Both the position numbers and the translations under genes were made by a program. Under the pieces are notes generated by a model. It made no database searches and was not told the origin of the DNA. It saw only the letters and a list, made by a program, of their open reading frames with translations. From Bacillota bacterium (lineage in GTDB: Bacteria > Bacillota > Sulfobacillia > JAJYWN01 > JAJZPE01), in NCBI GenBank assembly GCA_021811325.1, contig JAJZPE010000008.1, positions 1 through 43,414 on the forward strand: a DNA stretch of 43,414 nt, written 5' to 3'. Shown here piece after piece: positions 1-43,414 of the stretch (positions within the stretch are counted from its first letter, which is position 1; each line of letters begins with the position of its first letter).

Positions 1-96
1 GCCGACCTTTCGCTGCTGCTGGTCTTTCTCGAGGCCGAAAAACGGGGCGGGTCGGGGAGGCGGAAAGGGGGAGCGGGGGGCCGTGATGGAGGATGA
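1..96 (+). CDS. mnmG: MnmG C-terminal end (5' partial)
   Basis: An open frame enters from the left edge and stops with TGA at 94-96. It begins ADLSLLLVFLEAEKR, which resembles the conserved C-terminal helix of MnmG (GidA), where family members carry a similar PADIS-LLVYLE stretch. MnmG with MnmE installs the carboxymethylaminomethyl group on wobble uridine 34 of certain tRNAs. The remaining residues are a Gly/Arg-rich tail. It overlaps the next gene by 14 bases, and the mnmG-rsmG order is the usual one in Bacillota. Only about 31 residues are visible, so the call rests on this short match plus context. Confidence 0.75.
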   Translation, partial: ADLSLLLVFLEAEKRGGSGRRKGGAGGRDGG

Positions 97-841
97 GGGG
101 CTGGAAAGGCTGGCGGAAAGCTTAGGCATAGTCGTACGGCCGGAGGAGGCCGCGCTGCTGGGGCGGTTCGAGAGACTGCTCCTCGCGGCCAACCGGGAGG
201 TGAATCTGACCCGGATCGTTGACCACCGGGAGGTATTGGTCAAACATTTCCTCGATTCGCTCACGTTTTTCTTGGCGGTCAAGACCGCCCAGGGGGCCCG
301 GGTTGTGGATGTCGGTAGCGGGGGAGGTCTTCCGGGTATTCCAATCAAGGTCCACCGACCGGACTTATCGGTGACGCTCGTGGAGAGCAGCCGGAAAAAA
401 TGTGCCTTCCTCCGGGAAGCGACGCTGGAACTTGACATAAGGGGAATCGAGGTCCTCGAGGGCCGCGCCGAAGACCTCGGGCGGCAGCCAGCATGCCGGG
501 AGACCTTCGATGTCGCCGTCGCCAGGGCCGTCGCCCACTTGGCCGTACTGGCCGAGATCTGCCTGCCGCTGGTCCGAGTCGGCGGGACGATGCTGGCCAT
601 GAAGGGCGGCGAAGGCGGAGAGGAGGCGGCCGAGGCGGCCGAGGCGATGGCTACGGCCGGGGGCCGGGCGGCCCGGACGCTTCGCGTGTCGCTGCCGGAA
701 GGCGCGGGGGAACGAGCCCTTGTCGTCATCGAAAAGGTGGCGCCGACTCCGGGGAAGTTGCCGAGGAAGGCCGGCATACCTCAGAAGCGGCCGATCGGGC
801 TGCCTGCGGGGCCGCGACGAGAGCCCGACCCGGAGCGGTGA
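83..841 (+). CDS. rsmG: 16S rRNA (guanine-527-N7) methyltransferase RsmG
   Basis: RsmG (GidB) uses S-adenosylmethionine to methylate G527 of 16S rRNA; loss gives low-level streptomycin resistance in several bacteria. The 252-residue product carries NREVNLTRI, then KHFLDSL, then the glycine-rich SAM loop VVDVGSGGGLPGIPI at about residues 73-87, and later VAVARAVAHLAVL, all in family order. The C-terminus has a basic Pro/Arg-rich tail of about 30 residues beyond the usual end (B. subtilis RsmG is 239 residues). The start is GTG 83 or ATG 86, both overlapping the mnmG end, with the purine-rich GGGGGAGCGGGGG just upstream. It is the first full gene of the rsmG-noc unit. Confidence 0.95.
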   Translation: MMEDEGLERLAESLGIVVRPEEAALLGRFERLLLAANREVNLTRIVDHREVLVKHFLDSLTFFLAVKTAQGARVVDVGSGGGLPGIPIKVHRPDLSVTLVESSRKKCAFLREATLELDIRGIEVLEGRAEDLGRQPACRETFDVAVARAVAHLAVLAEICLPLVRVGGTMLAMKGGEGGEEAAEAAEAMATAGGRAARTLRVSLPEGAGERALVVIEKVAPTPGKLPRKAGIPQKRPIGLPAGPRREPDPER

Positions 842-1809
842 AGGTAAACGGATGGGAATGGCGAATCACGGTGGAGGGCGAGGTGGAGGACGGAAAGGCG
901 AGGCCGGAACCACGGCTGGTAGATAGAGAGCCGCAGAGAGGGTGGGCCGGGGTGGCCAGGGAAATGAGCGAACAGACCGCAGGCGAGCTTGGGACGAGGG
1001 TCATCGACCTGGAGGTCGACCGTATTGGGAAGAACCCGTACCAGCCGAGGAAGGACTTCGACCCGGAGAAGCTGGCCGAGCTGTCCCTGTCGCTGCGCCG
1101 GCATGGCGTTCTCCAACCCCTGATTGTGCGCCGGGTGCCAAGTGGCTACGAGTTGGTGGCCGGGGAGAGGCGGTTGCGGGCCGCCGTGATGGCCGGCCTG
1201 AAGAAGGTGCCGGTCATCGTCCGGGATACGGCCCAGGAAGAGCAGGCCGTGTTGAGTCTGGTCGAGAACCTGCAACGGGAGAACCTCAACTGTCTCGAGG
1301 AGGCCCTCGGCTACCGCCGGCTCATCGAAGAGTATGGACTGACCCAGGAGGAATTGGGCCAGCGCCTCGGGCGTAGCCAGCCGACCATCGCCAACAAGCT
1401 CAGGCTGCTGAAGCTGAGTGCGGCCGTGCAGGAGATGGTCCGGGCCGGTCGCCTGAGTGAGACCCACGCGCGCGCCTTGTTGCGGCTCGAGGATTCGAAG
1501 CAGGCCGAGGAACTGGGTCAGCGGATCATCCAGGAGGGCCTGTCGGTCCGCCGGACTGAGGAGATAGTCAACGTGGTGGCGGAGGGAATTTCCCGTGAAA
1601 TGAACCCGGTCGGGGGCGGGGGGCAGAAGGTCCTCAGGGTCTTCAAAGACGTCAGGATCTTCCTCAACACCTTCCGTCAGGCGGTGAAGATGCTGCGGGA
1701 AGCTGGGATAAAGGCTCATATGAACGAGGTTGACCGCGGCGAGTACATCGAGGTGACCGTGCGGATTCCCCGGAGCGACGACCACGGCGGCAAGCGAAAG
1801 AGCCGGTAG
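838..1809 (+). CDS. noc: Noc-type ParB-family nucleoid occlusion protein
   Basis: This is a ParB/Spo0J-family CTPase and DNA-binding protein. The ParB N-domain (NPYQPRKDF, then GVLQPLIVRR and the CTP-binding VAGERRLRAA) is followed by LVENLQREN and a helix-turn-helix around TQEELGQRLGRSQPTIANKLRLL. Its place directly after rsmG and before parA-parB, as a second paralogue, is that of Noc, which keeps the division septum off the nucleoid. The start is uncertain. GTG 838 overlaps the rsmG stop (GTGA), but GTG 871, GTG 952 and ATG 964 are in frame, and the conserved domain begins only near base 1000. The N-terminus does not clearly show the membrane-binding amphipathic helix known from Bacillus Noc, so it could instead be a plain ParB paralogue. 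Confidence 0.85.
   Translation: MKVNGWEWRITVEGEVEDGKARPEPRLVDREPQRGWAGVAREMSEQTAGELGTRVIDLEVDRIGKNPYQPRKDFDPEKLAELSLSLRRHGVLQPLIVRRVPSGYELVAGERRLRAAVMAGLKKVPVIVRDTAQEEQAVLSLVENLQRENLNCLEEALGYRRLIEEYGLTQEELGQRLGRSQPTIANKLRLLKLSAAVQEMVRAGRLSETHARALLRLEDSKQAEELGQRIIQEGLSVRRTEEIVNVVAEGISREMNPVGGGGQKVLRVFKDVRIFLNTFRQAVKMLREAGIKAHMNEVDRGEYIEVTVRIPRSDDHGGKRKSR
1588..1601. promoter_or_regulatory. Candidate Noc-binding site (NBS/parS hybrid) inside noc
   Basis: The 14-mer ATTTCCCGTGAAAT differs at one base from the Bacillus Noc-binding consensus ATTTCCCGGGAAAT. Its right half, CGTGAAA, is identical to the right half of parS (TTTCACGTGAAA), so the site lies between the two specificities. It sits within the noc coding sequence, much as parS lies within parB further downstream. 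Only one copy was noticed in this window. Binding is inferred from sequence similarity alone. Confidence 0.5.
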
Positions 1810-1890
1810 AAAAAAATATTCCAGCGCAAGAAGGACTTTGGCGAATTATGGAGAAATAACGAAGACACAGCAGAATAGGGTGAAAAGGTT

Positions 1891-1978
1891 TCTTCCCGAT
1901 AAAGGCAAACCTGACGAAAGACAGGGACGCAAAGCCACGGGTCTAACGCGCAAGCTATGACGGCCGGGCTACCGAAGG
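1891..1978 (+). ncRNA. Cyclic di-GMP-I riboswitch (GEMM-I)
   Basis: The 169 bases after noc include the hallmark GEMM-I core: AGGCAAACC, a CGAAAG tetraloop hairpin, GGGACGCAAAGCC, then GGTCTAA, a variable hairpin and GGGCTACCG. These match the conserved positions of the class-I c-di-GMP aptamer, including the GAAA tetraloop and its receptor side. A terminator hairpin follows at 1999-2037, before the ParM-like gene, so the switch probably acts on transcription termination. Whether c-di-GMP turns the gene on or off cannot be read with certainty without folding the expression platform. Confidence 0.93.
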
Positions 1979-1998
1979 AGGGCAGATTTTTGGGACGT

Positions 1999-2037
1999 CC
2001 CGCCTTTTCGGCATCACCACGGGAAAGGCGGGTTTTT
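1999..2037 (+). terminator. Intrinsic terminator of the c-di-GMP riboswitch platform
   Basis: CCCGCCTTT (1999-2007) pairs perfectly with AAAGGCGGG (2024-2032), a 9-bp stem, directly followed by TTTTT (2033-2037). It lies between the aptamer and the ribosome binding site of the actin-like gene. It therefore serves as the off-state structure of the riboswitch rather than as the end of noc only. Confidence 0.88.
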
Positions 2038-2112
2038 ATGTTTTCCAACAGCGAACGGGTTCCTGACCACGGAGCGGGAAGGACTGAAAACCACAGGGAG
2101 GTGGATGGTTCG

Positions 2113-3141
2113 TTGGGCAGGAAGAGTTTAGGGATCGATCTGGGTTACGGGTTCGTGAAGGGCACGGACGGGGAGAAGGAGTGCTTGTTCCCGAGCGTCG
2201 TGGGTCTCGGGCAACCTCTTTCTTACCAGTCCGAGCTGAATGACCGGAGCCGATTGGTCGACAACCTGGTGGTCAGCGTCGGTGGACGGCGGTATTTTGT
2301 CGGTGACCTCGCGAGACGTCAAAGCGAGATAGCCGCCAGGTCCCTGGACCCGAATCGGGTTCAGGACAAAAACGTCAGGGTGCTGATGCTGGCAACGCTC
2401 GGGGTGTTCGCCTCCGAGCCGAGGCAGTCATTCAGCGTAGTCACCGGCTTGCCGACCAACTATTACGCTAGCTACCGCGACGGGTTGGCGGAGGCTCTGC
2501 GCGGCGCCCACGAGGTCACTGTCCACGAGACGGGGACTGATCGGGACCTGGTAGTCGACGTCGACAAAGTCAAGGTCGTGCCTCAGCCGTTTGGGACCTT
2601 ATTCGATCAGGCCCTGGACGACCTGGGGCGGGTTGTGGACCAGGAGCTGAGCAAGGCCAAGGTGGGCATCATCGACATCGGCTTCAAGACCGCGGACTTC
2701 GCCGTGGCCGACTCGATGGAGTTCATCGACCGGCTTAGCACCTCGACCACGACCGGCCTGGCCAGCGCCTACGGGATTATCGCGAACAAGCTACGCGAGA
2801 TTTTCGCCATCGACAAGGAAAACTACGAACTCGATGAAATCGTCGAGCGGGGCGAGATCCGCATCGCCGGCAAGTCATATGACCTCACGGAGTTCAAGAA
2901 GGAGACTCTCGAGTGGGTGGCGGCCAAGATCATTACCGTCGTCGACTCGCTGTGGGACTACCGGGATCTTGACAAAATCCTGATCACGGGCGGCGGAGGG
3001 CAGGCCCTGGGGCAGTATCTGATGCCCGAATTTCCCAACGCCAGAATCGTCGAAGGGGCCCAGATGGCCAACGCCAGGGGGTTCTACAAGCTGGCGAAGA
3101 AAGTCTTCAAGAACGAGAACGGCAACCCGTTCTCGCAGTGA
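2113..3141 (+). CDS. ParM/StbA-like actin-family ATPase
   Basis: The 342-residue protein starts GRKSLGIDLGYGFVKG, the phosphate-1 loop of the actin/Hsp70 ATPase fold. A second phosphate loop follows at VGIIDIGFKTADFAV (about residues 181-195) and an adenosine-site motif at ILITGGGGQALG (about 290-301). Length and motifs fit ParM/Alp/StbA filament-forming proteins that move plasmids or other cargo by polymerisation. The frame is open upstream to 1957, but that stretch contains the riboswitch terminator. The chosen TTG 2113 has a strong AGGGAGGTGG site at 2095-2104, and its product begins like other ParM proteins. The gene is the only one between two terminators, so it is monocistronic. No ParR-like adaptor gene is adjacent, so its cargo is unknown. 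Confidence 0.85.
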   Translation: MGRKSLGIDLGYGFVKGTDGEKECLFPSVVGLGQPLSYQSELNDRSRLVDNLVVSVGGRRYFVGDLARRQSEIAARSLDPNRVQDKNVRVLMLATLGVFASEPRQSFSVVTGLPTNYYASYRDGLAEALRGAHEVTVHETGTDRDLVVDVDKVKVVPQPFGTLFDQALDDLGRVVDQELSKAKVGIIDIGFKTADFAVADSMEFIDRLSTSTTTGLASAYGIIANKLREIFAIDKENYELDEIVERGEIRIAGKSYDLTEFKKETLEWVAAKIITVVDSLWDYRDLDKILITGGGGQALGQYLMPEFPNARIVEGAQMANARGFYKLAKKVFKNENGNPFSQ

Positions 3142-3169
3142 GTCTAGGAAGGGAACCCTACTTCGAGTG

Positions 3170-3200
3170 AGGAGGCGGCATCAGGTCGCCTCTTTTTTTT
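3170..3200 (+). terminator. Intrinsic terminator after the actin-like gene
   Basis: GAGGCG (3172-3177) pairs with CGCCTC (3187-3192), with a short loop, followed by eight T residues (3193-3200). It separates the riboswitch-controlled gene from parA. The following 210 bases up to parA show no convincing promoter hexamers. Confidence 0.85.
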
Positions 3201-3410
3201 GTGCCGGAGGCGCTGCGGCTAATTGGACTGGGCGAAGCGTCGGAGGTCTGGGGCGGGTGCGTTAGCAGCAAGTTCGCCGCAGTTAGGAGCCAGTGAAGGG
3301 CTCTGGTTGAGTTTAGGAACGGGAGAAGGAAGTGGGTTTTCCGGCGACGAATTGGTCTGCGAGCAACAAGGGGTCGTCGACGGGGGCTAAGGAGTGGGGC
3401 GGGTGATAGA

Positions 3411-4196
3411 GTGAGTAGAGTCATAGCGATCGCCAACCAGAAAGGCGGCGTCGGGAAGACGACAACCGCGGTCAACCTCGGGGCAGCGTTGGCGGCCTTG
3501 GGGTACCGCGTCCTGGTGGTCGACATTGACCCCCAGGGCAATACCACCAGCGGGTTCGGGGTCAACAAGAAAAAGATCACGCAATGTGTCTACCAGGTCC
3601 TGATTGACGAAGTGCCGATGCGAGAGGTCGTCGTGAAGACGTCGGCCACCAGCTTGGACCTCGTCCCCTCGACGATCGACCTGGCGGGCGCGGAGGTCGA
3701 GCTGGTCCCGGCCATGTCCCGCGAGACCAAGTTGAAGAAGGCCTTGGCGGATCTGAGAGACGACTATGATTTCGTCCTCATGGACTGCCCGCCTTCGCTC
3801 GGGTTGTTGACCGTCAACGCCCTCACCGCGGCCGATTCCGTGCTTGTCCCCATCCAGTGCGAGTACTACGCCCTGGAGGGCCTGACTCAGTTGATGAACA
3901 CGGTTCACCTGGTTCAGAACCACCTCAATGCCGGCCTACAGCTCGAGGGGGTAGTCTTGACGATGTATGATGCCCGGACCAACCTCTCGGCGCAGGTGGC
4001 GGAGGAGGTCAGGCGGTTCTTTCGGGAAAAGGTCTACCGGACAATCATCCCACGGAACATACGGCTAAGCGAGGCGCCCAGCTACGGGAAACCAATCATT
4101 GCTTACGACCCGAAGTCGAAGGGCGCAGAGGTGTATACGGAACTGGCGAAGGAGGTTGCTCTGCATGCCGAAGCGGGGGCTAGGCAGAGGGCTTGA
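3411..4196 (+). CDS. parA: Chromosome-partitioning ATPase ParA (Soj)
   Basis: ParA is a deviant Walker ATPase that forms ATP-dependent dimers on DNA and works with ParB-parS to separate origins; in Bacillus Soj also regulates DnaA. The 261-residue product begins SRVIAIANQKGGVGKTTTAVNLG, the deviant Walker A motif with its signature lysine. It continues with VVDIDPQGN (A' motif) and DFVLMDCPPSLG (Walker B). There is no N-terminal helix-turn-helix, so it is the short chromosomal type. Start GTG 3411 has GGGTGAT just upstream and AAGGAG a little further. The last 32 bases overlap parB, implying coupled translation. Confidence 0.96.
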   Translation: MSRVIAIANQKGGVGKTTTAVNLGAALAALGYRVLVVDIDPQGNTTSGFGVNKKKITQCVYQVLIDEVPMREVVVKTSATSLDLVPSTIDLAGAEVELVPAMSRETKLKKALADLRDDYDFVLMDCPPSLGLLTVNALTAADSVLVPIQCEYYALEGLTQLMNTVHLVQNHLNAGLQLEGVVLTMYDARTNLSAQVAEEVRRFFREKVYRTIIPRNIRLSEAPSYGKPIIAYDPKSKGAEVYTELAKEVALHAEAGARQRA

Positions 4197-5064
4197 GGCT
4201 CTTCTCCCGGGAAACGAGGAAGTGGCGGGAGAAGCCTCGCAACTGCCGATAAGCGCGATCAGACCGAACAGATATCAGCCGCGCCGGCTGATGGACGAGG
4301 CGAAACTGACCGAGCTGACCGAATCCATCCGCGAACACGGCGTTGTGCAACCCATCCTGGTCCGGGCGGTCGACGACGGATACGAGCTGGTCGCCGGCGA
4401 GAGGCGCTGGCGTGCCGCTCAACTTGCCGGGTTGGCCGAGATTCCGGCCGTGGTCAGGGACTACGATGACGCCCAGAGCATGGAGATTGCCCTCGTCGAG
4501 AACCTGCAACGGGAGGACCTGAACCCGCTTGAAGAGGCCGATGCCTTTCGCAGGCTGATGGATGAGTTCAACCTCACCCAGGAGGCGGTGGCGCAGAAGG
4601 TGGGAAGAAGCCGTCCGGCGGTAGCCAACGCGTTGAGGTTGCTGACCCTGCCCGAAGCGATTCGCCAGGATGTTTCACGTGGAACCATTTCGGCTGGACA
4701 CGCCCGAGCCATCCTTTCACTGGACCGGGACGACCTCAGGCAACGCCTGGCTGAGGCCGTCAAGACCAGGAGCCTCTCGGTCCGCCAGGCGGAGGAACTT
4801 GCAAGGGAGCTTCCGAAGCAGAGACAGCCCAGGGCCAAGGCCGCAAGAGCCCATAGCGACCCCATCCTATCGGAGGTCGAGGAGAACCTCAGGCGCGCCT
4901 TCGGCACGCAGGTGCGGATCAAGCAGAGCAGGGGGAAGGACACGGGGCGCATCGAGGTCGAGTACTACACGCGCGAGGACTTGGAGAGGATTCTTGACCT
5001 GGTCCTCGGCCGGCGGCTACCAGCGGAATCCAGAGGGCCCGTCCCCAAACAGTTTCCGACCTAA
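4165..5064 (+). CDS. parB: Chromosome-partitioning protein ParB (Spo0J)
   Basis: ParB is a CTP-dependent DNA clamp that loads at parS, spreads, and recruits ParA and SMC. The 299-residue product begins with the family hallmark MPKRGLGRGLEALLP. It then shows NRYQPRR, GVVQPILVR, the CTP-binding VAGERRWRAAQLAG, LVENLQREDLNPLEEA and the HTH LTQEAVAQKVGRSRPAVANALRLL. A C-terminal dimerisation region closes it. The frame is open earlier, but ATG 4165 has a perfect AAGGAGG at 4149-4155 and yields the conserved N-terminus. It overlaps parA. A parS site lies within the gene at 4671-4686, as in Bacillus spo0J. Confidence 0.97.
   Translation: MPKRGLGRGLEALLPGNEEVAGEASQLPISAIRPNRYQPRRLMDEAKLTELTESIREHGVVQPILVRAVDDGYELVAGERRWRAAQLAGLAEIPAVVRDYDDAQSMEIALVENLQREDLNPLEEADAFRRLMDEFNLTQEAVAQKVGRSRPAVANALRLLTLPEAIRQDVSRGTISAGHARAILSLDRDDLRQRLAEAVKTRSLSVRQAEELARELPKQRQPRAKAARAHSDPILSEVEENLRRAFGTQVRIKQSRGKDTGRIEVEYYTREDLERILDLVLGRRLPAESRGPVPKQFPT
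4671..4686. promoter_or_regulatory. parS centromere site within parB
   Basis: TGTTTCACGTGGAACC matches the bacterial parS consensus TGTTTCACGTGAAACA at 14 of 16 positions, including the whole central TTTCACGTG. Its location inside the parB coding region is the same as one of the B. subtilis parS sites. It is the loading point for ParB clamps and marks the region as origin-proximal. Confidence 0.88.
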
Positions 5065-5102
5065 GCACCGGCCACCGACGCGTGCTAACTGAAGAGGAAA
5101 CC

Positions 5103-5142
5103 ATGGGGGCAGCTGCCACATGACCATGGCGGCTGCCCCCAT
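5103..5142. terminator. Long GC-rich hairpin after parB
   Basis: ATGGGGGCAGC (5103-5113) is an exact inverted repeat of GCTGCCCCCAT (5132-5142), and TGCCA/TGGCG extends the stem with one mismatch. There is no T-run on either side, so it may be a factor-assisted terminator or mRNA-end stabiliser. It lies at the boundary between the parAB genes and the accessory block that follows. Confidence 0.55.
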
Positions 5143-5218
5143 CACCATAAGTCGAGGCCGGCCGCCGAGCCGGCCGCGCCCCATTAACCCAGGCCGCCAG
5201 ATGAGGGAGGACCCGACA

Positions 5219-6346
5219 ATGCCATCTGTCACCAACAAACTCGACCTCGACACCCCGGCCGTCGTCATCAATCGACCGGCTCTCGACAAGAACATCGAGG
5301 CGATGGCCCGTTTTGCCACTGACCATAAACTCAAGCTACGCCCCCATGTGAAGGCTCACAAGTCACCGGACATCGCCAGGAGGCAACTGGCCGCCGGGGC
5401 CGCCGGCATCACCGTCGCCAAAGTCGGCGAAGCTGAGGTCATGGCCGGCGCGGGAGTCCGCGATATCTTCGTCGCCAACGAGATCGTCACTCCGACAAAG
5501 ATCGACCGACTCTTGGCCATGTCGCCCGATGTCCGCCTGGCGGTGGCCCTGGATAGCCCGGACAACCTGCCCCTTCTCAGCCGCGCCGCCGCAGCCGCAG
5601 CGACACGGCTCGGGGTGCTCATCGAGATTGATACCGGTCTGCACCGCTGTGGTGTGCCGGACGCCCGGGCCGCCCTGGAGCTGGCCGCCCTAGTCGCGGA
5701 CCACCCCAGCCTGGAGTTCAGGGGCATTTTCACGCACGCCGGGCAGGTGTACGGGGCGACTTCGGTGGATCAGGTCACCGAGATCGGCCGCCTTGAGGGA
5801 ACGACCATGGTCGCGATGGCGGAGCGCCTGCGTTCAGCGGGGCTGCCCGTGGCCGAGGTCAGCGTGGGGTCCACGCCGACCGCCCGCATTTCGGGGGCCG
5901 TCCCAGGCGTGACCGAGATTCGCCCCGGAAACTATGTCTTCTACGATGCCATCCAGGTCGGCCTCGGGGTGGTCGCCGAAGAGAGGTGCGCCCTTCGGGT
6001 CCTCGCCACCGTCGTTTCCAGGCCTGCTTCGGACCGGGTCGTCCTCGATGCCGGAAGCAAGACGCTGGCCCTGGACCGAGGCGCCCATGGGACATCGGTC
6101 GTCCAGGGCTTCGGTCGTCTGGTCGGCTGGCCGGGTATGCTTTTGGAGCGCCTGTCAGAAGAGCACGGGGTCGCCGTTCTCGCGCCGGACGCCGCAGATG
6201 GCCGCCTGCCTCGCATCGGCGAGACCATCGAGATCATTCCCAACCACGCCTGCACCGTCGCCAACCTGGCTCGCGTCTTCAACGTCGTCGAGGGCGACCG
6301 GGTGGTCGACCGCTGGCCCGTCGCAGCCGCCGGCCGCGTCGACTGA
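5219..6346 (+). CDS. D-threonine aldolase / D-amino-acid PLP enzyme (fold type III)
   Basis: The 375-residue product belongs to the alanine-racemase-like (fold III) D-threonine aldolase family, which cleaves D-3-hydroxy amino acids such as D-threonine to glycine and an aldehyde using PLP and a divalent metal. Visible hallmarks are LDTPAVVINRPALDKNI at the start, RPHVKAHK (the lysine region that binds PLP, about residues 41-48), GVLIEIDTGLHRCGV, and the C-terminal metal-site signature IPNHACTVANL followed by VVDRWPVAAAGR. ATG 5219 is chosen over ATG 5201 because GAGGGAGG lies at 5203-5210 with good spacing. The exact substrate is open; homologues include D-serine dehydratases and 3-hydroxyaspartate aldolases. 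It stands alone and converges on the lar genes. Confidence 0.85.
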   Translation: MPSVTNKLDLDTPAVVINRPALDKNIEAMARFATDHKLKLRPHVKAHKSPDIARRQLAAGAAGITVAKVGEAEVMAGAGVRDIFVANEIVTPTKIDRLLAMSPDVRLAVALDSPDNLPLLSRAAAAAATRLGVLIEIDTGLHRCGVPDARAALELAALVADHPSLEFRGIFTHAGQVYGATSVDQVTEIGRLEGTTMVAMAERLRSAGLPVAEVSVGSTPTARISGAVPGVTEIRPGNYVFYDAIQVGLGVVAEERCALRVLATVVSRPASDRVVLDAGSKTLALDRGAHGTSVVQGFGRLVGWPGMLLERLSEEHGVAVLAPDAADGRLPRIGETIEIIPNHACTVANLARVFNVVEGDRVVDRWPVAAAGRVD

Positions 6347-6400
6347 CCGCCGGCCGCCACAGCCGTCACCATCCCCTGGCCAATGGGTTCCACCGGCGAT

Positions 6401-6431
6401 AAAAAGAGGGAGCCGGTCCCCGACCGCTCCC
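6401..6431 (-). terminator. Intrinsic terminator of the larB-larC unit
   Basis: Read on the minus strand, GGGAGCGGTC pairs with GACCGGCTCCC (one bulged base), and the stem is followed by TCTTTTT. It lies about 70 bases beyond the larC stop and about 55 bases beyond the convergent aldolase gene, so it may stop transcripts from both sides, but the T-run supports the minus direction. Confidence 0.85.
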
Positions 6432-6503
6432 CCTTCGCGTTCCCATGCCCGCTCCCCGGCGTCCATTCATCGCACAGCCGCCCAGCGGCGGGATGATCAT
6501 CGG

Positions 6504-7712
6504 TCAGGGCGCCCCTTGGCCACGAAGCCTGTTCCAGGCCGCAGTACGGGCCTCCTCCTGAACGTTCCTCAGCGGGACACCGGCCGACAGCGCTAGTGCC
6601 CGGCAGTCCTCATATTCCGGCGCGACATGCAGTACCTCACCCACCCGGCCGACCTTCACCCGCACCGGCCCCCAAGGGGTGGCGATTGAGATGACCTCGC
6701 GTGGGCACACCCAACGGTGCGCCGAATGGGCCCGGACCCCTATGCTCGTAGTCTCGCGCAGGACCACGTGAGCGAGTTCATCCGCCAGAGACACCGGCGC
6801 GATGACCCCTAGCAGCACTCCAGGCCTCGACTTCTTCATTCCGATGGGAATGGTGTAGACATCCAGGGCGCCTTTGGCGAACAGCTGTTCGTACACGTAC
6901 CCGACGACCTCCGGTGACATGTTGTCAATGTTGGTTTCAAGGACCACCACCTCATCCCGTAACAACCCACCGCCGGCGGACACCTCGCCGGACGCGGCCA
7001 GGTCCCCGATGAACACCCGAAGGAGGTTGGGCACCTTGGTGTCCCGGGTACCGGCTCCGTAGCCGGTGCGTTCGATGCGCATCGCCGGCATGGCCCCCAC
7101 CCCGGCGGACAGGGAAGTCAGGAGGGCGGCGGCCGTCGGCGTCAGGAGCTCCCCTTCAGAAGGGCCCTCGCGCACCGGAAAGCCCTCGATCAGCCGGGCC
7201 GTCGCCGGCGCGGGCACCGGCAGGAGGCCGTGGGCAGTCTCCACTGTCCCTCGGCCGACCGTCAAAGACGAGGCATAGACCCGCTCGATGCCCATCAACT
7301 CCAGCCCGATCAGCGTCCCTACGACGTCCACGAGCGAGTCGATGGCCCCGACCTCGTGAAAATGCACCTTTTCCAGCGGGATGCCGTGCACTTCGGACTC
7401 CGCCCGGCCGAGCCGGGTGAAGACTGCCTTAGCCCAGTCCTTGACCCTGCCCGAGAGGGTGCTGCCGCCGATGATCTCAGTGATTGTCCCCAAATGACGG
7501 GGAGGCGGGCTGGGGTCCTCGACCCGCACGCTGAAGTGGGTACCCGAAAGCCCGCCACGCGAGACTCGCTGGGCTGAGACGGTGTACCCGCCGACCCCCA
7601 GAGACGTCAGTTCCTCCCGAAGCCTGTCAAGGGACAACCCCGCGTCTATCAGGGCGCCGACCATCATGTCCCCCGCGGCCCCGTGGTAACAGTCGAAATA
7701 GGCCACTCTCAA
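6504..7712 (-). CDS. larC: LarC, nickel-pincer cofactor nickel insertase
   Basis: LarC is the CTP-dependent enzyme that inserts nickel into the pyridinium dithiocarboxylate mononucleotide to finish the nickel-pincer cofactor of lactate racemase and related LarA enzymes. The 402-residue product begins RVAYFDCYHGAAGDMMVGALIDAG and contains VHFHEVGAIDSLVDVVG, ELLTPTAAALL, VVLETNIDNMSPE and GMKKSRPGVLL, all typical of the DUF111/LarC family. It is one continuous frame, unlike Lactobacillus plantarum where larC is split by a programmed frameshift. Its start overlaps the larB stop by 4 bases (ATGA-type coupling). LarA and LarE are not in this window, so the user of the cofactor is unknown. Confidence 0.93.
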   Translation of the reverse strand: MRVAYFDCYHGAAGDMMVGALIDAGLSLDRLREELTSLGVGGYTVSAQRVSRGGLSGTHFSVRVEDPSPPPRHLGTITEIIGGSTLSGRVKDWAKAVFTRLGRAESEVHGIPLEKVHFHEVGAIDSLVDVVGTLIGLELMGIERVYASSLTVGRGTVETAHGLLPVPAPATARLIEGFPVREGPSEGELLTPTAAALLTSLSAGVGAMPAMRIERTGYGAGTRDTKVPNLLRVFIGDLAASGEVSAGGGLLRDEVVVLETNIDNMSPEVVGYVYEQLFAKGALDVYTIPIGMKKSRPGVLLGVIAPVSLADELAHVVLRETTSIGVRAHSAHRWVCPREVISIATPWGPVRVKVGRVGEVLHVAPEYEDCRALALSAGVPLRNVQEEARTAAWNRLRGQGAP

Positions 7713-8488
7713 GAAGCCTGCCCTCCCCCGAGCCGGTTGATCTGGGCGGCCAGGTAGCCGCCACCGAACCCGTTGTCGATGTTGACCACGCCGATTCCGG
7801 CGGCGCAGCTGTTGAGCATGGCCAGCAGGGCCGACAGCCCGCCGAAGTTGGCCCCATACCCCACGCTCGTGGGCACGGCGATGACCGGCTTGTCCACGAG
7901 TCCGGCGACGACGCTGGGCAGCGCCCCCTCCATCCCGGCGACCGCCACCACCACCCGTGCCGAGGTCAGCGCCTGTCGCCGGTCGAGAAGCCGGTGGAGG
8001 CCGGCCACGCCTACATCGAAAAGCCGCTCGACGAAGGCCCCCATCACCTCCGCCGTCACCGCCGCCTCCTCGGCCACGGGCAGGTCGGCCGTCCCTCCGC
8101 TGGCCACGACCACCCGGCCTACCCTCTCCGCCGACCGGGCCCCCTGGCGCTCGAGAACGACTATCCTTGCCGCCTCGTGGTAGACCGCTCCAGGGAAGTC
8201 CGAGCGCGCGGCGGCGTAGACTTCGGGGGTCGCCCTGGTGGCCATCACCCGGTCATTGTGCACCGTCAACCGTCCGAGGATGGCCAGGATCTGCGGGATT
8301 GTCTTCCCCTGACAGAAGACCACTTCTGGAAAACCGGTCCGCAACCGCCGGTGGTGGTCCACCTTGGCGAAATCGAGGTCTTCATAAGGCAGTACCTTTA
8401 GCGCCTCAAAGGCCTCGTCGACCCCGATGACCCCGGTTCTCAGCCGCTCCAGCACCGCCCGCAACGACGCTTCCTCCAACCGCCGCAC
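7709..8488 (-). CDS. larB: LarB, pyridinium-3,5-biscarboxylate mononucleotide synthase
   Basis: LarB carboxylates and hydrolyses nicotinic acid adenine dinucleotide to give P2CMN, the first step of nickel-pincer cofactor synthesis. The 259-residue product has a family-specific N-terminal part (DLDFAKVDHHRRLRTGFPEVVFCQGKT) and a PurE-like C-terminal half with VVVASGGTADLPVAEEA, GVAGLHRLLD, VVAVAGMEGALPSVVAG, VIAVPTSVGYGANFGG and NIDNGFGGGYLAA. Length matches the family (about 250). The start is GTG 8488 with GGAG 8-9 bases upstream. A good sigma-A promoter lies about 50 bases ahead. It forms a two-gene operon with larC. Confidence 0.94.
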   Translation of the reverse strand: MRRLEEASLRAVLERLRTGVIGVDEAFEALKVLPYEDLDFAKVDHHRRLRTGFPEVVFCQGKTIPQILAILGRLTVHNDRVMATRATPEVYAAARSDFPGAVYHEAARIVVLERQGARSAERVGRVVVASGGTADLPVAEEAAVTAEVMGAFVERLFDVGVAGLHRLLDRRQALTSARVVVAVAGMEGALPSVVAGLVDKPVIAVPTSVGYGANFGGLSALLAMLNSCAAGIGVVNIDNGFGGGYLAAQINRLGGGQAS

Positions 8489-8537
8489 CTACCCCGCTCC
8501 GAGAATGCCGACCCGCCAAGCGGACTCGGCTAACCGC

Positions 8538-8566
8538 ATCGTAGTACACCACCGCGTCCCTGTCAA
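8538..8566 (-). promoter_or_regulatory. Sigma-A-type promoter of larB-larC
   Basis: On the minus strand TTGACA (8566-8561) and TACGAT (8543-8538) are separated by exactly 17 bases. This gives a perfect -35 and a 4-of-6 -10 element, about 50 bases upstream of the larB start. The base composition switches to AT-rich just upstream of it. Confidence 0.75.
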
Positions 8567-8647
8567 ATAAAAGGTCTAACGGACCGACAAGTAAAAGTAA
8601 AAAGAAAATAAAAAGTGCAATCAACAAGACAGGATTCCCCTAAAATA

Positions 8648-8676
8648 TTGACATATGCATTCAGCTGTGCTAAGCT
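8648..8676 (+). promoter_or_regulatory. Promoter of the riboflavin operon
   Basis: A perfect TTGACA (8648-8653) is followed after 17 bases by TAAGCT (8671-8676), about 16 bases before the FMN aptamer. The position is as expected for a riboswitch leader, although the -10 match is weak. Confidence 0.65.
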
Positions 8677-8692
8677 ACCTTTAATTGAATAA

Positions 8693-8799
8693 ATCTTCAG
8701 GGCAGGGTGTAATTCCCGACCGGCGGTATAGCCCGCGAACCGTAAGGTTGATTCGGTGAAACTCCGAAGCCGACAGTAAAGTCTGGATGGAAGAAGATT
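8693..8799 (+). ncRNA. FMN riboswitch (RFN element)
   Basis: The element contains the near-invariant RFN segments: ATCTTCAGGGCAGGGTG, AATTCCCGACCGGCGGTA, AGCCCGCGA, GATTCGGTGAAACTCCGAAGCC, GACAGTAAAGTCTGGATG and the closing GAAGAAGAT that pairs with ATCTTC to form P1. It binds FMN and represses riboflavin genes. The terminator at 8858-8895 is its likely expression platform, ahead of ribD. Confidence 0.97.
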
Positions 8800-8857
8800 A
8801 ACAATGGGTTTTGGTTATTGACATGTATGAATGTTAATAACCAAACTGTTTACGGTA

Positions 8858-8895
8858 TTAAGCCCTGAGAATTTATTCTGAGGGCTTAATTTTTT
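8858..8895 (+). terminator. Intrinsic terminator of the FMN riboswitch
   Basis: TTAAGCCCT (8858-8866) pairs with AGGGCTTAA (8881-8889), and an inner AGAAT/ATTCT pairing makes one long stem, followed by a T-run at 8890-8895. It lies about 30 bases before the ribD start and is the expected premature-termination structure at high FMN. Confidence 0.88.
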
Positions 8896-8925
8896 GCCTC
8901 GACAATCCGATTGGAGTGATGGCAT

Positions 8926-10047
8926 TTGGACATTGAATTCATGCAAAAAGCATTGCAGCTTGCGAAAAAAGGCACAGGATATACAAATCCCAACCCGTTG
9001 GTTGGGGCTGTCATTGTAAAAGAAGGAAGAATTATAGGAGAAGGTTTCCATGAGGTCTTTGGAGGCAATCATGCCGAGATCAATGCGTTTAAACATGCCT
9101 CGGAAGAGGTAAGCGGCGCGGAGATGTATGTCACCTTAGAGCCTTGCTCCCACTATGGTAAGACGCCGCCCTGTGCGGTGGCGATTGTTGAAAAGGGAAT
9201 CAAAAAAGTTATTATAGCGGTGAAAGACCCCAACCCTTTGGTATCAGGAAAAGGTGTAAGGATACTTCAGGAAAACGGCATTGAAGTAATCACTGGGGTG
9301 CTGGAGAAAGAAAGTAGGAAACTCAACGAAATCTTCTTTAAATATATCGTAACTCATCTTCCCTTCTGCATTCTGAAAACCGCTATGACGTTGGATGGAA
9401 AGATAGCAACCTACACCGGTGACTCAAAATGGGTTACGGGAGAGCTCTCTAGAGAATACGTCCATTCACTCAGGCACAAGGTTTCGGGCATTATGGTAGG
9501 GATCGGTACCGTCCTTTCTGATGATCCCATGTTGACTACGAGGCTTAAGAATGGAAACGGCAGGGATGCGGTAAGGATCATTGTGGACAGCAGTGCCAGA
9601 ATCCCGTTGGATGCGAAGGTTTTAAACATACACTCGAAAGCCTCGACTATCATTGCAACCACTGAAAAAGCGGATAAATCCAAGATAAAAACGTTGGAGC
9701 AAAAGGGAGCGAAGGTCATCGTTACACCACTCAAAGAAAACGCTGTGGACTTGGCATTTTTAATGAAGGTTCTTGGAGAGAACAAGATAGACAGCGTACT
9801 TTTGGAAGGCGGAAGCGCGTTGAATTATGCCGCATTAAGTCAGGGAATCGTGGATAAGGTAAACGCCTTTATTGCTCCTAAAATCGTTGGTGGAGAAAAT
9901 GCAAAAACTGCTGTCGGCGGTCAAGGGAAGGCATATATGAACGAAGCAATTCATCTTAAAAATATCCATGTCCAATTCTTTGAACATGACATCATGATTG
10001 AAGGTTATCTGCAGGGAAAGACTCCTGATGTCAATATCGTGACCTAA
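8926..10047 (+). CDS. ribD: RibD, bifunctional riboflavin deaminase/reductase
   Basis: RibD deaminates the pyrimidine produced by GTP cyclohydrolase II and reduces its ribosyl side chain. The 373-residue protein has an N-terminal cytidine-deaminase-like zinc domain (TNPNPLVGAVIV, HAE at about residue 50, PCSHYGKTPPC at about 75-85). A C-terminal reductase domain follows (LKTAMTLDGKIAT, SKWVTG, VGIGTVLSDDPMLTTR, LLEGGSALN). The start TTG 8926 has GGAG at 8913-8916 and no better alternative. Codon use is AT-rich (many AAA, GAA, ATT), clearly unlike the genes on either side, so horizontal acquisition is likely. The gene is followed after its TAA by an inserted IS110-type element. Confidence 0.96.
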   Translation: MDIEFMQKALQLAKKGTGYTNPNPLVGAVIVKEGRIIGEGFHEVFGGNHAEINAFKHASEEVSGAEMYVTLEPCSHYGKTPPCAVAIVEKGIKKVIIAVKDPNPLVSGKGVRILQENGIEVITGVLEKESRKLNEIFFKYIVTHLPFCILKTAMTLDGKIATYTGDSKWVTGELSREYVHSLRHKVSGIMVGIGTVLSDDPMLTTRLKNGNGRDAVRIIVDSSARIPLDAKVLNIHSKASTIIATTEKADKSKIKTLEQKGAKVIVTPLKENAVDLAFLMKVLGENKIDSVLLEGGSALNYAALSQGIVDKVNAFIAPKIVGGENAKTAVGGQGKAYMNEAIHLKNIHVQFFEHDIMIEGYLQGKTPDVNIVT

Positions 10048-10065
10048 AGGGCGGAAGATCCGGCA

Positions 10066-11243
10066 TCAGGCGGACTGATGATAAGCCGCGAAGCGCTCTC
10101 GGGCAGCGAGGTAGCGGGACTCGTCGTAGTCGGTACGGGTCTCTGTCGCGCGATGAGCCTTATAGAGCTCCCGAGCCCAAGCACAACGCTTCAGGCTGCA
10201 GCCGGCGAAGAGCTGGAAGGCTTGCCTGAGGGGTTTCTTGCAGGACCGGCGGAAGAGGACGACTGACAGTGATTTGCCTGTCTGCCTGGTTACGGGGGCC
10301 GTTCCAGCCTCACATTGCAGGGCTGGTGAAGGTGGCGTACCGATTCCGGTCGTCACCGATCTCGGCGAGCAACCTGGCGGCGAGGTCCGGACCAGCCCCG
10401 GGAAGCCTTAGAAAGAGCTGGCCGTCAGGGTGCTCCCTCAAAAGGCGTCCAATCTCCCCATCGTAGTCGCGGATGTCTCGGACCACGGTTTTGAGCTGGG
10501 ACACCAGGTGCAGCATTTGGCGGGTTTTGGCCCGGATCAGATGCGGGGCGGCAAACAGGTGCGGTTGCCGAAGGGCGGTAAAGATCTCATCAGCCTTGGC
10601 CTCCCACCGGGGGGTAGCGGTGGGTCTTCAAGAAGGCCCTGAAGTCCTTGGGAGAGGCCTTGGCCGCAGCCTCGTGGGCCGGGTGCTGGGCCAGGAAGTC
10701 CAGGGCCCAGGGCCGTTGGAAATTCGGGAAGAGCCTGAGGCTTTCCGGCCAGTAAGCCTTGAGGTAGGCCACGAGCTGATTGGTCAGTCGCCGGCCCTCC
10801 TGGACCAAGGACTCCCGGTCGCGGGTGAGTTCCCGGAGCTCCCGGACCAGCACGCTGTCTGGCGCCAAAGGCCGGTGCAGGTGGCGGTCCATGCGCAGGA
10901 TATCGGCCAGGAGCCAGGCGTCAAGTTGGTCGGACTTCACCCTGGCCGCGCGGGTGCGTTCCCGATAGCGGTCGACCGACTTGGGGTTGATCGGGTAGAC
11001 GGTCCAGCCCTGGCTTAGCAGGAAGGCAACCAAGAGGCCGTGGTTCGTCTCCAGGGCGCAGAGAATCTCGGAACCAGACGGTACGGCACCCTGCACGTGG
11101 TCCCGGAGTGACTCAAGACCGGGCAGGGTGTGGGGGGCGACCAGGGAGTCCAAGGCCTTTCCAGCCTCGTCCATCGAGCACCAGTCGTGCTTCTCGTCGG
11201 CCCAGTCCACGCCAAGCAGGAAGACAGGGGCCAAAGGCAACAC
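10066..11243 (-). pseudogene. IS110-type DEDD transposase, frameshifted
   Basis: The N-terminal DEDD domain is intact: LLGVDWADEKHDW, ALETNHGLLVAFLL and the signature ARVKSDQLDAWLLADILR. At a run of six C residues near 10607-10612 (GGGGGG on the plus strand) the frame breaks after KTHRYPP. Dropping one base restores YPRWEAKADEIFTALRQPH and then HLVSQLKTVVRDIRDYDGEIG and the transposase_20 domain LRLPGAGPDLAARLLAEIGD. A second break near 10311 separates it from the C-terminal EAGTAPVTRQTGKS part, which ends near 10066. Two independent breaks argue for a decayed gene, though homopolymer sequencing error could explain the first. The minus orientation opposes the rib genes. Confidence 0.85.
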
Positions 11244-11429
11244 CTCCGTTTCAACCGAGTGCCACGGTGGGGCAGGATGGCCTTGTCAAAACAGTCCTCG
11301 AAGGACGCCTCCTGATTAAGCCTTTCCCACAGGCGGCCCCGGAGCGGACGGTCCTTCGGAAGCGGTCAAACCGCGAGGGTGGGTGGTCCTGCCTCCGGGG
11401 CCGGCACCTGGGGGGAACCCGTTCGTCCC

Positions 11430-11458
11430 TTGACTTGGGATCCCTTTCTCGATCCAAT
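11430..11458 (+). promoter_or_regulatory. Possible outward promoter at the IS110 end
   Basis: TTGACT (11430-11435) and TCCAAT (11453-11458) lie 17 bases apart inside the last 30 bases of the inserted element. They point toward ribE, whose ribosome binding site starts 11 bases beyond the -10. This gives 5-of-6 and 4-of-6 matches to sigma-A hexamers. It could drive ribE-ribBA-ribH separately from the FMN-controlled promoter. Confidence 0.45.
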
Positions 11459-11482
11459 TCTAAATGACAAGGAGGGTATGCT

Positions 11483-12133
11483 GTGTTCACAGGATTAGTA
11501 GAGGAAATAGGAAAAATAGAGGCAATTGTAAAGTCAGCTCGATCCGCGAGGATCACCATCAAATCGCAAAAAGTGCTGGAAGGCGTACAGTTAGGTGACA
11601 GTATTGCAACCAACGGTATATGTCTTACCGTGACCGCCTTTGACCGGGATGGGTTTACTGTTGATGCAATAGCGGAAACAATGCACAGGACGAATCTTAA
11701 AGATCTTTCATCTGGGTCGGAGATCAATTTGGAACGTGCCTTACGGCTGGGAGACCGCTTGGGCGGACATATCGTAAGCGGCCACATTGACGGAACAGGC
11801 GTAATCAAAGCCCGCGAAAAGGAGGACAATGCGTTTTGGATAACCGTCGAAGCTCCTCCCAATATTCTCAAATATATCGTGCCAAAAGGTTCTGTCGCGA
11901 TAGATGGAGTGAGTCTGACGGTTGTGGATGTGGATGATACCACCTTTAAAGTGTCGATTATTCCCCATACCAAGGATAAGACAACGCTTCTTAAAAAGGA
12001 AGCCAATGACGTCGTAAATGTGGAATGCGACGTGATTGGCAAGTATGTCGAGAAACTTTTAGGGACTGAACAAAAAGAGCCTGATAAAAAAGGCATTGAT
12101 ATGAAATTTTTAAATGACAATGGTTTTGCATAA
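11483..12133 (+). CDS. ribE: Riboflavin synthase, alpha subunit
   Basis: This enzyme dismutates two 6,7-dimethyl-8-ribityllumazine molecules into riboflavin and the pyrimidine precursor. The 216-residue protein starts with the family hallmark [15 protein letters not shown]. It shows the internal duplication of two lumazine-binding barrels: [14 protein letters not shown] and SGHIDGTG in the first half, [17 protein letters not shown] in the second. Start GTG 11483 has a strong AAGGAGGG at 11469-11476. Base composition is AT-rich like ribD. It is the first rib gene after the IS110 insertion, followed closely by ribBA. Confidence 0.97.
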
Positions 12134-12176
12134 ACCATCAGTGATTGCCAGTAAGACATTACAGGGAGGAAAAGAT

Positions 12177-13397
12177 ATGTACAATTTCAATACGGTTGAA
12201 GAAGTCATCGAGGACATCAAGGCTGGTAAAATGGTGGTGGTGGTGGATGACGAGGACAGGGAAAATGAAGGGGATCTGTTAATGGCGGCAGACAAAGTAA
12301 CCCCGGAGGCCATAAACTTTATGGCAAAGTACGGCAGAGGACTTATCTGCATGCCAATTTCGGGGGAAAGACTGAGCGAGTTGAACATCGCGCCTATGGT
12401 GGCGCAAAATACTGAATCCCAGCATACCGCCTTTACGGTGTCGATTGATGCGACTGAAGCTGCCACAGGCATATCTGCTTTTGAAAGAGCCATGACAATA
12501 CAAAAGGTTTTAGATAAAGAAGCGACGCCCGCAGATTTCAGAAAACCAGGACACGTATTTCCGCTGGAATCTAAGACGGGAGGCGTTCTAAGAAGAGCCG
12601 GACATACGGAGGCCGCGGTGGATCTTGCAAAGCTGGCAGGATTCTATCCTGCAGGTGTTATCTGCGAGATCATGAATGAAGATGGAACCATGGCAAGAGT
12701 GCCTCAGCTCATGGAATATGTGAAGCAGCATAATCTTAAGATCGTTACCATAGCGGACTTAATTGCCTACCGTAAGCGCAAAGAGGTGTTAATACAACGT
12801 GCCGCCGAAGCAACAATGCCAACTAAATATGGGGACTTCACGATAGTTGGCTATCAAAACATACTGAACGGCGAGCATCATGTCGCTTTGGTAAAAGGCG
12901 ATGTGGCAGATGGGACTCCGGTTTTAGTAAGAGTCCATTCCGAATGCCTGACCGGCGATGCTTTTGGCTCATTAAGGTGTGATTGTGGAGAGCAGCTTGC
13001 CGCAGCGATGAAAAGCATTAAGAAAGAAGGTAGAGGCATCCTTCTTTATATGAGACAGGAAGGCAGAGGTATAGGGCTGATTAACAAAATAAAAGCTTAT
13101 GCGCTGCAGGATCAGGGAATGGATACGGTGGATGCGAATATGGCGCTGGGCTTCCCCGCCGATTTACGGGAATATGGGATCGGTGCACAAATTCTGGCCG
13201 ATCTCGGGGTAAAGAAAGTCAGACTGATGACTAATAATCCTAAAAAATTGGCGGGACTTACCGGTTACGGGATTGAAATTGTTGAAAGGGTTCCTTTGCA
13301 GATCAATCAAAATGAAACGGATCTATATTATTTAAAAACCAAGCAGGAAAGAATGGGGCATATGCTCCAGTTTCATGAAAATACCGAAGGGAGATAA
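12177..13397 (+). CDS. ribBA: RibBA, DHBP synthase / GTP cyclohydrolase II
   Basis: This bifunctional enzyme makes both precursors of riboflavin. The N-terminal RibB domain ([48 protein letters not shown]) makes 3,4-dihydroxy-2-butanone-4-phosphate from ribulose-5-phosphate. The C-terminal RibA domain ([23 protein letters not shown] with three zinc cysteines, [18 protein letters not shown]) opens GTP. The product is 406 residues, normal for RibBA. The frame is open from 12114, but ATG 12177 has GGGAGG about 8 bases ahead and gives the usual N-terminus. It shares the low GC of the rib block. Confidence 0.97.
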
Positions 13398-13401
13398 GAA
13401 G

Positions 13402-13863
13402 ATGAAAAAGTATGAAGGGGTACTCGTAGCAGAAGGATTAAAGTTCGGGATTGTTGTAGGCAGGTTTAATGACTTTATCGGAGGCAAGCTTTTAGATGGA
13501 GCCTTGGATGCCTTAAAACGTCATGGGGCTTTAGAAGAAGAAATTGAAATCGCCTGGGTTCCGGGAGCTTTTGAAATCCCACTTGCGGCGAAGAAAATGG
13601 CGAAGTCTAACAAATATAATGCAGTGATTTGCCTGGGTGCCGTAATCCGGGGAGCTACTCCTCACTTCGATTATGTGTCTACTGAAGTATCAAAAGGTAT
13701 AGCCGCTGTTTCATTAGAAACAGAAGTGCCGGTAATCTTTGGCGTACTAACTACAGAAAACATCGAGCAGGCCATAGAGCGGGCGGGAACAAAATCTGGC
13801 AACAAGGGTTACGATGCAGCGGTTACTGCAATAGAAATGGCAAATTTGCTGGCTCATCTTTGA
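13402..13863 (+). CDS. ribH: 6,7-dimethyl-8-ribityllumazine synthase
   Basis: RibH condenses the ribityl pyrimidine with dihydroxybutanone phosphate; it forms pentamers or 60-mer capsids. The 153-residue product has [53 protein letters not shown] (with the catalytic histidine) and [28 protein letters not shown], all canonical. ATG 13402 is chosen because AAGGGAG lies 8 bases ahead; it overlaps nothing after the ribBA stop at 13397. It is the last gene of the rib block, after which IS256 remnants begin directly. Confidence 0.97.
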
Positions 13864-13885
13864 CGTAGCGGGTCTTTTTCGGGCC

Positions 13886-14576
13886 TTAGCTCACCTGAGC
13901 CAAGACTAGCTCAGTCCCCGTACCTGGGGGCTTCTGCCAGAGCTTCGTCATCGATTCCTGGCTGAAGTACCGACGGCCGGTGGACCACTCGTCGTTCTGC
14001 TCCACGAGGACGGCTCCAACGAGCCTGACAGCGGCGGCCCGATTGGGGAAGCCACCACCATGGCCATCCCCTGGACCCGGCCGTCTTCACGGATCTTGTG
14101 GTAGGTGGCGTCGAGCCAGAGATACGGGTGGACGCCCTCCAAACGCCGGTTCCGGAAGCCCTCCACCATCTCGTCAAGATCCTGACACAACCGCGAGACT
14201 TCGCTCTTTTACACGCCGGTCAGGCCCAGGACCTGGACGAGGTCGTCCACCTTGCGGGTGCTGACCCCGTGGACGTACGCTTCCTGGATAACGGCCACCA
14301 AAGCCCGTTCAGCGCGCCGACGTGGCTCGAGAAGGCTCGGAAAGAACGATCCCTGCCGCACCTTGGGGATCCTCAGAGGAATGGTCCCGACCCGGGTGTC
14401 CCACTCGCGCTCCCGGTAGACATTCCGGTGGGTGAGCCGGCCCCGATCTTCTCGGCCGCCTCAAGCTCAATGATCGCTTGAGAGAGGGTCCTCACGCCCT
14501 CGCGGAGGAAATCGGTATCCTTGTCCATGCCGACCTTGCGCAAAAGCTCGAAGAGTGAGATGCTGTCATTGGTCAC
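13886..14576 (-). pseudogene. IS256-family transposase remnant
   Basis: On the minus strand an N-terminal piece reads SISLFELLRKVGMDKDTDFLREGVRTLSQAIIELEA, and then the frame shifts. A middle piece reads VAVIQEAYVHGVSTRKVDDLVQ followed by GV-stop-KSEVSRLCQDLDEMVEGF and [27 protein letters not shown]. After a deletion of the central catalytic region comes [24 protein letters not shown], the typical IS256 C-terminus, ending at TAA 13888-13886. An internal stop, at least one frameshift and a large deletion make it non-functional. The likely original start is GTG 14576-14574; the frame is open as far as 14651. Confidence 0.85.
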
Positions 14577-14640
14577 CTCATGGTCTCTTGGCGAATGTTT
14601 GGTTGGTCCCTTACATCCGCTAGGAGACCATGAGGTGGCC
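14571..14640. repeat. 23-bp inverted repeat over the IS256 transposase start
   Basis: The bases at 14571-14593 and 14618-14640 are inverted copies matching at 20 of 23 positions, with the central CCTCATGGTCTC / GAGACCATGAGG perfect, separated by 24 bases. The candidate GTG start of the transposase remnant lies within the left arm. Transcripts entering from outside would fold this hairpin over the start, a known way in which insertion sequences limit transposase made from read-through. Confidence 0.7.
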
Positions 14641-14695
14641 ACTATTGTCAATGGCCCCCCTGAATTTACACCACTACTTGAGACTCTAACTCACC

Positions 14696-14881
14696 GATTA
14701 CCTGAACAGCCGGGAACAGAAGCAGGCCGACATTGAAAAGTGGGTAAAGCTAATCAAAAAGTACAAGGACATCGATACCTTAGACCGATATACCGCCAAC
14801 GAACTGCTGGACAAGGTGTACATCGGGCACCCGCAGACGGTGGAACGGCCTGGACCTGGAGGCCATCTTAAGGGCGATTGA
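14696..14881 (+). pseudogene. Serine-recombinase C-terminal remnant (DUF4368-like)
   Basis: The open stretch reads DYLNSREQKQADIEKWVKLI and KKYKDIDTLDRYTANELLDKVYIGHPQ. This resembles the DUF4368-type C-terminus of large serine recombinases of Clostridia, which end with a similar 'W--LIKKY-DI--L----LNELIDKI-I' pattern. No start, catalytic domain or DNA-binding domain precedes it; upstream are the IS256 remnant and about 60 unassigned bases. The final 15 or so residues run on, out of frame, into DUF4446 sequence. It is the scar of a larger integrated element. The match is from memory of the family and is moderately sure. Confidence 0.6.
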
Positions 14882-15236
14882 GGAGCGGTTACGCCGGTCG
14901 GACGACGGGGTGGAAGACCGCCGCCGCTGCCGCCAAGAGCCGCCCGCCCATCTCGACCGCTGCTATCAGGGGCTCGGTGTCGTCCGGTTCAACGCCTTTC
15001 AAGGCGTCGGCAGCGACTTGAGCTTCACGGTCGCCTTCTTGGACGGGAGGAAAGACGGCGTCGTCCTCTCCAGTCTCTCCGGGCGGGACGAGTCGCGCGT
15101 TTACGCCAAACCCTGGCAGGGCGGGCAGTCGACGTACCAATTGACCGCCGAAGAGAAGGACGCCGTCCGGCTGCCCTCGGCCGAACGGACGAAGGCCTCG
15201 GGCCGGCCTGAAAAACCGGAAAACGACCCAGGTTAA
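14844..15236 (+). pseudogene. DUF4446 protein, 5'-truncated
   Basis: From 14844 the frame reads NGLDLEAILRAIEERLRRS, then CYQGLGVVRFNAFQGVGSDL, FTVAFLDGRKDGVVLSSLSGRDESRVYAKP and STYQLTAEEKDAV. These are the conserved segments of the DUF4446 family found beside parAB in many Clostridia. The family's N-terminal membrane segment and coiled-coil linker are missing, because recombinase sequence replaces everything before about 14840. An internal GTG at 14910 could still give a 108-residue soluble fragment, so 'truncated gene' and 'pseudogene' are both possible. It is followed after about 75 bases by the M23 peptidase gene. Confidence 0.75.
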
Positions 15237-15311
15237 GAAGGAATTGGTAGACGGGCGCCGAACACCTGAAGTTACCGGATGAGCGTCCAACCGTTGTGGG
15301 GGGTGAAAAGC

Positions 15312-16295
15312 TTGACCGCCCGTCGCGGCCGAAAACTTTTTACCGTGATGATTATTCCCCACTCGGAGAGGTCTGTCTATAGCTTCAGCATCCACCTGAC
15401 GACCGTCCAGGTGGCCAGCTTCGTGTTGATCGCGCTTAGCCTGTCGCTTCTAATATTCGCCAACATCTATCAGGACATGAAGGCCAACATGACCGAGCTG
15501 AAGGAGCTTCGCCTGGTCAACCGGGAGCAGCGCCAACAGCTCGAAAAACTGATGGCTGAAACGAATCAGTTGAAAGAGAACTTGCAGCAGCTGTCCGAGC
15601 TGGACAGGCAGATCCGCGAAATCATCAAGACGAGCCGGGACTTCAACCGCGTTCAGCTGTCCACGGCCTTCCAGCCCAGCACGTTCAGCAACCCGACGGC
15701 TGCGGCCGGCGGCAGCGAGCCGTCTGGTTACACCACGGCTTCCATCCTACCGGGCGATGACCGCGCGAGCCAGGCCAGCCAGGACATCCTGGCCCGGGCG
15801 GGCCGGCTTCAGAACGACCTCAGTGCCGTCCAGAAGGACATGACCAACCGGGTCGTCAGCTTCGAGGACCTCCGCAAGGAACTCACCGAGAACCAGCTGT
15901 ACCAGGCGGCCAGGCCGTCGGTCTTCCCGACGAACGGGGTCATCACCTCGGGCTTCGGGTTCCGCCCCTCGCCGCTCGGGTTCGGTACGGAGTACCACTC
16001 CGGCCTGGATATCGCCGCCGCCTACGGGACCCCGATCATCGCCACCGGTGATGGCAAGGTCGTCTTTGTCGGCTGGCGCGGTGGGCTGGGCCGGGCTGCG
16101 GTCATCGAGCACGGGTATGGATTCAGCACTCTATACGGGCATACCCAGAAGATCATCGTCAAAGTCGGCGACCGCGTCAAGAAAGGGCAGACCATCGGCT
16201 ACGTCGGCAGTTCCGGGCGCAGCACCGGACCGCACCTCCACTACGAGGTGTGGATGAATGGCAAACCTGTCAACCCTCGTTCCTACACCCAGTAA
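15312..16295 (+). CDS. Membrane-anchored M23 peptidoglycan endopeptidase
   Basis: The product has a short basic N-terminus and one transmembrane helix (VASFVLIALSLSLLIFANIY). A coiled-coil region of about 75 residues follows (ELKELRLVNREQRQQLEKLM and on), then a Ser/Ala linker, and a C-terminal LytM/M23 domain from about residue 220. Zinc ligands are visible in YHSGLDIAA and GPHLHYEVW. Such proteins cut or activate cell-wall cross-link cleavage during growth or sporulation. TTG 15312 has GGGGGGTGA 6 bases ahead and gives a 327-residue product. ATG 15279 is in frame but lacks a ribosome binding site. The next gene is a bactofilin, a pair often found together in cell-shape modules. Confidence 0.9.
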   Translation: MTARRGRKLFTVMIIPHSERSVYSFSIHLTTVQVASFVLIALSLSLLIFANIYQDMKANMTELKELRLVNREQRQQLEKLMAETNQLKENLQQLSELDRQIREIIKTSRDFNRVQLSTAFQPSTFSNPTAAAGGSEPSGYTTASILPGDDRASQASQDILARAGRLQNDLSAVQKDMTNRVVSFEDLRKELTENQLYQAARPSVFPTNGVITSGFGFRPSPLGFGTEYHSGLDIAAAYGTPIIATGDGKVVFVGWRGGLGRAAVIEHGYGFSTLYGHTQKIIVKVGDRVKKGQTIGYVGSSGRSTGPHLHYEVWMNGKPVNPRSYTQ

Positions 16296-16341
16296 GGACT
16301 CCGCCCGGCCCAGGGACGGGCAAGAAAGCAGGGAGGCTGAC

Positions 16342-16740
16342 ATGTTCGGAAAGAAGGATGGGCGGGACATCGCCATGGAGAAGATTGACACCATCGTCGG
16401 CAAGGAGACCGAGTTCAAAGGGGTCCTCAACTCGACCGGGGTCCTCAGGGTTGACGGCAAGGTCGAGGGCGAGATTCACCACCGCGGCGACCTCATCGTC
16501 GGAGAGACCGGCGTCGTCGTGGCCACCATCATCCGGGCGCGGCACATCAGCATCGCCGGCCAGGTCAAGGGGAATGTAGAGGCCGAAGGCAAGCTCGAGC
16601 TGGTCACCACCGGGCGCCTGTATGGCGATATAAAGGTAGCCGGGTTGATCATCGGCGAGGGGGCCGTCTTCAGGGGCAATAGCGAGATGAAGACAGGCGA
16701 AGAAAAACCGGCTCTCAAGCCGAAACCCTCACCGGTCTAA
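16342..16740 (+). CDS. Bactofilin
   Basis: Bactofilins are small beta-helical cytoskeletal proteins that polymerise without nucleotide and position wall-modifying enzymes. The 132-residue product has the repeating beta-helix pattern (FKGVLNSTGVLRVDGKVEGEI, DLIVGETGVVVATI, ISIAGQVKGNVEAEGKLELV, GRLYGDIKVAGLIIGEGAVFRG) flanked by short disordered ends. ATG 16342 has GGGAGG 7 bases ahead. It follows the M23 peptidase by 46 bases and is closed by a terminator, so the two probably form one unit acting on cell shape or spore formation. Confidence 0.93.
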   Translation: MFGKKDGRDIAMEKIDTIVGKETEFKGVLNSTGVLRVDGKVEGEIHHRGDLIVGETGVVVATIIRARHISIAGQVKGNVEAEGKLELVTTGRLYGDIKVAGLIIGEGAVFRGNSEMKTGEEKPALKPKPSPV

Positions 16741-16757
16741 CCGCACCAGACCGAAAC

Positions 16758-16790
16758 TAACCCAATCGCCTGGAGGTTGGGTTAATTTTA
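16758..16790 (+). terminator. Intrinsic terminator after bactofilin
   Basis: TAACCCAA (16758-16765) pairs with TTGGGTTA (16777-16784), followed by ATTTTATTAT. It ends the M23-bactofilin unit about 35 bases before the next gene begins. Confidence 0.8.
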
Positions 16791-16826
16791 TTATCGGTGG
16801 AAGAGACTAGGGAGGACTGGCCAGCC

Positions 16827-17705
16827 GTGAAAACGCTGGTAATCGTGAACAAGACGGCCGGCCACGGGCGGGCGACCAGGACGTGGGCTCTGATAAGCCC
16901 GGTAATCAGGCAGCGCGGTCCGGAATACGATTGGGCAGAGACGGGCAGCCCCGGCCACGCCACCCAGCTCGCCAGGGAGGCCGTCGAACAGGGCTACCAG
17001 CGCGTGATTGCGGTGGGCGGAGACGGCACGGTCCACGAGACCGTCAACGGGCTCGCCCGCTCCGGCGTCATCCTCGGGGTCATCCCGGCCGGCACGGGCA
17101 ACGATTTTGCCAAGGGTGTGGGCCTGCCCAAGGCTCCGCAAGAAGCCCTGGCCGCCATCGATAGCGGGCGGGTGCGCCGCATCGACCTTGCCCGGGCCAA
17201 CGACCGCTACTACATGAACGTGGCCGGAGTAGGCTTCGACGCCGAGGTGGCCGGTGAGGCCAACCGCATCCCCAAGTACATTAAGGGCGCCTTCGCCTAT
17301 CTCCTGGGCATCGCCCGCGTCCTGCCGAGGTACAGCCCGGTCAGCCTGAAGATCGACCTCGATGGCAAGCTCGTCGAGCAACCGTGCCTTCTGGTCTCCG
17401 CCGGCAACGGGCGCTACTATGGCGGCGGGTTGAAGATCTGCCCCGAAGCCATCCCCGACGACGGGCTTTTCGACGTGGTCATCGGCGGTGACTTCGGCAA
17501 GCTAGAGACCCTCGCCGTCCTGCCGAGGGTGTTCACCGGTACTCACGTCACCCATCCCAAAGTCAAGACCTACCGGGCGGTCAGGGTGACCATCGAGTCG
17601 CCGGTACCGCTCCTCGTCCACGCCGACGGCGAAATCGTCGGCCTGACCCCGGTGACCTTCGAACTCATCCCCGGTGCCCTGGCCTTGGCCGGCGCACCTG
17701 CTTGA
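16827..17705 (+). CDS. Diacylglycerol-kinase-family lipid kinase (DgkB/YegS type)
   Basis: The 292-residue protein belongs to the soluble diacylglycerol/sphingosine kinase family. In Gram-positive bacteria such enzymes phosphorylate diacylglycerol released during lipoteichoic acid synthesis. Motifs are VIVNKTAGHGRA at the start, VIAVGGDGTVHETVNGL (ATP-binding GGDGT), VIPAGTGNDFAKGVGLP, a central beta-sandwich, and DGLFDVVIGG and HADGEI near the end. GTG 16827 is preferred because GGGAGG lies 11 bases ahead and its product, MKTLVIVNK, fits the family; GTG 16797 is also open. Confidence 0.92.
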   Translation: MKTLVIVNKTAGHGRATRTWALISPVIRQRGPEYDWAETGSPGHATQLAREAVEQGYQRVIAVGGDGTVHETVNGLARSGVILGVIPAGTGNDFAKGVGLPKAPQEALAAIDSGRVRRIDLARANDRYYMNVAGVGFDAEVAGEANRIPKYIKGAFAYLLGIARVLPRYSPVSLKIDLDGKLVEQPCLLVSAGNGRYYGGGLKICPEAIPDDGLFDVVIGGDFGKLETLAVLPRVFTGTHVTHPKVKTYRAVRVTIESPVPLLVHADGEIVGLTPVTFELIPGALALAGAPA

Positions 17706-17804
17706 ATCCCACGCCGCGCGGAAGCCCGCGCGTCGCCTTGTCAAACGGACCTTCCCCCGATGGTAGGCTATCCATCTAAGGGCCTCGCAGAAGAGGTGAT
17801 CGGT

Positions 17805-18479
17805 GTGCTTTTTGCCGACCGCCGAGAAGCCGGTGAATTCCTGGCTGTAAGGCTGACCAGCTTTATCGGGCAGAACCCGCTCGTGCTGTCCATTCCCCGC
17901 GGCGGAGTGGTCGTTGCCGCGCCGGTGGCCAGGCGTTTGGCCGCGCCGCTGGACGTCATCGTTCCCCGGAAGCTTCCGGCTCCCCACAACGAGGAACTCG
18001 CCGTCGGGGCAGTGGCCGAAGACGGGACCCTCTACGTGGATGAGACGCTGGTCGCCTACCTCGGTGTGACCCACGACTACCTCCGCCGAGAAGCCGCCCG
18101 GCAGATCGAGGAGATCACGCGGCGGACCCGCCTCTACCGCCGGGCCCGGCCGCCCCGGGAGGTCAGGGACCGGACGGTCATCCTCGTCGACGACGGTGTC
18201 GCCACGGGCTACACGGTCCTGGCCGCCCTGCGTTACCTGCGCCACCAGCAGCCCCGCCAGCTCGTCCTGGCCGTCCCGGTCGCCTCCCCGGATACCCTCC
18301 TCAAGCTCAGGGAGGAGGCCGACAAAGTCGTCGTCGTCTCGACGCCGGAGCCTTTCTACGCGGTTGGGCAGTTCTACCGCGAGTTCGCGCAGACCACCGA
18401 CGACGAGGTCATCGACCTGCTCGAGGAGGGCATAGGCGCTTTCGCGGCCGGACACCCTAACTCCGAACTCAGGACCTGA
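17805..18479 (+). CDS. Phosphoribosyltransferase-domain protein
   Basis: The product (224 residues from GTG 17805) starts FADRREAGEFLA, contains SIPRGGVVVAAPVARRL and the PRPP-binding loop VILVDDGVATGYTV at about residues 127-140. It fits the COG1926-type predicted phosphoribosyltransferases, whose substrate is mostly unknown. GTG 17805 with AGAGGTGAT just ahead matches the usual N-terminus better than ATG 17760. It stands 99 bases after the lipid kinase and 12 bases before the next gene, with which it probably shares a transcript. Confidence 0.88.
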   Translation: MLFADRREAGEFLAVRLTSFIGQNPLVLSIPRGGVVVAAPVARRLAAPLDVIVPRKLPAPHNEELAVGAVAEDGTLYVDETLVAYLGVTHDYLRREAARQIEEITRRTRLYRRARPPREVRDRTVILVDDGVATGYTVLAALRYLRHQQPRQLVLAVPVASPDTLLKLREEADKVVVVSTPEPFYAVGQFYREFAQTTDDEVIDLLEEGIGAFAAGHPNSELRT

Positions 18480-18491
18480 GAGTCGGGGGGT

Positions 18492-18746
18492 ATGGCTTTG
18501 AGAGGCACGATCGCGGTTGAGGGTACCCTGAGCCCCGTTGCCGACGCTTTGCGGCGCGAAGGGTACAACGTGGTCGGCACCGAAGGCGACCTGAGCCAGG
18601 TCAATGCCATCGTGGTGAGCGGCTCCGACGACAACCTCCTGGGCCGCCAGGACATTCTGGCCGAGGTGCCGGTCCTCAACGCCGAAGGGCGGACGCCGGA
18701 GGACATCCTCCGCTCGGTCCGCGAGAAGCTGGCCCTCGAACCCTGA
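18492..18746 (+). CDS. UPF0180 (YkuS-like) small protein
   Basis: The 84-residue product, with TIAVEGTLSPVADALRREGYNVV, then AIVVSGSDDNLLGRQDIL and VPVLNAEGRTPEDILRSV, follows the UPF0180/YkuS pattern. Members are short proteins of unknown function in Bacillota, with a flavodoxin-like alpha/beta pattern. ATG 18492 has GGGGGGT 4-5 bases ahead. It lies immediately after the phosphoribosyltransferase and ends ahead of a strong hairpin. Confidence 0.85.
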   Translation: MALRGTIAVEGTLSPVADALRREGYNVVGTEGDLSQVNAIVVSGSDDNLLGRQDILAEVPVLNAEGRTPEDILRSVREKLALEP

Positions 18747-18775
18747 ACTCGCACTGAAAACCCACGGAAAACATC

Positions 18776-18810
18776 GGGGCCAGGTCCGCTAAGCCGGACC
18801 TGGCCCTTTG
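18776..18810. terminator. Strong hairpin between converging genes
   Basis: GGGCCAGGTCCG pairs with CGGACCTGGCCC around a 5-7 base loop, giving a 12-bp GC-rich stem followed by TTTG. It lies between the plus-strand UPF0180 gene and the end of minus-strand yyaC and may stop both. Confidence 0.78.
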
Positions 18811-18873
18811 CTGCGACAAAGGTTCTGACCTCGCACGGGGCCTGCGAACGAACCCACCCGGGCCCGCCCGCCG

Positions 18874-19482
18874 CTAGACCGGCGTACGCAGGGCCGCGGC
18901 CGATCGCGCCGACAAGCCGCTGGCCAGCCCCTCGGCAATCACCTTGGACATCCTGAAGACCAGGTTCAGCCGGGTGTTCTGGAGGACGAAATACTCCATG
19001 AACCCGCCCACGTTGACGACCCCGGTGATGGCCAGGTCGCCCACCTCGGGCAGGGCCTTGTTCACGCCGGCCCCAGGCCGCAGGGGCCCAAATCCCAGGG
19101 TGATCGTGCCCACGCTGTCGAGGCTGCCGAGGCAGGCGTCGATGGCCACCAGCGGCCTGCCGCTCCCTGACTGGCGTACCTGGCGTAAGGTCTCACTGAG
19201 GTTGCTGGCGTGAATCGGGTGGTCGAGGGTCCCCCAGACGCTGACGTTCGGCAGGGCCGCCGCCTCGAGTTCGGTCCCGATGAGGGGCCCGAGGCAATCA
19301 CCGGTCGACCGGTCGGTCCCGATGCAGAGGACGACGAACGCATCAGCCGTGGGAAACTGCTCGGCCAACAACCCGCGGAGAAAGAAGGACACCCGTTCCG
19401 AAGCCAACGGGTCCGCGACGTCCACCCGATGCTCCGGGGCGTACGACGAGCGGGGCCGGTCGCGGTATCGAAGGTCGAGCAA
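18874..19482 (-). CDS. yyaC: YyaC family spore protein (DUF1256)
   Basis: YyaC proteins are restricted to endospore formers and resemble the germination protease GPR in fold. The 202-residue product contains FVVLCIGTDRSTGDCLGPLIG, VWGTLDHPIHASNL, PLVAIDACLGS, GFGPLRPGAGVNKALPEVGD and ITGVVNVGGFMEYFVLQNTRL, the family's main conserved blocks. The frame is open upstream to 19947, but TTG 19482 has GGGGGGA upstream at good spacing and gives the usual length (about 205). A sigma-E-like promoter lies 33-61 bases ahead. In Bacillus, yyaC also lies next to parB. Confidence 0.92.
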   Translation of the reverse strand: MLDLRYRDRPRSSYAPEHRVDVADPLASERVSFFLRGLLAEQFPTADAFVVLCIGTDRSTGDCLGPLIGTELEAAALPNVSVWGTLDHPIHASNLSETLRQVRQSGSGRPLVAIDACLGSLDSVGTITLGFGPLRPGAGVNKALPEVGDLAITGVVNVGGFMEYFVLQNTRLNLVFRMSKVIAEGLASGLSARSAAALRTPV

Positions 19483-19514
19483 AGCCTTTCCCCCCAGCTC
19501 AAGTGCTGGTAAGA

Positions 19515-19543
19515 AGTATATGGGAAGGCCCGGAAAGATATTC
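19515..19543 (-). promoter_or_regulatory. Sigma-E-like sporulation promoter of yyaC
   Basis: On the minus strand GAATATC, 14 bases, then CATATACT. The Bacillus mother-cell sigma-E consensus is KMATATT-N14/15-CATACANT, so each half has a single mismatch and the spacing is right. The predicted start of transcription is about 25 bases before the yyaC start codon. The call is a by-eye match and the sigma factor is not proven. Confidence 0.5.
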
Positions 19544-19605
19544 GCGCGCCCCTCATAACCTTTACCCGGGGAGCGGCCGATGCGCCCCGGAAGAAGGGCC
19601 GTCGC

Positions 19606-20658
19606 TTGGGCAACCGGATGTCGCGCCTCTTCCTCATCAGCGTAGCCTATGCAGGCGCCGCCATCGGCGCCGGCTTCGTCTCCGGCCGCGAGGTCGTGCA
19701 GTTCTTCGCCGTCTACGGCGGCCGCCGGGGGATGGCCGGCGCCGCCCTGGCCACAGTGGCCTTCGCCGGCTTCGGGGCGGTGGCCGCCCATCTTTCGCGC
19801 GCCAACGGGCGCTATGACTATAAAGACCTGGCCGCCCATCTCGGCGGACCCGGACTGGGCTCGGCTTTCAGCACCCTTATCACCCTCACCCTGGGCAGCG
19901 CCCTGGCCATCATGCTCGCCGGAGGCGGCGCGCTGGCCCACCAGCAACTCGGCTGGGATTACGCCGCCGGTGTCGGTGTCACGACCGCCGTCATCGTCCT
20001 CATCCTCGCCTCCGACCTCAAAGGGCTCCTCTACTTCAACGGCTTCCTGGTGCCCGCCTTGCTTGCCGGGCAGGTCACCGTGTCGGTGGCAACTCTACTC
20101 GCGGCGCCGACCCCCGGGGCCAGGTGGCTGAGTCTGCCTCCGCACACGAGCGCGCCTCCCTGGTGGCTCATGGCCCTCTTCTATGCGGGCTACAACCTCG
20201 TCGTCGGGTTGTCCATCCTGCCCCCGGCGACAAGGCGGGCCAAAGGCCCCGCGGAGGCCGCCGTGGCCGCCTTTGCGGGCGGTCTGGCCCTTGGCCTATG
20301 CGCCCTCATGACCACCGCCCTGAACCTCACCCTTTTGCCGGAGGTTCTGGACGTGGACATTCCGACCGCCTACGCCGTTGCCCAACGCTGGCCGGACCGA
20401 CAAGGACTGGTGTCCGTCGCCCTGTGGTTGGCGATGGTCATGTCGGGGACTGCCAATGCCTACGGCCTCGGCACGCGGCTGGCCAAGCTGGCCTCCTGGC
20501 CGAGCAACCGGTGGGCCATCGCCGCGGTGGCCCTGTGCCTGCCGGTCACCAGACTGGGCTTCGCGAAGGCGATCGGCCTCCTGTACCCTCTGGCCGGGGC
20601 CGGCGGGACAGTCGCCATTGTGGTCGCGCTTATCCGTCGGATCAAGGCAGGAAGATGA
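19606..20658 (+). CDS. YkvI-family membrane transporter
   Basis: The 350-residue protein is almost entirely hydrophobic, with about 10 transmembrane helices. It begins RLFLISVAYAGAAIGAGFVSGREVVQFF, the conserved first helix of the COG3949/YkvI family, related to amino-acid/sodium symporters of the APC superfamily. NAYGLGTRLAKL and the final VALIRRIKAG are also visible. The substrate is not known. TTG 19606 has AAGGG 7 bases ahead; ATG 19618 is the alternative. It is divergent from yyaC. Confidence 0.85.
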   Translation: MGNRMSRLFLISVAYAGAAIGAGFVSGREVVQFFAVYGGRRGMAGAALATVAFAGFGAVAAHLSRANGRYDYKDLAAHLGGPGLGSAFSTLITLTLGSALAIMLAGGGALAHQQLGWDYAAGVGVTTAVIVLILASDLKGLLYFNGFLVPALLAGQVTVSVATLLAAPTPGARWLSLPPHTSAPPWWLMALFYAGYNLVVGLSILPPATRRAKGPAEAAVAAFAGGLALGLCALMTTALNLTLLPEVLDVDIPTAYAVAQRWPDRQGLVSVALWLAMVMSGTANAYGLGTRLAKLASWPSNRWAIAAVALCLPVTRLGFAKAIGLLYPLAGAGGTVAIVVALIRRIKAGR

Positions 20659-20709
20659 CCGAAGAGAGAGTAGTGTTAAACGAAGTAGCATTGCGGAGGA
20701 GGGAACTAC

Positions 20710-21885
20710 GTGCCCGTCGCGGCCGGCAAGAGCCGACGCCTTTCCCGAGCGCCCCGGCCGACCGGCGGGCTCTGGTTGGGCCTGTTCTTCCTGGTCGTCT
20801 TCGCCTTTGTCGCCTTCGCACAGCGACCAATGACGGGGATTGGCTGGCGCGGCCTCCTGCCCGCGCCGGTGGCCGCCACCCCGACCTGGAGCCGTCCCGT
20901 CGGACCGGGAGCCGAGTTGGCCAGGGACGGAGACGGCCTGGCCGTGCTGGCTTCGTCCGCCAACGGCGGCACCTTGACCTATGTCCGTCCCGACGGAACC
21001 GTCAAGACACAGGTCGCTGCCGGAGGAGCCAGCTTCATCGCCGAAGCTCGGGGGCGGGCGGTCGTCTTACGCTCGGACCCCCCTGCCGTCGGCCGCGTTC
21101 AGGGGACCAGCGTTGCGTGGTCTCTGCTTGACGGCGAAGCCGCGCCCCCGGCCGTTCTCGCCGTGGTCTCCTCGAGCCGCGCCGACGCCCTCCTGGTCTT
21201 GGCCGGCCCCGCTGGGGGGACAGGCCCTGCGGGGCGACTCCAATCCCTGACCCCGGACGGGCAAAGACTCTGGGGCACGGACGCGACAGAGGGCGTTGTC
21301 ACGTCCATCGGCACCGGCAGGAAGGGGGGGGCAGCCGTCGCCTCCTTCGTCCCCGGACCGCAGCCCCGCGCCTGGTTGACCGCCTTCGCCGCGGACGGCA
21401 CCGTCAGGGGACGGTTCGAACTGGGCAGCGCCCCGGTGTTCCGCACCTACCTGTCCCCCGACGAGGACGCCCTTCTCGCGCTGGACCCCGCCGGCGCTTG
21501 GTTGATAGAGCCCAAGTCCGGGTCGACCCGGCCCCTGACCATCGAGGCCCCGGTCGCCGGCGGCTTCGGGACGGGAGATAGTGTGCACATCGCCACGGCC
21601 AAGGGATTCGTCCTGTCGTTCACCAGGGGCGGTCAGGCCACTTGGCGCCGGCAACTGGCCGGTGCCGCCGTGGACCTCTTGGAGTTGCCTGCGGGCGGGC
21701 TGCTGGTCTGCGGTGAAGGCCGCCTCTATGCGCTGGACACCACGGGCCGGGGACGGTGGACCCTGGCCTTCTCGGAGCAGTCCCGGGGAGTCTTGCTGCT
21801 CCCGGGAGGCGACCAAGTCGTCATTCTGACCGGGACGAAAATCCTGGGCTATTCCCTCCCAGGCTCGGTCAAGGCAGGTCCCTAG
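20710..21885 (+). CDS. Membrane-anchored beta-propeller-like protein
   Basis: The 391-residue product has a basic N-terminus and one transmembrane helix at about residues 20-39 (LWLGLFFLVVFAFVAFA). An extracellular part then shows repeated short beta-blades: LTYVRPDGTV, LQSLTPDGQRLWG, LTAFAADGTVRGRFEL, WLIEPKSGSTRPL, VLSFTRGGQATWRRQL and YALDTTGRGRWTLAF. The x-DGxxxW pattern is that of PQQ/WD-like propellers, and DUF5711-type Clostridial proteins look similar. No enzyme motif is seen. GTG 20710 has GGAGGAGGG ahead. It is followed closely by a small membrane protein and a CvpA-like gene, likely one transcript. Function unknown. Confidence 0.75.
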   Translation: MPVAAGKSRRLSRAPRPTGGLWLGLFFLVVFAFVAFAQRPMTGIGWRGLLPAPVAATPTWSRPVGPGAELARDGDGLAVLASSANGGTLTYVRPDGTVKTQVAAGGASFIAEARGRAVVLRSDPPAVGRVQGTSVAWSLLDGEAAPPAVLAVVSSSRADALLVLAGPAGGTGPAGRLQSLTPDGQRLWGTDATEGVVTSIGTGRKGGAAVASFVPGPQPRAWLTAFAADGTVRGRFELGSAPVFRTYLSPDEDALLALDPAGAWLIEPKSGSTRPLTIEAPVAGGFGTGDSVHIATAKGFVLSFTRGGQATWRRQLAGAAVDLLELPAGGLLVCGEGRLYALDTTGRGRWTLAFSEQSRGVLLLPGGDQVVILTGTKILGYSLPGSVKAGP

Positions 21886-21909
21886 AAGGGGAGAGGGGGC
21901 ATTCAGCCA

Positions 21910-22278
21910 ATGAGCACCCGCCAGCGCTTTCTGGCGGTCATCGTCGTGGCCGCCTGCGCCTATGCTTCAGCGCTCCTCCTTCAACGGCTCCACCTGCACC
22001 TGGTCGCCCGAGCGGTGACTGTCTTCGCGGTCGCCAAACTGGCGGGCGATCTGCTGGAGGCCTTGGCGAGGGGGTTCTCTGAGGTCATCTTCTACGAGGA
22101 TTTCCTCCGTGACCTGATCGCCTTTGCCTTCCTCGGCCTGGTCACCGCGGGGGCCATCGCCGCGGGTAGGCTCTGGACGGGCGCCGAAGTCAGCCCGGCC
22201 CTGCCGGCCGTCGGTGCCTACGCGTTCTTTCAGTTCATGCCTCGGAGGCGCAGGGGGATGGGGAATGAACCCTATTGA
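21910..22278 (+). CDS. Small membrane protein, unrecognised
   Basis: The 122-residue product has three or four hydrophobic segments: FLAVIVVAACAYASALLL, ARAVTVFAVAKLAGDLL, LIAFAFLGLVTAGAIAAG and a short one near PAVGAYAFFQF. It ends with basic residues. I do not recognise a family. ATG 21910 is 24 bases after the propeller-like gene, with AAGGGGAGAGGGG a little upstream. Its end overlaps the following CvpA-like gene by 14 bases, so the three are probably translated together. Confidence 0.75.
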   Translation: MSTRQRFLAVIVVAACAYASALLLQRLHLHLVARAVTVFAVAKLAGDLLEALARGFSEVIFYEDFLRDLIAFAFLGLVTAGAIAAGRLWTGAEVSPALPAVGAYAFFQFMPRRRRGMGNEPY

Positions 22279-22999
22279 CGCGGGCATCCTCATAGTGCTA
22301 CTGGCCGGCCTGGTCGTCGGCGCCGTCCGAGGCCTGGCCCGCCTGCTCGTCGGGGCGGTGGGCTTCGTCCTGTCGCTCGCCGCGGCCATCATCTACCACG
22401 GCCGCCTGGCCGCTTATCTCGAGTCGTCTTGGGGCCTGACCGCCCGGATATCGGCCTTCCTGGCGACGAGGCTCACCCTCCCCCCGGGGATGGCGGGTGC
22501 CCCACCGACGGCCCTCACCCCTGGGCTGGCCCGGCAACTAACCGCCTTCCTAAGACTGCCGGAGCCCTATGCCTCGAGCATTTCCGGGTACTTCGCCAGG
22601 CTGGGGGCGGCCGCGGTATCCTCGGGGAACACCGCCGGGCCCACGTCGCTCAATCAGCTCCTGGCGACCACACTGGCCAGGGCGATCGTCGATGGACTGG
22701 CCTTCGTCCTCATCATTGGTCTCATCTCGCTGGCCTTCAGACTCCTTGAGCCGATGCTCGCCGGGGCTCTAGGGTTCATCACCGGGGAAGGCCTGAACCG
22801 CTTGGGCGGGGCGGTGGTCGGCCTGGCCATGGCCGTCACCTTGGTCACGTTGTTCCTCGGTTTCGCCGTCCCCTTCCTGGCAATGACCGAATACCAGCCC
22901 TGGGTCCGCTCCCTGGCATCATCGCGCCTGGCCACGTGGTTCCTGCAGGCGTTTACCATCTTCGGCCCATGGACGGCGGGACGAGTGCTTCCGAAGTGA
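22265..22999 (+). CDS. CvpA-family membrane protein
   Basis: The 244-residue product starts NPIDAGILIVLLAGLVVGAVRGLARLL, the typical first helix and 'G-x-RG' turn of the CvpA (colicin V production) family. It has four membrane segments in all, including VLSLAAAIIYHGRLA and AVVGLAMAVTLVTLFLGFAVPFL. CvpA proteins are linked to envelope stress, but their biochemical role is unknown. ATG 22265, preceded by AGGGGGATGGGG, gives the normal start; the frame is open earlier but overlaps the preceding gene. Confidence 0.82.
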   Translation: MNPIDAGILIVLLAGLVVGAVRGLARLLVGAVGFVLSLAAAIIYHGRLAAYLESSWGLTARISAFLATRLTLPPGMAGAPPTALTPGLARQLTAFLRLPEPYASSISGYFARLGAAAVSSGNTAGPTSLNQLLATTLARAIVDGLAFVLIIGLISLAFRLLEPMLAGALGFITGEGLNRLGGAVVGLAMAVTLVTLFLGFAVPFLAMTEYQPWVRSLASSRLATWFLQAFTIFGPWTAGRVLPK

Positions 23000-23060
23000 A
23001 GCGGGTCAGGCCACCATCGCCTCTCTCCGGACAAACTGCGAAGGCAGGAGGAACCAACCC

Positions 23061-23921
23061 TTGGAAGGCTTCCTGATGACGATCGACCCGCGGCTACAGG
23101 TGGCCCTCACCCGGACGGCCCAGGTCCTGCTGGTCCTGCTGGCCGCGTGGGCCCTCGTCAGGTTGGGGAACGGGTCGATCGGCCGCTTCCTCGAGCAGCG
23201 CCCCAGGCGCCGCGCCTACCTCGAGGAGAAGCGGGCCAAGACCCTGGCGTCGTTGCTCCGCAGCCTCTTCAGGTATCTCGTCGACTTCGCCGCCCTCCTG
23301 ACCATCCTTGGCCTTTTCAACGTCCCCGTCACTTCTGTCCTGGCCCTTTCCGGGTTCATCGGGCTGGCCGTCGGCTTCGGCGCCCAGAACCTCGTCAAGG
23401 ACATCATTGCCGGCTTCTTCATTCTCTTCGAGGATGAGTATACGGTCGGCGAAGCCATCGAGACGGCCGGGCTCACCGGGACCGTCGAGGACATCGGCCT
23501 GCGCACCACCCGCGTCCGAGACTTCGGCGGGCAGCTCCACACCATCCCCAACGGGATGGTCGATAAGGTCACCAACCTGAGCCGCGGGAACATGAGGGCC
23601 CTGGTCGAGGTCCCCGTGCCCTACCGGGCCGACTCCGAAGAAGTTCTGGCGGCCTTGCACGAGGCCGCTGCCGATATACGCCAGGTCGACTCGGACCTCA
23701 CGAGCGGTCCCAAGGTCCTGGGCATCAGCGCCTTCGGACCCGCGACCGTGACCTACATCGTCCAGGCCGAGACAGTCGCCAACAGCCAATGGCGAGTGGA
23801 GAGAGACCTCCGCTTGGCCATCCGCCGAGCCCTCGCGAAACACGGCATCGAGATGGGCCCGACGGCGACCACCCGTGGGGCGACCGACAATAAGGCTCAC
23901 AAACAGCCGACCAAGGGGTGA
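23061..23921 (+). CDS. MscS-family mechanosensitive channel
   Basis: The 286-residue protein has membrane helices at about residues 12-32 and 67-90. Then comes the pore-lining TM3 and following linker GFIGLAVGFGAQNLVKDIIAGFFILFEDEY, the hallmark of small MscS channels such as Bacillus YkuT/YhdY. A cytoplasmic beta domain (GTVEDIGLRTTRVRDFGGQLHTIPNG) follows. Such channels open under membrane tension and release solutes on osmotic downshock. TTG 23061 has AGGAGG 9-10 bases ahead. It is linked to the next gene, DUF951, by close spacing, an arrangement seen in many Bacillota. Confidence 0.93.
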   Translation: MEGFLMTIDPRLQVALTRTAQVLLVLLAAWALVRLGNGSIGRFLEQRPRRRAYLEEKRAKTLASLLRSLFRYLVDFAALLTILGLFNVPVTSVLALSGFIGLAVGFGAQNLVKDIIAGFFILFEDEYTVGEAIETAGLTGTVEDIGLRTTRVRDFGGQLHTIPNGMVDKVTNLSRGNMRALVEVPVPYRADSEEVLAALHEAAADIRQVDSDLTSGPKVLGISAFGPATVTYIVQAETVANSQWRVERDLRLAIRRALAKHGIEMGPTATTRGATDNKAHKQPTKG

Positions 23922-23926
23922 CCGCC

Positions 23927-24181
23927 GTGAACCAGCCGTTCGTCCGCTACCAGGTCGGCGATATCGTCAGGATGAAGAAGGGACACCCGTGCGGCAGCGA
24001 CCTGTGGGAGATAACCCGGACGGGGATTGACTTCGGGCTGAAGTGCCGGGGGTGTGGCCGGAGGGTCATGCTGCCGCGGGCCAAGTTCGAGAGAGGGGTG
24101 AAAGAGCTGTTCCCTCTGGGCGCTCCCATCCCGCCGCTGCCTGCGGCCGTCCTCGCCAAGGGGCGTCCGAAGAAGAGCTGA
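23927..24181 (+). CDS. DUF951 protein
   Basis: The 84-residue product reads VRYQVGDIVRMKKGHPCGSD, LWEITRTGIDFGLKCRGCGRRVMLPRAKFERGVKEL, the complete DUF951 domain with its CxxC pair, plus a basic tail. The family is short, soluble and of unknown function, often next to mscS or ychF near the origin. Two starts are possible: GTG 23918 overlapping the channel stop, or GTG 23927, which has AAGGGGTGA 6 bases ahead and is preferred. Confidence 0.88.
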   Translation: MNQPFVRYQVGDIVRMKKGHPCGSDLWEITRTGIDFGLKCRGCGRRVMLPRAKFERGVKELFPLGAPIPPLPAAVLAKGRPKKS

Positions 24182-24201
24182 TCAACCAGAAGAGGCAGAA
24201 G

Positions 24202-24226
24202 AGCCCCGGGCCCGCGGCCCGGGGTC
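24202..24226 (+). terminator. GC-rich hairpin after DUF951
   Basis: CCCCGGGCC (24204-24212) pairs with GGCCCGGGG (24216-24224) over a 3-base loop; TCTCAACTT follows rather than a T-run. It probably marks the end of the mscS-DUF951 unit. Confidence 0.55.
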
Positions 24227-24295
24227 TCAACTTGACGAGTCGAAATGCCGATAACCTGAAAGCGAAGTACTTTGACCATGCGTGAGGGAGAAGAG

Positions 24296-27200
24296 ATGGC
24301 GAGCCGCGAACCGAAAAGGCTACCGGTGAACGGGTCGGCCGTATCCGAGGCGACCCGACGCATCCTGGCCAAGATCGACCTCCGGCAGGTCCTCGGCCAG
24401 ATGATGGACGAGGTCGTATCGATCTTTGGCCTCAGCGACGCTTCGGTGCTGCTCCTCGACGACCAGGGCAAGGACTTGGTCGTTGCCGCCTGGCGCAGCG
24501 TCAACGGAGAAGCGCCACCCCTGGGGTACCGCCTCAAGGTCGGGCACGGGATGATCGGGCAGGCGGCCCTGACCGCCAAGACCCAGGTGGCCAACGATGT
24601 CAGCAGGAACCCTCACTTCGTCCGCGACTTCTCCACCAAGACCCGGGCCGAACTCAGCCTCCCCCTGGTCAAGGACGGCAAGGTGCTGGGCGTCCTTGAC
24701 ATGCAGAGCCCGCGGCTCAACGCCTTCACCGCGGACATGCTGCCCGGGCTGAGGGCCTTCGCCGAAGAGGCAGCCCTCGCCGTCGAGCGCGCCACCCTGT
24801 ATCAGAACGCGCGGGAGTGGAGCCAGCGGCTGGAGGCCCTGATGAACGCCTCCGACGCCGGCATCCTGATGACCGACACCGACCGCCGCGTCCAGGTCGC
24901 TAATCGCCGGTGCGGCGAGGTCCTCGGGATCGACCCGGACCATTTGCGTGGCCAGAAGGCCCCCGGGGTGCTCCTCGAGCGGCTTCAAAGCCGAGCGGCC
25001 GAGCCCAGGCAACTCGAGCGGCTTCTGGCGACCACCTACGCCAGCGAGACCCGGACCATCAAGGAAGAGATCGACCTGGTCCGGCCGCCAGAGACGACCC
25101 TCAGCGTCTTCAGCACGCCCGTCTATGACTCGAAGGGCAAAGCGACCGGTCGCCTGTTGACCATCAGCGACATCTCCAGCGAACGCCGCGCCCAGTCGCA
25201 CCTCAAGGCGACCAGTGCCGCGGCCCTGGCCCTGAGCTCCAGTCTCGACCTGGACACGGTCTTCCGCGCGCTGGGTCGGGCGATTCAAGGCCTCATCCCC
25301 TTCGACCGACTCTCCCTGGCCGTAGTCGATGAGCAGCGCCGGCTGTTCCGCCCCCTGGCCGTCCAGGGCCTGCTCAACCAGGCCTTCAACGACCGCGACT
25401 GGCAGCCCCTCGACGGCACGCGCATCGGCCGAGCCGTCGGCACCAAGGCCCCTCTCCTGACACGCGACCTTGACCAGGCTGAGCAGTCGTTTCCCGAGGA
25501 CGAGGTCCTCAAGGACACCGGGCTGCGGTGCATCCTGTGCCTGCCCCTCATCTTCGGCGACCATTGTCTGGGGACGTTTAACATGGCCAGCGCCCGCCCC
25601 GGAGCCTATGACGACCTGACGCTCCAGGCGCTGGGACCGATCGTCGACAATCTGACCGTGGCCGTCAACAATGCCCTGATGCACCAGCAGGCCAATGAGC
25701 GGGCCGAGCAGAACGCCGCCCTCAACTGGATCATCGGGGCGGTCACGGCCGCTCCCACCCTGGAAACCCTGGTGCCCCAACTGGCCGCGACCATGTCCGA
25801 AGTGCTGTCCCTTGATTACCTGAGTGTCGCCCTTCGCACCGAGGGAGGCCCGCTCGAGGTCATTGCCGCGTCAATCACCCCGGACGCCGACCGCGGCTGG
25901 GAAATCAAACGCCTGCGGAGGCTGAACCCACCGGCCGAGGACGACCAGGTTGCGGAGGCGGCCTTCGGGGCGCCCTGGAACGCCCAGAAAGCGGCCAGGG
26001 CCACCGCCCGCATCGAGTTCAAAGGGCGGGAGTTGGGCACTCTCAACCTCTCCCGGTCGCCCGGTCCGGACTTCAGCCCGGGCGAGAAGGAGTTCATCGA
26101 CCGGGTGGCGGCTCAGCTGGCCGGCTCGATTGAAAACTCCCGCCTGTACGAAAAGGTCCGCGAGGAGGCCGACACGTCTTCGGCTCTGCTGGAGGTGGCC
26201 CGAACGGTCGCCCGCCGGGCCGACCAGCAAGAGGTCTTCGCGGTCGCCGCCACCTGCCTTCGCAAGGTCCTCGAATACCAGACTCTGCTCATCTATCTGC
26301 TGAACCCCGACGGCCGCTTGATGCGCCTGGCCTTCCGGGCGGGGCAGGCCCCACCCGGCGGGGAGTCAGCCCTGAGCGCCGTTGAGGTCGACCGGAAGTT
26401 CACCACCATCGCCGAAATGATGGGGTCCAACGACATCACGGTCATCTCCGGCACCGATGGGCACCCGATGAAGACCATTTTTGCCCCGTTGGGACTGAGC
26501 ACCCTGGCCCTGGCCGCCCTCCGCAGCGGCGGCGAGACCCTCGGGGCCCTTGCCGTCGGCTGTGGGCCCAGTGCCCGCCTGACCGAGAAGCACGAGCGGG
26601 TCATCAAAGGCCTGGCCGGGCAGATTGCCACGGCCATCCAGGAGGGCCGCCTGCGAGGCAAGCTCGAGCGCAAGGTCAGCCAATTGACGGCCATCAGCCG
26701 GGCCAGCCATCACCTCACGGCCATCCTCGACCTCCCGGTCCTCTTGCAGGAGGTTGTCGCCTTCCTGGCCCATGATCTCGGCTACGATTATGCCGGAGTG
26801 CTGCTCCACGACAAGGAAGCGGAGGAACTGCGCCTGGAGGCCCAGGCGGGGCGTTTGGCGGGGCTCGTCCCCGCGGGGTACACCCAGAGCGTCAACCTGG
26901 GTGCGACCGGATGGGCCGCCCGCAACGCGAAACCGTTAGTCTCCGAGAGCGCCAACGCCGGTGACCGGTGCCCCGGGTCATTGGAGCTGCCGTCCAAAGC
27001 CCGCATGTGCCTGCCCTTGATGGTCGGTCAAGAAGTCCTCGGGGTGCTCGACCTGGAGTCCGTGAAGCCCGGCGTGTTCACCGACGACGAAGTCACCGCC
27101 GTCGACACCCTGGCGAGGCAACTGGCCATCGCCATCCACAACGCCGCCGTCTTCAAGCGCGAACGGGAGCTTTATATGTCGGCCGTCAAGACCCTTGCCG

Positions 27201-28825
27201 AGGCGGTCGACGCCCGCGACCACCATACCCGGGCCCATTCGACCCGCGTGGCCCGCTACGCCCTGATGATCGCCCGCGAGATGGGGCTGCCCAAAGGCTA
27301 CCTGGCGACCATCGAATATGCGGGCCTCCTGCACGATATCGGCAAGATCGGCTTGGACGACGGGATTCTCAGGAAGAAAGGGGTCCTCGACCCCCTCGAG
27401 CGGGCCCAGATGATGGAGCACCCGACGAAAGGCGCGAACATCCTGCAACAGGTGGCCCCCTTCCGCGAGATCGTACCGCTCGTCAAGCACCACCACGAAT
27501 GGTGGGCCGGCGGGGGTTACCCCGATGGCATGAGCGGTGAGGCCATCCCGCTCGGGTCGAGGGTCCTGGCCGTCGCCGACGCCTTTGACGCGATGACCAC
27601 CGACCGTCCCTACCGCCTCGGCCTGACCCCCATGGAAGCCGTCAGTCGGCTACAGGCTGGCAGTGGCACGCAGTTCGACCCGGCCGTGGTCGACGCCTTC
27701 GTGGCCCACCTGGCCAAGCTCAAGGAGGCCCAGGACATCGTTTACACGGCCCTTGAGAAGAGGATCCGCGACCATCCGGCCGACTTCGGCGAGCTCCAGC
27801 CCGAGGCGACCATCGGCCGCATCCTCCCGGTCCACGGGAAGGAGCTGGGCATCCTCTACCAGATATCCCTGGAGACCCGGTCGCTCTTGAACCTGTCCCA
27901 CCTGATGCACCGCATCCTCACCATCCTTTACGACGCCATAGGCCCCAACACTTACGGCCTGCTCCTGGTCGAACCGGAGTCCGGCGATCTGGCCATCAAG
28001 GCCTCCGTCGGCCTTCCTGAGTTGACCGCCGAGCGCCGGGTCCCGAAAGGTCAAGGCGTCACCGGTTGGGTGGCCGAGCATGGGTTACCACAGGTCATCG
28101 GGGATGTGCGGACCGATACGCGCTACCTCCCCGGGCCGAACGTCGGGGCCCGCTCGGTGTTGGCCGTCCCGCTGATCGTTGAAGGTCGCACCATCGGCGT
28201 CCTCGACGTTGAGTCCGACCAGCTGAACGCCTTTTCGCGGGACGACCTCTACCTCCTGAGCGCGGTCGCCGGGCAGATTTCCATCGCCATCGAGGTCGCC
28301 AGGTACCACGAGCAGGTCGCCCACGCCGCCACCCACGACGGGTTGACGGGCACGTACAACCACTCCTACTTCTATCGGCGCCTCGAGGAGGAAATCGAGC
28401 GGGCCCAACGCGAGGCTTCCTCCCTGGCTGTCGTCCTCCTCGACGTGGATAACCTCAAACTGGTCAACGACGTGCACGGGCACCTGGCGGGCGACCGCGC
28501 CCTGGTCGAACTGGCCGCCGTCGTGAACCACAACTTCCGGCCCTCGGACACCATCGCCCGATACGGCGGCGACGAGTTCGCCGTCATCCTGCCCCGTGCC
28601 GGGCCGGCCGAGGCCAGACAGGCCACTGATCGGCTGGCCGCCAGCATTTCCAGGCGTACGGTCGAGGTCCAGGGCCGCGGGTTCAACCTGCCGGGGGTCA
28701 CCGTCGGCATCGCCGTATACCCCGACGACGGTTCACGCCCAACCGAACTTGTGGCTCGGGCCGACGAACGCATGTACCTCCTGAAGCAGGAGAAGGCCCA
28801 GGAAGGGCCGGTCCTCAGGCCCTGA
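24296..28825 (+). CDS. Multi-GAF/PAS protein with HD-GYP and GGDEF domains
   Basis: The 1509-residue soluble protein has no membrane segment. Order, by eye: GAF (about 20-175), PAS (180-300), four more GAF-like domains (300-960), HD-GYP phosphodiesterase (965-1160), another GAF (1190-1335), GGDEF (1345-1500). The HD-GYP has HTRAHSTRVARYA, HDIGK (about 1013) and HHHEWWAGGGYPDG (about 1066). The cyclase has YGGDEFAV (GGDEF at 1424-1428), and RPSD five residues ahead is a product-inhibition I-site. It may therefore both make and degrade c-di-GMP according to ligands bound by its GAF domains. ATG 24296 with GAGGGAG 6 bases ahead is chosen over TTG 24272. It is transcribed alone, between two hairpins. 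Confidence 0.93.
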   Translation: MASREPKRLPVNGSAVSEATRRILAKIDLRQVLGQMMDEVVSIFGLSDASVLLLDDQGKDLVVAAWRSVNGEAPPLGYRLKVGHGMIGQAALTAKTQVANDVSRNPHFVRDFSTKTRAELSLPLVKDGKVLGVLDMQSPRLNAFTADMLPGLRAFAEEAALAVERATLYQNAREWSQRLEALMNASDAGILMTDTDRRVQVANRRCGEVLGIDPDHLRGQKAPGVLLERLQSRAAEPRQLERLLATTYASETRTIKEEIDLVRPPETTLSVFSTPVYDSKGKATGRLLTISDISSERRAQSHLKATSAAALALSSSLDLDTVFRALGRAIQGLIPFDRLSLAVVDEQRRLFRPLAVQGLLNQAFNDRDWQPLDGTRIGRAVGTKAPLLTRDLDQAEQSFPEDEVLKDTGLRCILCLPLIFGDHCLGTFNMASARPGAYDDLTLQALGPIVDNLTVAVNNALMHQQANERAEQNAALNWIIGAVTAAPTLETLVPQLAATMSEVLSLDYLSVALRTEGGPLEVIAASITPDADRGWEIKRLRRLNPPAEDDQVAEAAFGAPWNAQKAARATARIEFKGRELGTLNLSRSPGPDFSPGEKEFIDRVAAQLAGSIENSRLYEKVREEADTSSALLEVARTVARRADQQEVFAVAATCLRKVLEYQTLLIYLLNPDGRLMRLAFRAGQAPPGGESALSAVEVDRKFTTIAEMMGSNDITVISGTDGHPMKTIFAPLGLSTLALAALRSGGETLGALAVGCGPSARLTEKHERVIKGLAGQIATAIQEGRLRGKLERKVSQLTAISRASHHLTAILDLPVLLQEVVAFLAHDLGYDYAGVLLHDKEAEELRLEAQAGRLAGLVPAGYTQSVNLGATGWAARNAKPLVSESANAGDRCPGSLELPSKARMCLPLMVGQEVLGVLDLESVKPGVFTDDEVTAVDTLARQLAIAIHNAAVFKRERELYMSAVKTLAEAVDARDHHTRAHSTRVARYALMIAREMGLPKGYLATIEYAGLLHDIGKIGLDDGILRKKGVLDPLERAQMMEHPTKGANILQQVAPFREIVPLVKHHHEWWAGGGYPDGMSGEAIPLGSRVLAVADAFDAMTTDRPYRLGLTPMEAVSRLQAGSGTQFDPAVVDAFVAHLAKLKEAQDIVYTALEKRIRDHPADFGELQPEATIGRILPVHGKELGILYQISLETRSLLNLSHLMHRILTILYDAIGPNTYGLLLVEPESGDLAIKASVGLPELTAERRVPKGQGVTGWVAEHGLPQVIGDVRTDTRYLPGPNVGARSVLAVPLIVEGRTIGVLDVESDQLNAFSRDDLYLLSAVAGQISIAIEVARYHEQVAHAATHDGLTGTYNHSYFYRRLEEEIERAQREASSLAVVLLDVDNLKLVNDVHGHLAGDRALVELAAVVNHNFRPSDTIARYGGDEFAVILPRAGPAEARQATDRLAASISRRTVEVQGRGFNLPGVTVGIAVYPDDGSRPTELVARADERMYLLKQEKAQEGPVLRP

Positions 28826-28864
28826 GGAGGCGCCGCCGCCCGCGCTCCCGCCCCGACACCACGA

Positions 28865-28898
28865 AGCCGTCCGGTTAGCCAGCCGGGCGGCTCTTCTG
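28865..28898 (+). terminator. Terminator after the GGDEF/HD-GYP gene
   Basis: AGCCGTCCGG (28865-28874) pairs with CCGGGCGGCT (28883-28892), one G-T pair, 8-base loop, followed by CTTCTGTT. It overlaps the upstream edge of the ychF promoter. Confidence 0.7.
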
Positions 28899-28905
28899 TT
28901 ATAAT
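28897..28905 (+). promoter_or_regulatory. Extended -10 promoter of ychF
   Basis: TGTTATAAT is a perfect TATAAT with the TG extension and no good -35. It lies 21 bases before the ychF start, so the leader would be short and begin near the ribosome binding site. Confidence 0.65.
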
Positions 28906-28926
28906 CTGTCTGCGGGGGTGAGTGAC

Positions 28927-30024
28927 GTGGCCTTGCGGTGTGGTCTCGTGGGCCTTCCGAACTGCGGCAAGTCGACCCTCTTCAACGCCCTGACGAAGGC
29001 CGGCGCCCAGACGGCTCTCTACCCGTTTTCGACCATCGATCCCAACGTCGGGGTCATGGAGGTCGCCGACGAGCGGCTCGACGCCGTTGCCGGGGTCACC
29101 CGGCCGAAGGCGGTCGTGTCGGCGGCCATCGAATACGTCGACCTCGCCGGGCTGGTGAAAGGGGCCAACCGCGGCGAGGGTCTGGGCAACCAGTTCCTGG
29201 CCCATATCCGCGAGGTCGACGCCCTCCTCCACATCGTCCGGGCCTTCCAGGACCCGCAGGTGCCCCATGTCGACGGGACACTGGACCCGGTCAGAGACAT
29301 CGAGACGGTGAGCTACGAGCTGCTCCTGGCCGACCTCGAGACGGTGGCGAAACGCCAGGAGAAGACTTCTCGCAAGCTGCGTTCCGGCGAACGACGCTAC
29401 CAGGGCGAGGTTGAGCAGCTCAAGGCCCTCGAAGCCTTGCTCGGGCGCGGAGTCTCCGCCAGGCACGCCGGCCCGGAGGCCGGTCGCGGAGGCGTCTTCG
29501 AAGAGCTGTTCCTACTCACCGCCAAACCAACGCTCTACGTGGTCAATGTGGGAGAGAAGACCACCGCCCCGGAGGAGGACCCTTTATTCGCGGCCACCGC
29601 GGCCTACGCCAAGGGCCAAGGGGCTGTGGTCATCGCCGTCCCGGCCAAGCTCGAGGCCGAACTGGTCGAACTCGAACCGGCCGACAGGGGGGTCTTCCTG
29701 AACGAACTGGGCTGGGCCAAGTCGACCCTTCCGGACCTTGTCCGAAGGAGCTTCGCCCTCCTCGACCTGGTCACTTTCTTCACCGTCAACGAGAACGAAC
29801 TGCACGCCTGGACCGTGCCCAGGGGCACGACGGCACCGGCCGCCGCCGGCAAGGTCCACTCGCGCATGGAAAAGGGCTTCATCCGGGCTGAAGCGGTCGA
29901 TTGGTCCGACCTCGTCCGCGCCGGCTCGATGGCCGCCGCCCGCGAGTCAGGCCGCGTTCATGTGGAAGGCCGTGAATACCGGGTCAAGGACGGTGACATC
30001 CTCTATTTCCGGTTCAATCCTTGA
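28927..30024 (+). CDS. ychF: Ribosome-binding ATPase YchF (OBG family)
   Basis: YchF is an Obg-like P-loop ATPase that binds the 50S subunit and is linked to stress responses. The 365-residue product (E. coli 363) reads ALRCGLVGLPNCGKSTLFNALTKAG (G1, with cysteine in place of the usual valine), VDLAGLVKGANRGEGLGNQFLAHIREVDAL (G3), YVVNVGEK at the G4 position, where YchF has NxxE rather than NKxD and so binds ATP. A C-terminal TGS domain (FFTVNENELHAWTVPRGTTA, KGFIRAEAV) follows. GTG 28927, with GGGGGTGA 5 bases ahead, gives the standard start; GTG 28918 is also open. Confidence 0.97.
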   Translation: MALRCGLVGLPNCGKSTLFNALTKAGAQTALYPFSTIDPNVGVMEVADERLDAVAGVTRPKAVVSAAIEYVDLAGLVKGANRGEGLGNQFLAHIREVDALLHIVRAFQDPQVPHVDGTLDPVRDIETVSYELLLADLETVAKRQEKTSRKLRSGERRYQGEVEQLKALEALLGRGVSARHAGPEAGRGGVFEELFLLTAKPTLYVVNVGEKTTAPEEDPLFAATAAYAKGQGAVVIAVPAKLEAELVELEPADRGVFLNELGWAKSTLPDLVRRSFALLDLVTFFTVNENELHAWTVPRGTTAPAAAGKVHSRMEKGFIRAEAVDWSDLVRAGSMAAARESGRVHVEGREYRVKDGDILYFRFNP

Positions 30025-30066
30025 ACCGCCGAGCCAGGTCCGAAGGGGCAAACATCGCCGCGCGCC

Positions 30067-30096
30067 TTGCCTTTGCCCGCCGGCAGGTGATATAAT
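30067..30096 (+). promoter_or_regulatory. Promoter of rpsF-ssb-rpsR
   Basis: TTGCCT (30067-30072), 18 bases, then a perfect TATAAT (30091-30096) preceded by TG one base away (extended -10). The transcript would start near 30103 and include the leader hairpin described next. Confidence 0.8.
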
Positions 30097-30104
30097 TGTG
30101 GCCG

Positions 30105-30150
30105 CATGGCTGCCCCGCTCCATACCAACGCGTATGGAGCCGTTCAGTCC
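30105..30150 (+). promoter_or_regulatory. Leader hairpin, candidate bS6:bS18 autoregulatory site
   Basis: GCTCCATAC (30117-30125) pairs perfectly with GTATGGAGC (30132-30140) around a 6-base loop, with CCG on both sides of the stem, just before the rpsF ribosome binding site. Many bacteria carry an RNA in this position that binds the S6:S18 complex and contains a required unpaired CCG. The position and CCG fit, but I cannot confirm the full consensus. Confidence 0.45.
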
Positions 30151-30171
30151 AAGGGGAGGAGGTGAAGAGCC

Positions 30172-30459
30172 ATGAGGAAGTATGAAGTTATGTACATCAT
30201 TCGTCCAGACTTGGACGAGGAGCAGACGACGGCGGTTATCGAGAAATTCCAGAACCTGTTGACCGGCCAAGGCGCTACCATCGACAAGACCGAGAAGTGG
30301 GGCAAGCGACGACTGGCCTACGAACTGAAGGGTCACCTCGAGGGCCAGTACGTCGTGGTCCAGTTCGAGGGTGAGGCCAAGGCCGCAGCCGAACTCGAAA
30401 GGGTTCTAAAGATCGCCGACGAAATAATCCGACACATGGTCGTTCGCCAGGAAAGCTAG
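30172..30459 (+). CDS. rpsF: Ribosomal protein bS6
   Basis: The 95-residue product starts [25 protein letters not shown] and has [26 protein letters not shown], the complete bS6 pattern. It binds bS18 and the central domain of 16S rRNA in the 30S platform. ATG 30172 has a very strong AAGGGGAGGAGGTGA upstream. First gene of rpsF-ssb-rpsR. Confidence 0.98.
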
Positions 30460-30480
30460 ACCCTCGGGTGGTGCTGCGTT

Positions 30481-30891
30481 TTGCTTAACCGGATCATTCT
30501 CATCGGACGTCTCGTCAAGGAGCCCGAGCTGCGTTACACGCCGAACGGCATCCCGGTGGCGACCTTTCGCCTGGCCGTGGACAGGCCGTTCACGAACACC
30601 CAGACCGGGCAGCGCGAGACGGATTTCATCGACCTCGTGACCTGGCGCAAGCTGGCCGAGACCTGCGCCCAGCACTTGGGCAAGGGCCGGTTGGTGGCCG
30701 TCGAGGGCCGCCTGCAGATCCGCTCCTACGAGACGCAAGACGGCCAGAAGCGCCGGGCGGCCGAAGTCGTGGCCGACAACGTCCAGTTCCTCGACAGGCC
30801 GAAGGAGTCCGGCGGCCAGAGCGGTCCCGCCCCGGCGGCCGACGGCGCCGGCAACGACGTCAAGGTATCCGAAGATGACATACCATTTTGA
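30481..30891 (+). CDS. ssb: Single-stranded DNA-binding protein
   Basis: The 136-residue product starts LNRIILIGRLVKEPELRYTPNGIPVATF, has FIDLVTWRKLAETCAQHLGKGRLVAVEGRLQ, a Gly/Ala/Pro-rich linker, and ends EDDIPF, the acidic tip that recruits repair and replication partners. The OB fold and length are typical of Bacillota SSB. Start TTG 30481, 21 bases after rpsF; GGGTGGTG lies upstream. Its place between rpsF and rpsR is conserved. Confidence 0.97.
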   Translation: MLNRIILIGRLVKEPELRYTPNGIPVATFRLAVDRPFTNTQTGQRETDFIDLVTWRKLAETCAQHLGKGRLVAVEGRLQIRSYETQDGQKRRAAEVVADNVQFLDRPKESGGQSGPAPAADGAGNDVKVSEDDIPF

Positions 30892-30901
30892 GGTGAAATA
30901 G

Positions 30902-31306
30902 ATGGAACGAATCGAGGGTGCCGTCCCGACCCCTCCGGCCTCCGGAACCCCGGGGCCGACCGGTGCCTCAGGTCCCGCCCCGTCGGGCCCCAGGCCCGGT
31001 TTTGGCGACCGTGGCCCCGGTGATCGCGGGCCCGGCGGTGACCGCGGACCCGGCGGTCCGCGGCGCGAGTCCAGGCCTCGCCGCGAGAAGGGTCGCCGTC
31101 CCAAGCGGCGGGTCTGCAGCTTCTGCGTGGACAAGGTCAAGGACATCGACTATAAAGACGTTGTCAGGCTGCGGCGTTACCTGACCGAGCGGGGCAAGAT
31201 CCTTCCTCGCCGGATTTCCGGCAACTGCGCCAAGCACCAGCGGCAGCTGACCCTGGCCATCAAGCGGGCGCGGAACATCGCCCTCCTGCCATTCACGCAG
31301 GAATAG
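30902..31306 (+). CDS. rpsR: Ribosomal protein bS18 with long N-terminal extension
   Basis: The last 75 or so residues are a standard bS18: [63 protein letters not shown]. They include three cysteines (VCSFC, GNC) of the zinc-binding C+ type. Ahead lies a 60-residue Pro/Gly-rich then Arg-rich tail with [20 protein letters not shown] repeats, giving 134 residues against about 75-90 usual. ATG 30902 has GAGGTGA about 7 bases ahead. An internal start giving a short form was not found (no ATG/GTG/TTG with a good site near residue 60). Confidence 0.96.
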
Positions 31307-31352
31307 GCGAGGACCCGCCCCCAGGTTACATAAAACCCTAAAGAAATGCTTG

Positions 31353-31386
31353 AAGCCTTTCGACTATAAGTGCGAAAGGCTTTTTT
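31353..31386 (+). terminator. Terminator of the rpsF operon
   Basis: AAGCCTTTCG (31353-31362) pairs perfectly with CGAAAGGCTT (31373-31382), a 10-bp stem with a 10-base loop, and the T-run continues to 31386. It separates rpsR from motA; the motA ribosome binding site starts 10 bases later, so motAB need either read-through or a promoter I cannot see. Confidence 0.9.
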
Positions 31387-31408
31387 CATTCCCCCGGGAG
31401 GTTACACC

Positions 31409-32209
31409 GTGGACCTCGCCACTATCATCGGACTATTCGGGGCCTGGGCCGCCCTGCTGGGTGCGGCCGTCATCGAAGGCACCAACCTGGCCTCCCTCCT
31501 GAACACCTCAGCCTTCATCCTGGTCGTCGGGGGCACTTTCGGCGCGACCGTGATCTCCTATTCCCTCGAGGACGTCACGGCCCTACCGAAGATCCTCGGC
31601 TTGGCCTTCAAGAAGCAGGCGACCGACCCCCTGAACTTCATCGAGTTGCTGGTCGGATACGCCGAGAAGGCCCGCCGCGAAGGCCTCCTCATCCTCCAGG
31701 AGTTCATCAAGGACACCGACGACAAGTTCCTCGTCCGGGGGATGAACCTGGTCATCGACGGGGCCGACCCCGAACTCGTCCGGAACATCCTCGAGACGGA
31801 GATCGTCTTCCTCGAGAAGCGCCACAGCGTCGGAGCCAGCATGCTGGAGACCGCCGGCGGTTTCGCCCCGACCATGGGCATCATCGGGACCGTCGTCGGT
31901 CTCATCAAGGTGCTCTCCAACCTTGATAACGCCTCTGAACTGGGGCCGGCCATCTCCGTGGCCTTTCTGGCCACTTTCTACGGCATCAGTACGGCCAACC
32001 TCCTCTGGCTGCCCCTGGCCAACAAGCTCAAGCACAAGAGCAAGGCCGAGTTGCTCATCAAAGAGATGATCCTCGAGGGCATCCTGTCCATCCAGGCCGG
32101 CGAGAACCCGCGGATCGTTCGTGAGAAGCTTGAGGTCTTCCTCCCTCCCAGACTGCAGGCCGTGGTGAAGGAGCAGGAAACGGGAAAGGGCGGAGGCCCC
32201 AGTGATTAA
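31409..32209 (+). CDS. motA: Flagellar stator protein MotA
   Basis: MotA with MotB forms the ion-driven stator that turns the flagellum. The 266-residue protein has four transmembrane segments: DLATIIGLFGAWAALLGAAV, TSAFILVVGGTFGATVI, and in the second half GGFAPTMGIIGTVVGLIKVL and ISVAFLATFYGISTANLLWLPL. The conserved proline in FAPTMG and a charged cytoplasmic loop with RREGLL are present. GTG 31409 with GGGAGG 7 bases ahead is chosen; the frame is open upstream into the terminator. The last 8 bases overlap motB. Confidence 0.96.
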   Translation: MDLATIIGLFGAWAALLGAAVIEGTNLASLLNTSAFILVVGGTFGATVISYSLEDVTALPKILGLAFKKQATDPLNFIELLVGYAEKARREGLLILQEFIKDTDDKFLVRGMNLVIDGADPELVRNILETEIVFLEKRHSVGASMLETAGGFAPTMGIIGTVVGLIKVLSNLDNASELGPAISVAFLATFYGISTANLLWLPLANKLKHKSKAELLIKEMILEGILSIQAGENPRIVREKLEVFLPPRLQAVVKEQETGKGGGPSD

Positions 32210-32954
32210 AGGCAAAGGTAACGGGCACGGGGGAGAGGGTGGGCACGACGGAGCCGGGATGATGCGCTGGCTTCTGACCTACGCCGACCTGATCACCCTG
32301 TTGATGGTCTTTTTCACCGTGATGTACTCCATGTCCCGGGTGGACGCCGAGAAGTTCAAGACTCTCGCGGGTTCACTACGGGCTTCTTTCTTTGCCGGCG
32401 GGTCGCAGGCCTCGACCGGCAGCGGGTTCATGCCCGGGGGGCCGGGTGGGTCGGGCTCCGGCGGCGACGTCCTCGAGGACCTCGGCTATGAGCTGGCCGC
32501 GGCCACCGAGGGGCTGACCAGCCAGGGCTCCGTGTCCATCTACTACGGCGACCGCGGTCTGACCATCAGCCTCGGAGCGGTCCTGTTCCGGCCCGGCGAA
32601 GCCGAGTTGCTCCCCGACGCCAAGACCATCCTAGACAAGGTCTCGCCGTACATCGCCAAAGTGCCCAACTACGTGAGCGTCGAAGGGTACACGGACAACC
32701 TGCCCATCAGCACCCGCGATTTCCCCTCGAACTGGGAGCTGTCCGCGCGACGGGCGACCAACGTCATCCACTACTTCGTCAACACATCAAAAGTCCCGGC
32801 ATCGCGCTTCTTCGTGGTCGGGTACGGCGAGTACCGCCCGGTGGTGCCGAACAACAACGAGCGCAACCGGGCCATGAACCGCCGGGTCGATATCGTCATC
32901 CTGAAGGCCGCTCCCGTCAACGACCAGGGGCGTCTGATCGAAAGCCCAAAATAG
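32202..32954 (+). CDS. motB: Flagellar stator protein MotB
   Basis: The 250-residue product has a short Gly/His-rich N-terminus, one transmembrane helix with the ion-carrying aspartate (RWLLTYADLITLLMVFFTVMYSMS, D at about residue 29), a plug-linker with a Gly/Ser stretch, and an OmpA-like peptidoglycan-binding domain (SVEGYTDNLPISTRDFPSNWELSARRATNVIHYF, NERNRAMNRRVDIVIL). GTG 32202 overlaps motA by 8 bases. The Tyr-Ala-Asp context resembles both proton (MotB) and sodium (PomB/MotS) types, so the coupling ion is not decided here. Confidence 0.96.
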   Translation: MIKGKGNGHGGEGGHDGAGMMRWLLTYADLITLLMVFFTVMYSMSRVDAEKFKTLAGSLRASFFAGGSQASTGSGFMPGGPGGSGSGGDVLEDLGYELAAATEGLTSQGSVSIYYGDRGLTISLGAVLFRPGEAELLPDAKTILDKVSPYIAKVPNYVSVEGYTDNLPISTRDFPSNWELSARRATNVIHYFVNTSKVPASRFFVVGYGEYRPVVPNNNERNRAMNRRVDIVILKAAPVNDQGRLIESPK

Positions 32955-32989
32955 CCAATGATGCTGGCGGGCCACAGAAGCAGTGGCGA

Positions 32990-33014
32990 GGCGGGCTTTC
33001 CGCCCCGCCCTTTT
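32990..33014 (+). terminator. Terminator of motAB
   Basis: GGCGGG (32990-32995) pairs with CCCGCC (33004-33009), followed by CTTTTC. The 250 bases from here to yybS hold another small hairpin (GGGCCG/CGGCCC near 33115-33135) but no gene I can support. Confidence 0.75.
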
Positions 33015-33263
33015 CGTGCCAGGCCGCGCCGCAAGACCAATTTTCGACAAAAGGAGATGCCCTCGGGGCGGCGAATTCATATCAGACACGGCCGGCAGCG
33101 CTCCACAACAGGTCTCCCGGGCCGTTTTTCGGCCCCTTCCGGGTTATGCTATTCCCGCCGCCGGCCGGCTCGTAGCCTGCTCAAGCGGGTCGCGGCGGCG
33201 TGCGACGCGGACCCGGGGCGGACCCCGCCCACTTCCGACCGAACCGAAGGAGACCCAGACCAT

Positions 33264-34229
33264 TTGCCAGTAAACACGGGGACCAAGCCGCTCATAGATG
33301 CGGCGACCATGGTCGGGCTGACCATGGCCATCACCCTCTTCAGCACCTACATTCCATTGCTGGGCCTGGCCACCATCTTCTTTGTGCCCATGCCCCTCAT
33401 CGTCCTGCAGGTCCGGCACGGCCTCCGGCTGACCCTCCTGGCCACCGGCGCCACCGCCCTTTTGACCATCGCCTTCCTGGGCCTGACTGACGCGTTCCTG
33501 ATGTACGGGGGGTTCTGGCTCATCGCCTTGGGCTACGGCCTGGCCATCCGGCGGCGGATGAGGGCCCTGACGGCCTACCTCGTCACGGCGGTGGCCACGA
33601 CCGTGGCCCTCGTTGCCACCTGGGCCGGCACGCTGCTCATTCTGGGACAAGACAGCGTCGCCCAGGCCGGCGTGGCGGCCGGCGACACCCTCAAGGAATT
33701 CATCCGGGCGGGCGGTGCCCGCCTGACCCCGGCCCAGGTCGAGATGTTGCAGCAACAGGCCACGATCATCGCCGACCTGACGCACAAATACGTGCTGGCC
33801 ATGCTCATCGCGGCGGCCGTTGTCCTGACCCTCATCGAGTATTTCGTGGCCGCCTCGGTTCTGCCGCGGGTCGGCATCGGAGTGCCCCAGTTCCCGGCCT
33901 TCTCCCGCTGGCGGCTGCCGCTCATGCCAATCCTCCTGGTCTGGGCGGTGAGCCTGGTCGTCGTCAGCGCGGCCGGCAGGTTCCCGGCGCTCACCCGCTT
34001 CGTCCCGTTGGCCAGCAACCTCTTTTCCCTGTGCTCCATCGCCTTCATCCTTGAAGGGCTGGCCGTCGCCTACTTCTATCTGACCGTCCTGAGGGTGCCC
34101 GTAGTCCTCAGGGTGCTCGTCGTCCTGCTCCTTTTTGGCCACCCGGTCACCAGCCGGATGGCGCTTTGGTTCGGTATCTTCGACTATCTCTTCGACTACC
34201 GCCGCTTGCGGGCCAAGCCCGCGAGCTGA
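33264..34229 (+). CDS. yybS: YybS family membrane protein (DUF2232)
   Basis: The 321-residue product has about eight hydrophobic segments, among them VGLTMAITLFSTYIPLLGLATIFFVPMPLIVL, the conserved first part of DUF2232/YybS, and GHPVTSRMALWFGIFDYLFDYRRLR, its conserved end. The family may be a S-component-like or transport-related membrane protein; no function is proven. TTG 33264 has AAGGAG 11 bases ahead; the frame is open earlier, but that part is composed of intergenic hairpins. In Bacillus, yybS-gdpP-rplI-dnaB is the order; here gdpP is absent and rplI follows after 34 bases. Confidence 0.9.
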   Translation: MPVNTGTKPLIDAATMVGLTMAITLFSTYIPLLGLATIFFVPMPLIVLQVRHGLRLTLLATGATALLTIAFLGLTDAFLMYGGFWLIALGYGLAIRRRMRALTAYLVTAVATTVALVATWAGTLLILGQDSVAQAGVAAGDTLKEFIRAGGARLTPAQVEMLQQQATIIADLTHKYVLAMLIAAAVVLTLIEYFVAASVLPRVGIGVPQFPAFSRWRLPLMPILLVWAVSLVVVSAAGRFPALTRFVPLASNLFSLCSIAFILEGLAVAYFYLTVLRVPVVLRVLVVLLLFGHPVTSRMALWFGIFDYLFDYRRLRAKPAS

Positions 34230-34263
34230 CCGGGACGGGTAAGAGAGACGGGGGGTGCTTCCC

Positions 34264-34722
34264 TTGCAGGTCATTTTGCTCAAAGAGGTCAAGACCCTTG
34301 GCCGGAAGGGGGACGCGGTCAACGTATCCGAAGGATACGCCCGCAACTACTTGCTTCCGCGGGGACTGGCGGTAGAGGCCGCCGGCGGGACGGTCCGTCA
34401 TTTCGAGAACGAGAAGAAGAGGATCGAGACCCGGGCCGACCACGAGCTGGCCACCGCTGAAGAGGCCGCCGCCAAGCTGAAGGGTCTGACCGTGACGATG
34501 AAGGCCAAGGCGGGCGAGGGCGGGCGGCTCTTTGGCTCCATCACCAGCAAGGACATCGCCGAGCGCCTCCAGAAAGCCGCTCACGTCAGCATTGACCGGC
34601 GGAAGATCGTCCTTGACGAGGCCATCAAGACCCTGGGGCCTCACGATGTGCAGATAAAGCTGCATCCCAAGGTGGGCGTGGCGGTCAAGGTCGTGGTCGA
34701 GGCGGCCGACCGGGCCGGCTGA
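34264..34722 (+). CDS. rplI: Ribosomal protein bL9
   Basis: The 152-residue product starts QVILLKEVKTLGRKGDAVNVSEGYARNYLLPRGLAVEA, the bL9 N-domain that binds 23S rRNA. A long connecting helix rich in Lys/Glu/Ala follows, then the C-domain with GRLFGSITSKDIAERLQ. TTG 34264 with GGGGGGTG 7 bases ahead gives the usual start; TTG 34255 is also in frame. Length matches the family. Confidence 0.97.
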   Translation: MQVILLKEVKTLGRKGDAVNVSEGYARNYLLPRGLAVEAAGGTVRHFENEKKRIETRADHELATAEEAAAKLKGLTVTMKAKAGEGGRLFGSITSKDIAERLQKAAHVSIDRRKIVLDEAIKTLGPHDVQIKLHPKVGVAVKVVVEAADRAG

Positions 34723-34806
34723 CCGGCGCCGCCTTTGCGCCGCCGCGGAGAGCCGTAAAGAACCGTAGAGTGGGCGCCTTGATGAGGGCGCCGGGGAGGG
34801 TATCGT

Positions 34807-36891
34807 TTGAAACCGTTTCTAGATAGGCTGGTCCGGGCCAACCCCCGGGTCGGCATGGATGGCAGGCTCAGCGAGGAAGGGCAATTGCGCCGCCAGGTCA
34901 GCGCGCTGTTCGGGCTGCTCTCGGACATCTATGGGGCCGACAAGCTCGTCCTCAGGGCCGGGAAGCTCGAGGCCCTCGACGGGATGCGCTCGGATGACCT
35001 CGGGCAGCAGGTCCTGGCTCTGCAGAAGGTGGTCTACGAAGACCCGACCATCGAGGGCCCGCCGAGCCCCACCGACGTGCCCTCGGTCCTCGACGGCATC
35101 GAGGACGAGATCGCCGACATCATCGCCAGGAAGACCGTCGAGGACAAGGTCGAGCGGAAGATCGCCGAACGAATGCAGCAGCGGCACGAAGAGTACATCC
35201 GCGACATCAAGATGCAGATCGCCAAGGAGGACGGCGGTCCCGAGAACGCGCAGACCCTCAAGAAATACGCCGTCCTCGAAAAACTTGAACGCAAACAGCT
35301 GACCCGGTCGGCCATGGAGGTCATCAGACCGGCGACCCTGTCCGAAGTGGTCGGCCAGGACCGGGCGATCAAGGCCCTTCTGGCCAAGATCTCTTCGCCG
35401 TACCCGCAACACGTCATCCTTTACGGACCGCCCGGCGTCGGCAAGACCACGGTCGCCCGCCTCTGCCTGGAAGAGGCGAAGCGCCTGAGGCATTCGCCTT
35501 TCGCCAAGGACGCGCCCTTCGTCGAGGTCGATGGGACCACCCTCCGCTGGGACCCCAGGGAGGTCACCAACCCGCTCCTCGGTTCCGTCCATGACCCGAT
35601 CTACCAGGGGGCGCGACGGGACCTGGCCGAGGGCGGGGTGCCCGAGCCGAAGCTCGGCCTGGTCACCGAGGCCCACGGCGGCATCCTCTTCATCGACGAG
35701 ATCGGTGAACTCGAGCCGATGCTCCTGGCCAAGCTGCTCAAGGTCCTGGAGGACAAGCGGGTCAGCTTCGACTCATCCTACTACGACCCGGACGATCCCA
35801 ACGTCCCCAAGTACGTCAAGAAGCTGTTCGAAGAGGGCGCCCCGGCCGACTTCGTGCTCATCGGGGCGACGACCCGTGACCCGTCGGACATCAGTCCGGC
35901 CATCCGCTCGCGGTCTGCCGAAGTCTTCTTCGATCCGCTCGGGCCGAGCGACATCAAGCAGATCGTCAAGAACGCGGCCCGCAAGCTCAAGGTCCGCCTG
36001 GACCGGGCGATCCCCGACATCATCGGCGAGTACACCATCGAAGGGCGGAAGGCCATCGGGATCCTGGCCGACGCCTATGGGCTCGCCCTCTACCAGAATG
36101 CGCTCTACGCGGGAAACCGACAGGTGGCGGCGGACAAGCTGGATGGCGGTCCAACCACGGCGACCGACGGAGAGGCCAGTGGCGCCGGTTCCCCGGCCGC
36201 GGAGGCCCCCTTGTCCGCGGCGTTGAGCAAGCAGCCGCCGGGCACAGGCCGGTTGCGCCTCTCCCGCGAGCACGTGCTGCAGGTCATCCAGGTCGGCCGG
36301 ATGCTTCCGAACAGCCCGCAGAAGGCCAGCGACCGGCCGGAGGTGGGGAAGGCCTTCGGGTTGGGAGTCTACGGCTACCTCGGCTCGGTCATCGAGGTCG
36401 AGGCGACGGCCTTCCCGGCCCGCGAGCCCGGCAAAGGAACCTTCCGGTTCAACGAGACCGCCGGGTCGATGGCCAAGGACTCGGTCTTCAACGCCGCCTC
36501 GGTCATCCGCCGGCTGGCCTCCAAAGAGGTCTCCGACTACGACCTCCACGTCAACGTCATCGGCGGCGGGAACATCGACGGACCGTCGGCCGGTCTGGCC
36601 ATTTTCCTGGCCATCTACAGCGCTATCGAGGGCGTACCCGTGCGGCAGGACGTGGCCGTCACCGGCGAGCTCTCCATTCAAGGCCGGACGAGGGCCATCG
36701 GCGGCACCTTCGAAAAGATCTACGGGGCCAAGCAAGCCGGGATGAAGAGCATTATCCTTCCCCGGGAGAACGTAAAGGACGTCCCGGTGGACGTCCGCGG
36801 GATCGAGGTCATCCCGGTCGAAACGGCCGAGGAAGCCCTCCGTTTCACGTTGGCCGGGGATAGAGCGACTGGCGGCAGGACCGTTTCGTAA
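34807..36891 (+). CDS. lonC: LonC-type ATP-dependent protease (spore-former Lon)
   Basis: The 694-residue product has an N-terminal coiled-coil-rich region in place of the LonA substrate domain. An AAA+ domain follows with Walker A ILYGPPGVGKTTVARL (about residues 205-220) and Walker B GGILFIDEIGELEP (about 295-308). A C-terminal Lon protease domain has the catalytic serine in GGNIDGPSAGLAIF (about 594) and the lysine in GGTFEKIYGAKQAG. It fits the Lon subfamily reported only from endospore formers, not LonA or the membrane LonB. A low-complexity Ala/Gly/Pro insert lies at about 445-475. TTG 34807 has GGGGAGGG ahead. Its place between rplI and dnaB is seen in other Clostridia. Confidence 0.9.
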   Translation: MKPFLDRLVRANPRVGMDGRLSEEGQLRRQVSALFGLLSDIYGADKLVLRAGKLEALDGMRSDDLGQQVLALQKVVYEDPTIEGPPSPTDVPSVLDGIEDEIADIIARKTVEDKVERKIAERMQQRHEEYIRDIKMQIAKEDGGPENAQTLKKYAVLEKLERKQLTRSAMEVIRPATLSEVVGQDRAIKALLAKISSPYPQHVILYGPPGVGKTTVARLCLEEAKRLRHSPFAKDAPFVEVDGTTLRWDPREVTNPLLGSVHDPIYQGARRDLAEGGVPEPKLGLVTEAHGGILFIDEIGELEPMLLAKLLKVLEDKRVSFDSSYYDPDDPNVPKYVKKLFEEGAPADFVLIGATTRDPSDISPAIRSRSAEVFFDPLGPSDIKQIVKNAARKLKVRLDRAIPDIIGEYTIEGRKAIGILADAYGLALYQNALYAGNRQVAADKLDGGPTTATDGEASGAGSPAAEAPLSAALSKQPPGTGRLRLSREHVLQVIQVGRMLPNSPQKASDRPEVGKAFGLGVYGYLGSVIEVEATAFPAREPGKGTFRFNETAGSMAKDSVFNAASVIRRLASKEVSDYDLHVNVIGGGNIDGPSAGLAIFLAIYSAIEGVPVRQDVAVTGELSIQGRTRAIGGTFEKIYGAKQAGMKSIILPRENVKDVPVDVRGIEVIPVETAEEALRFTLAGDRATGGRTVS

Positions 36892-36908
36892 AGCAGGGGG
36901 GAGCAGTC

Positions 36909-38246
36909 GTGAGCACCCTGGAGAAGGTCCCACCGCAGAACCTGGAAGCTGAGCAAGCGGTCCTCGGCTCGATGCTCATCGAGCGTGAGGCGATCATTAA
37001 AGTCGCCGATACCCTTCACCGGGAGGACTTCTACCGCGAGGCCAACCGGGAGGTCTTCCAGGCCATCGTCAACCTCCACGAGCACGGGGAGGCCGTCGAC
37101 CTCGTCACCGTCACCGATGAACTCAGGAAGCGAGGGCTCCTCGAGACCATCGGCGGGATAGCCTACCTGACGGCTCTGGCCAACGCCGTGCCGACGGCGG
37201 CCAACGCCGAGCACTACGCGCGCATCGTCGAGGAGAAGGCGCTCCTCCGGGAACTCATCACCGTGGCCACCGACATCGTCGCCCGCGGCTACCAGGGGGC
37301 CGAGGAAGTGGCCGCCCTCGTGGACGATTCGGAGCGACGCATCTTCGAGATTGCCCAGCGGCGGTCGACCGAGGGCTACTCGGCCATCAAAGGGGTCTTG
37401 TTGGACGCCTTCGAACGGATCGAGTTCCTGTACAGCAACAAAGAAGGGGTCACCGGGGTGCCCACCGGCTTCAAGGGCCTCGACGCGTTGACCTCGGGCC
37501 TTCAGCCCTCCGACCTCATCGTCATCGCCGCCCGGCCGTCGATGGGCAAGACCACGCTGCTCCTGAACATGGCCCGCAACGCCGCTCTGACCAAGACCAT
37601 GCCGGTCGCCATCTTCAGCCTGGAAATGTCCAAGGAGCAGCTGGCCCAGCGCCTCCTGTGCGCCGAGGCCGGCGTCGACGGGCAACGACTGCGCACCGGA
37701 CATCTGGCCGACGCCGACTGGCCTCGCCTTTCGCATGCCCTCGGCCGGCTGAGCGACGCGCCCATCTTCATCGACGACACCCCGTCCATCTCGGTCATGG
37801 AACTGCGGGCCAAAGCCCGGCGGATCAAAGCCGAGCACGACCTCGGGCTGATTGTCGTCGATTACATCCAGCTCATGCGGACCAGGGGCCGCGTCGAGAA
37901 CCGACAACAGGAGATTTCCGAGATCTCACGGTCCCTCAAGGCCTTGGCCCGCGAGTTGAGGGTGCCGGTGATCATCGGCTCGCAGCTCAGCCGGGCGGTC
38001 GAGCAGCGCGACGACAAGAAGCCCATGCTCTCAGACCTCCGCGAGTCCGGGGCCATCGAGCAGGACGCCGACCTGGTCGCCTTCATCTTCCGCGAGGAGT
38101 ACTACAAGCCCGACACCGAGAAGAAGAACATTGCCGAGATCATCGTGGCCAAGCAGCGGAACGGCCCCACCGGCACGGTCGAGCTCGTCTTCATGAAGGA
38201 GTACGGCCGTTTCGCCGACCCGGACAAGTTCAGGAAACCGGCCTGA
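36909..38246 (+). CDS. dnaB: Replicative DNA helicase DnaB (DnaC of Bacillus)
   Basis: The 445-residue protein has the N-terminal DnaB fold (VPPQNLEAEQAVLGSMLIEREAI) and a RecA-like helicase core with Walker A IVIAARPSMGKTTLLLNMARN (about residues 200-220), IFSLEMSKEQLAQRLL, VVDYIQLM, SQLSRAVEQRDDKKPMLSDLRESGAIEQDAD and the C-terminal KQRNGPTGTVELVF. It unwinds DNA at the fork as a hexamer. GTG 36909 has GGGGGAG ahead, 17 bases after lonC. A hairpin terminates the unit. Confidence 0.98.
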   Translation: MSTLEKVPPQNLEAEQAVLGSMLIEREAIIKVADTLHREDFYREANREVFQAIVNLHEHGEAVDLVTVTDELRKRGLLETIGGIAYLTALANAVPTAANAEHYARIVEEKALLRELITVATDIVARGYQGAEEVAALVDDSERRIFEIAQRRSTEGYSAIKGVLLDAFERIEFLYSNKEGVTGVPTGFKGLDALTSGLQPSDLIVIAARPSMGKTTLLLNMARNAALTKTMPVAIFSLEMSKEQLAQRLLCAEAGVDGQRLRTGHLADADWPRLSHALGRLSDAPIFIDDTPSISVMELRAKARRIKAEHDLGLIVVDYIQLMRTRGRVENRQQEISEISRSLKALARELRVPVIIGSQLSRAVEQRDDKKPMLSDLRESGAIEQDADLVAFIFREEYYKPDTEKKNIAEIIVAKQRNGPTGTVELVFMKEYGRFADPDKFRKPA

Positions 38247-38252
38247 CCAGAC

Positions 38253-38290
38253 GGCCCCCGGGAACGCCGACTCCGCGACCCCGGGGGCTT
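38253..38290 (+). terminator. Terminator after dnaB
   Basis: GCCCCCGGG pairs with CCCGGGGGC around an 18-base loop, followed by TTCACGTTT. A long GC-rich stem with a weak T-tail ends the rplI-lonC-dnaB run. Confidence 0.7.
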
Positions 38291-38317
38291 CACGTTTCCA
38301 CCCCTGCACCGCAGCAT

Positions 38318-38347
38318 TTGACACCAGACAGGTGGCGGGTGTACGAT
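38318..38347 (+). promoter_or_regulatory. Promoter of the MerR-GNAT gene
   Basis: A perfect TTGACA (38318-38323), 18 bases, then TACGAT (38342-38347). Slightly long spacing of this kind is also found at MerR-controlled promoters (19-20 bases), which makes self-regulation conceivable but not shown. Confidence 0.6.
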
Positions 38348-38398
38348 GGTCTTGCCTCAGGCAGGATCTTCCTTCTCTTCCACACTGGGGGCAATCGC

Positions 38399-39754
38399 GT
38401 GGCTATCTCTGAACCGGCTTTCCAACTCATCCCGACCGAGCAGTTCATCAAGATGGCCCGGCAACAGGGCATCGAGATCAACCACCGCACCCTGAGGCTG
38501 TATGCCTCGCAGGGCCTCTTGCCCCACGCCGTCGTCCGCAACCTGCCGTCCGGCGGGCGTAGCGGCTTCTACCCCCGCGACGTCTTACAGACCCTCTTTC
38601 TCATCGCCCTCCTCAAGGAACGCGGGCATACCCTCAAGGAGATCCAGGGGATGCTCGACCGGCTCGAAGAAGTCGCCCGTCAGCGGGCAGTGCCGACCAC
38701 CGTCGTCCATGCGGAGCTGGCCATGAGTCTCGAAGGCGGGGCCGAGAACACCGTGTTGGCCAGGAAGGACTACTGGCGTCCGATCAGCCGGCTGGTCGCC
38801 GAAGAGCTCATCCGCCGCGGCCGGCGGGCCGGCCAGGAGGACATCGAGGCCATCGAACTGGTGGTCCACCTGAGGGACTCGATCGAGGAACTGCCTGTTC
38901 TCCTCTACCTATCACTGGACCGTGTCGACTTCCGCCGCCCGCGGCCCGAAGACCGCCTGCGGCTCCGCGAGTTCGTCCCGGACTCCTGGGGCGGCGCTCT
39001 CGACGACGGCCTCGTCGCCGAGTGGTCGGGGCAGCCCATCGGCTTTGGCGCCCTGGCGCCGGAGGGCCTGGTGCACCGGCCGGGCCATCTTGCCGTCACC
39101 GGCCCCTTCGTCCGGCCGGGCTACCGCAGCCAGGGAATCGGCAGCCGCCTCCTGGAATCCCTCGCGTCCATGGCCCGCGCACGCGGGGCCCTCTGGCTCG
39201 AGGCCTCACTTTCGGCGGACGCCCCGAGCCACGGGGCCTTCTTCGCCGAGCGCGGCTTTGCATCGGCCGGACCATACTGGCAGGTGGTCCACACCCTTGA
39301 GCGGGTGCCGAATGTGAACCTGCCGCCGGGTTACGAAGTCAGGCCATACGGCGGGCCAGTCGACAGCGACCACCTGGCGGCCCTCGGCCGGCGGCTCGGC
39401 CGGGCCGATGGCGAGGCCTGGCTGACGGCTTCGGACATCGCCCGGCTCGACGAGGAACCGCTCTTCCGGGACTGGGTCGCTCGGCTGAACCTGGTCCTGC
39501 GGGGAGAGACCCCGGTCGGCCTGCTCTGGTTGTCCGCCGCCGGTCACGGGCTGGTCGAACTCGTCCCTGAAGAGATGGGCGGCGAGATATACGAGGCGAT
39601 GCTCGGCCTCCTGATTGTCGAAGCCGCCCGGCGTCGGACCGGCGAACTGAAGGCGCGCATCGCCGACGGGGGCCACGATGCCTTCAACCGCGCGGCCGCC
39701 CTGGGCTTCGAAATCGAACCACACATGCTGCGGTTCGAGCGCCGCCTGGCTTAG
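38399..39754 (+). CDS. MerR-type regulator fused to GNAT acetyltransferase domains
   Basis: The 451-residue product begins with a MerR-type winged helix (HRTLRLYASQGLLPHAVVRN, SGFYPRDVLQTLFLIALLKERGHTLKEIQGML, about residues 25-85), then a helical linker. A GNAT domain at about 180-300 has the acetyl-CoA loop RPGYRSQGIGSRLLESLASMARARGA (Q/RxxGxG/A). A second stretch (about 305-450) ends AALGFEIEPHMLRFERRL and looks like a degenerate GNAT repeat. The combination suggests an enzyme whose DNA-binding part answers a small ligand or its own substrate. GTG 38399 has GGGGG 7 bases ahead. Target unknown. Confidence 0.8.
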   Translation: MAISEPAFQLIPTEQFIKMARQQGIEINHRTLRLYASQGLLPHAVVRNLPSGGRSGFYPRDVLQTLFLIALLKERGHTLKEIQGMLDRLEEVARQRAVPTTVVHAELAMSLEGGAENTVLARKDYWRPISRLVAEELIRRGRRAGQEDIEAIELVVHLRDSIEELPVLLYLSLDRVDFRRPRPEDRLRLREFVPDSWGGALDDGLVAEWSGQPIGFGALAPEGLVHRPGHLAVTGPFVRPGYRSQGIGSRLLESLASMARARGALWLEASLSADAPSHGAFFAERGFASAGPYWQVVHTLERVPNVNLPPGYEVRPYGGPVDSDHLAALGRRLGRADGEAWLTASDIARLDEEPLFRDWVARLNLVLRGETPVGLLWLSAAGHGLVELVPEEMGGEIYEAMLGLLIVEAARRRTGELKARIADGGHDAFNRAAALGFEIEPHMLRFERRLA

Positions 39755-39797
39755 CCAGGGACACCCGGAGCCATCCTAGACAGCGGGGGGCTTGGTC

Positions 39798-40604
39798 GTG
39801 GAGGCGGGACTTTCGGAACCCTATACCTGTTTCGCCAGGCTGTATGACCGGGTCATGCAAGACGTCGGCTACGACTTCTGGGTCGACTACGTCGAGCAAA
39901 TCCTCGCCCGTTTCCAAGCCAAGCCGCGGACCGTACTCGACCTCGCCTGCGGCACGGGCAACACGACTCTCCCCTTCGCCAGGCGCGGCTACAAGGTCAC
40001 CGGGGTCGACCGCTCCCCGGAGATGCTCACCATCGCCCGCGGCAAGGCCGAGCAGGCCGGCTGGCCTATCGAGTTCATCCAGGCGGACATGCGACACTTC
40101 ACCGTGGCAAGTCCGGTCGACCTGGTGACGTGCCTCTACGACAGCATCAACTACGTCCTCGAACTCGATGGCCTGGTCCAGGTGTGCCGCCAGGTCAGTG
40201 AGGCACTGAACCCAGGCGGCCTCTTCATCTTCGACGTCAACTCGGCCCACCGGCTGTCCCACATCCCGGATACGACCATGTTCGTCGAGGACAACGGGTT
40301 CTCTCTGGTCTGGGAGAACCGATACCACGAAGCCGAGCGGATCTGGCAGATCAACCTGACCGGCTTCGTCCGCTCCGACGGTGAGCTGTACCGCCAGTTC
40401 AAGGAGGTCCACAAGGAGCGCGCCTACACCGCCGACGAGGTCGCGGCGGCTGTCGACCGCGCCGGTCTGCGGCTCCTCGGGGCATACAGCGCCTATAGCT
40501 TCGATCCGCCTGACAACGAGACCGCCCGCCTCTACTTCGTGGCCGCGCAGGGCGCCGGGGCCGCGATGGGCGCCCCGGGCCGAACGCGGGGTGAGGCGTC
40601 TTGA
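39798..40604 (+). CDS. SAM-dependent methyltransferase (class I)
   Basis: The 268-residue protein has YTCFARLYDRVMQDVGYDFWVDYV at the start, the SAM loop VLDLACGTGNTTLPFARRGYKVTGVDRSPEML (about 50-80), QADMRH, and TCLYDSINYVL (motif IV region). The middle domain with WENRYHEAERIWQINLTGFVR is typical of Bacillota methyltransferases of unknown substrate (YqeM-like). GTG 39798 has GGGGGG 8 bases ahead; TTG 39792 is too close to it. The stop overlaps the next gene's start by 4 bases. Confidence 0.87.
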   Translation: MEAGLSEPYTCFARLYDRVMQDVGYDFWVDYVEQILARFQAKPRTVLDLACGTGNTTLPFARRGYKVTGVDRSPEMLTIARGKAEQAGWPIEFIQADMRHFTVASPVDLVTCLYDSINYVLELDGLVQVCRQVSEALNPGGLFIFDVNSAHRLSHIPDTTMFVEDNGFSLVWENRYHEAERIWQINLTGFVRSDGELYRQFKEVHKERAYTADEVAAAVDRAGLRLLGAYSAYSFDPPDNETARLYFVAAQGAGAAMGAPGRTRGEAS

Positions 40605-41326
40605 CCGCGACCGGTCGGCCCGCGCGACTCCTCGCCTTTCTGGGTAGCCCGCGCCGTCATGGCAACACCGAGGTCCTCCTCGACGCCGTCCTCGAGGCGG
40701 CCGCCGGCGCCGGAGCCGAGGTCGACCAGGTCGCCCTGGCCCGGTTGAAATACGAGGGCTGCCGCGAGTGCGGCGGCTGCGACCACACCGGGCAGTGCAT
40801 CGTCGATGACGCCATGCAGACACTCTACCCGAAGCTGCGCGAGGCCGACCGGGTGGTCGTGGCCTCCCCCGTCTTCTTCGCCGGGGTCACCGCCCAGACC
40901 AAGGCGATGTTCGACCGTTGCCAGGCGGTCTGGATCCGCAAGTACCGCCTGAAGGGGCGGGCCGAGGAGGGCCCGGCCGGGCGGCTGGGCGCGGTCATAG
41001 CCGTCTCCGGGCTCAAGAACCCCGAGGTCTTCCGTGGTCTCGTGGCCGAGGTCCGGGCCTTCCTGCGGACCAACGATTTCAAGTACGCCGGCGGCCTGTT
41101 CTTCCCCGGCGTCGACCGCCGGGGAGAGATCAAGCTCAAGCCCGGAGCCCTGGAGCAGGCCCGCGCCCTCGGTCGTTTCCTGGCGGGAGACGGTCCCAAG
41201 CCGGCGGCCGTCACCCGGGAACCATGGGCGCCGGCGGGGGTCTCCCCGACCCAAGTCGAGGCCGCCGCCGGTGAAGGGTTCGAGGAAAAGGAGAAACCCG
41301 GCTCAAGCCGGGCTGTACGGGACTAG
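40601..41326 (+). CDS. Flavodoxin-fold NAD(P)H-FMN reductase / iron-sulfur flavoprotein-like
   Basis: The 241-residue protein starts LLAFLGSPRRHGNTEVLLDAVL, the FMN-phosphate loop of the NADPH-dependent FMN reductase family. It carries GCRECGGCDHTGQCIVDDAM at about residues 53-72. The spacing C-x2-C-x2-C-x5-C is the compact cysteine motif of Isf iron-sulfur flavoproteins, which bind a 4Fe-4S cluster. VVVASPVFFAGVTAQTKAMFDRC follows. The last 40 residues are a low-complexity tail. TTG 40601 overlaps the methyltransferase stop. The 3' end overlaps the convergent gene by 24 bases. Confidence 0.88.
   Translation: MTATGRPARLLAFLGSPRRHGNTEVLLDAVLEAAAGAGAEVDQVALARLKYEGCRECGGCDHTGQCIVDDAMQTLYPKLREADRVVVASPVFFAGVTAQTKAMFDRCQAVWIRKYRLKGRAEEGPAGRLGAVIAVSGLKNPEVFRGLVAEVRAFLRTNDFKYAGGLFFPGVDRRGEIKLKPGALEQARALGRFLAGDGPKPAAVTREPWAPAGVSPTQVEAAAGEGFEEKEKPGSSRAVRD
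41291..41312 (-). terminator. Terminator in the convergent overlap
   Basis: CCCGGC (41297-41302) and GCCGGG (41307-41312) form a hairpin with a 4-base loop; AAA precedes it. On the minus strand the stem is followed by TTTCTCC and TTTTCC. The stop codon of the minus-strand gene lies in the loop, and the plus-strand gene still codes through it. Confidence 0.55.
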
Positions 41327-42418
41327 GGCCAGGTTGATCGGGGCGTTGGAGCCCCCGGGGACCATGAACTGCATCCAGAGACCGTGCCCCTGGCCCGGGA
41401 GATATCGGCCGGCCAGGACGGCCTGGAACGGGTCGGCCAGGGAGTCCGGGGCCCAGGGCAGGTAGACGTCCCCCCCGGCGTCGAGGCCCGGGGCCAGCTT
41501 GATTGCTCCGCCGTAGTCGGTCCCGCGCGGGTTGACCAGCAAAGCCACGGCCCGGCCGTCGCTCCCCGTCATCCAAAGGTGGAAACGATAGAGGAGCCCA
41601 TAGTTGCCGGCCAGCGGCTGCAGGTCGCCCGAGGGAGTCAGACGGTCGGTCACGGCCAGGAAGGGGTCCTCGACCCCGTCGGCGACGCGGTAGCAAGCGA
41701 CCCCCCAAGACGTATCGTACTGCGGGTCATGCCGCCCGTCCGGCGCCGTGTCGAGCAGCCGGTCACAGGTTGCCGCGGTGCCGCGGACCCACTCACCGCC
41801 GTTTCTCGGGTGGGCCAGCAACGACGGATAGGCTCGTTCCGCAGGGACCTCCGGGTCACAAGCAACGACGGCCACCTCAGGTGGGCCGCCGGGGAAGACA
41901 CCGAGGTCGAAGATCCCCCCGATGGTCTGGCCTGGGGCGACCACGAGCGAGGCGAGAGGGGGGTCGAGCACGGCCGCCTCACCCTCGGCCAGGCGCAGGG
42001 CCGGACATGACTGATTGTCAGAGAGCCAGCGGTAGAAGGTTCGCCGACCAACGACCAGGGGGTCACCCCACGGCCCCGCCAGACCCCGGCGCCGAACCGC
42101 CACCCACGACCCTCCGGGACCGCCGCGGGCGACCAGGACGACCCGCTGGTCCCGGCCGGTCCCATTCCGATGGTGAAAGAAGACCCGGCTATCACCTTGG
42201 GGGAGGGCTGGGTCCCGGGCCAGGACCCGGTTGGGCTGAGTGAAGTTTTCGGGGTCATTCGAGAAGAGCAGGTACTGGCCGCCGTCGGCGACGGCCAGGT
42301 TCAGCCGGCGACCGGCGTTCGTATCCAGGCCATCGAGGCCGACCACCTGCCCCGGGCCGGCTCGCCTCAGGGCCGCCTGTAGGGTCGCACTGGGCTGCAA
42401 CGGTGCGGGGCAACTCAT
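41303..42418 (-). CDS. Conserved-looking protein, unrecognised
   Basis: The 371-residue product has no signal peptide or membrane helix. It is rich in Gly, Pro, Val and Asp and has a beta-rich look (RRLNLAVADGGQYLLFSNDPENF, SRVFFHHRNGTGRDQRVVLVARGG, TIGGIFDLGVFPGGPPEVAVVACD, YGLLYRFHLWMTGSDGRAVALLVNPRGTDYGGAIKL, HGLWMQFMVPGGSNAPINLALVPY). The pattern suggests two or more beta-sandwich domains, perhaps a spore-coat or surface protein in a cell lacking a visible export signal. ATG 42418 has GGAGGGGG 8-9 bases ahead, good evidence that it is real. No family is recognised. Confidence 0.8.
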   Translation of the reverse strand: MSCPAPLQPSATLQAALRRAGPGQVVGLDGLDTNAGRRLNLAVADGGQYLLFSNDPENFTQPNRVLARDPALPQGDSRVFFHHRNGTGRDQRVVLVARGGPGGSWVAVRRRGLAGPWGDPLVVGRRTFYRWLSDNQSCPALRLAEGEAAVLDPPLASLVVAPGQTIGGIFDLGVFPGGPPEVAVVACDPEVPAERAYPSLLAHPRNGGEWVRGTAATCDRLLDTAPDGRHDPQYDTSWGVACYRVADGVEDPFLAVTDRLTPSGDLQPLAGNYGLLYRFHLWMTGSDGRAVALLVNPRGTDYGGAIKLAPGLDAGGDVYLPWAPDSLADPFQAVLAGRYLPGQGHGLWMQFMVPGGSNAPINLALVPYSPA

Positions 42419-42548
42419 CGAAGGTTTCCCCCTCCTTGGGTGACGGTCGCGTCCGCCACATCATACGGAGGTGGAAACCCTGATGACACAACCAGCCGCC
42501 CTTTGGCGAACATTAACGAGCCTGTGGGCCGAATCGTTCGGCTAACCG

Positions 42549-42577
42549 TTGACCAGCCGGCCAATCCCTGGTATGAT
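42549..42577 (+). promoter_or_regulatory. Promoter of the FAD-dependent dehydrogenase gene
   Basis: TTGACC (42549-42554), exactly 17 bases, then TATGAT (42572-42577): 5-of-6 matches in both hexamers. The transcript would start near 42584, giving a leader of about 105 bases. The 130 bases upstream to the divergent gene hold only a GCCGAA/TTCGGC hairpin. Confidence 0.75.
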
Positions 42578-42610
42578 AGGAACTGGCTCTCCCACAAGAA
42601 CAGAACATTG

Positions 42611-42648
42611 CCGGCCGCCCGGGGAGCCCGAGTTGGCCGGTTGTTTTT
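42611..42648 (+). terminator. Terminator-like hairpin in the leader (possible attenuator)
   Basis: CCGGCC (42611-42616) pairs with GGCCGG (42635-42640), followed by TTGTTTTT. Because it sits between the promoter and the ribosome binding site (AGGAGG, 42676-42681), it would stop most transcripts unless disrupted. No known riboswitch core is recognised in the 30 bases before it. Confidence 0.6.
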
Positions 42649-42688
42649 GCACGGCCACGTGTAACACTACTAAGCAGGAGGCAGGCAG

Positions 42689-43414
42689 ATGCCCGAAGGC
42701 AAAGATTCCTACGACGTCGTCATCGTCGGCGCAGGGCCGGCCGGCATCTTCACGGCCCTGGAACTGGCCGACAAGGCCCCGCGGTTGAAGGTCCTGGTCC
42801 TCGAGAAAGGCCCCGATATCAGCCAGCGCCGCTGCCCGATGCAGGTCAAGACGACCGGCTGCACTCGCTGCAAGCCTTGCCTTATCCTGTCGGGCTGGGG
42901 TGGCGCCGGCGCCTTCAGCGACGGCAAGCTGACCCTCACCCCGGCCGTGGGCGGCTGGCTCGAGCAGTATATCGGCCGCCAGGCCCTGATCGAACTGATC
43001 GGCTACGTCGACCAGATCTACCTGAAATACGGCGCCCCCGACACCGTCTACGGCACGAACAGCGGAAATTTCCGGGAACTGCAACGCCAGGCGGCCACGG
43101 CCGACCTGTCGCTGATTCCCACCCACGTCCGCCACCTCGGCACCGACCGTTGCTACGATATCCTCACGGCGATGCACGATAACCTGTCCTCCCGGGTCGA
43201 GATCCGGACCCACGTTCAAGCCGAGGAGATAGTCCGCCAGGGTGACCGAGTCACGGGCATCCGCCTATCCCGCGGCCAGGACGTGGAGAGCCGCTACGTC
43301 GTCGTCGTCCCGGGGCGCGAGGGGGCCGAATGGTTTACCGGCCAGGCCAAGAAGCTGGGCCTGCCATTGGCCAACAACCCCGTCGACATCGGCGTCCGAG
43401 TCGAGCTGCCCGCG
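42689..43414 (+). CDS. FAD-dependent dehydrogenase (COG2509-like), 3' partial
   Basis: The 242 visible residues start EGKDSYDVVIVGAGPAGIFTALELAD, a Rossmann dinucleotide-binding loop. CP...GCTRCKPC and LSGWGGAGAFSDGKLTLTPAVGG (about 63-88) follow, a cysteine/glycine pattern typical of the COG2509 'uncharacterised FAD-dependent dehydrogenase' family. Later comes VVVPGREGAEWF, in place of the usual APGR(E/S)G. The protein runs off the right edge (family length about 460). ATG 42689 has a perfect AGGAGG 7 bases ahead. The substrate is unknown; it follows its own promoter and leader. Confidence 0.87.
   Translation, partial: MPEGKDSYDVVIVGAGPAGIFTALELADKAPRLKVLVLEKGPDISQRRCPMQVKTTGCTRCKPCLILSGWGGAGAFSDGKLTLTPAVGGWLEQYIGRQALIELIGYVDQIYLKYGAPDTVYGTNSGNFRELQRQAATADLSLIPTHVRHLGTDRCYDILTAMHDNLSSRVEIRTHVQAEEIVRQGDRVTGIRLSRGQDVESRYVVVVPGREGAEWFTGQAKKLGLPLANNPVDIGVRVELPA

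Follow-up and report, generated by a model that had tools for sequence, protein, structure and literature searches.

A c-di-GMP-I riboswitch precedes a stand-alone chromosomal actin-like gene with a possible connection to bactofilins

The stretch of DNA analysed here (the window, 43,414 nucleotides) corresponds to contig C33 in the draft genome (2.79 Mb) of a Bacillota bacterium. Between noc and parA, it contains a self-contained transcription unit composed of a riboswitch aptamer, a terminator, a gene for an actin-like protein (ALP) with a strong ribosome-binding site, and a second terminator of its own. The features of the locus are as follows:

964..1809, plus strand: noc, ParB-family nucleoid occlusion protein (TIGR04285, 302 bits with a cut-off of 315; HTH_ParB, ParB_N)
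1588-1601: Noc-site-like sequence inside noc (ATTTCCCGTGAAAT, one mismatch)
1888..1983, plus strand: c-di-GMP class-I riboswitch aptamer (Rfam core 1895-1977; RF03167, 75.2 bits; own model R1, 97.6 bits)
1972..2011, plus strand: candidate antiterminator, 3' strand of P1 CCGAA (1972-1976) with UUCGG (2007-2011)
1999..2037, plus strand: expression-platform terminator of the intrinsic type (stem of 9 bp, 1999-2007/2024-2032; U-run 2033-2037)
2113..3141, plus strand: actin-like ATPase (ALP, 342 aa, TTG start; Pfam ALP_N 4.5e-36, MreB-like_C 1.3e-14)
3169..3195, plus strand: terminator closing the ALP transcription unit (11-pair stem and T-run)
3411..4196, plus strand: parA, a separate unit 3' of ALP (AAA_31, 6e-73)
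4168..5064, plus strand: parB (ParB_N, 2.7e-37)
4671-4686: parS-like site inside parB (TGTTTCACGTGGAACC, two mismatches; 0.03 matches expected for the pattern)
15279..16295, plus strand: M23-type peptidase just before the bactofilin gene (ORF, LytM-like C-terminus; read by similarity)
16258..16740, plus strand: bactofilin, candidate partner, 13.2 kb 3' of ALP (own bactofilin HMM, E 1.2e-49; ORF)

The earlier note on this DNA had described a 342-residue actin-like ATPase with its own terminator between noc and parA, and the ORF, its Pfam matches and the closing hairpin agree with this description. When three mismatches were allowed, Noc-like matches were not more numerous than expected by chance.

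The aptamer, which had been described as a full GEMM-I element at 1891-1978, was recovered by an Infernal search with Rfam models (cmscan), its score lying above the gathering score of 59 (E 3.4e-16); one further match from the same clan was suppressed. The core is canonical (GGCAAACC ... GACGCAAAGCC), and neither GGCAAACC nor GCAAAGC varied among the 11 copies aligned. The presumed ligand contacts are those of the Vc2 structure.

The top Rfam label for this aptamer was c-di-GMP-I-GGC (RF03167), a class reportedly defined in Weinberg 2017. This label would speak for an aptamer that senses another ligand, either as a member of the GGC class or as a cGAMP-type variant. However, the window lacks the variant-defining base: where the GGC consensus GACGCGAA has G, the window sequence GACGCAAA has A, as in canonical c-di-GMP-I, and the pocket stretch is GACGCAAAGCC compared to GACGCGAAGCC in the consensus. 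According to our own reading of the printed consensus and of the class name, G in place of the pocket A would be the hallmark of the GGC class. GGCAAACC was retained throughout the aligned copies and, moreover, the copies of G014 and L063 were best fitted by canonical RF01051, a model with which relatives' aptamers scored 79.6 and 57.3 bits (threshold 35). Membership in the GGC variant was rejected on account of the canonical A in the pocket, and we regard a different ligand as highly improbable.

Three further distinct class-I aptamers above threshold were detected in the genome. Judged by their sequences, the genes downstream of these aptamers are flgB-flgC-fliE, a type IV pilin-like gene and a gene for a membrane HD-domain protein, respectively, and a fifth, partial aptamer at a contig end is a repeat of the flgB copy. 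The genome also encodes seven GGDEF domains, one of them in the window (28328-28798). From the canonical pocket A, the target genes of the other aptamers and the GGDEF domains, ordinary c-di-GMP is the expected ligand of the window aptamer.

The hairpin and U-run of the expression platform lie where the earlier note had drawn its terminator: CCCGCCUUU (1999-2007) pairs with AAAGGCGGG (2024-2032), with a predicted hairpin energy of about -20 kcal/mol (RNAfold), and is followed by UUUUU (2033-2037). Both hairpin and U-run are preserved in two genomes of the same family (G001 and G002). The candidate antiterminator pairing CCGAA/UUCGG is incompatible with both P1 and the terminator, and UUUUCGG, which reaches into the terminator loop, was kept in three of three family members, while other loop bases varied. 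Pairing of the P1 3' strand with the 5' arm of a terminator is the usual OFF layout, and the leader of flgB in this genome looks similar. In three Syntrophomonadaceae leaders, a U-tract is located directly 3' of P1, so that stabilisation of P1 should lead to termination. From these architectures, c-di-GMP probably turns the ALP gene off. The sign rests on architecture, since the complementarity between P1 and the terminator arm was not above that of shuffled sequence in the leaders tested (the leader of the HD-domain gene was left out), and since equilibrium folding in the absence of ligand prefers the terminator. Folding of the leader, which had been proposed as a check, was not decisive: the antiterminator pairing can form, but the unliganded equilibrium fold still contains the terminator.

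The same equilibrium fold, together with the inferential basis of the sign, is what would favour an ON switch, in which c-di-GMP raises expression and the filament belongs to a sessile or sporulating programme. The ability of the P1 3' strand to pair with the terminator 5' arm, the alike flgB leader and the P1-U-tract order in Syntrophomonadaceae all argue against this arrangement, and we consider it unlikely. Under the OFF arrangement, which we prefer, the 3' strand of P1 would pair with the 5' arm of the terminator when c-di-GMP is low, i.e. in the motile state; this antiterminator pairing would allow RNA polymerase to read through and the filament protein would be made. When c-di-GMP is high, the ligand would lock P1, the terminator would form and ALP expression would stop. 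The proposal of the earlier note that the c-di-GMP level sets the amount of filament protein is plausible, the sign having been left unaddressed there. Further upstream, a promoter-like block (AGGAnnTTGGCgnATTATG..GAAATA) was noticed by eye at 1829-1862 and also upstream of L057 and L059; it occurs in homologues with and without the aptamer.

As for the gene itself, an AGGGAGG ribosome-binding site lies upstream of the TTG at 2113. An alternative in-frame ATG at 2038, inside the U-run of the terminator, would add 25 residues, and the start codon is thus uncertain. The 25-codon open stretch 2038-2112 is partly conserved in three relatives and may represent an alternative start or a conserved leader. 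The protein contains ParM-type motifs and a predicted actin-fold ATPase domain (AlphaFold AF2 model, pLDDT 88, pTM 0.88), and its nucleotide-binding residues are invariant across 18 homologues. The nearest solved structure is that of the chromosome-encoded ParM Dh-cParM1 (TM 0.86, 24% identity); next in rank come plasmid ParMs of Firmicutes, Ta0583 from archaea, and CorM. The best-ranked plasmid homologue is 28.9% identical, and the closest match among phages and plasmids is the gp27.9/27.8 region of phage SPO1 (33.8%), an actin-like protein of the same ALP superfamily which differs in being phage-borne and in its context. Since homologues exist on plasmids and phages but none of them is close, a recent origin from either was rejected.

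Several other identities were considered and rejected as well: i) MreB, since no PF06723 (MreB_Mbl) match was obtained and the genome encodes MreB separately, so ALP is not the MreB of the cell; ii) FcmB, since NCBIfam NF052678 gave 60.8 bits against a cut-off of 300; and iii) a ParMRC plasmid partition system, since no ParR adjoins the gene, the locus is chromosomal and plasmid homologues are about 29% identical. As the earlier note had stated, no ParR adaptor accompanies the gene: its only adjacent genes are noc and parA, and no ParR-sized gene was recognised next to ALP either here or at the Syntrophomonadaceae loci. The label 'ParM/StbA' used in that note is too specific, given that the nearest structure is chromosomal and that identity to plasmid ParMs does not exceed about 29%. 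Judging from the model and the motifs, ALP would be a chromosomal ParM-type actin that binds ATP, with neither ParR nor parC adjacent, and it may be expected to form filaments. In a separate genome (G004), three tandem actin-like genes were found (L045:112-3555), which are 38-54% identical to the window's ALP.

Two published groups of chromosomal actins invite comparison. Dh-cParM1 and Cb-cParM (PMC12270681) share chromosomal location and the actin fold with ALP but have ParR candidates, and the 2025 paper on these chromosome-encoded ParMs mentions neither riboswitches nor c-di-GMP. FcmB/CorM of filamentous cyanobacteria (PMC12645912; PDB 9rmi) is likewise a chromosomal actin, of ParM descent, and FcmB acts in cell shape; however, it is distant from ALP, its partner is FcmC or CorR rather than a bactofilin, and the abstract mentions no riboswitch.

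To examine how often the aptamer accompanies the gene, homologues were collected class-wide (154 genomes), as well as from relatives and from contigs of named genomes. Eleven aptamers were used to build a covariance model, and a scan of 99 loci (0.96 Mb) with this model returned ten strong matches (71-107 bits), every one of them directly before an ALP gene; the next-best match anywhere reached 18 bits. Several of the scanned aptamers had served to build the model, and Rfam models confirm the matches that were checked independently. Eight of 43 Syntrophomonadaceae genomes carry an ALP gene at least 79% identical to the query, and the aptamer is present in all eight. Altogether, the class-I aptamer and ALP were paired in 12 genomes. 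A tree of the protein divides these carriers among three separate clades, namely the family of the window, G014 and Syntrophomonadaceae. In the 12 linked aptamers, 97.2% of helix cells are paired and 16 cells show double changes, a level reached by no shuffle (the alignment being fitted to the model). A degenerate aptamer-like sequence before ALP in G041 (L041:6298-6394; 11.5 bits, E 2.4) was not significant and was not counted.

The genomes concerned are rich in class-I aptamers, with 3-13 in each Syntrophomonadaceae carrier that was searched, and this raises the base rate of chance linkage. Nevertheless, the presence of the same aptamer at the same place before homologues of other genomes, together with the compensatory changes in its helices, indicates on sequence grounds that the linkage is real and goes beyond chance. 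It is also of limited spread: when 80 regions upstream of more distant ALP_N genes from the phylum were examined, no class-I aptamer was found, hence predicted class-I control is restricted to few lineages. ALP follows ddl directly both in G014, where the aptamer is present, and in G037, where it is absent; this identical context makes it probable that the locus stayed in place while the aptamer was gained or lost.

A second route to the same control is suggested by class-II c-di-GMP aptamers, whose RNA fold is unrelated to that of class I. Among 80 genomes with ALP genes, 35 class-II matches were found, two of them directly before an ALP gene, while about 0.02 such coincidences would be expected by chance (a rough estimate from 35 matches, ~100 ALP genes and ~200,000 genes). 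In the complete genome G217, the aptamer (56.8 bits, threshold 53.5) heads an apparent operon of ALP, bactofilin and M23 peptidase genes (L225:2718-5520). In G047, the II-GAG variant fits better, with a marginal 48.3 bits against 40; several of its P1 pairs are broken and nothing reached the threshold in the related G059, so we keep it as a weak candidate. Since the two classes are different folds, these cases look like an independent recruitment of c-di-GMP control over ALP.

The recurrence also bears on the possibility that ALP is a relic or a domesticated phage or plasmid actin which came to lie behind c-di-GMP riboswitches that were already there, without acquiring an integrated role. Such an origin would fit the SPO1 homologue, the closest among phages and plasmids, and the fact that the genomic location of ALP differs between lineages. 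On the other hand, the nucleotide-binding residues are invariant, ALP is 87-92% identical within the family, and aptamer and terminator are conserved; the linkage was retained in eight of eight Syntrophomonadaceae carriers and was reached with two aptamer classes. We therefore find a relic quite improbable.

The neighbourhood of ALP differs between lineages in a way that bears on its function. The order noc-ALP-parA was limited to the family of the window (G000, G001, G002); in other genomes, ALP follows ddl, is located next to genes of the SAH-hydrolase or molybdenum-hydroxylase type, or precedes a bactofilin gene. Membership in the par locus was accordingly rejected as a general feature of ALP. 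The sister clade has about 35-42% identity, and in nearly all of its Bacillota genomes that were examined, which belong to several families, a bactofilin gene is located directly 3' of ALP, on the same strand and either 47-155 bases after ALP or overlapping its end. In Aquisalimonas and Halorhodospira, the bactofilin gene lies 250-310 bases upstream of ALP. In the window's clade, no bactofilin gene directly adjacent to ALP was found; within the window's family, one is present on the strand of ALP in the surroundings of the par genes, 6.4-7.4 kb downstream in relatives and 13 kb in the window. The intervening region includes an FMN riboswitch (8689-8802, 124.8 bits) upstream of a ribD-like gene, and G+C content drops to 46-59% at ~8-14 kb, a stretch that includes this riboswitch, compared to ~65% around it. 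This low-G+C segment between parB and the M23-bactofilin pair looks like acquired DNA.

Two readings of these neighbourhoods can be compared. The first, close to that of the earlier note, is a DNA-segregating chromosomal ParM that moves the origin or forespore DNA via an adaptor and whose amount is set by c-di-GMP. Its position between noc and parA, the parS-like site in parB and the Noc-site-like sequence in noc would agree with this, as would the closest fold, that of Dh-cParM1, and the homology to plasmid ParMs. However, only one family has ALP in the par locus, no ParR-sized neighbour was recognised in the window or at Syntrophomonadaceae loci, a chromosomal ParABS is already there, and in sister clades it is bactofilin that pairs with ALP. 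We hold segregation to be rather unlikely. The second reading is a cytoskeletal role with bactofilin. In B. subtilis, assembly of the flagellar hook and filament requires bactofilins (PMC4627819), and in M. xanthus the ParABS system is positioned by them (PMC5703909). The sister-clade linkage and these published roles lead us to favour a cytoskeletal role over DNA partition, although a partnership in the window itself would have to be extrapolated from relatives, the bactofilin gene not being directly adjacent here.

With regard to the earlier note, its observation is confirmed and its interpretation partly supported. The survey of genomes that it had suggested showed that the linkage of riboswitch and ALP recurs, and this part is stronger than the single sequence could tell; the placement beside parAB does not recur beyond one family, so the par locus is a local circumstance rather than a part of the system. 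Instead of the chromosome origin or forespore DNA as cargo, the neighbourhoods point to a bactofilin-related cytoskeleton.

Targets of c-di-GMP riboswitches are mostly genes of motility, adhesion and signalling, and to our knowledge no actin-like filament protein is among those of class I. The statement of the earlier note that ALP is not a textbook target holds insofar as this target appears undescribed in the searchable literature: among the open-access papers retrieved, no title or abstract described ALP or ParM with a c-di-GMP riboswitch, or bactofilin with ParM, though an entry in an older gene-association table is possible. The riboswitch shares fold, core bases and terminator platform with known c-di-GMP-I (GEMM-I) elements (RF01051/RF03167) and differs in its target, an actin-like gene. 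Similarly, bactofilin-M23 modules and BacEF of B. subtilis are the known systems nearest to the bactofilin side; here, the bactofilin adjoins ALP homologues, and the G217 operon adds the M23 peptidase. We know of no dedicated actin-like ATPase in the known bactofilin-M23 modules.

On balance, we lean towards the explanation that the window carries a stand-alone chromosomal actin-like gene under a c-di-GMP-I riboswitch, expressed at low and shut off at high c-di-GMP, whose product belongs to a bactofilin-linked cytoskeleton. The filament protein would most probably work with bactofilin polymers in membrane-associated cytoskeletal organisation, its proposed tasks being flagellar or envelope assembly, cell shape or pole organisation rather than plasmid partition. 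A broader proposal is that widespread chromosomal actins and bactofilins form a two-polymer cytoskeleton which came independently under c-di-GMP via two unrelated riboswitch classes in several lineages; this is conceivable, and we offer it tentatively, with more doubt than confidence. Through the linkage to bactofilin, chromosomal 'ParM' proteins gain a specific candidate partner, and their role becomes testable. A recurrent actin-like target of two unrelated aptamer folds would tie the motile/sessile decision directly to the cytoskeleton and, if the broader proposal is true, the motile/sessile signal would directly assemble or dismantle an actin-bactofilin cytoskeleton.
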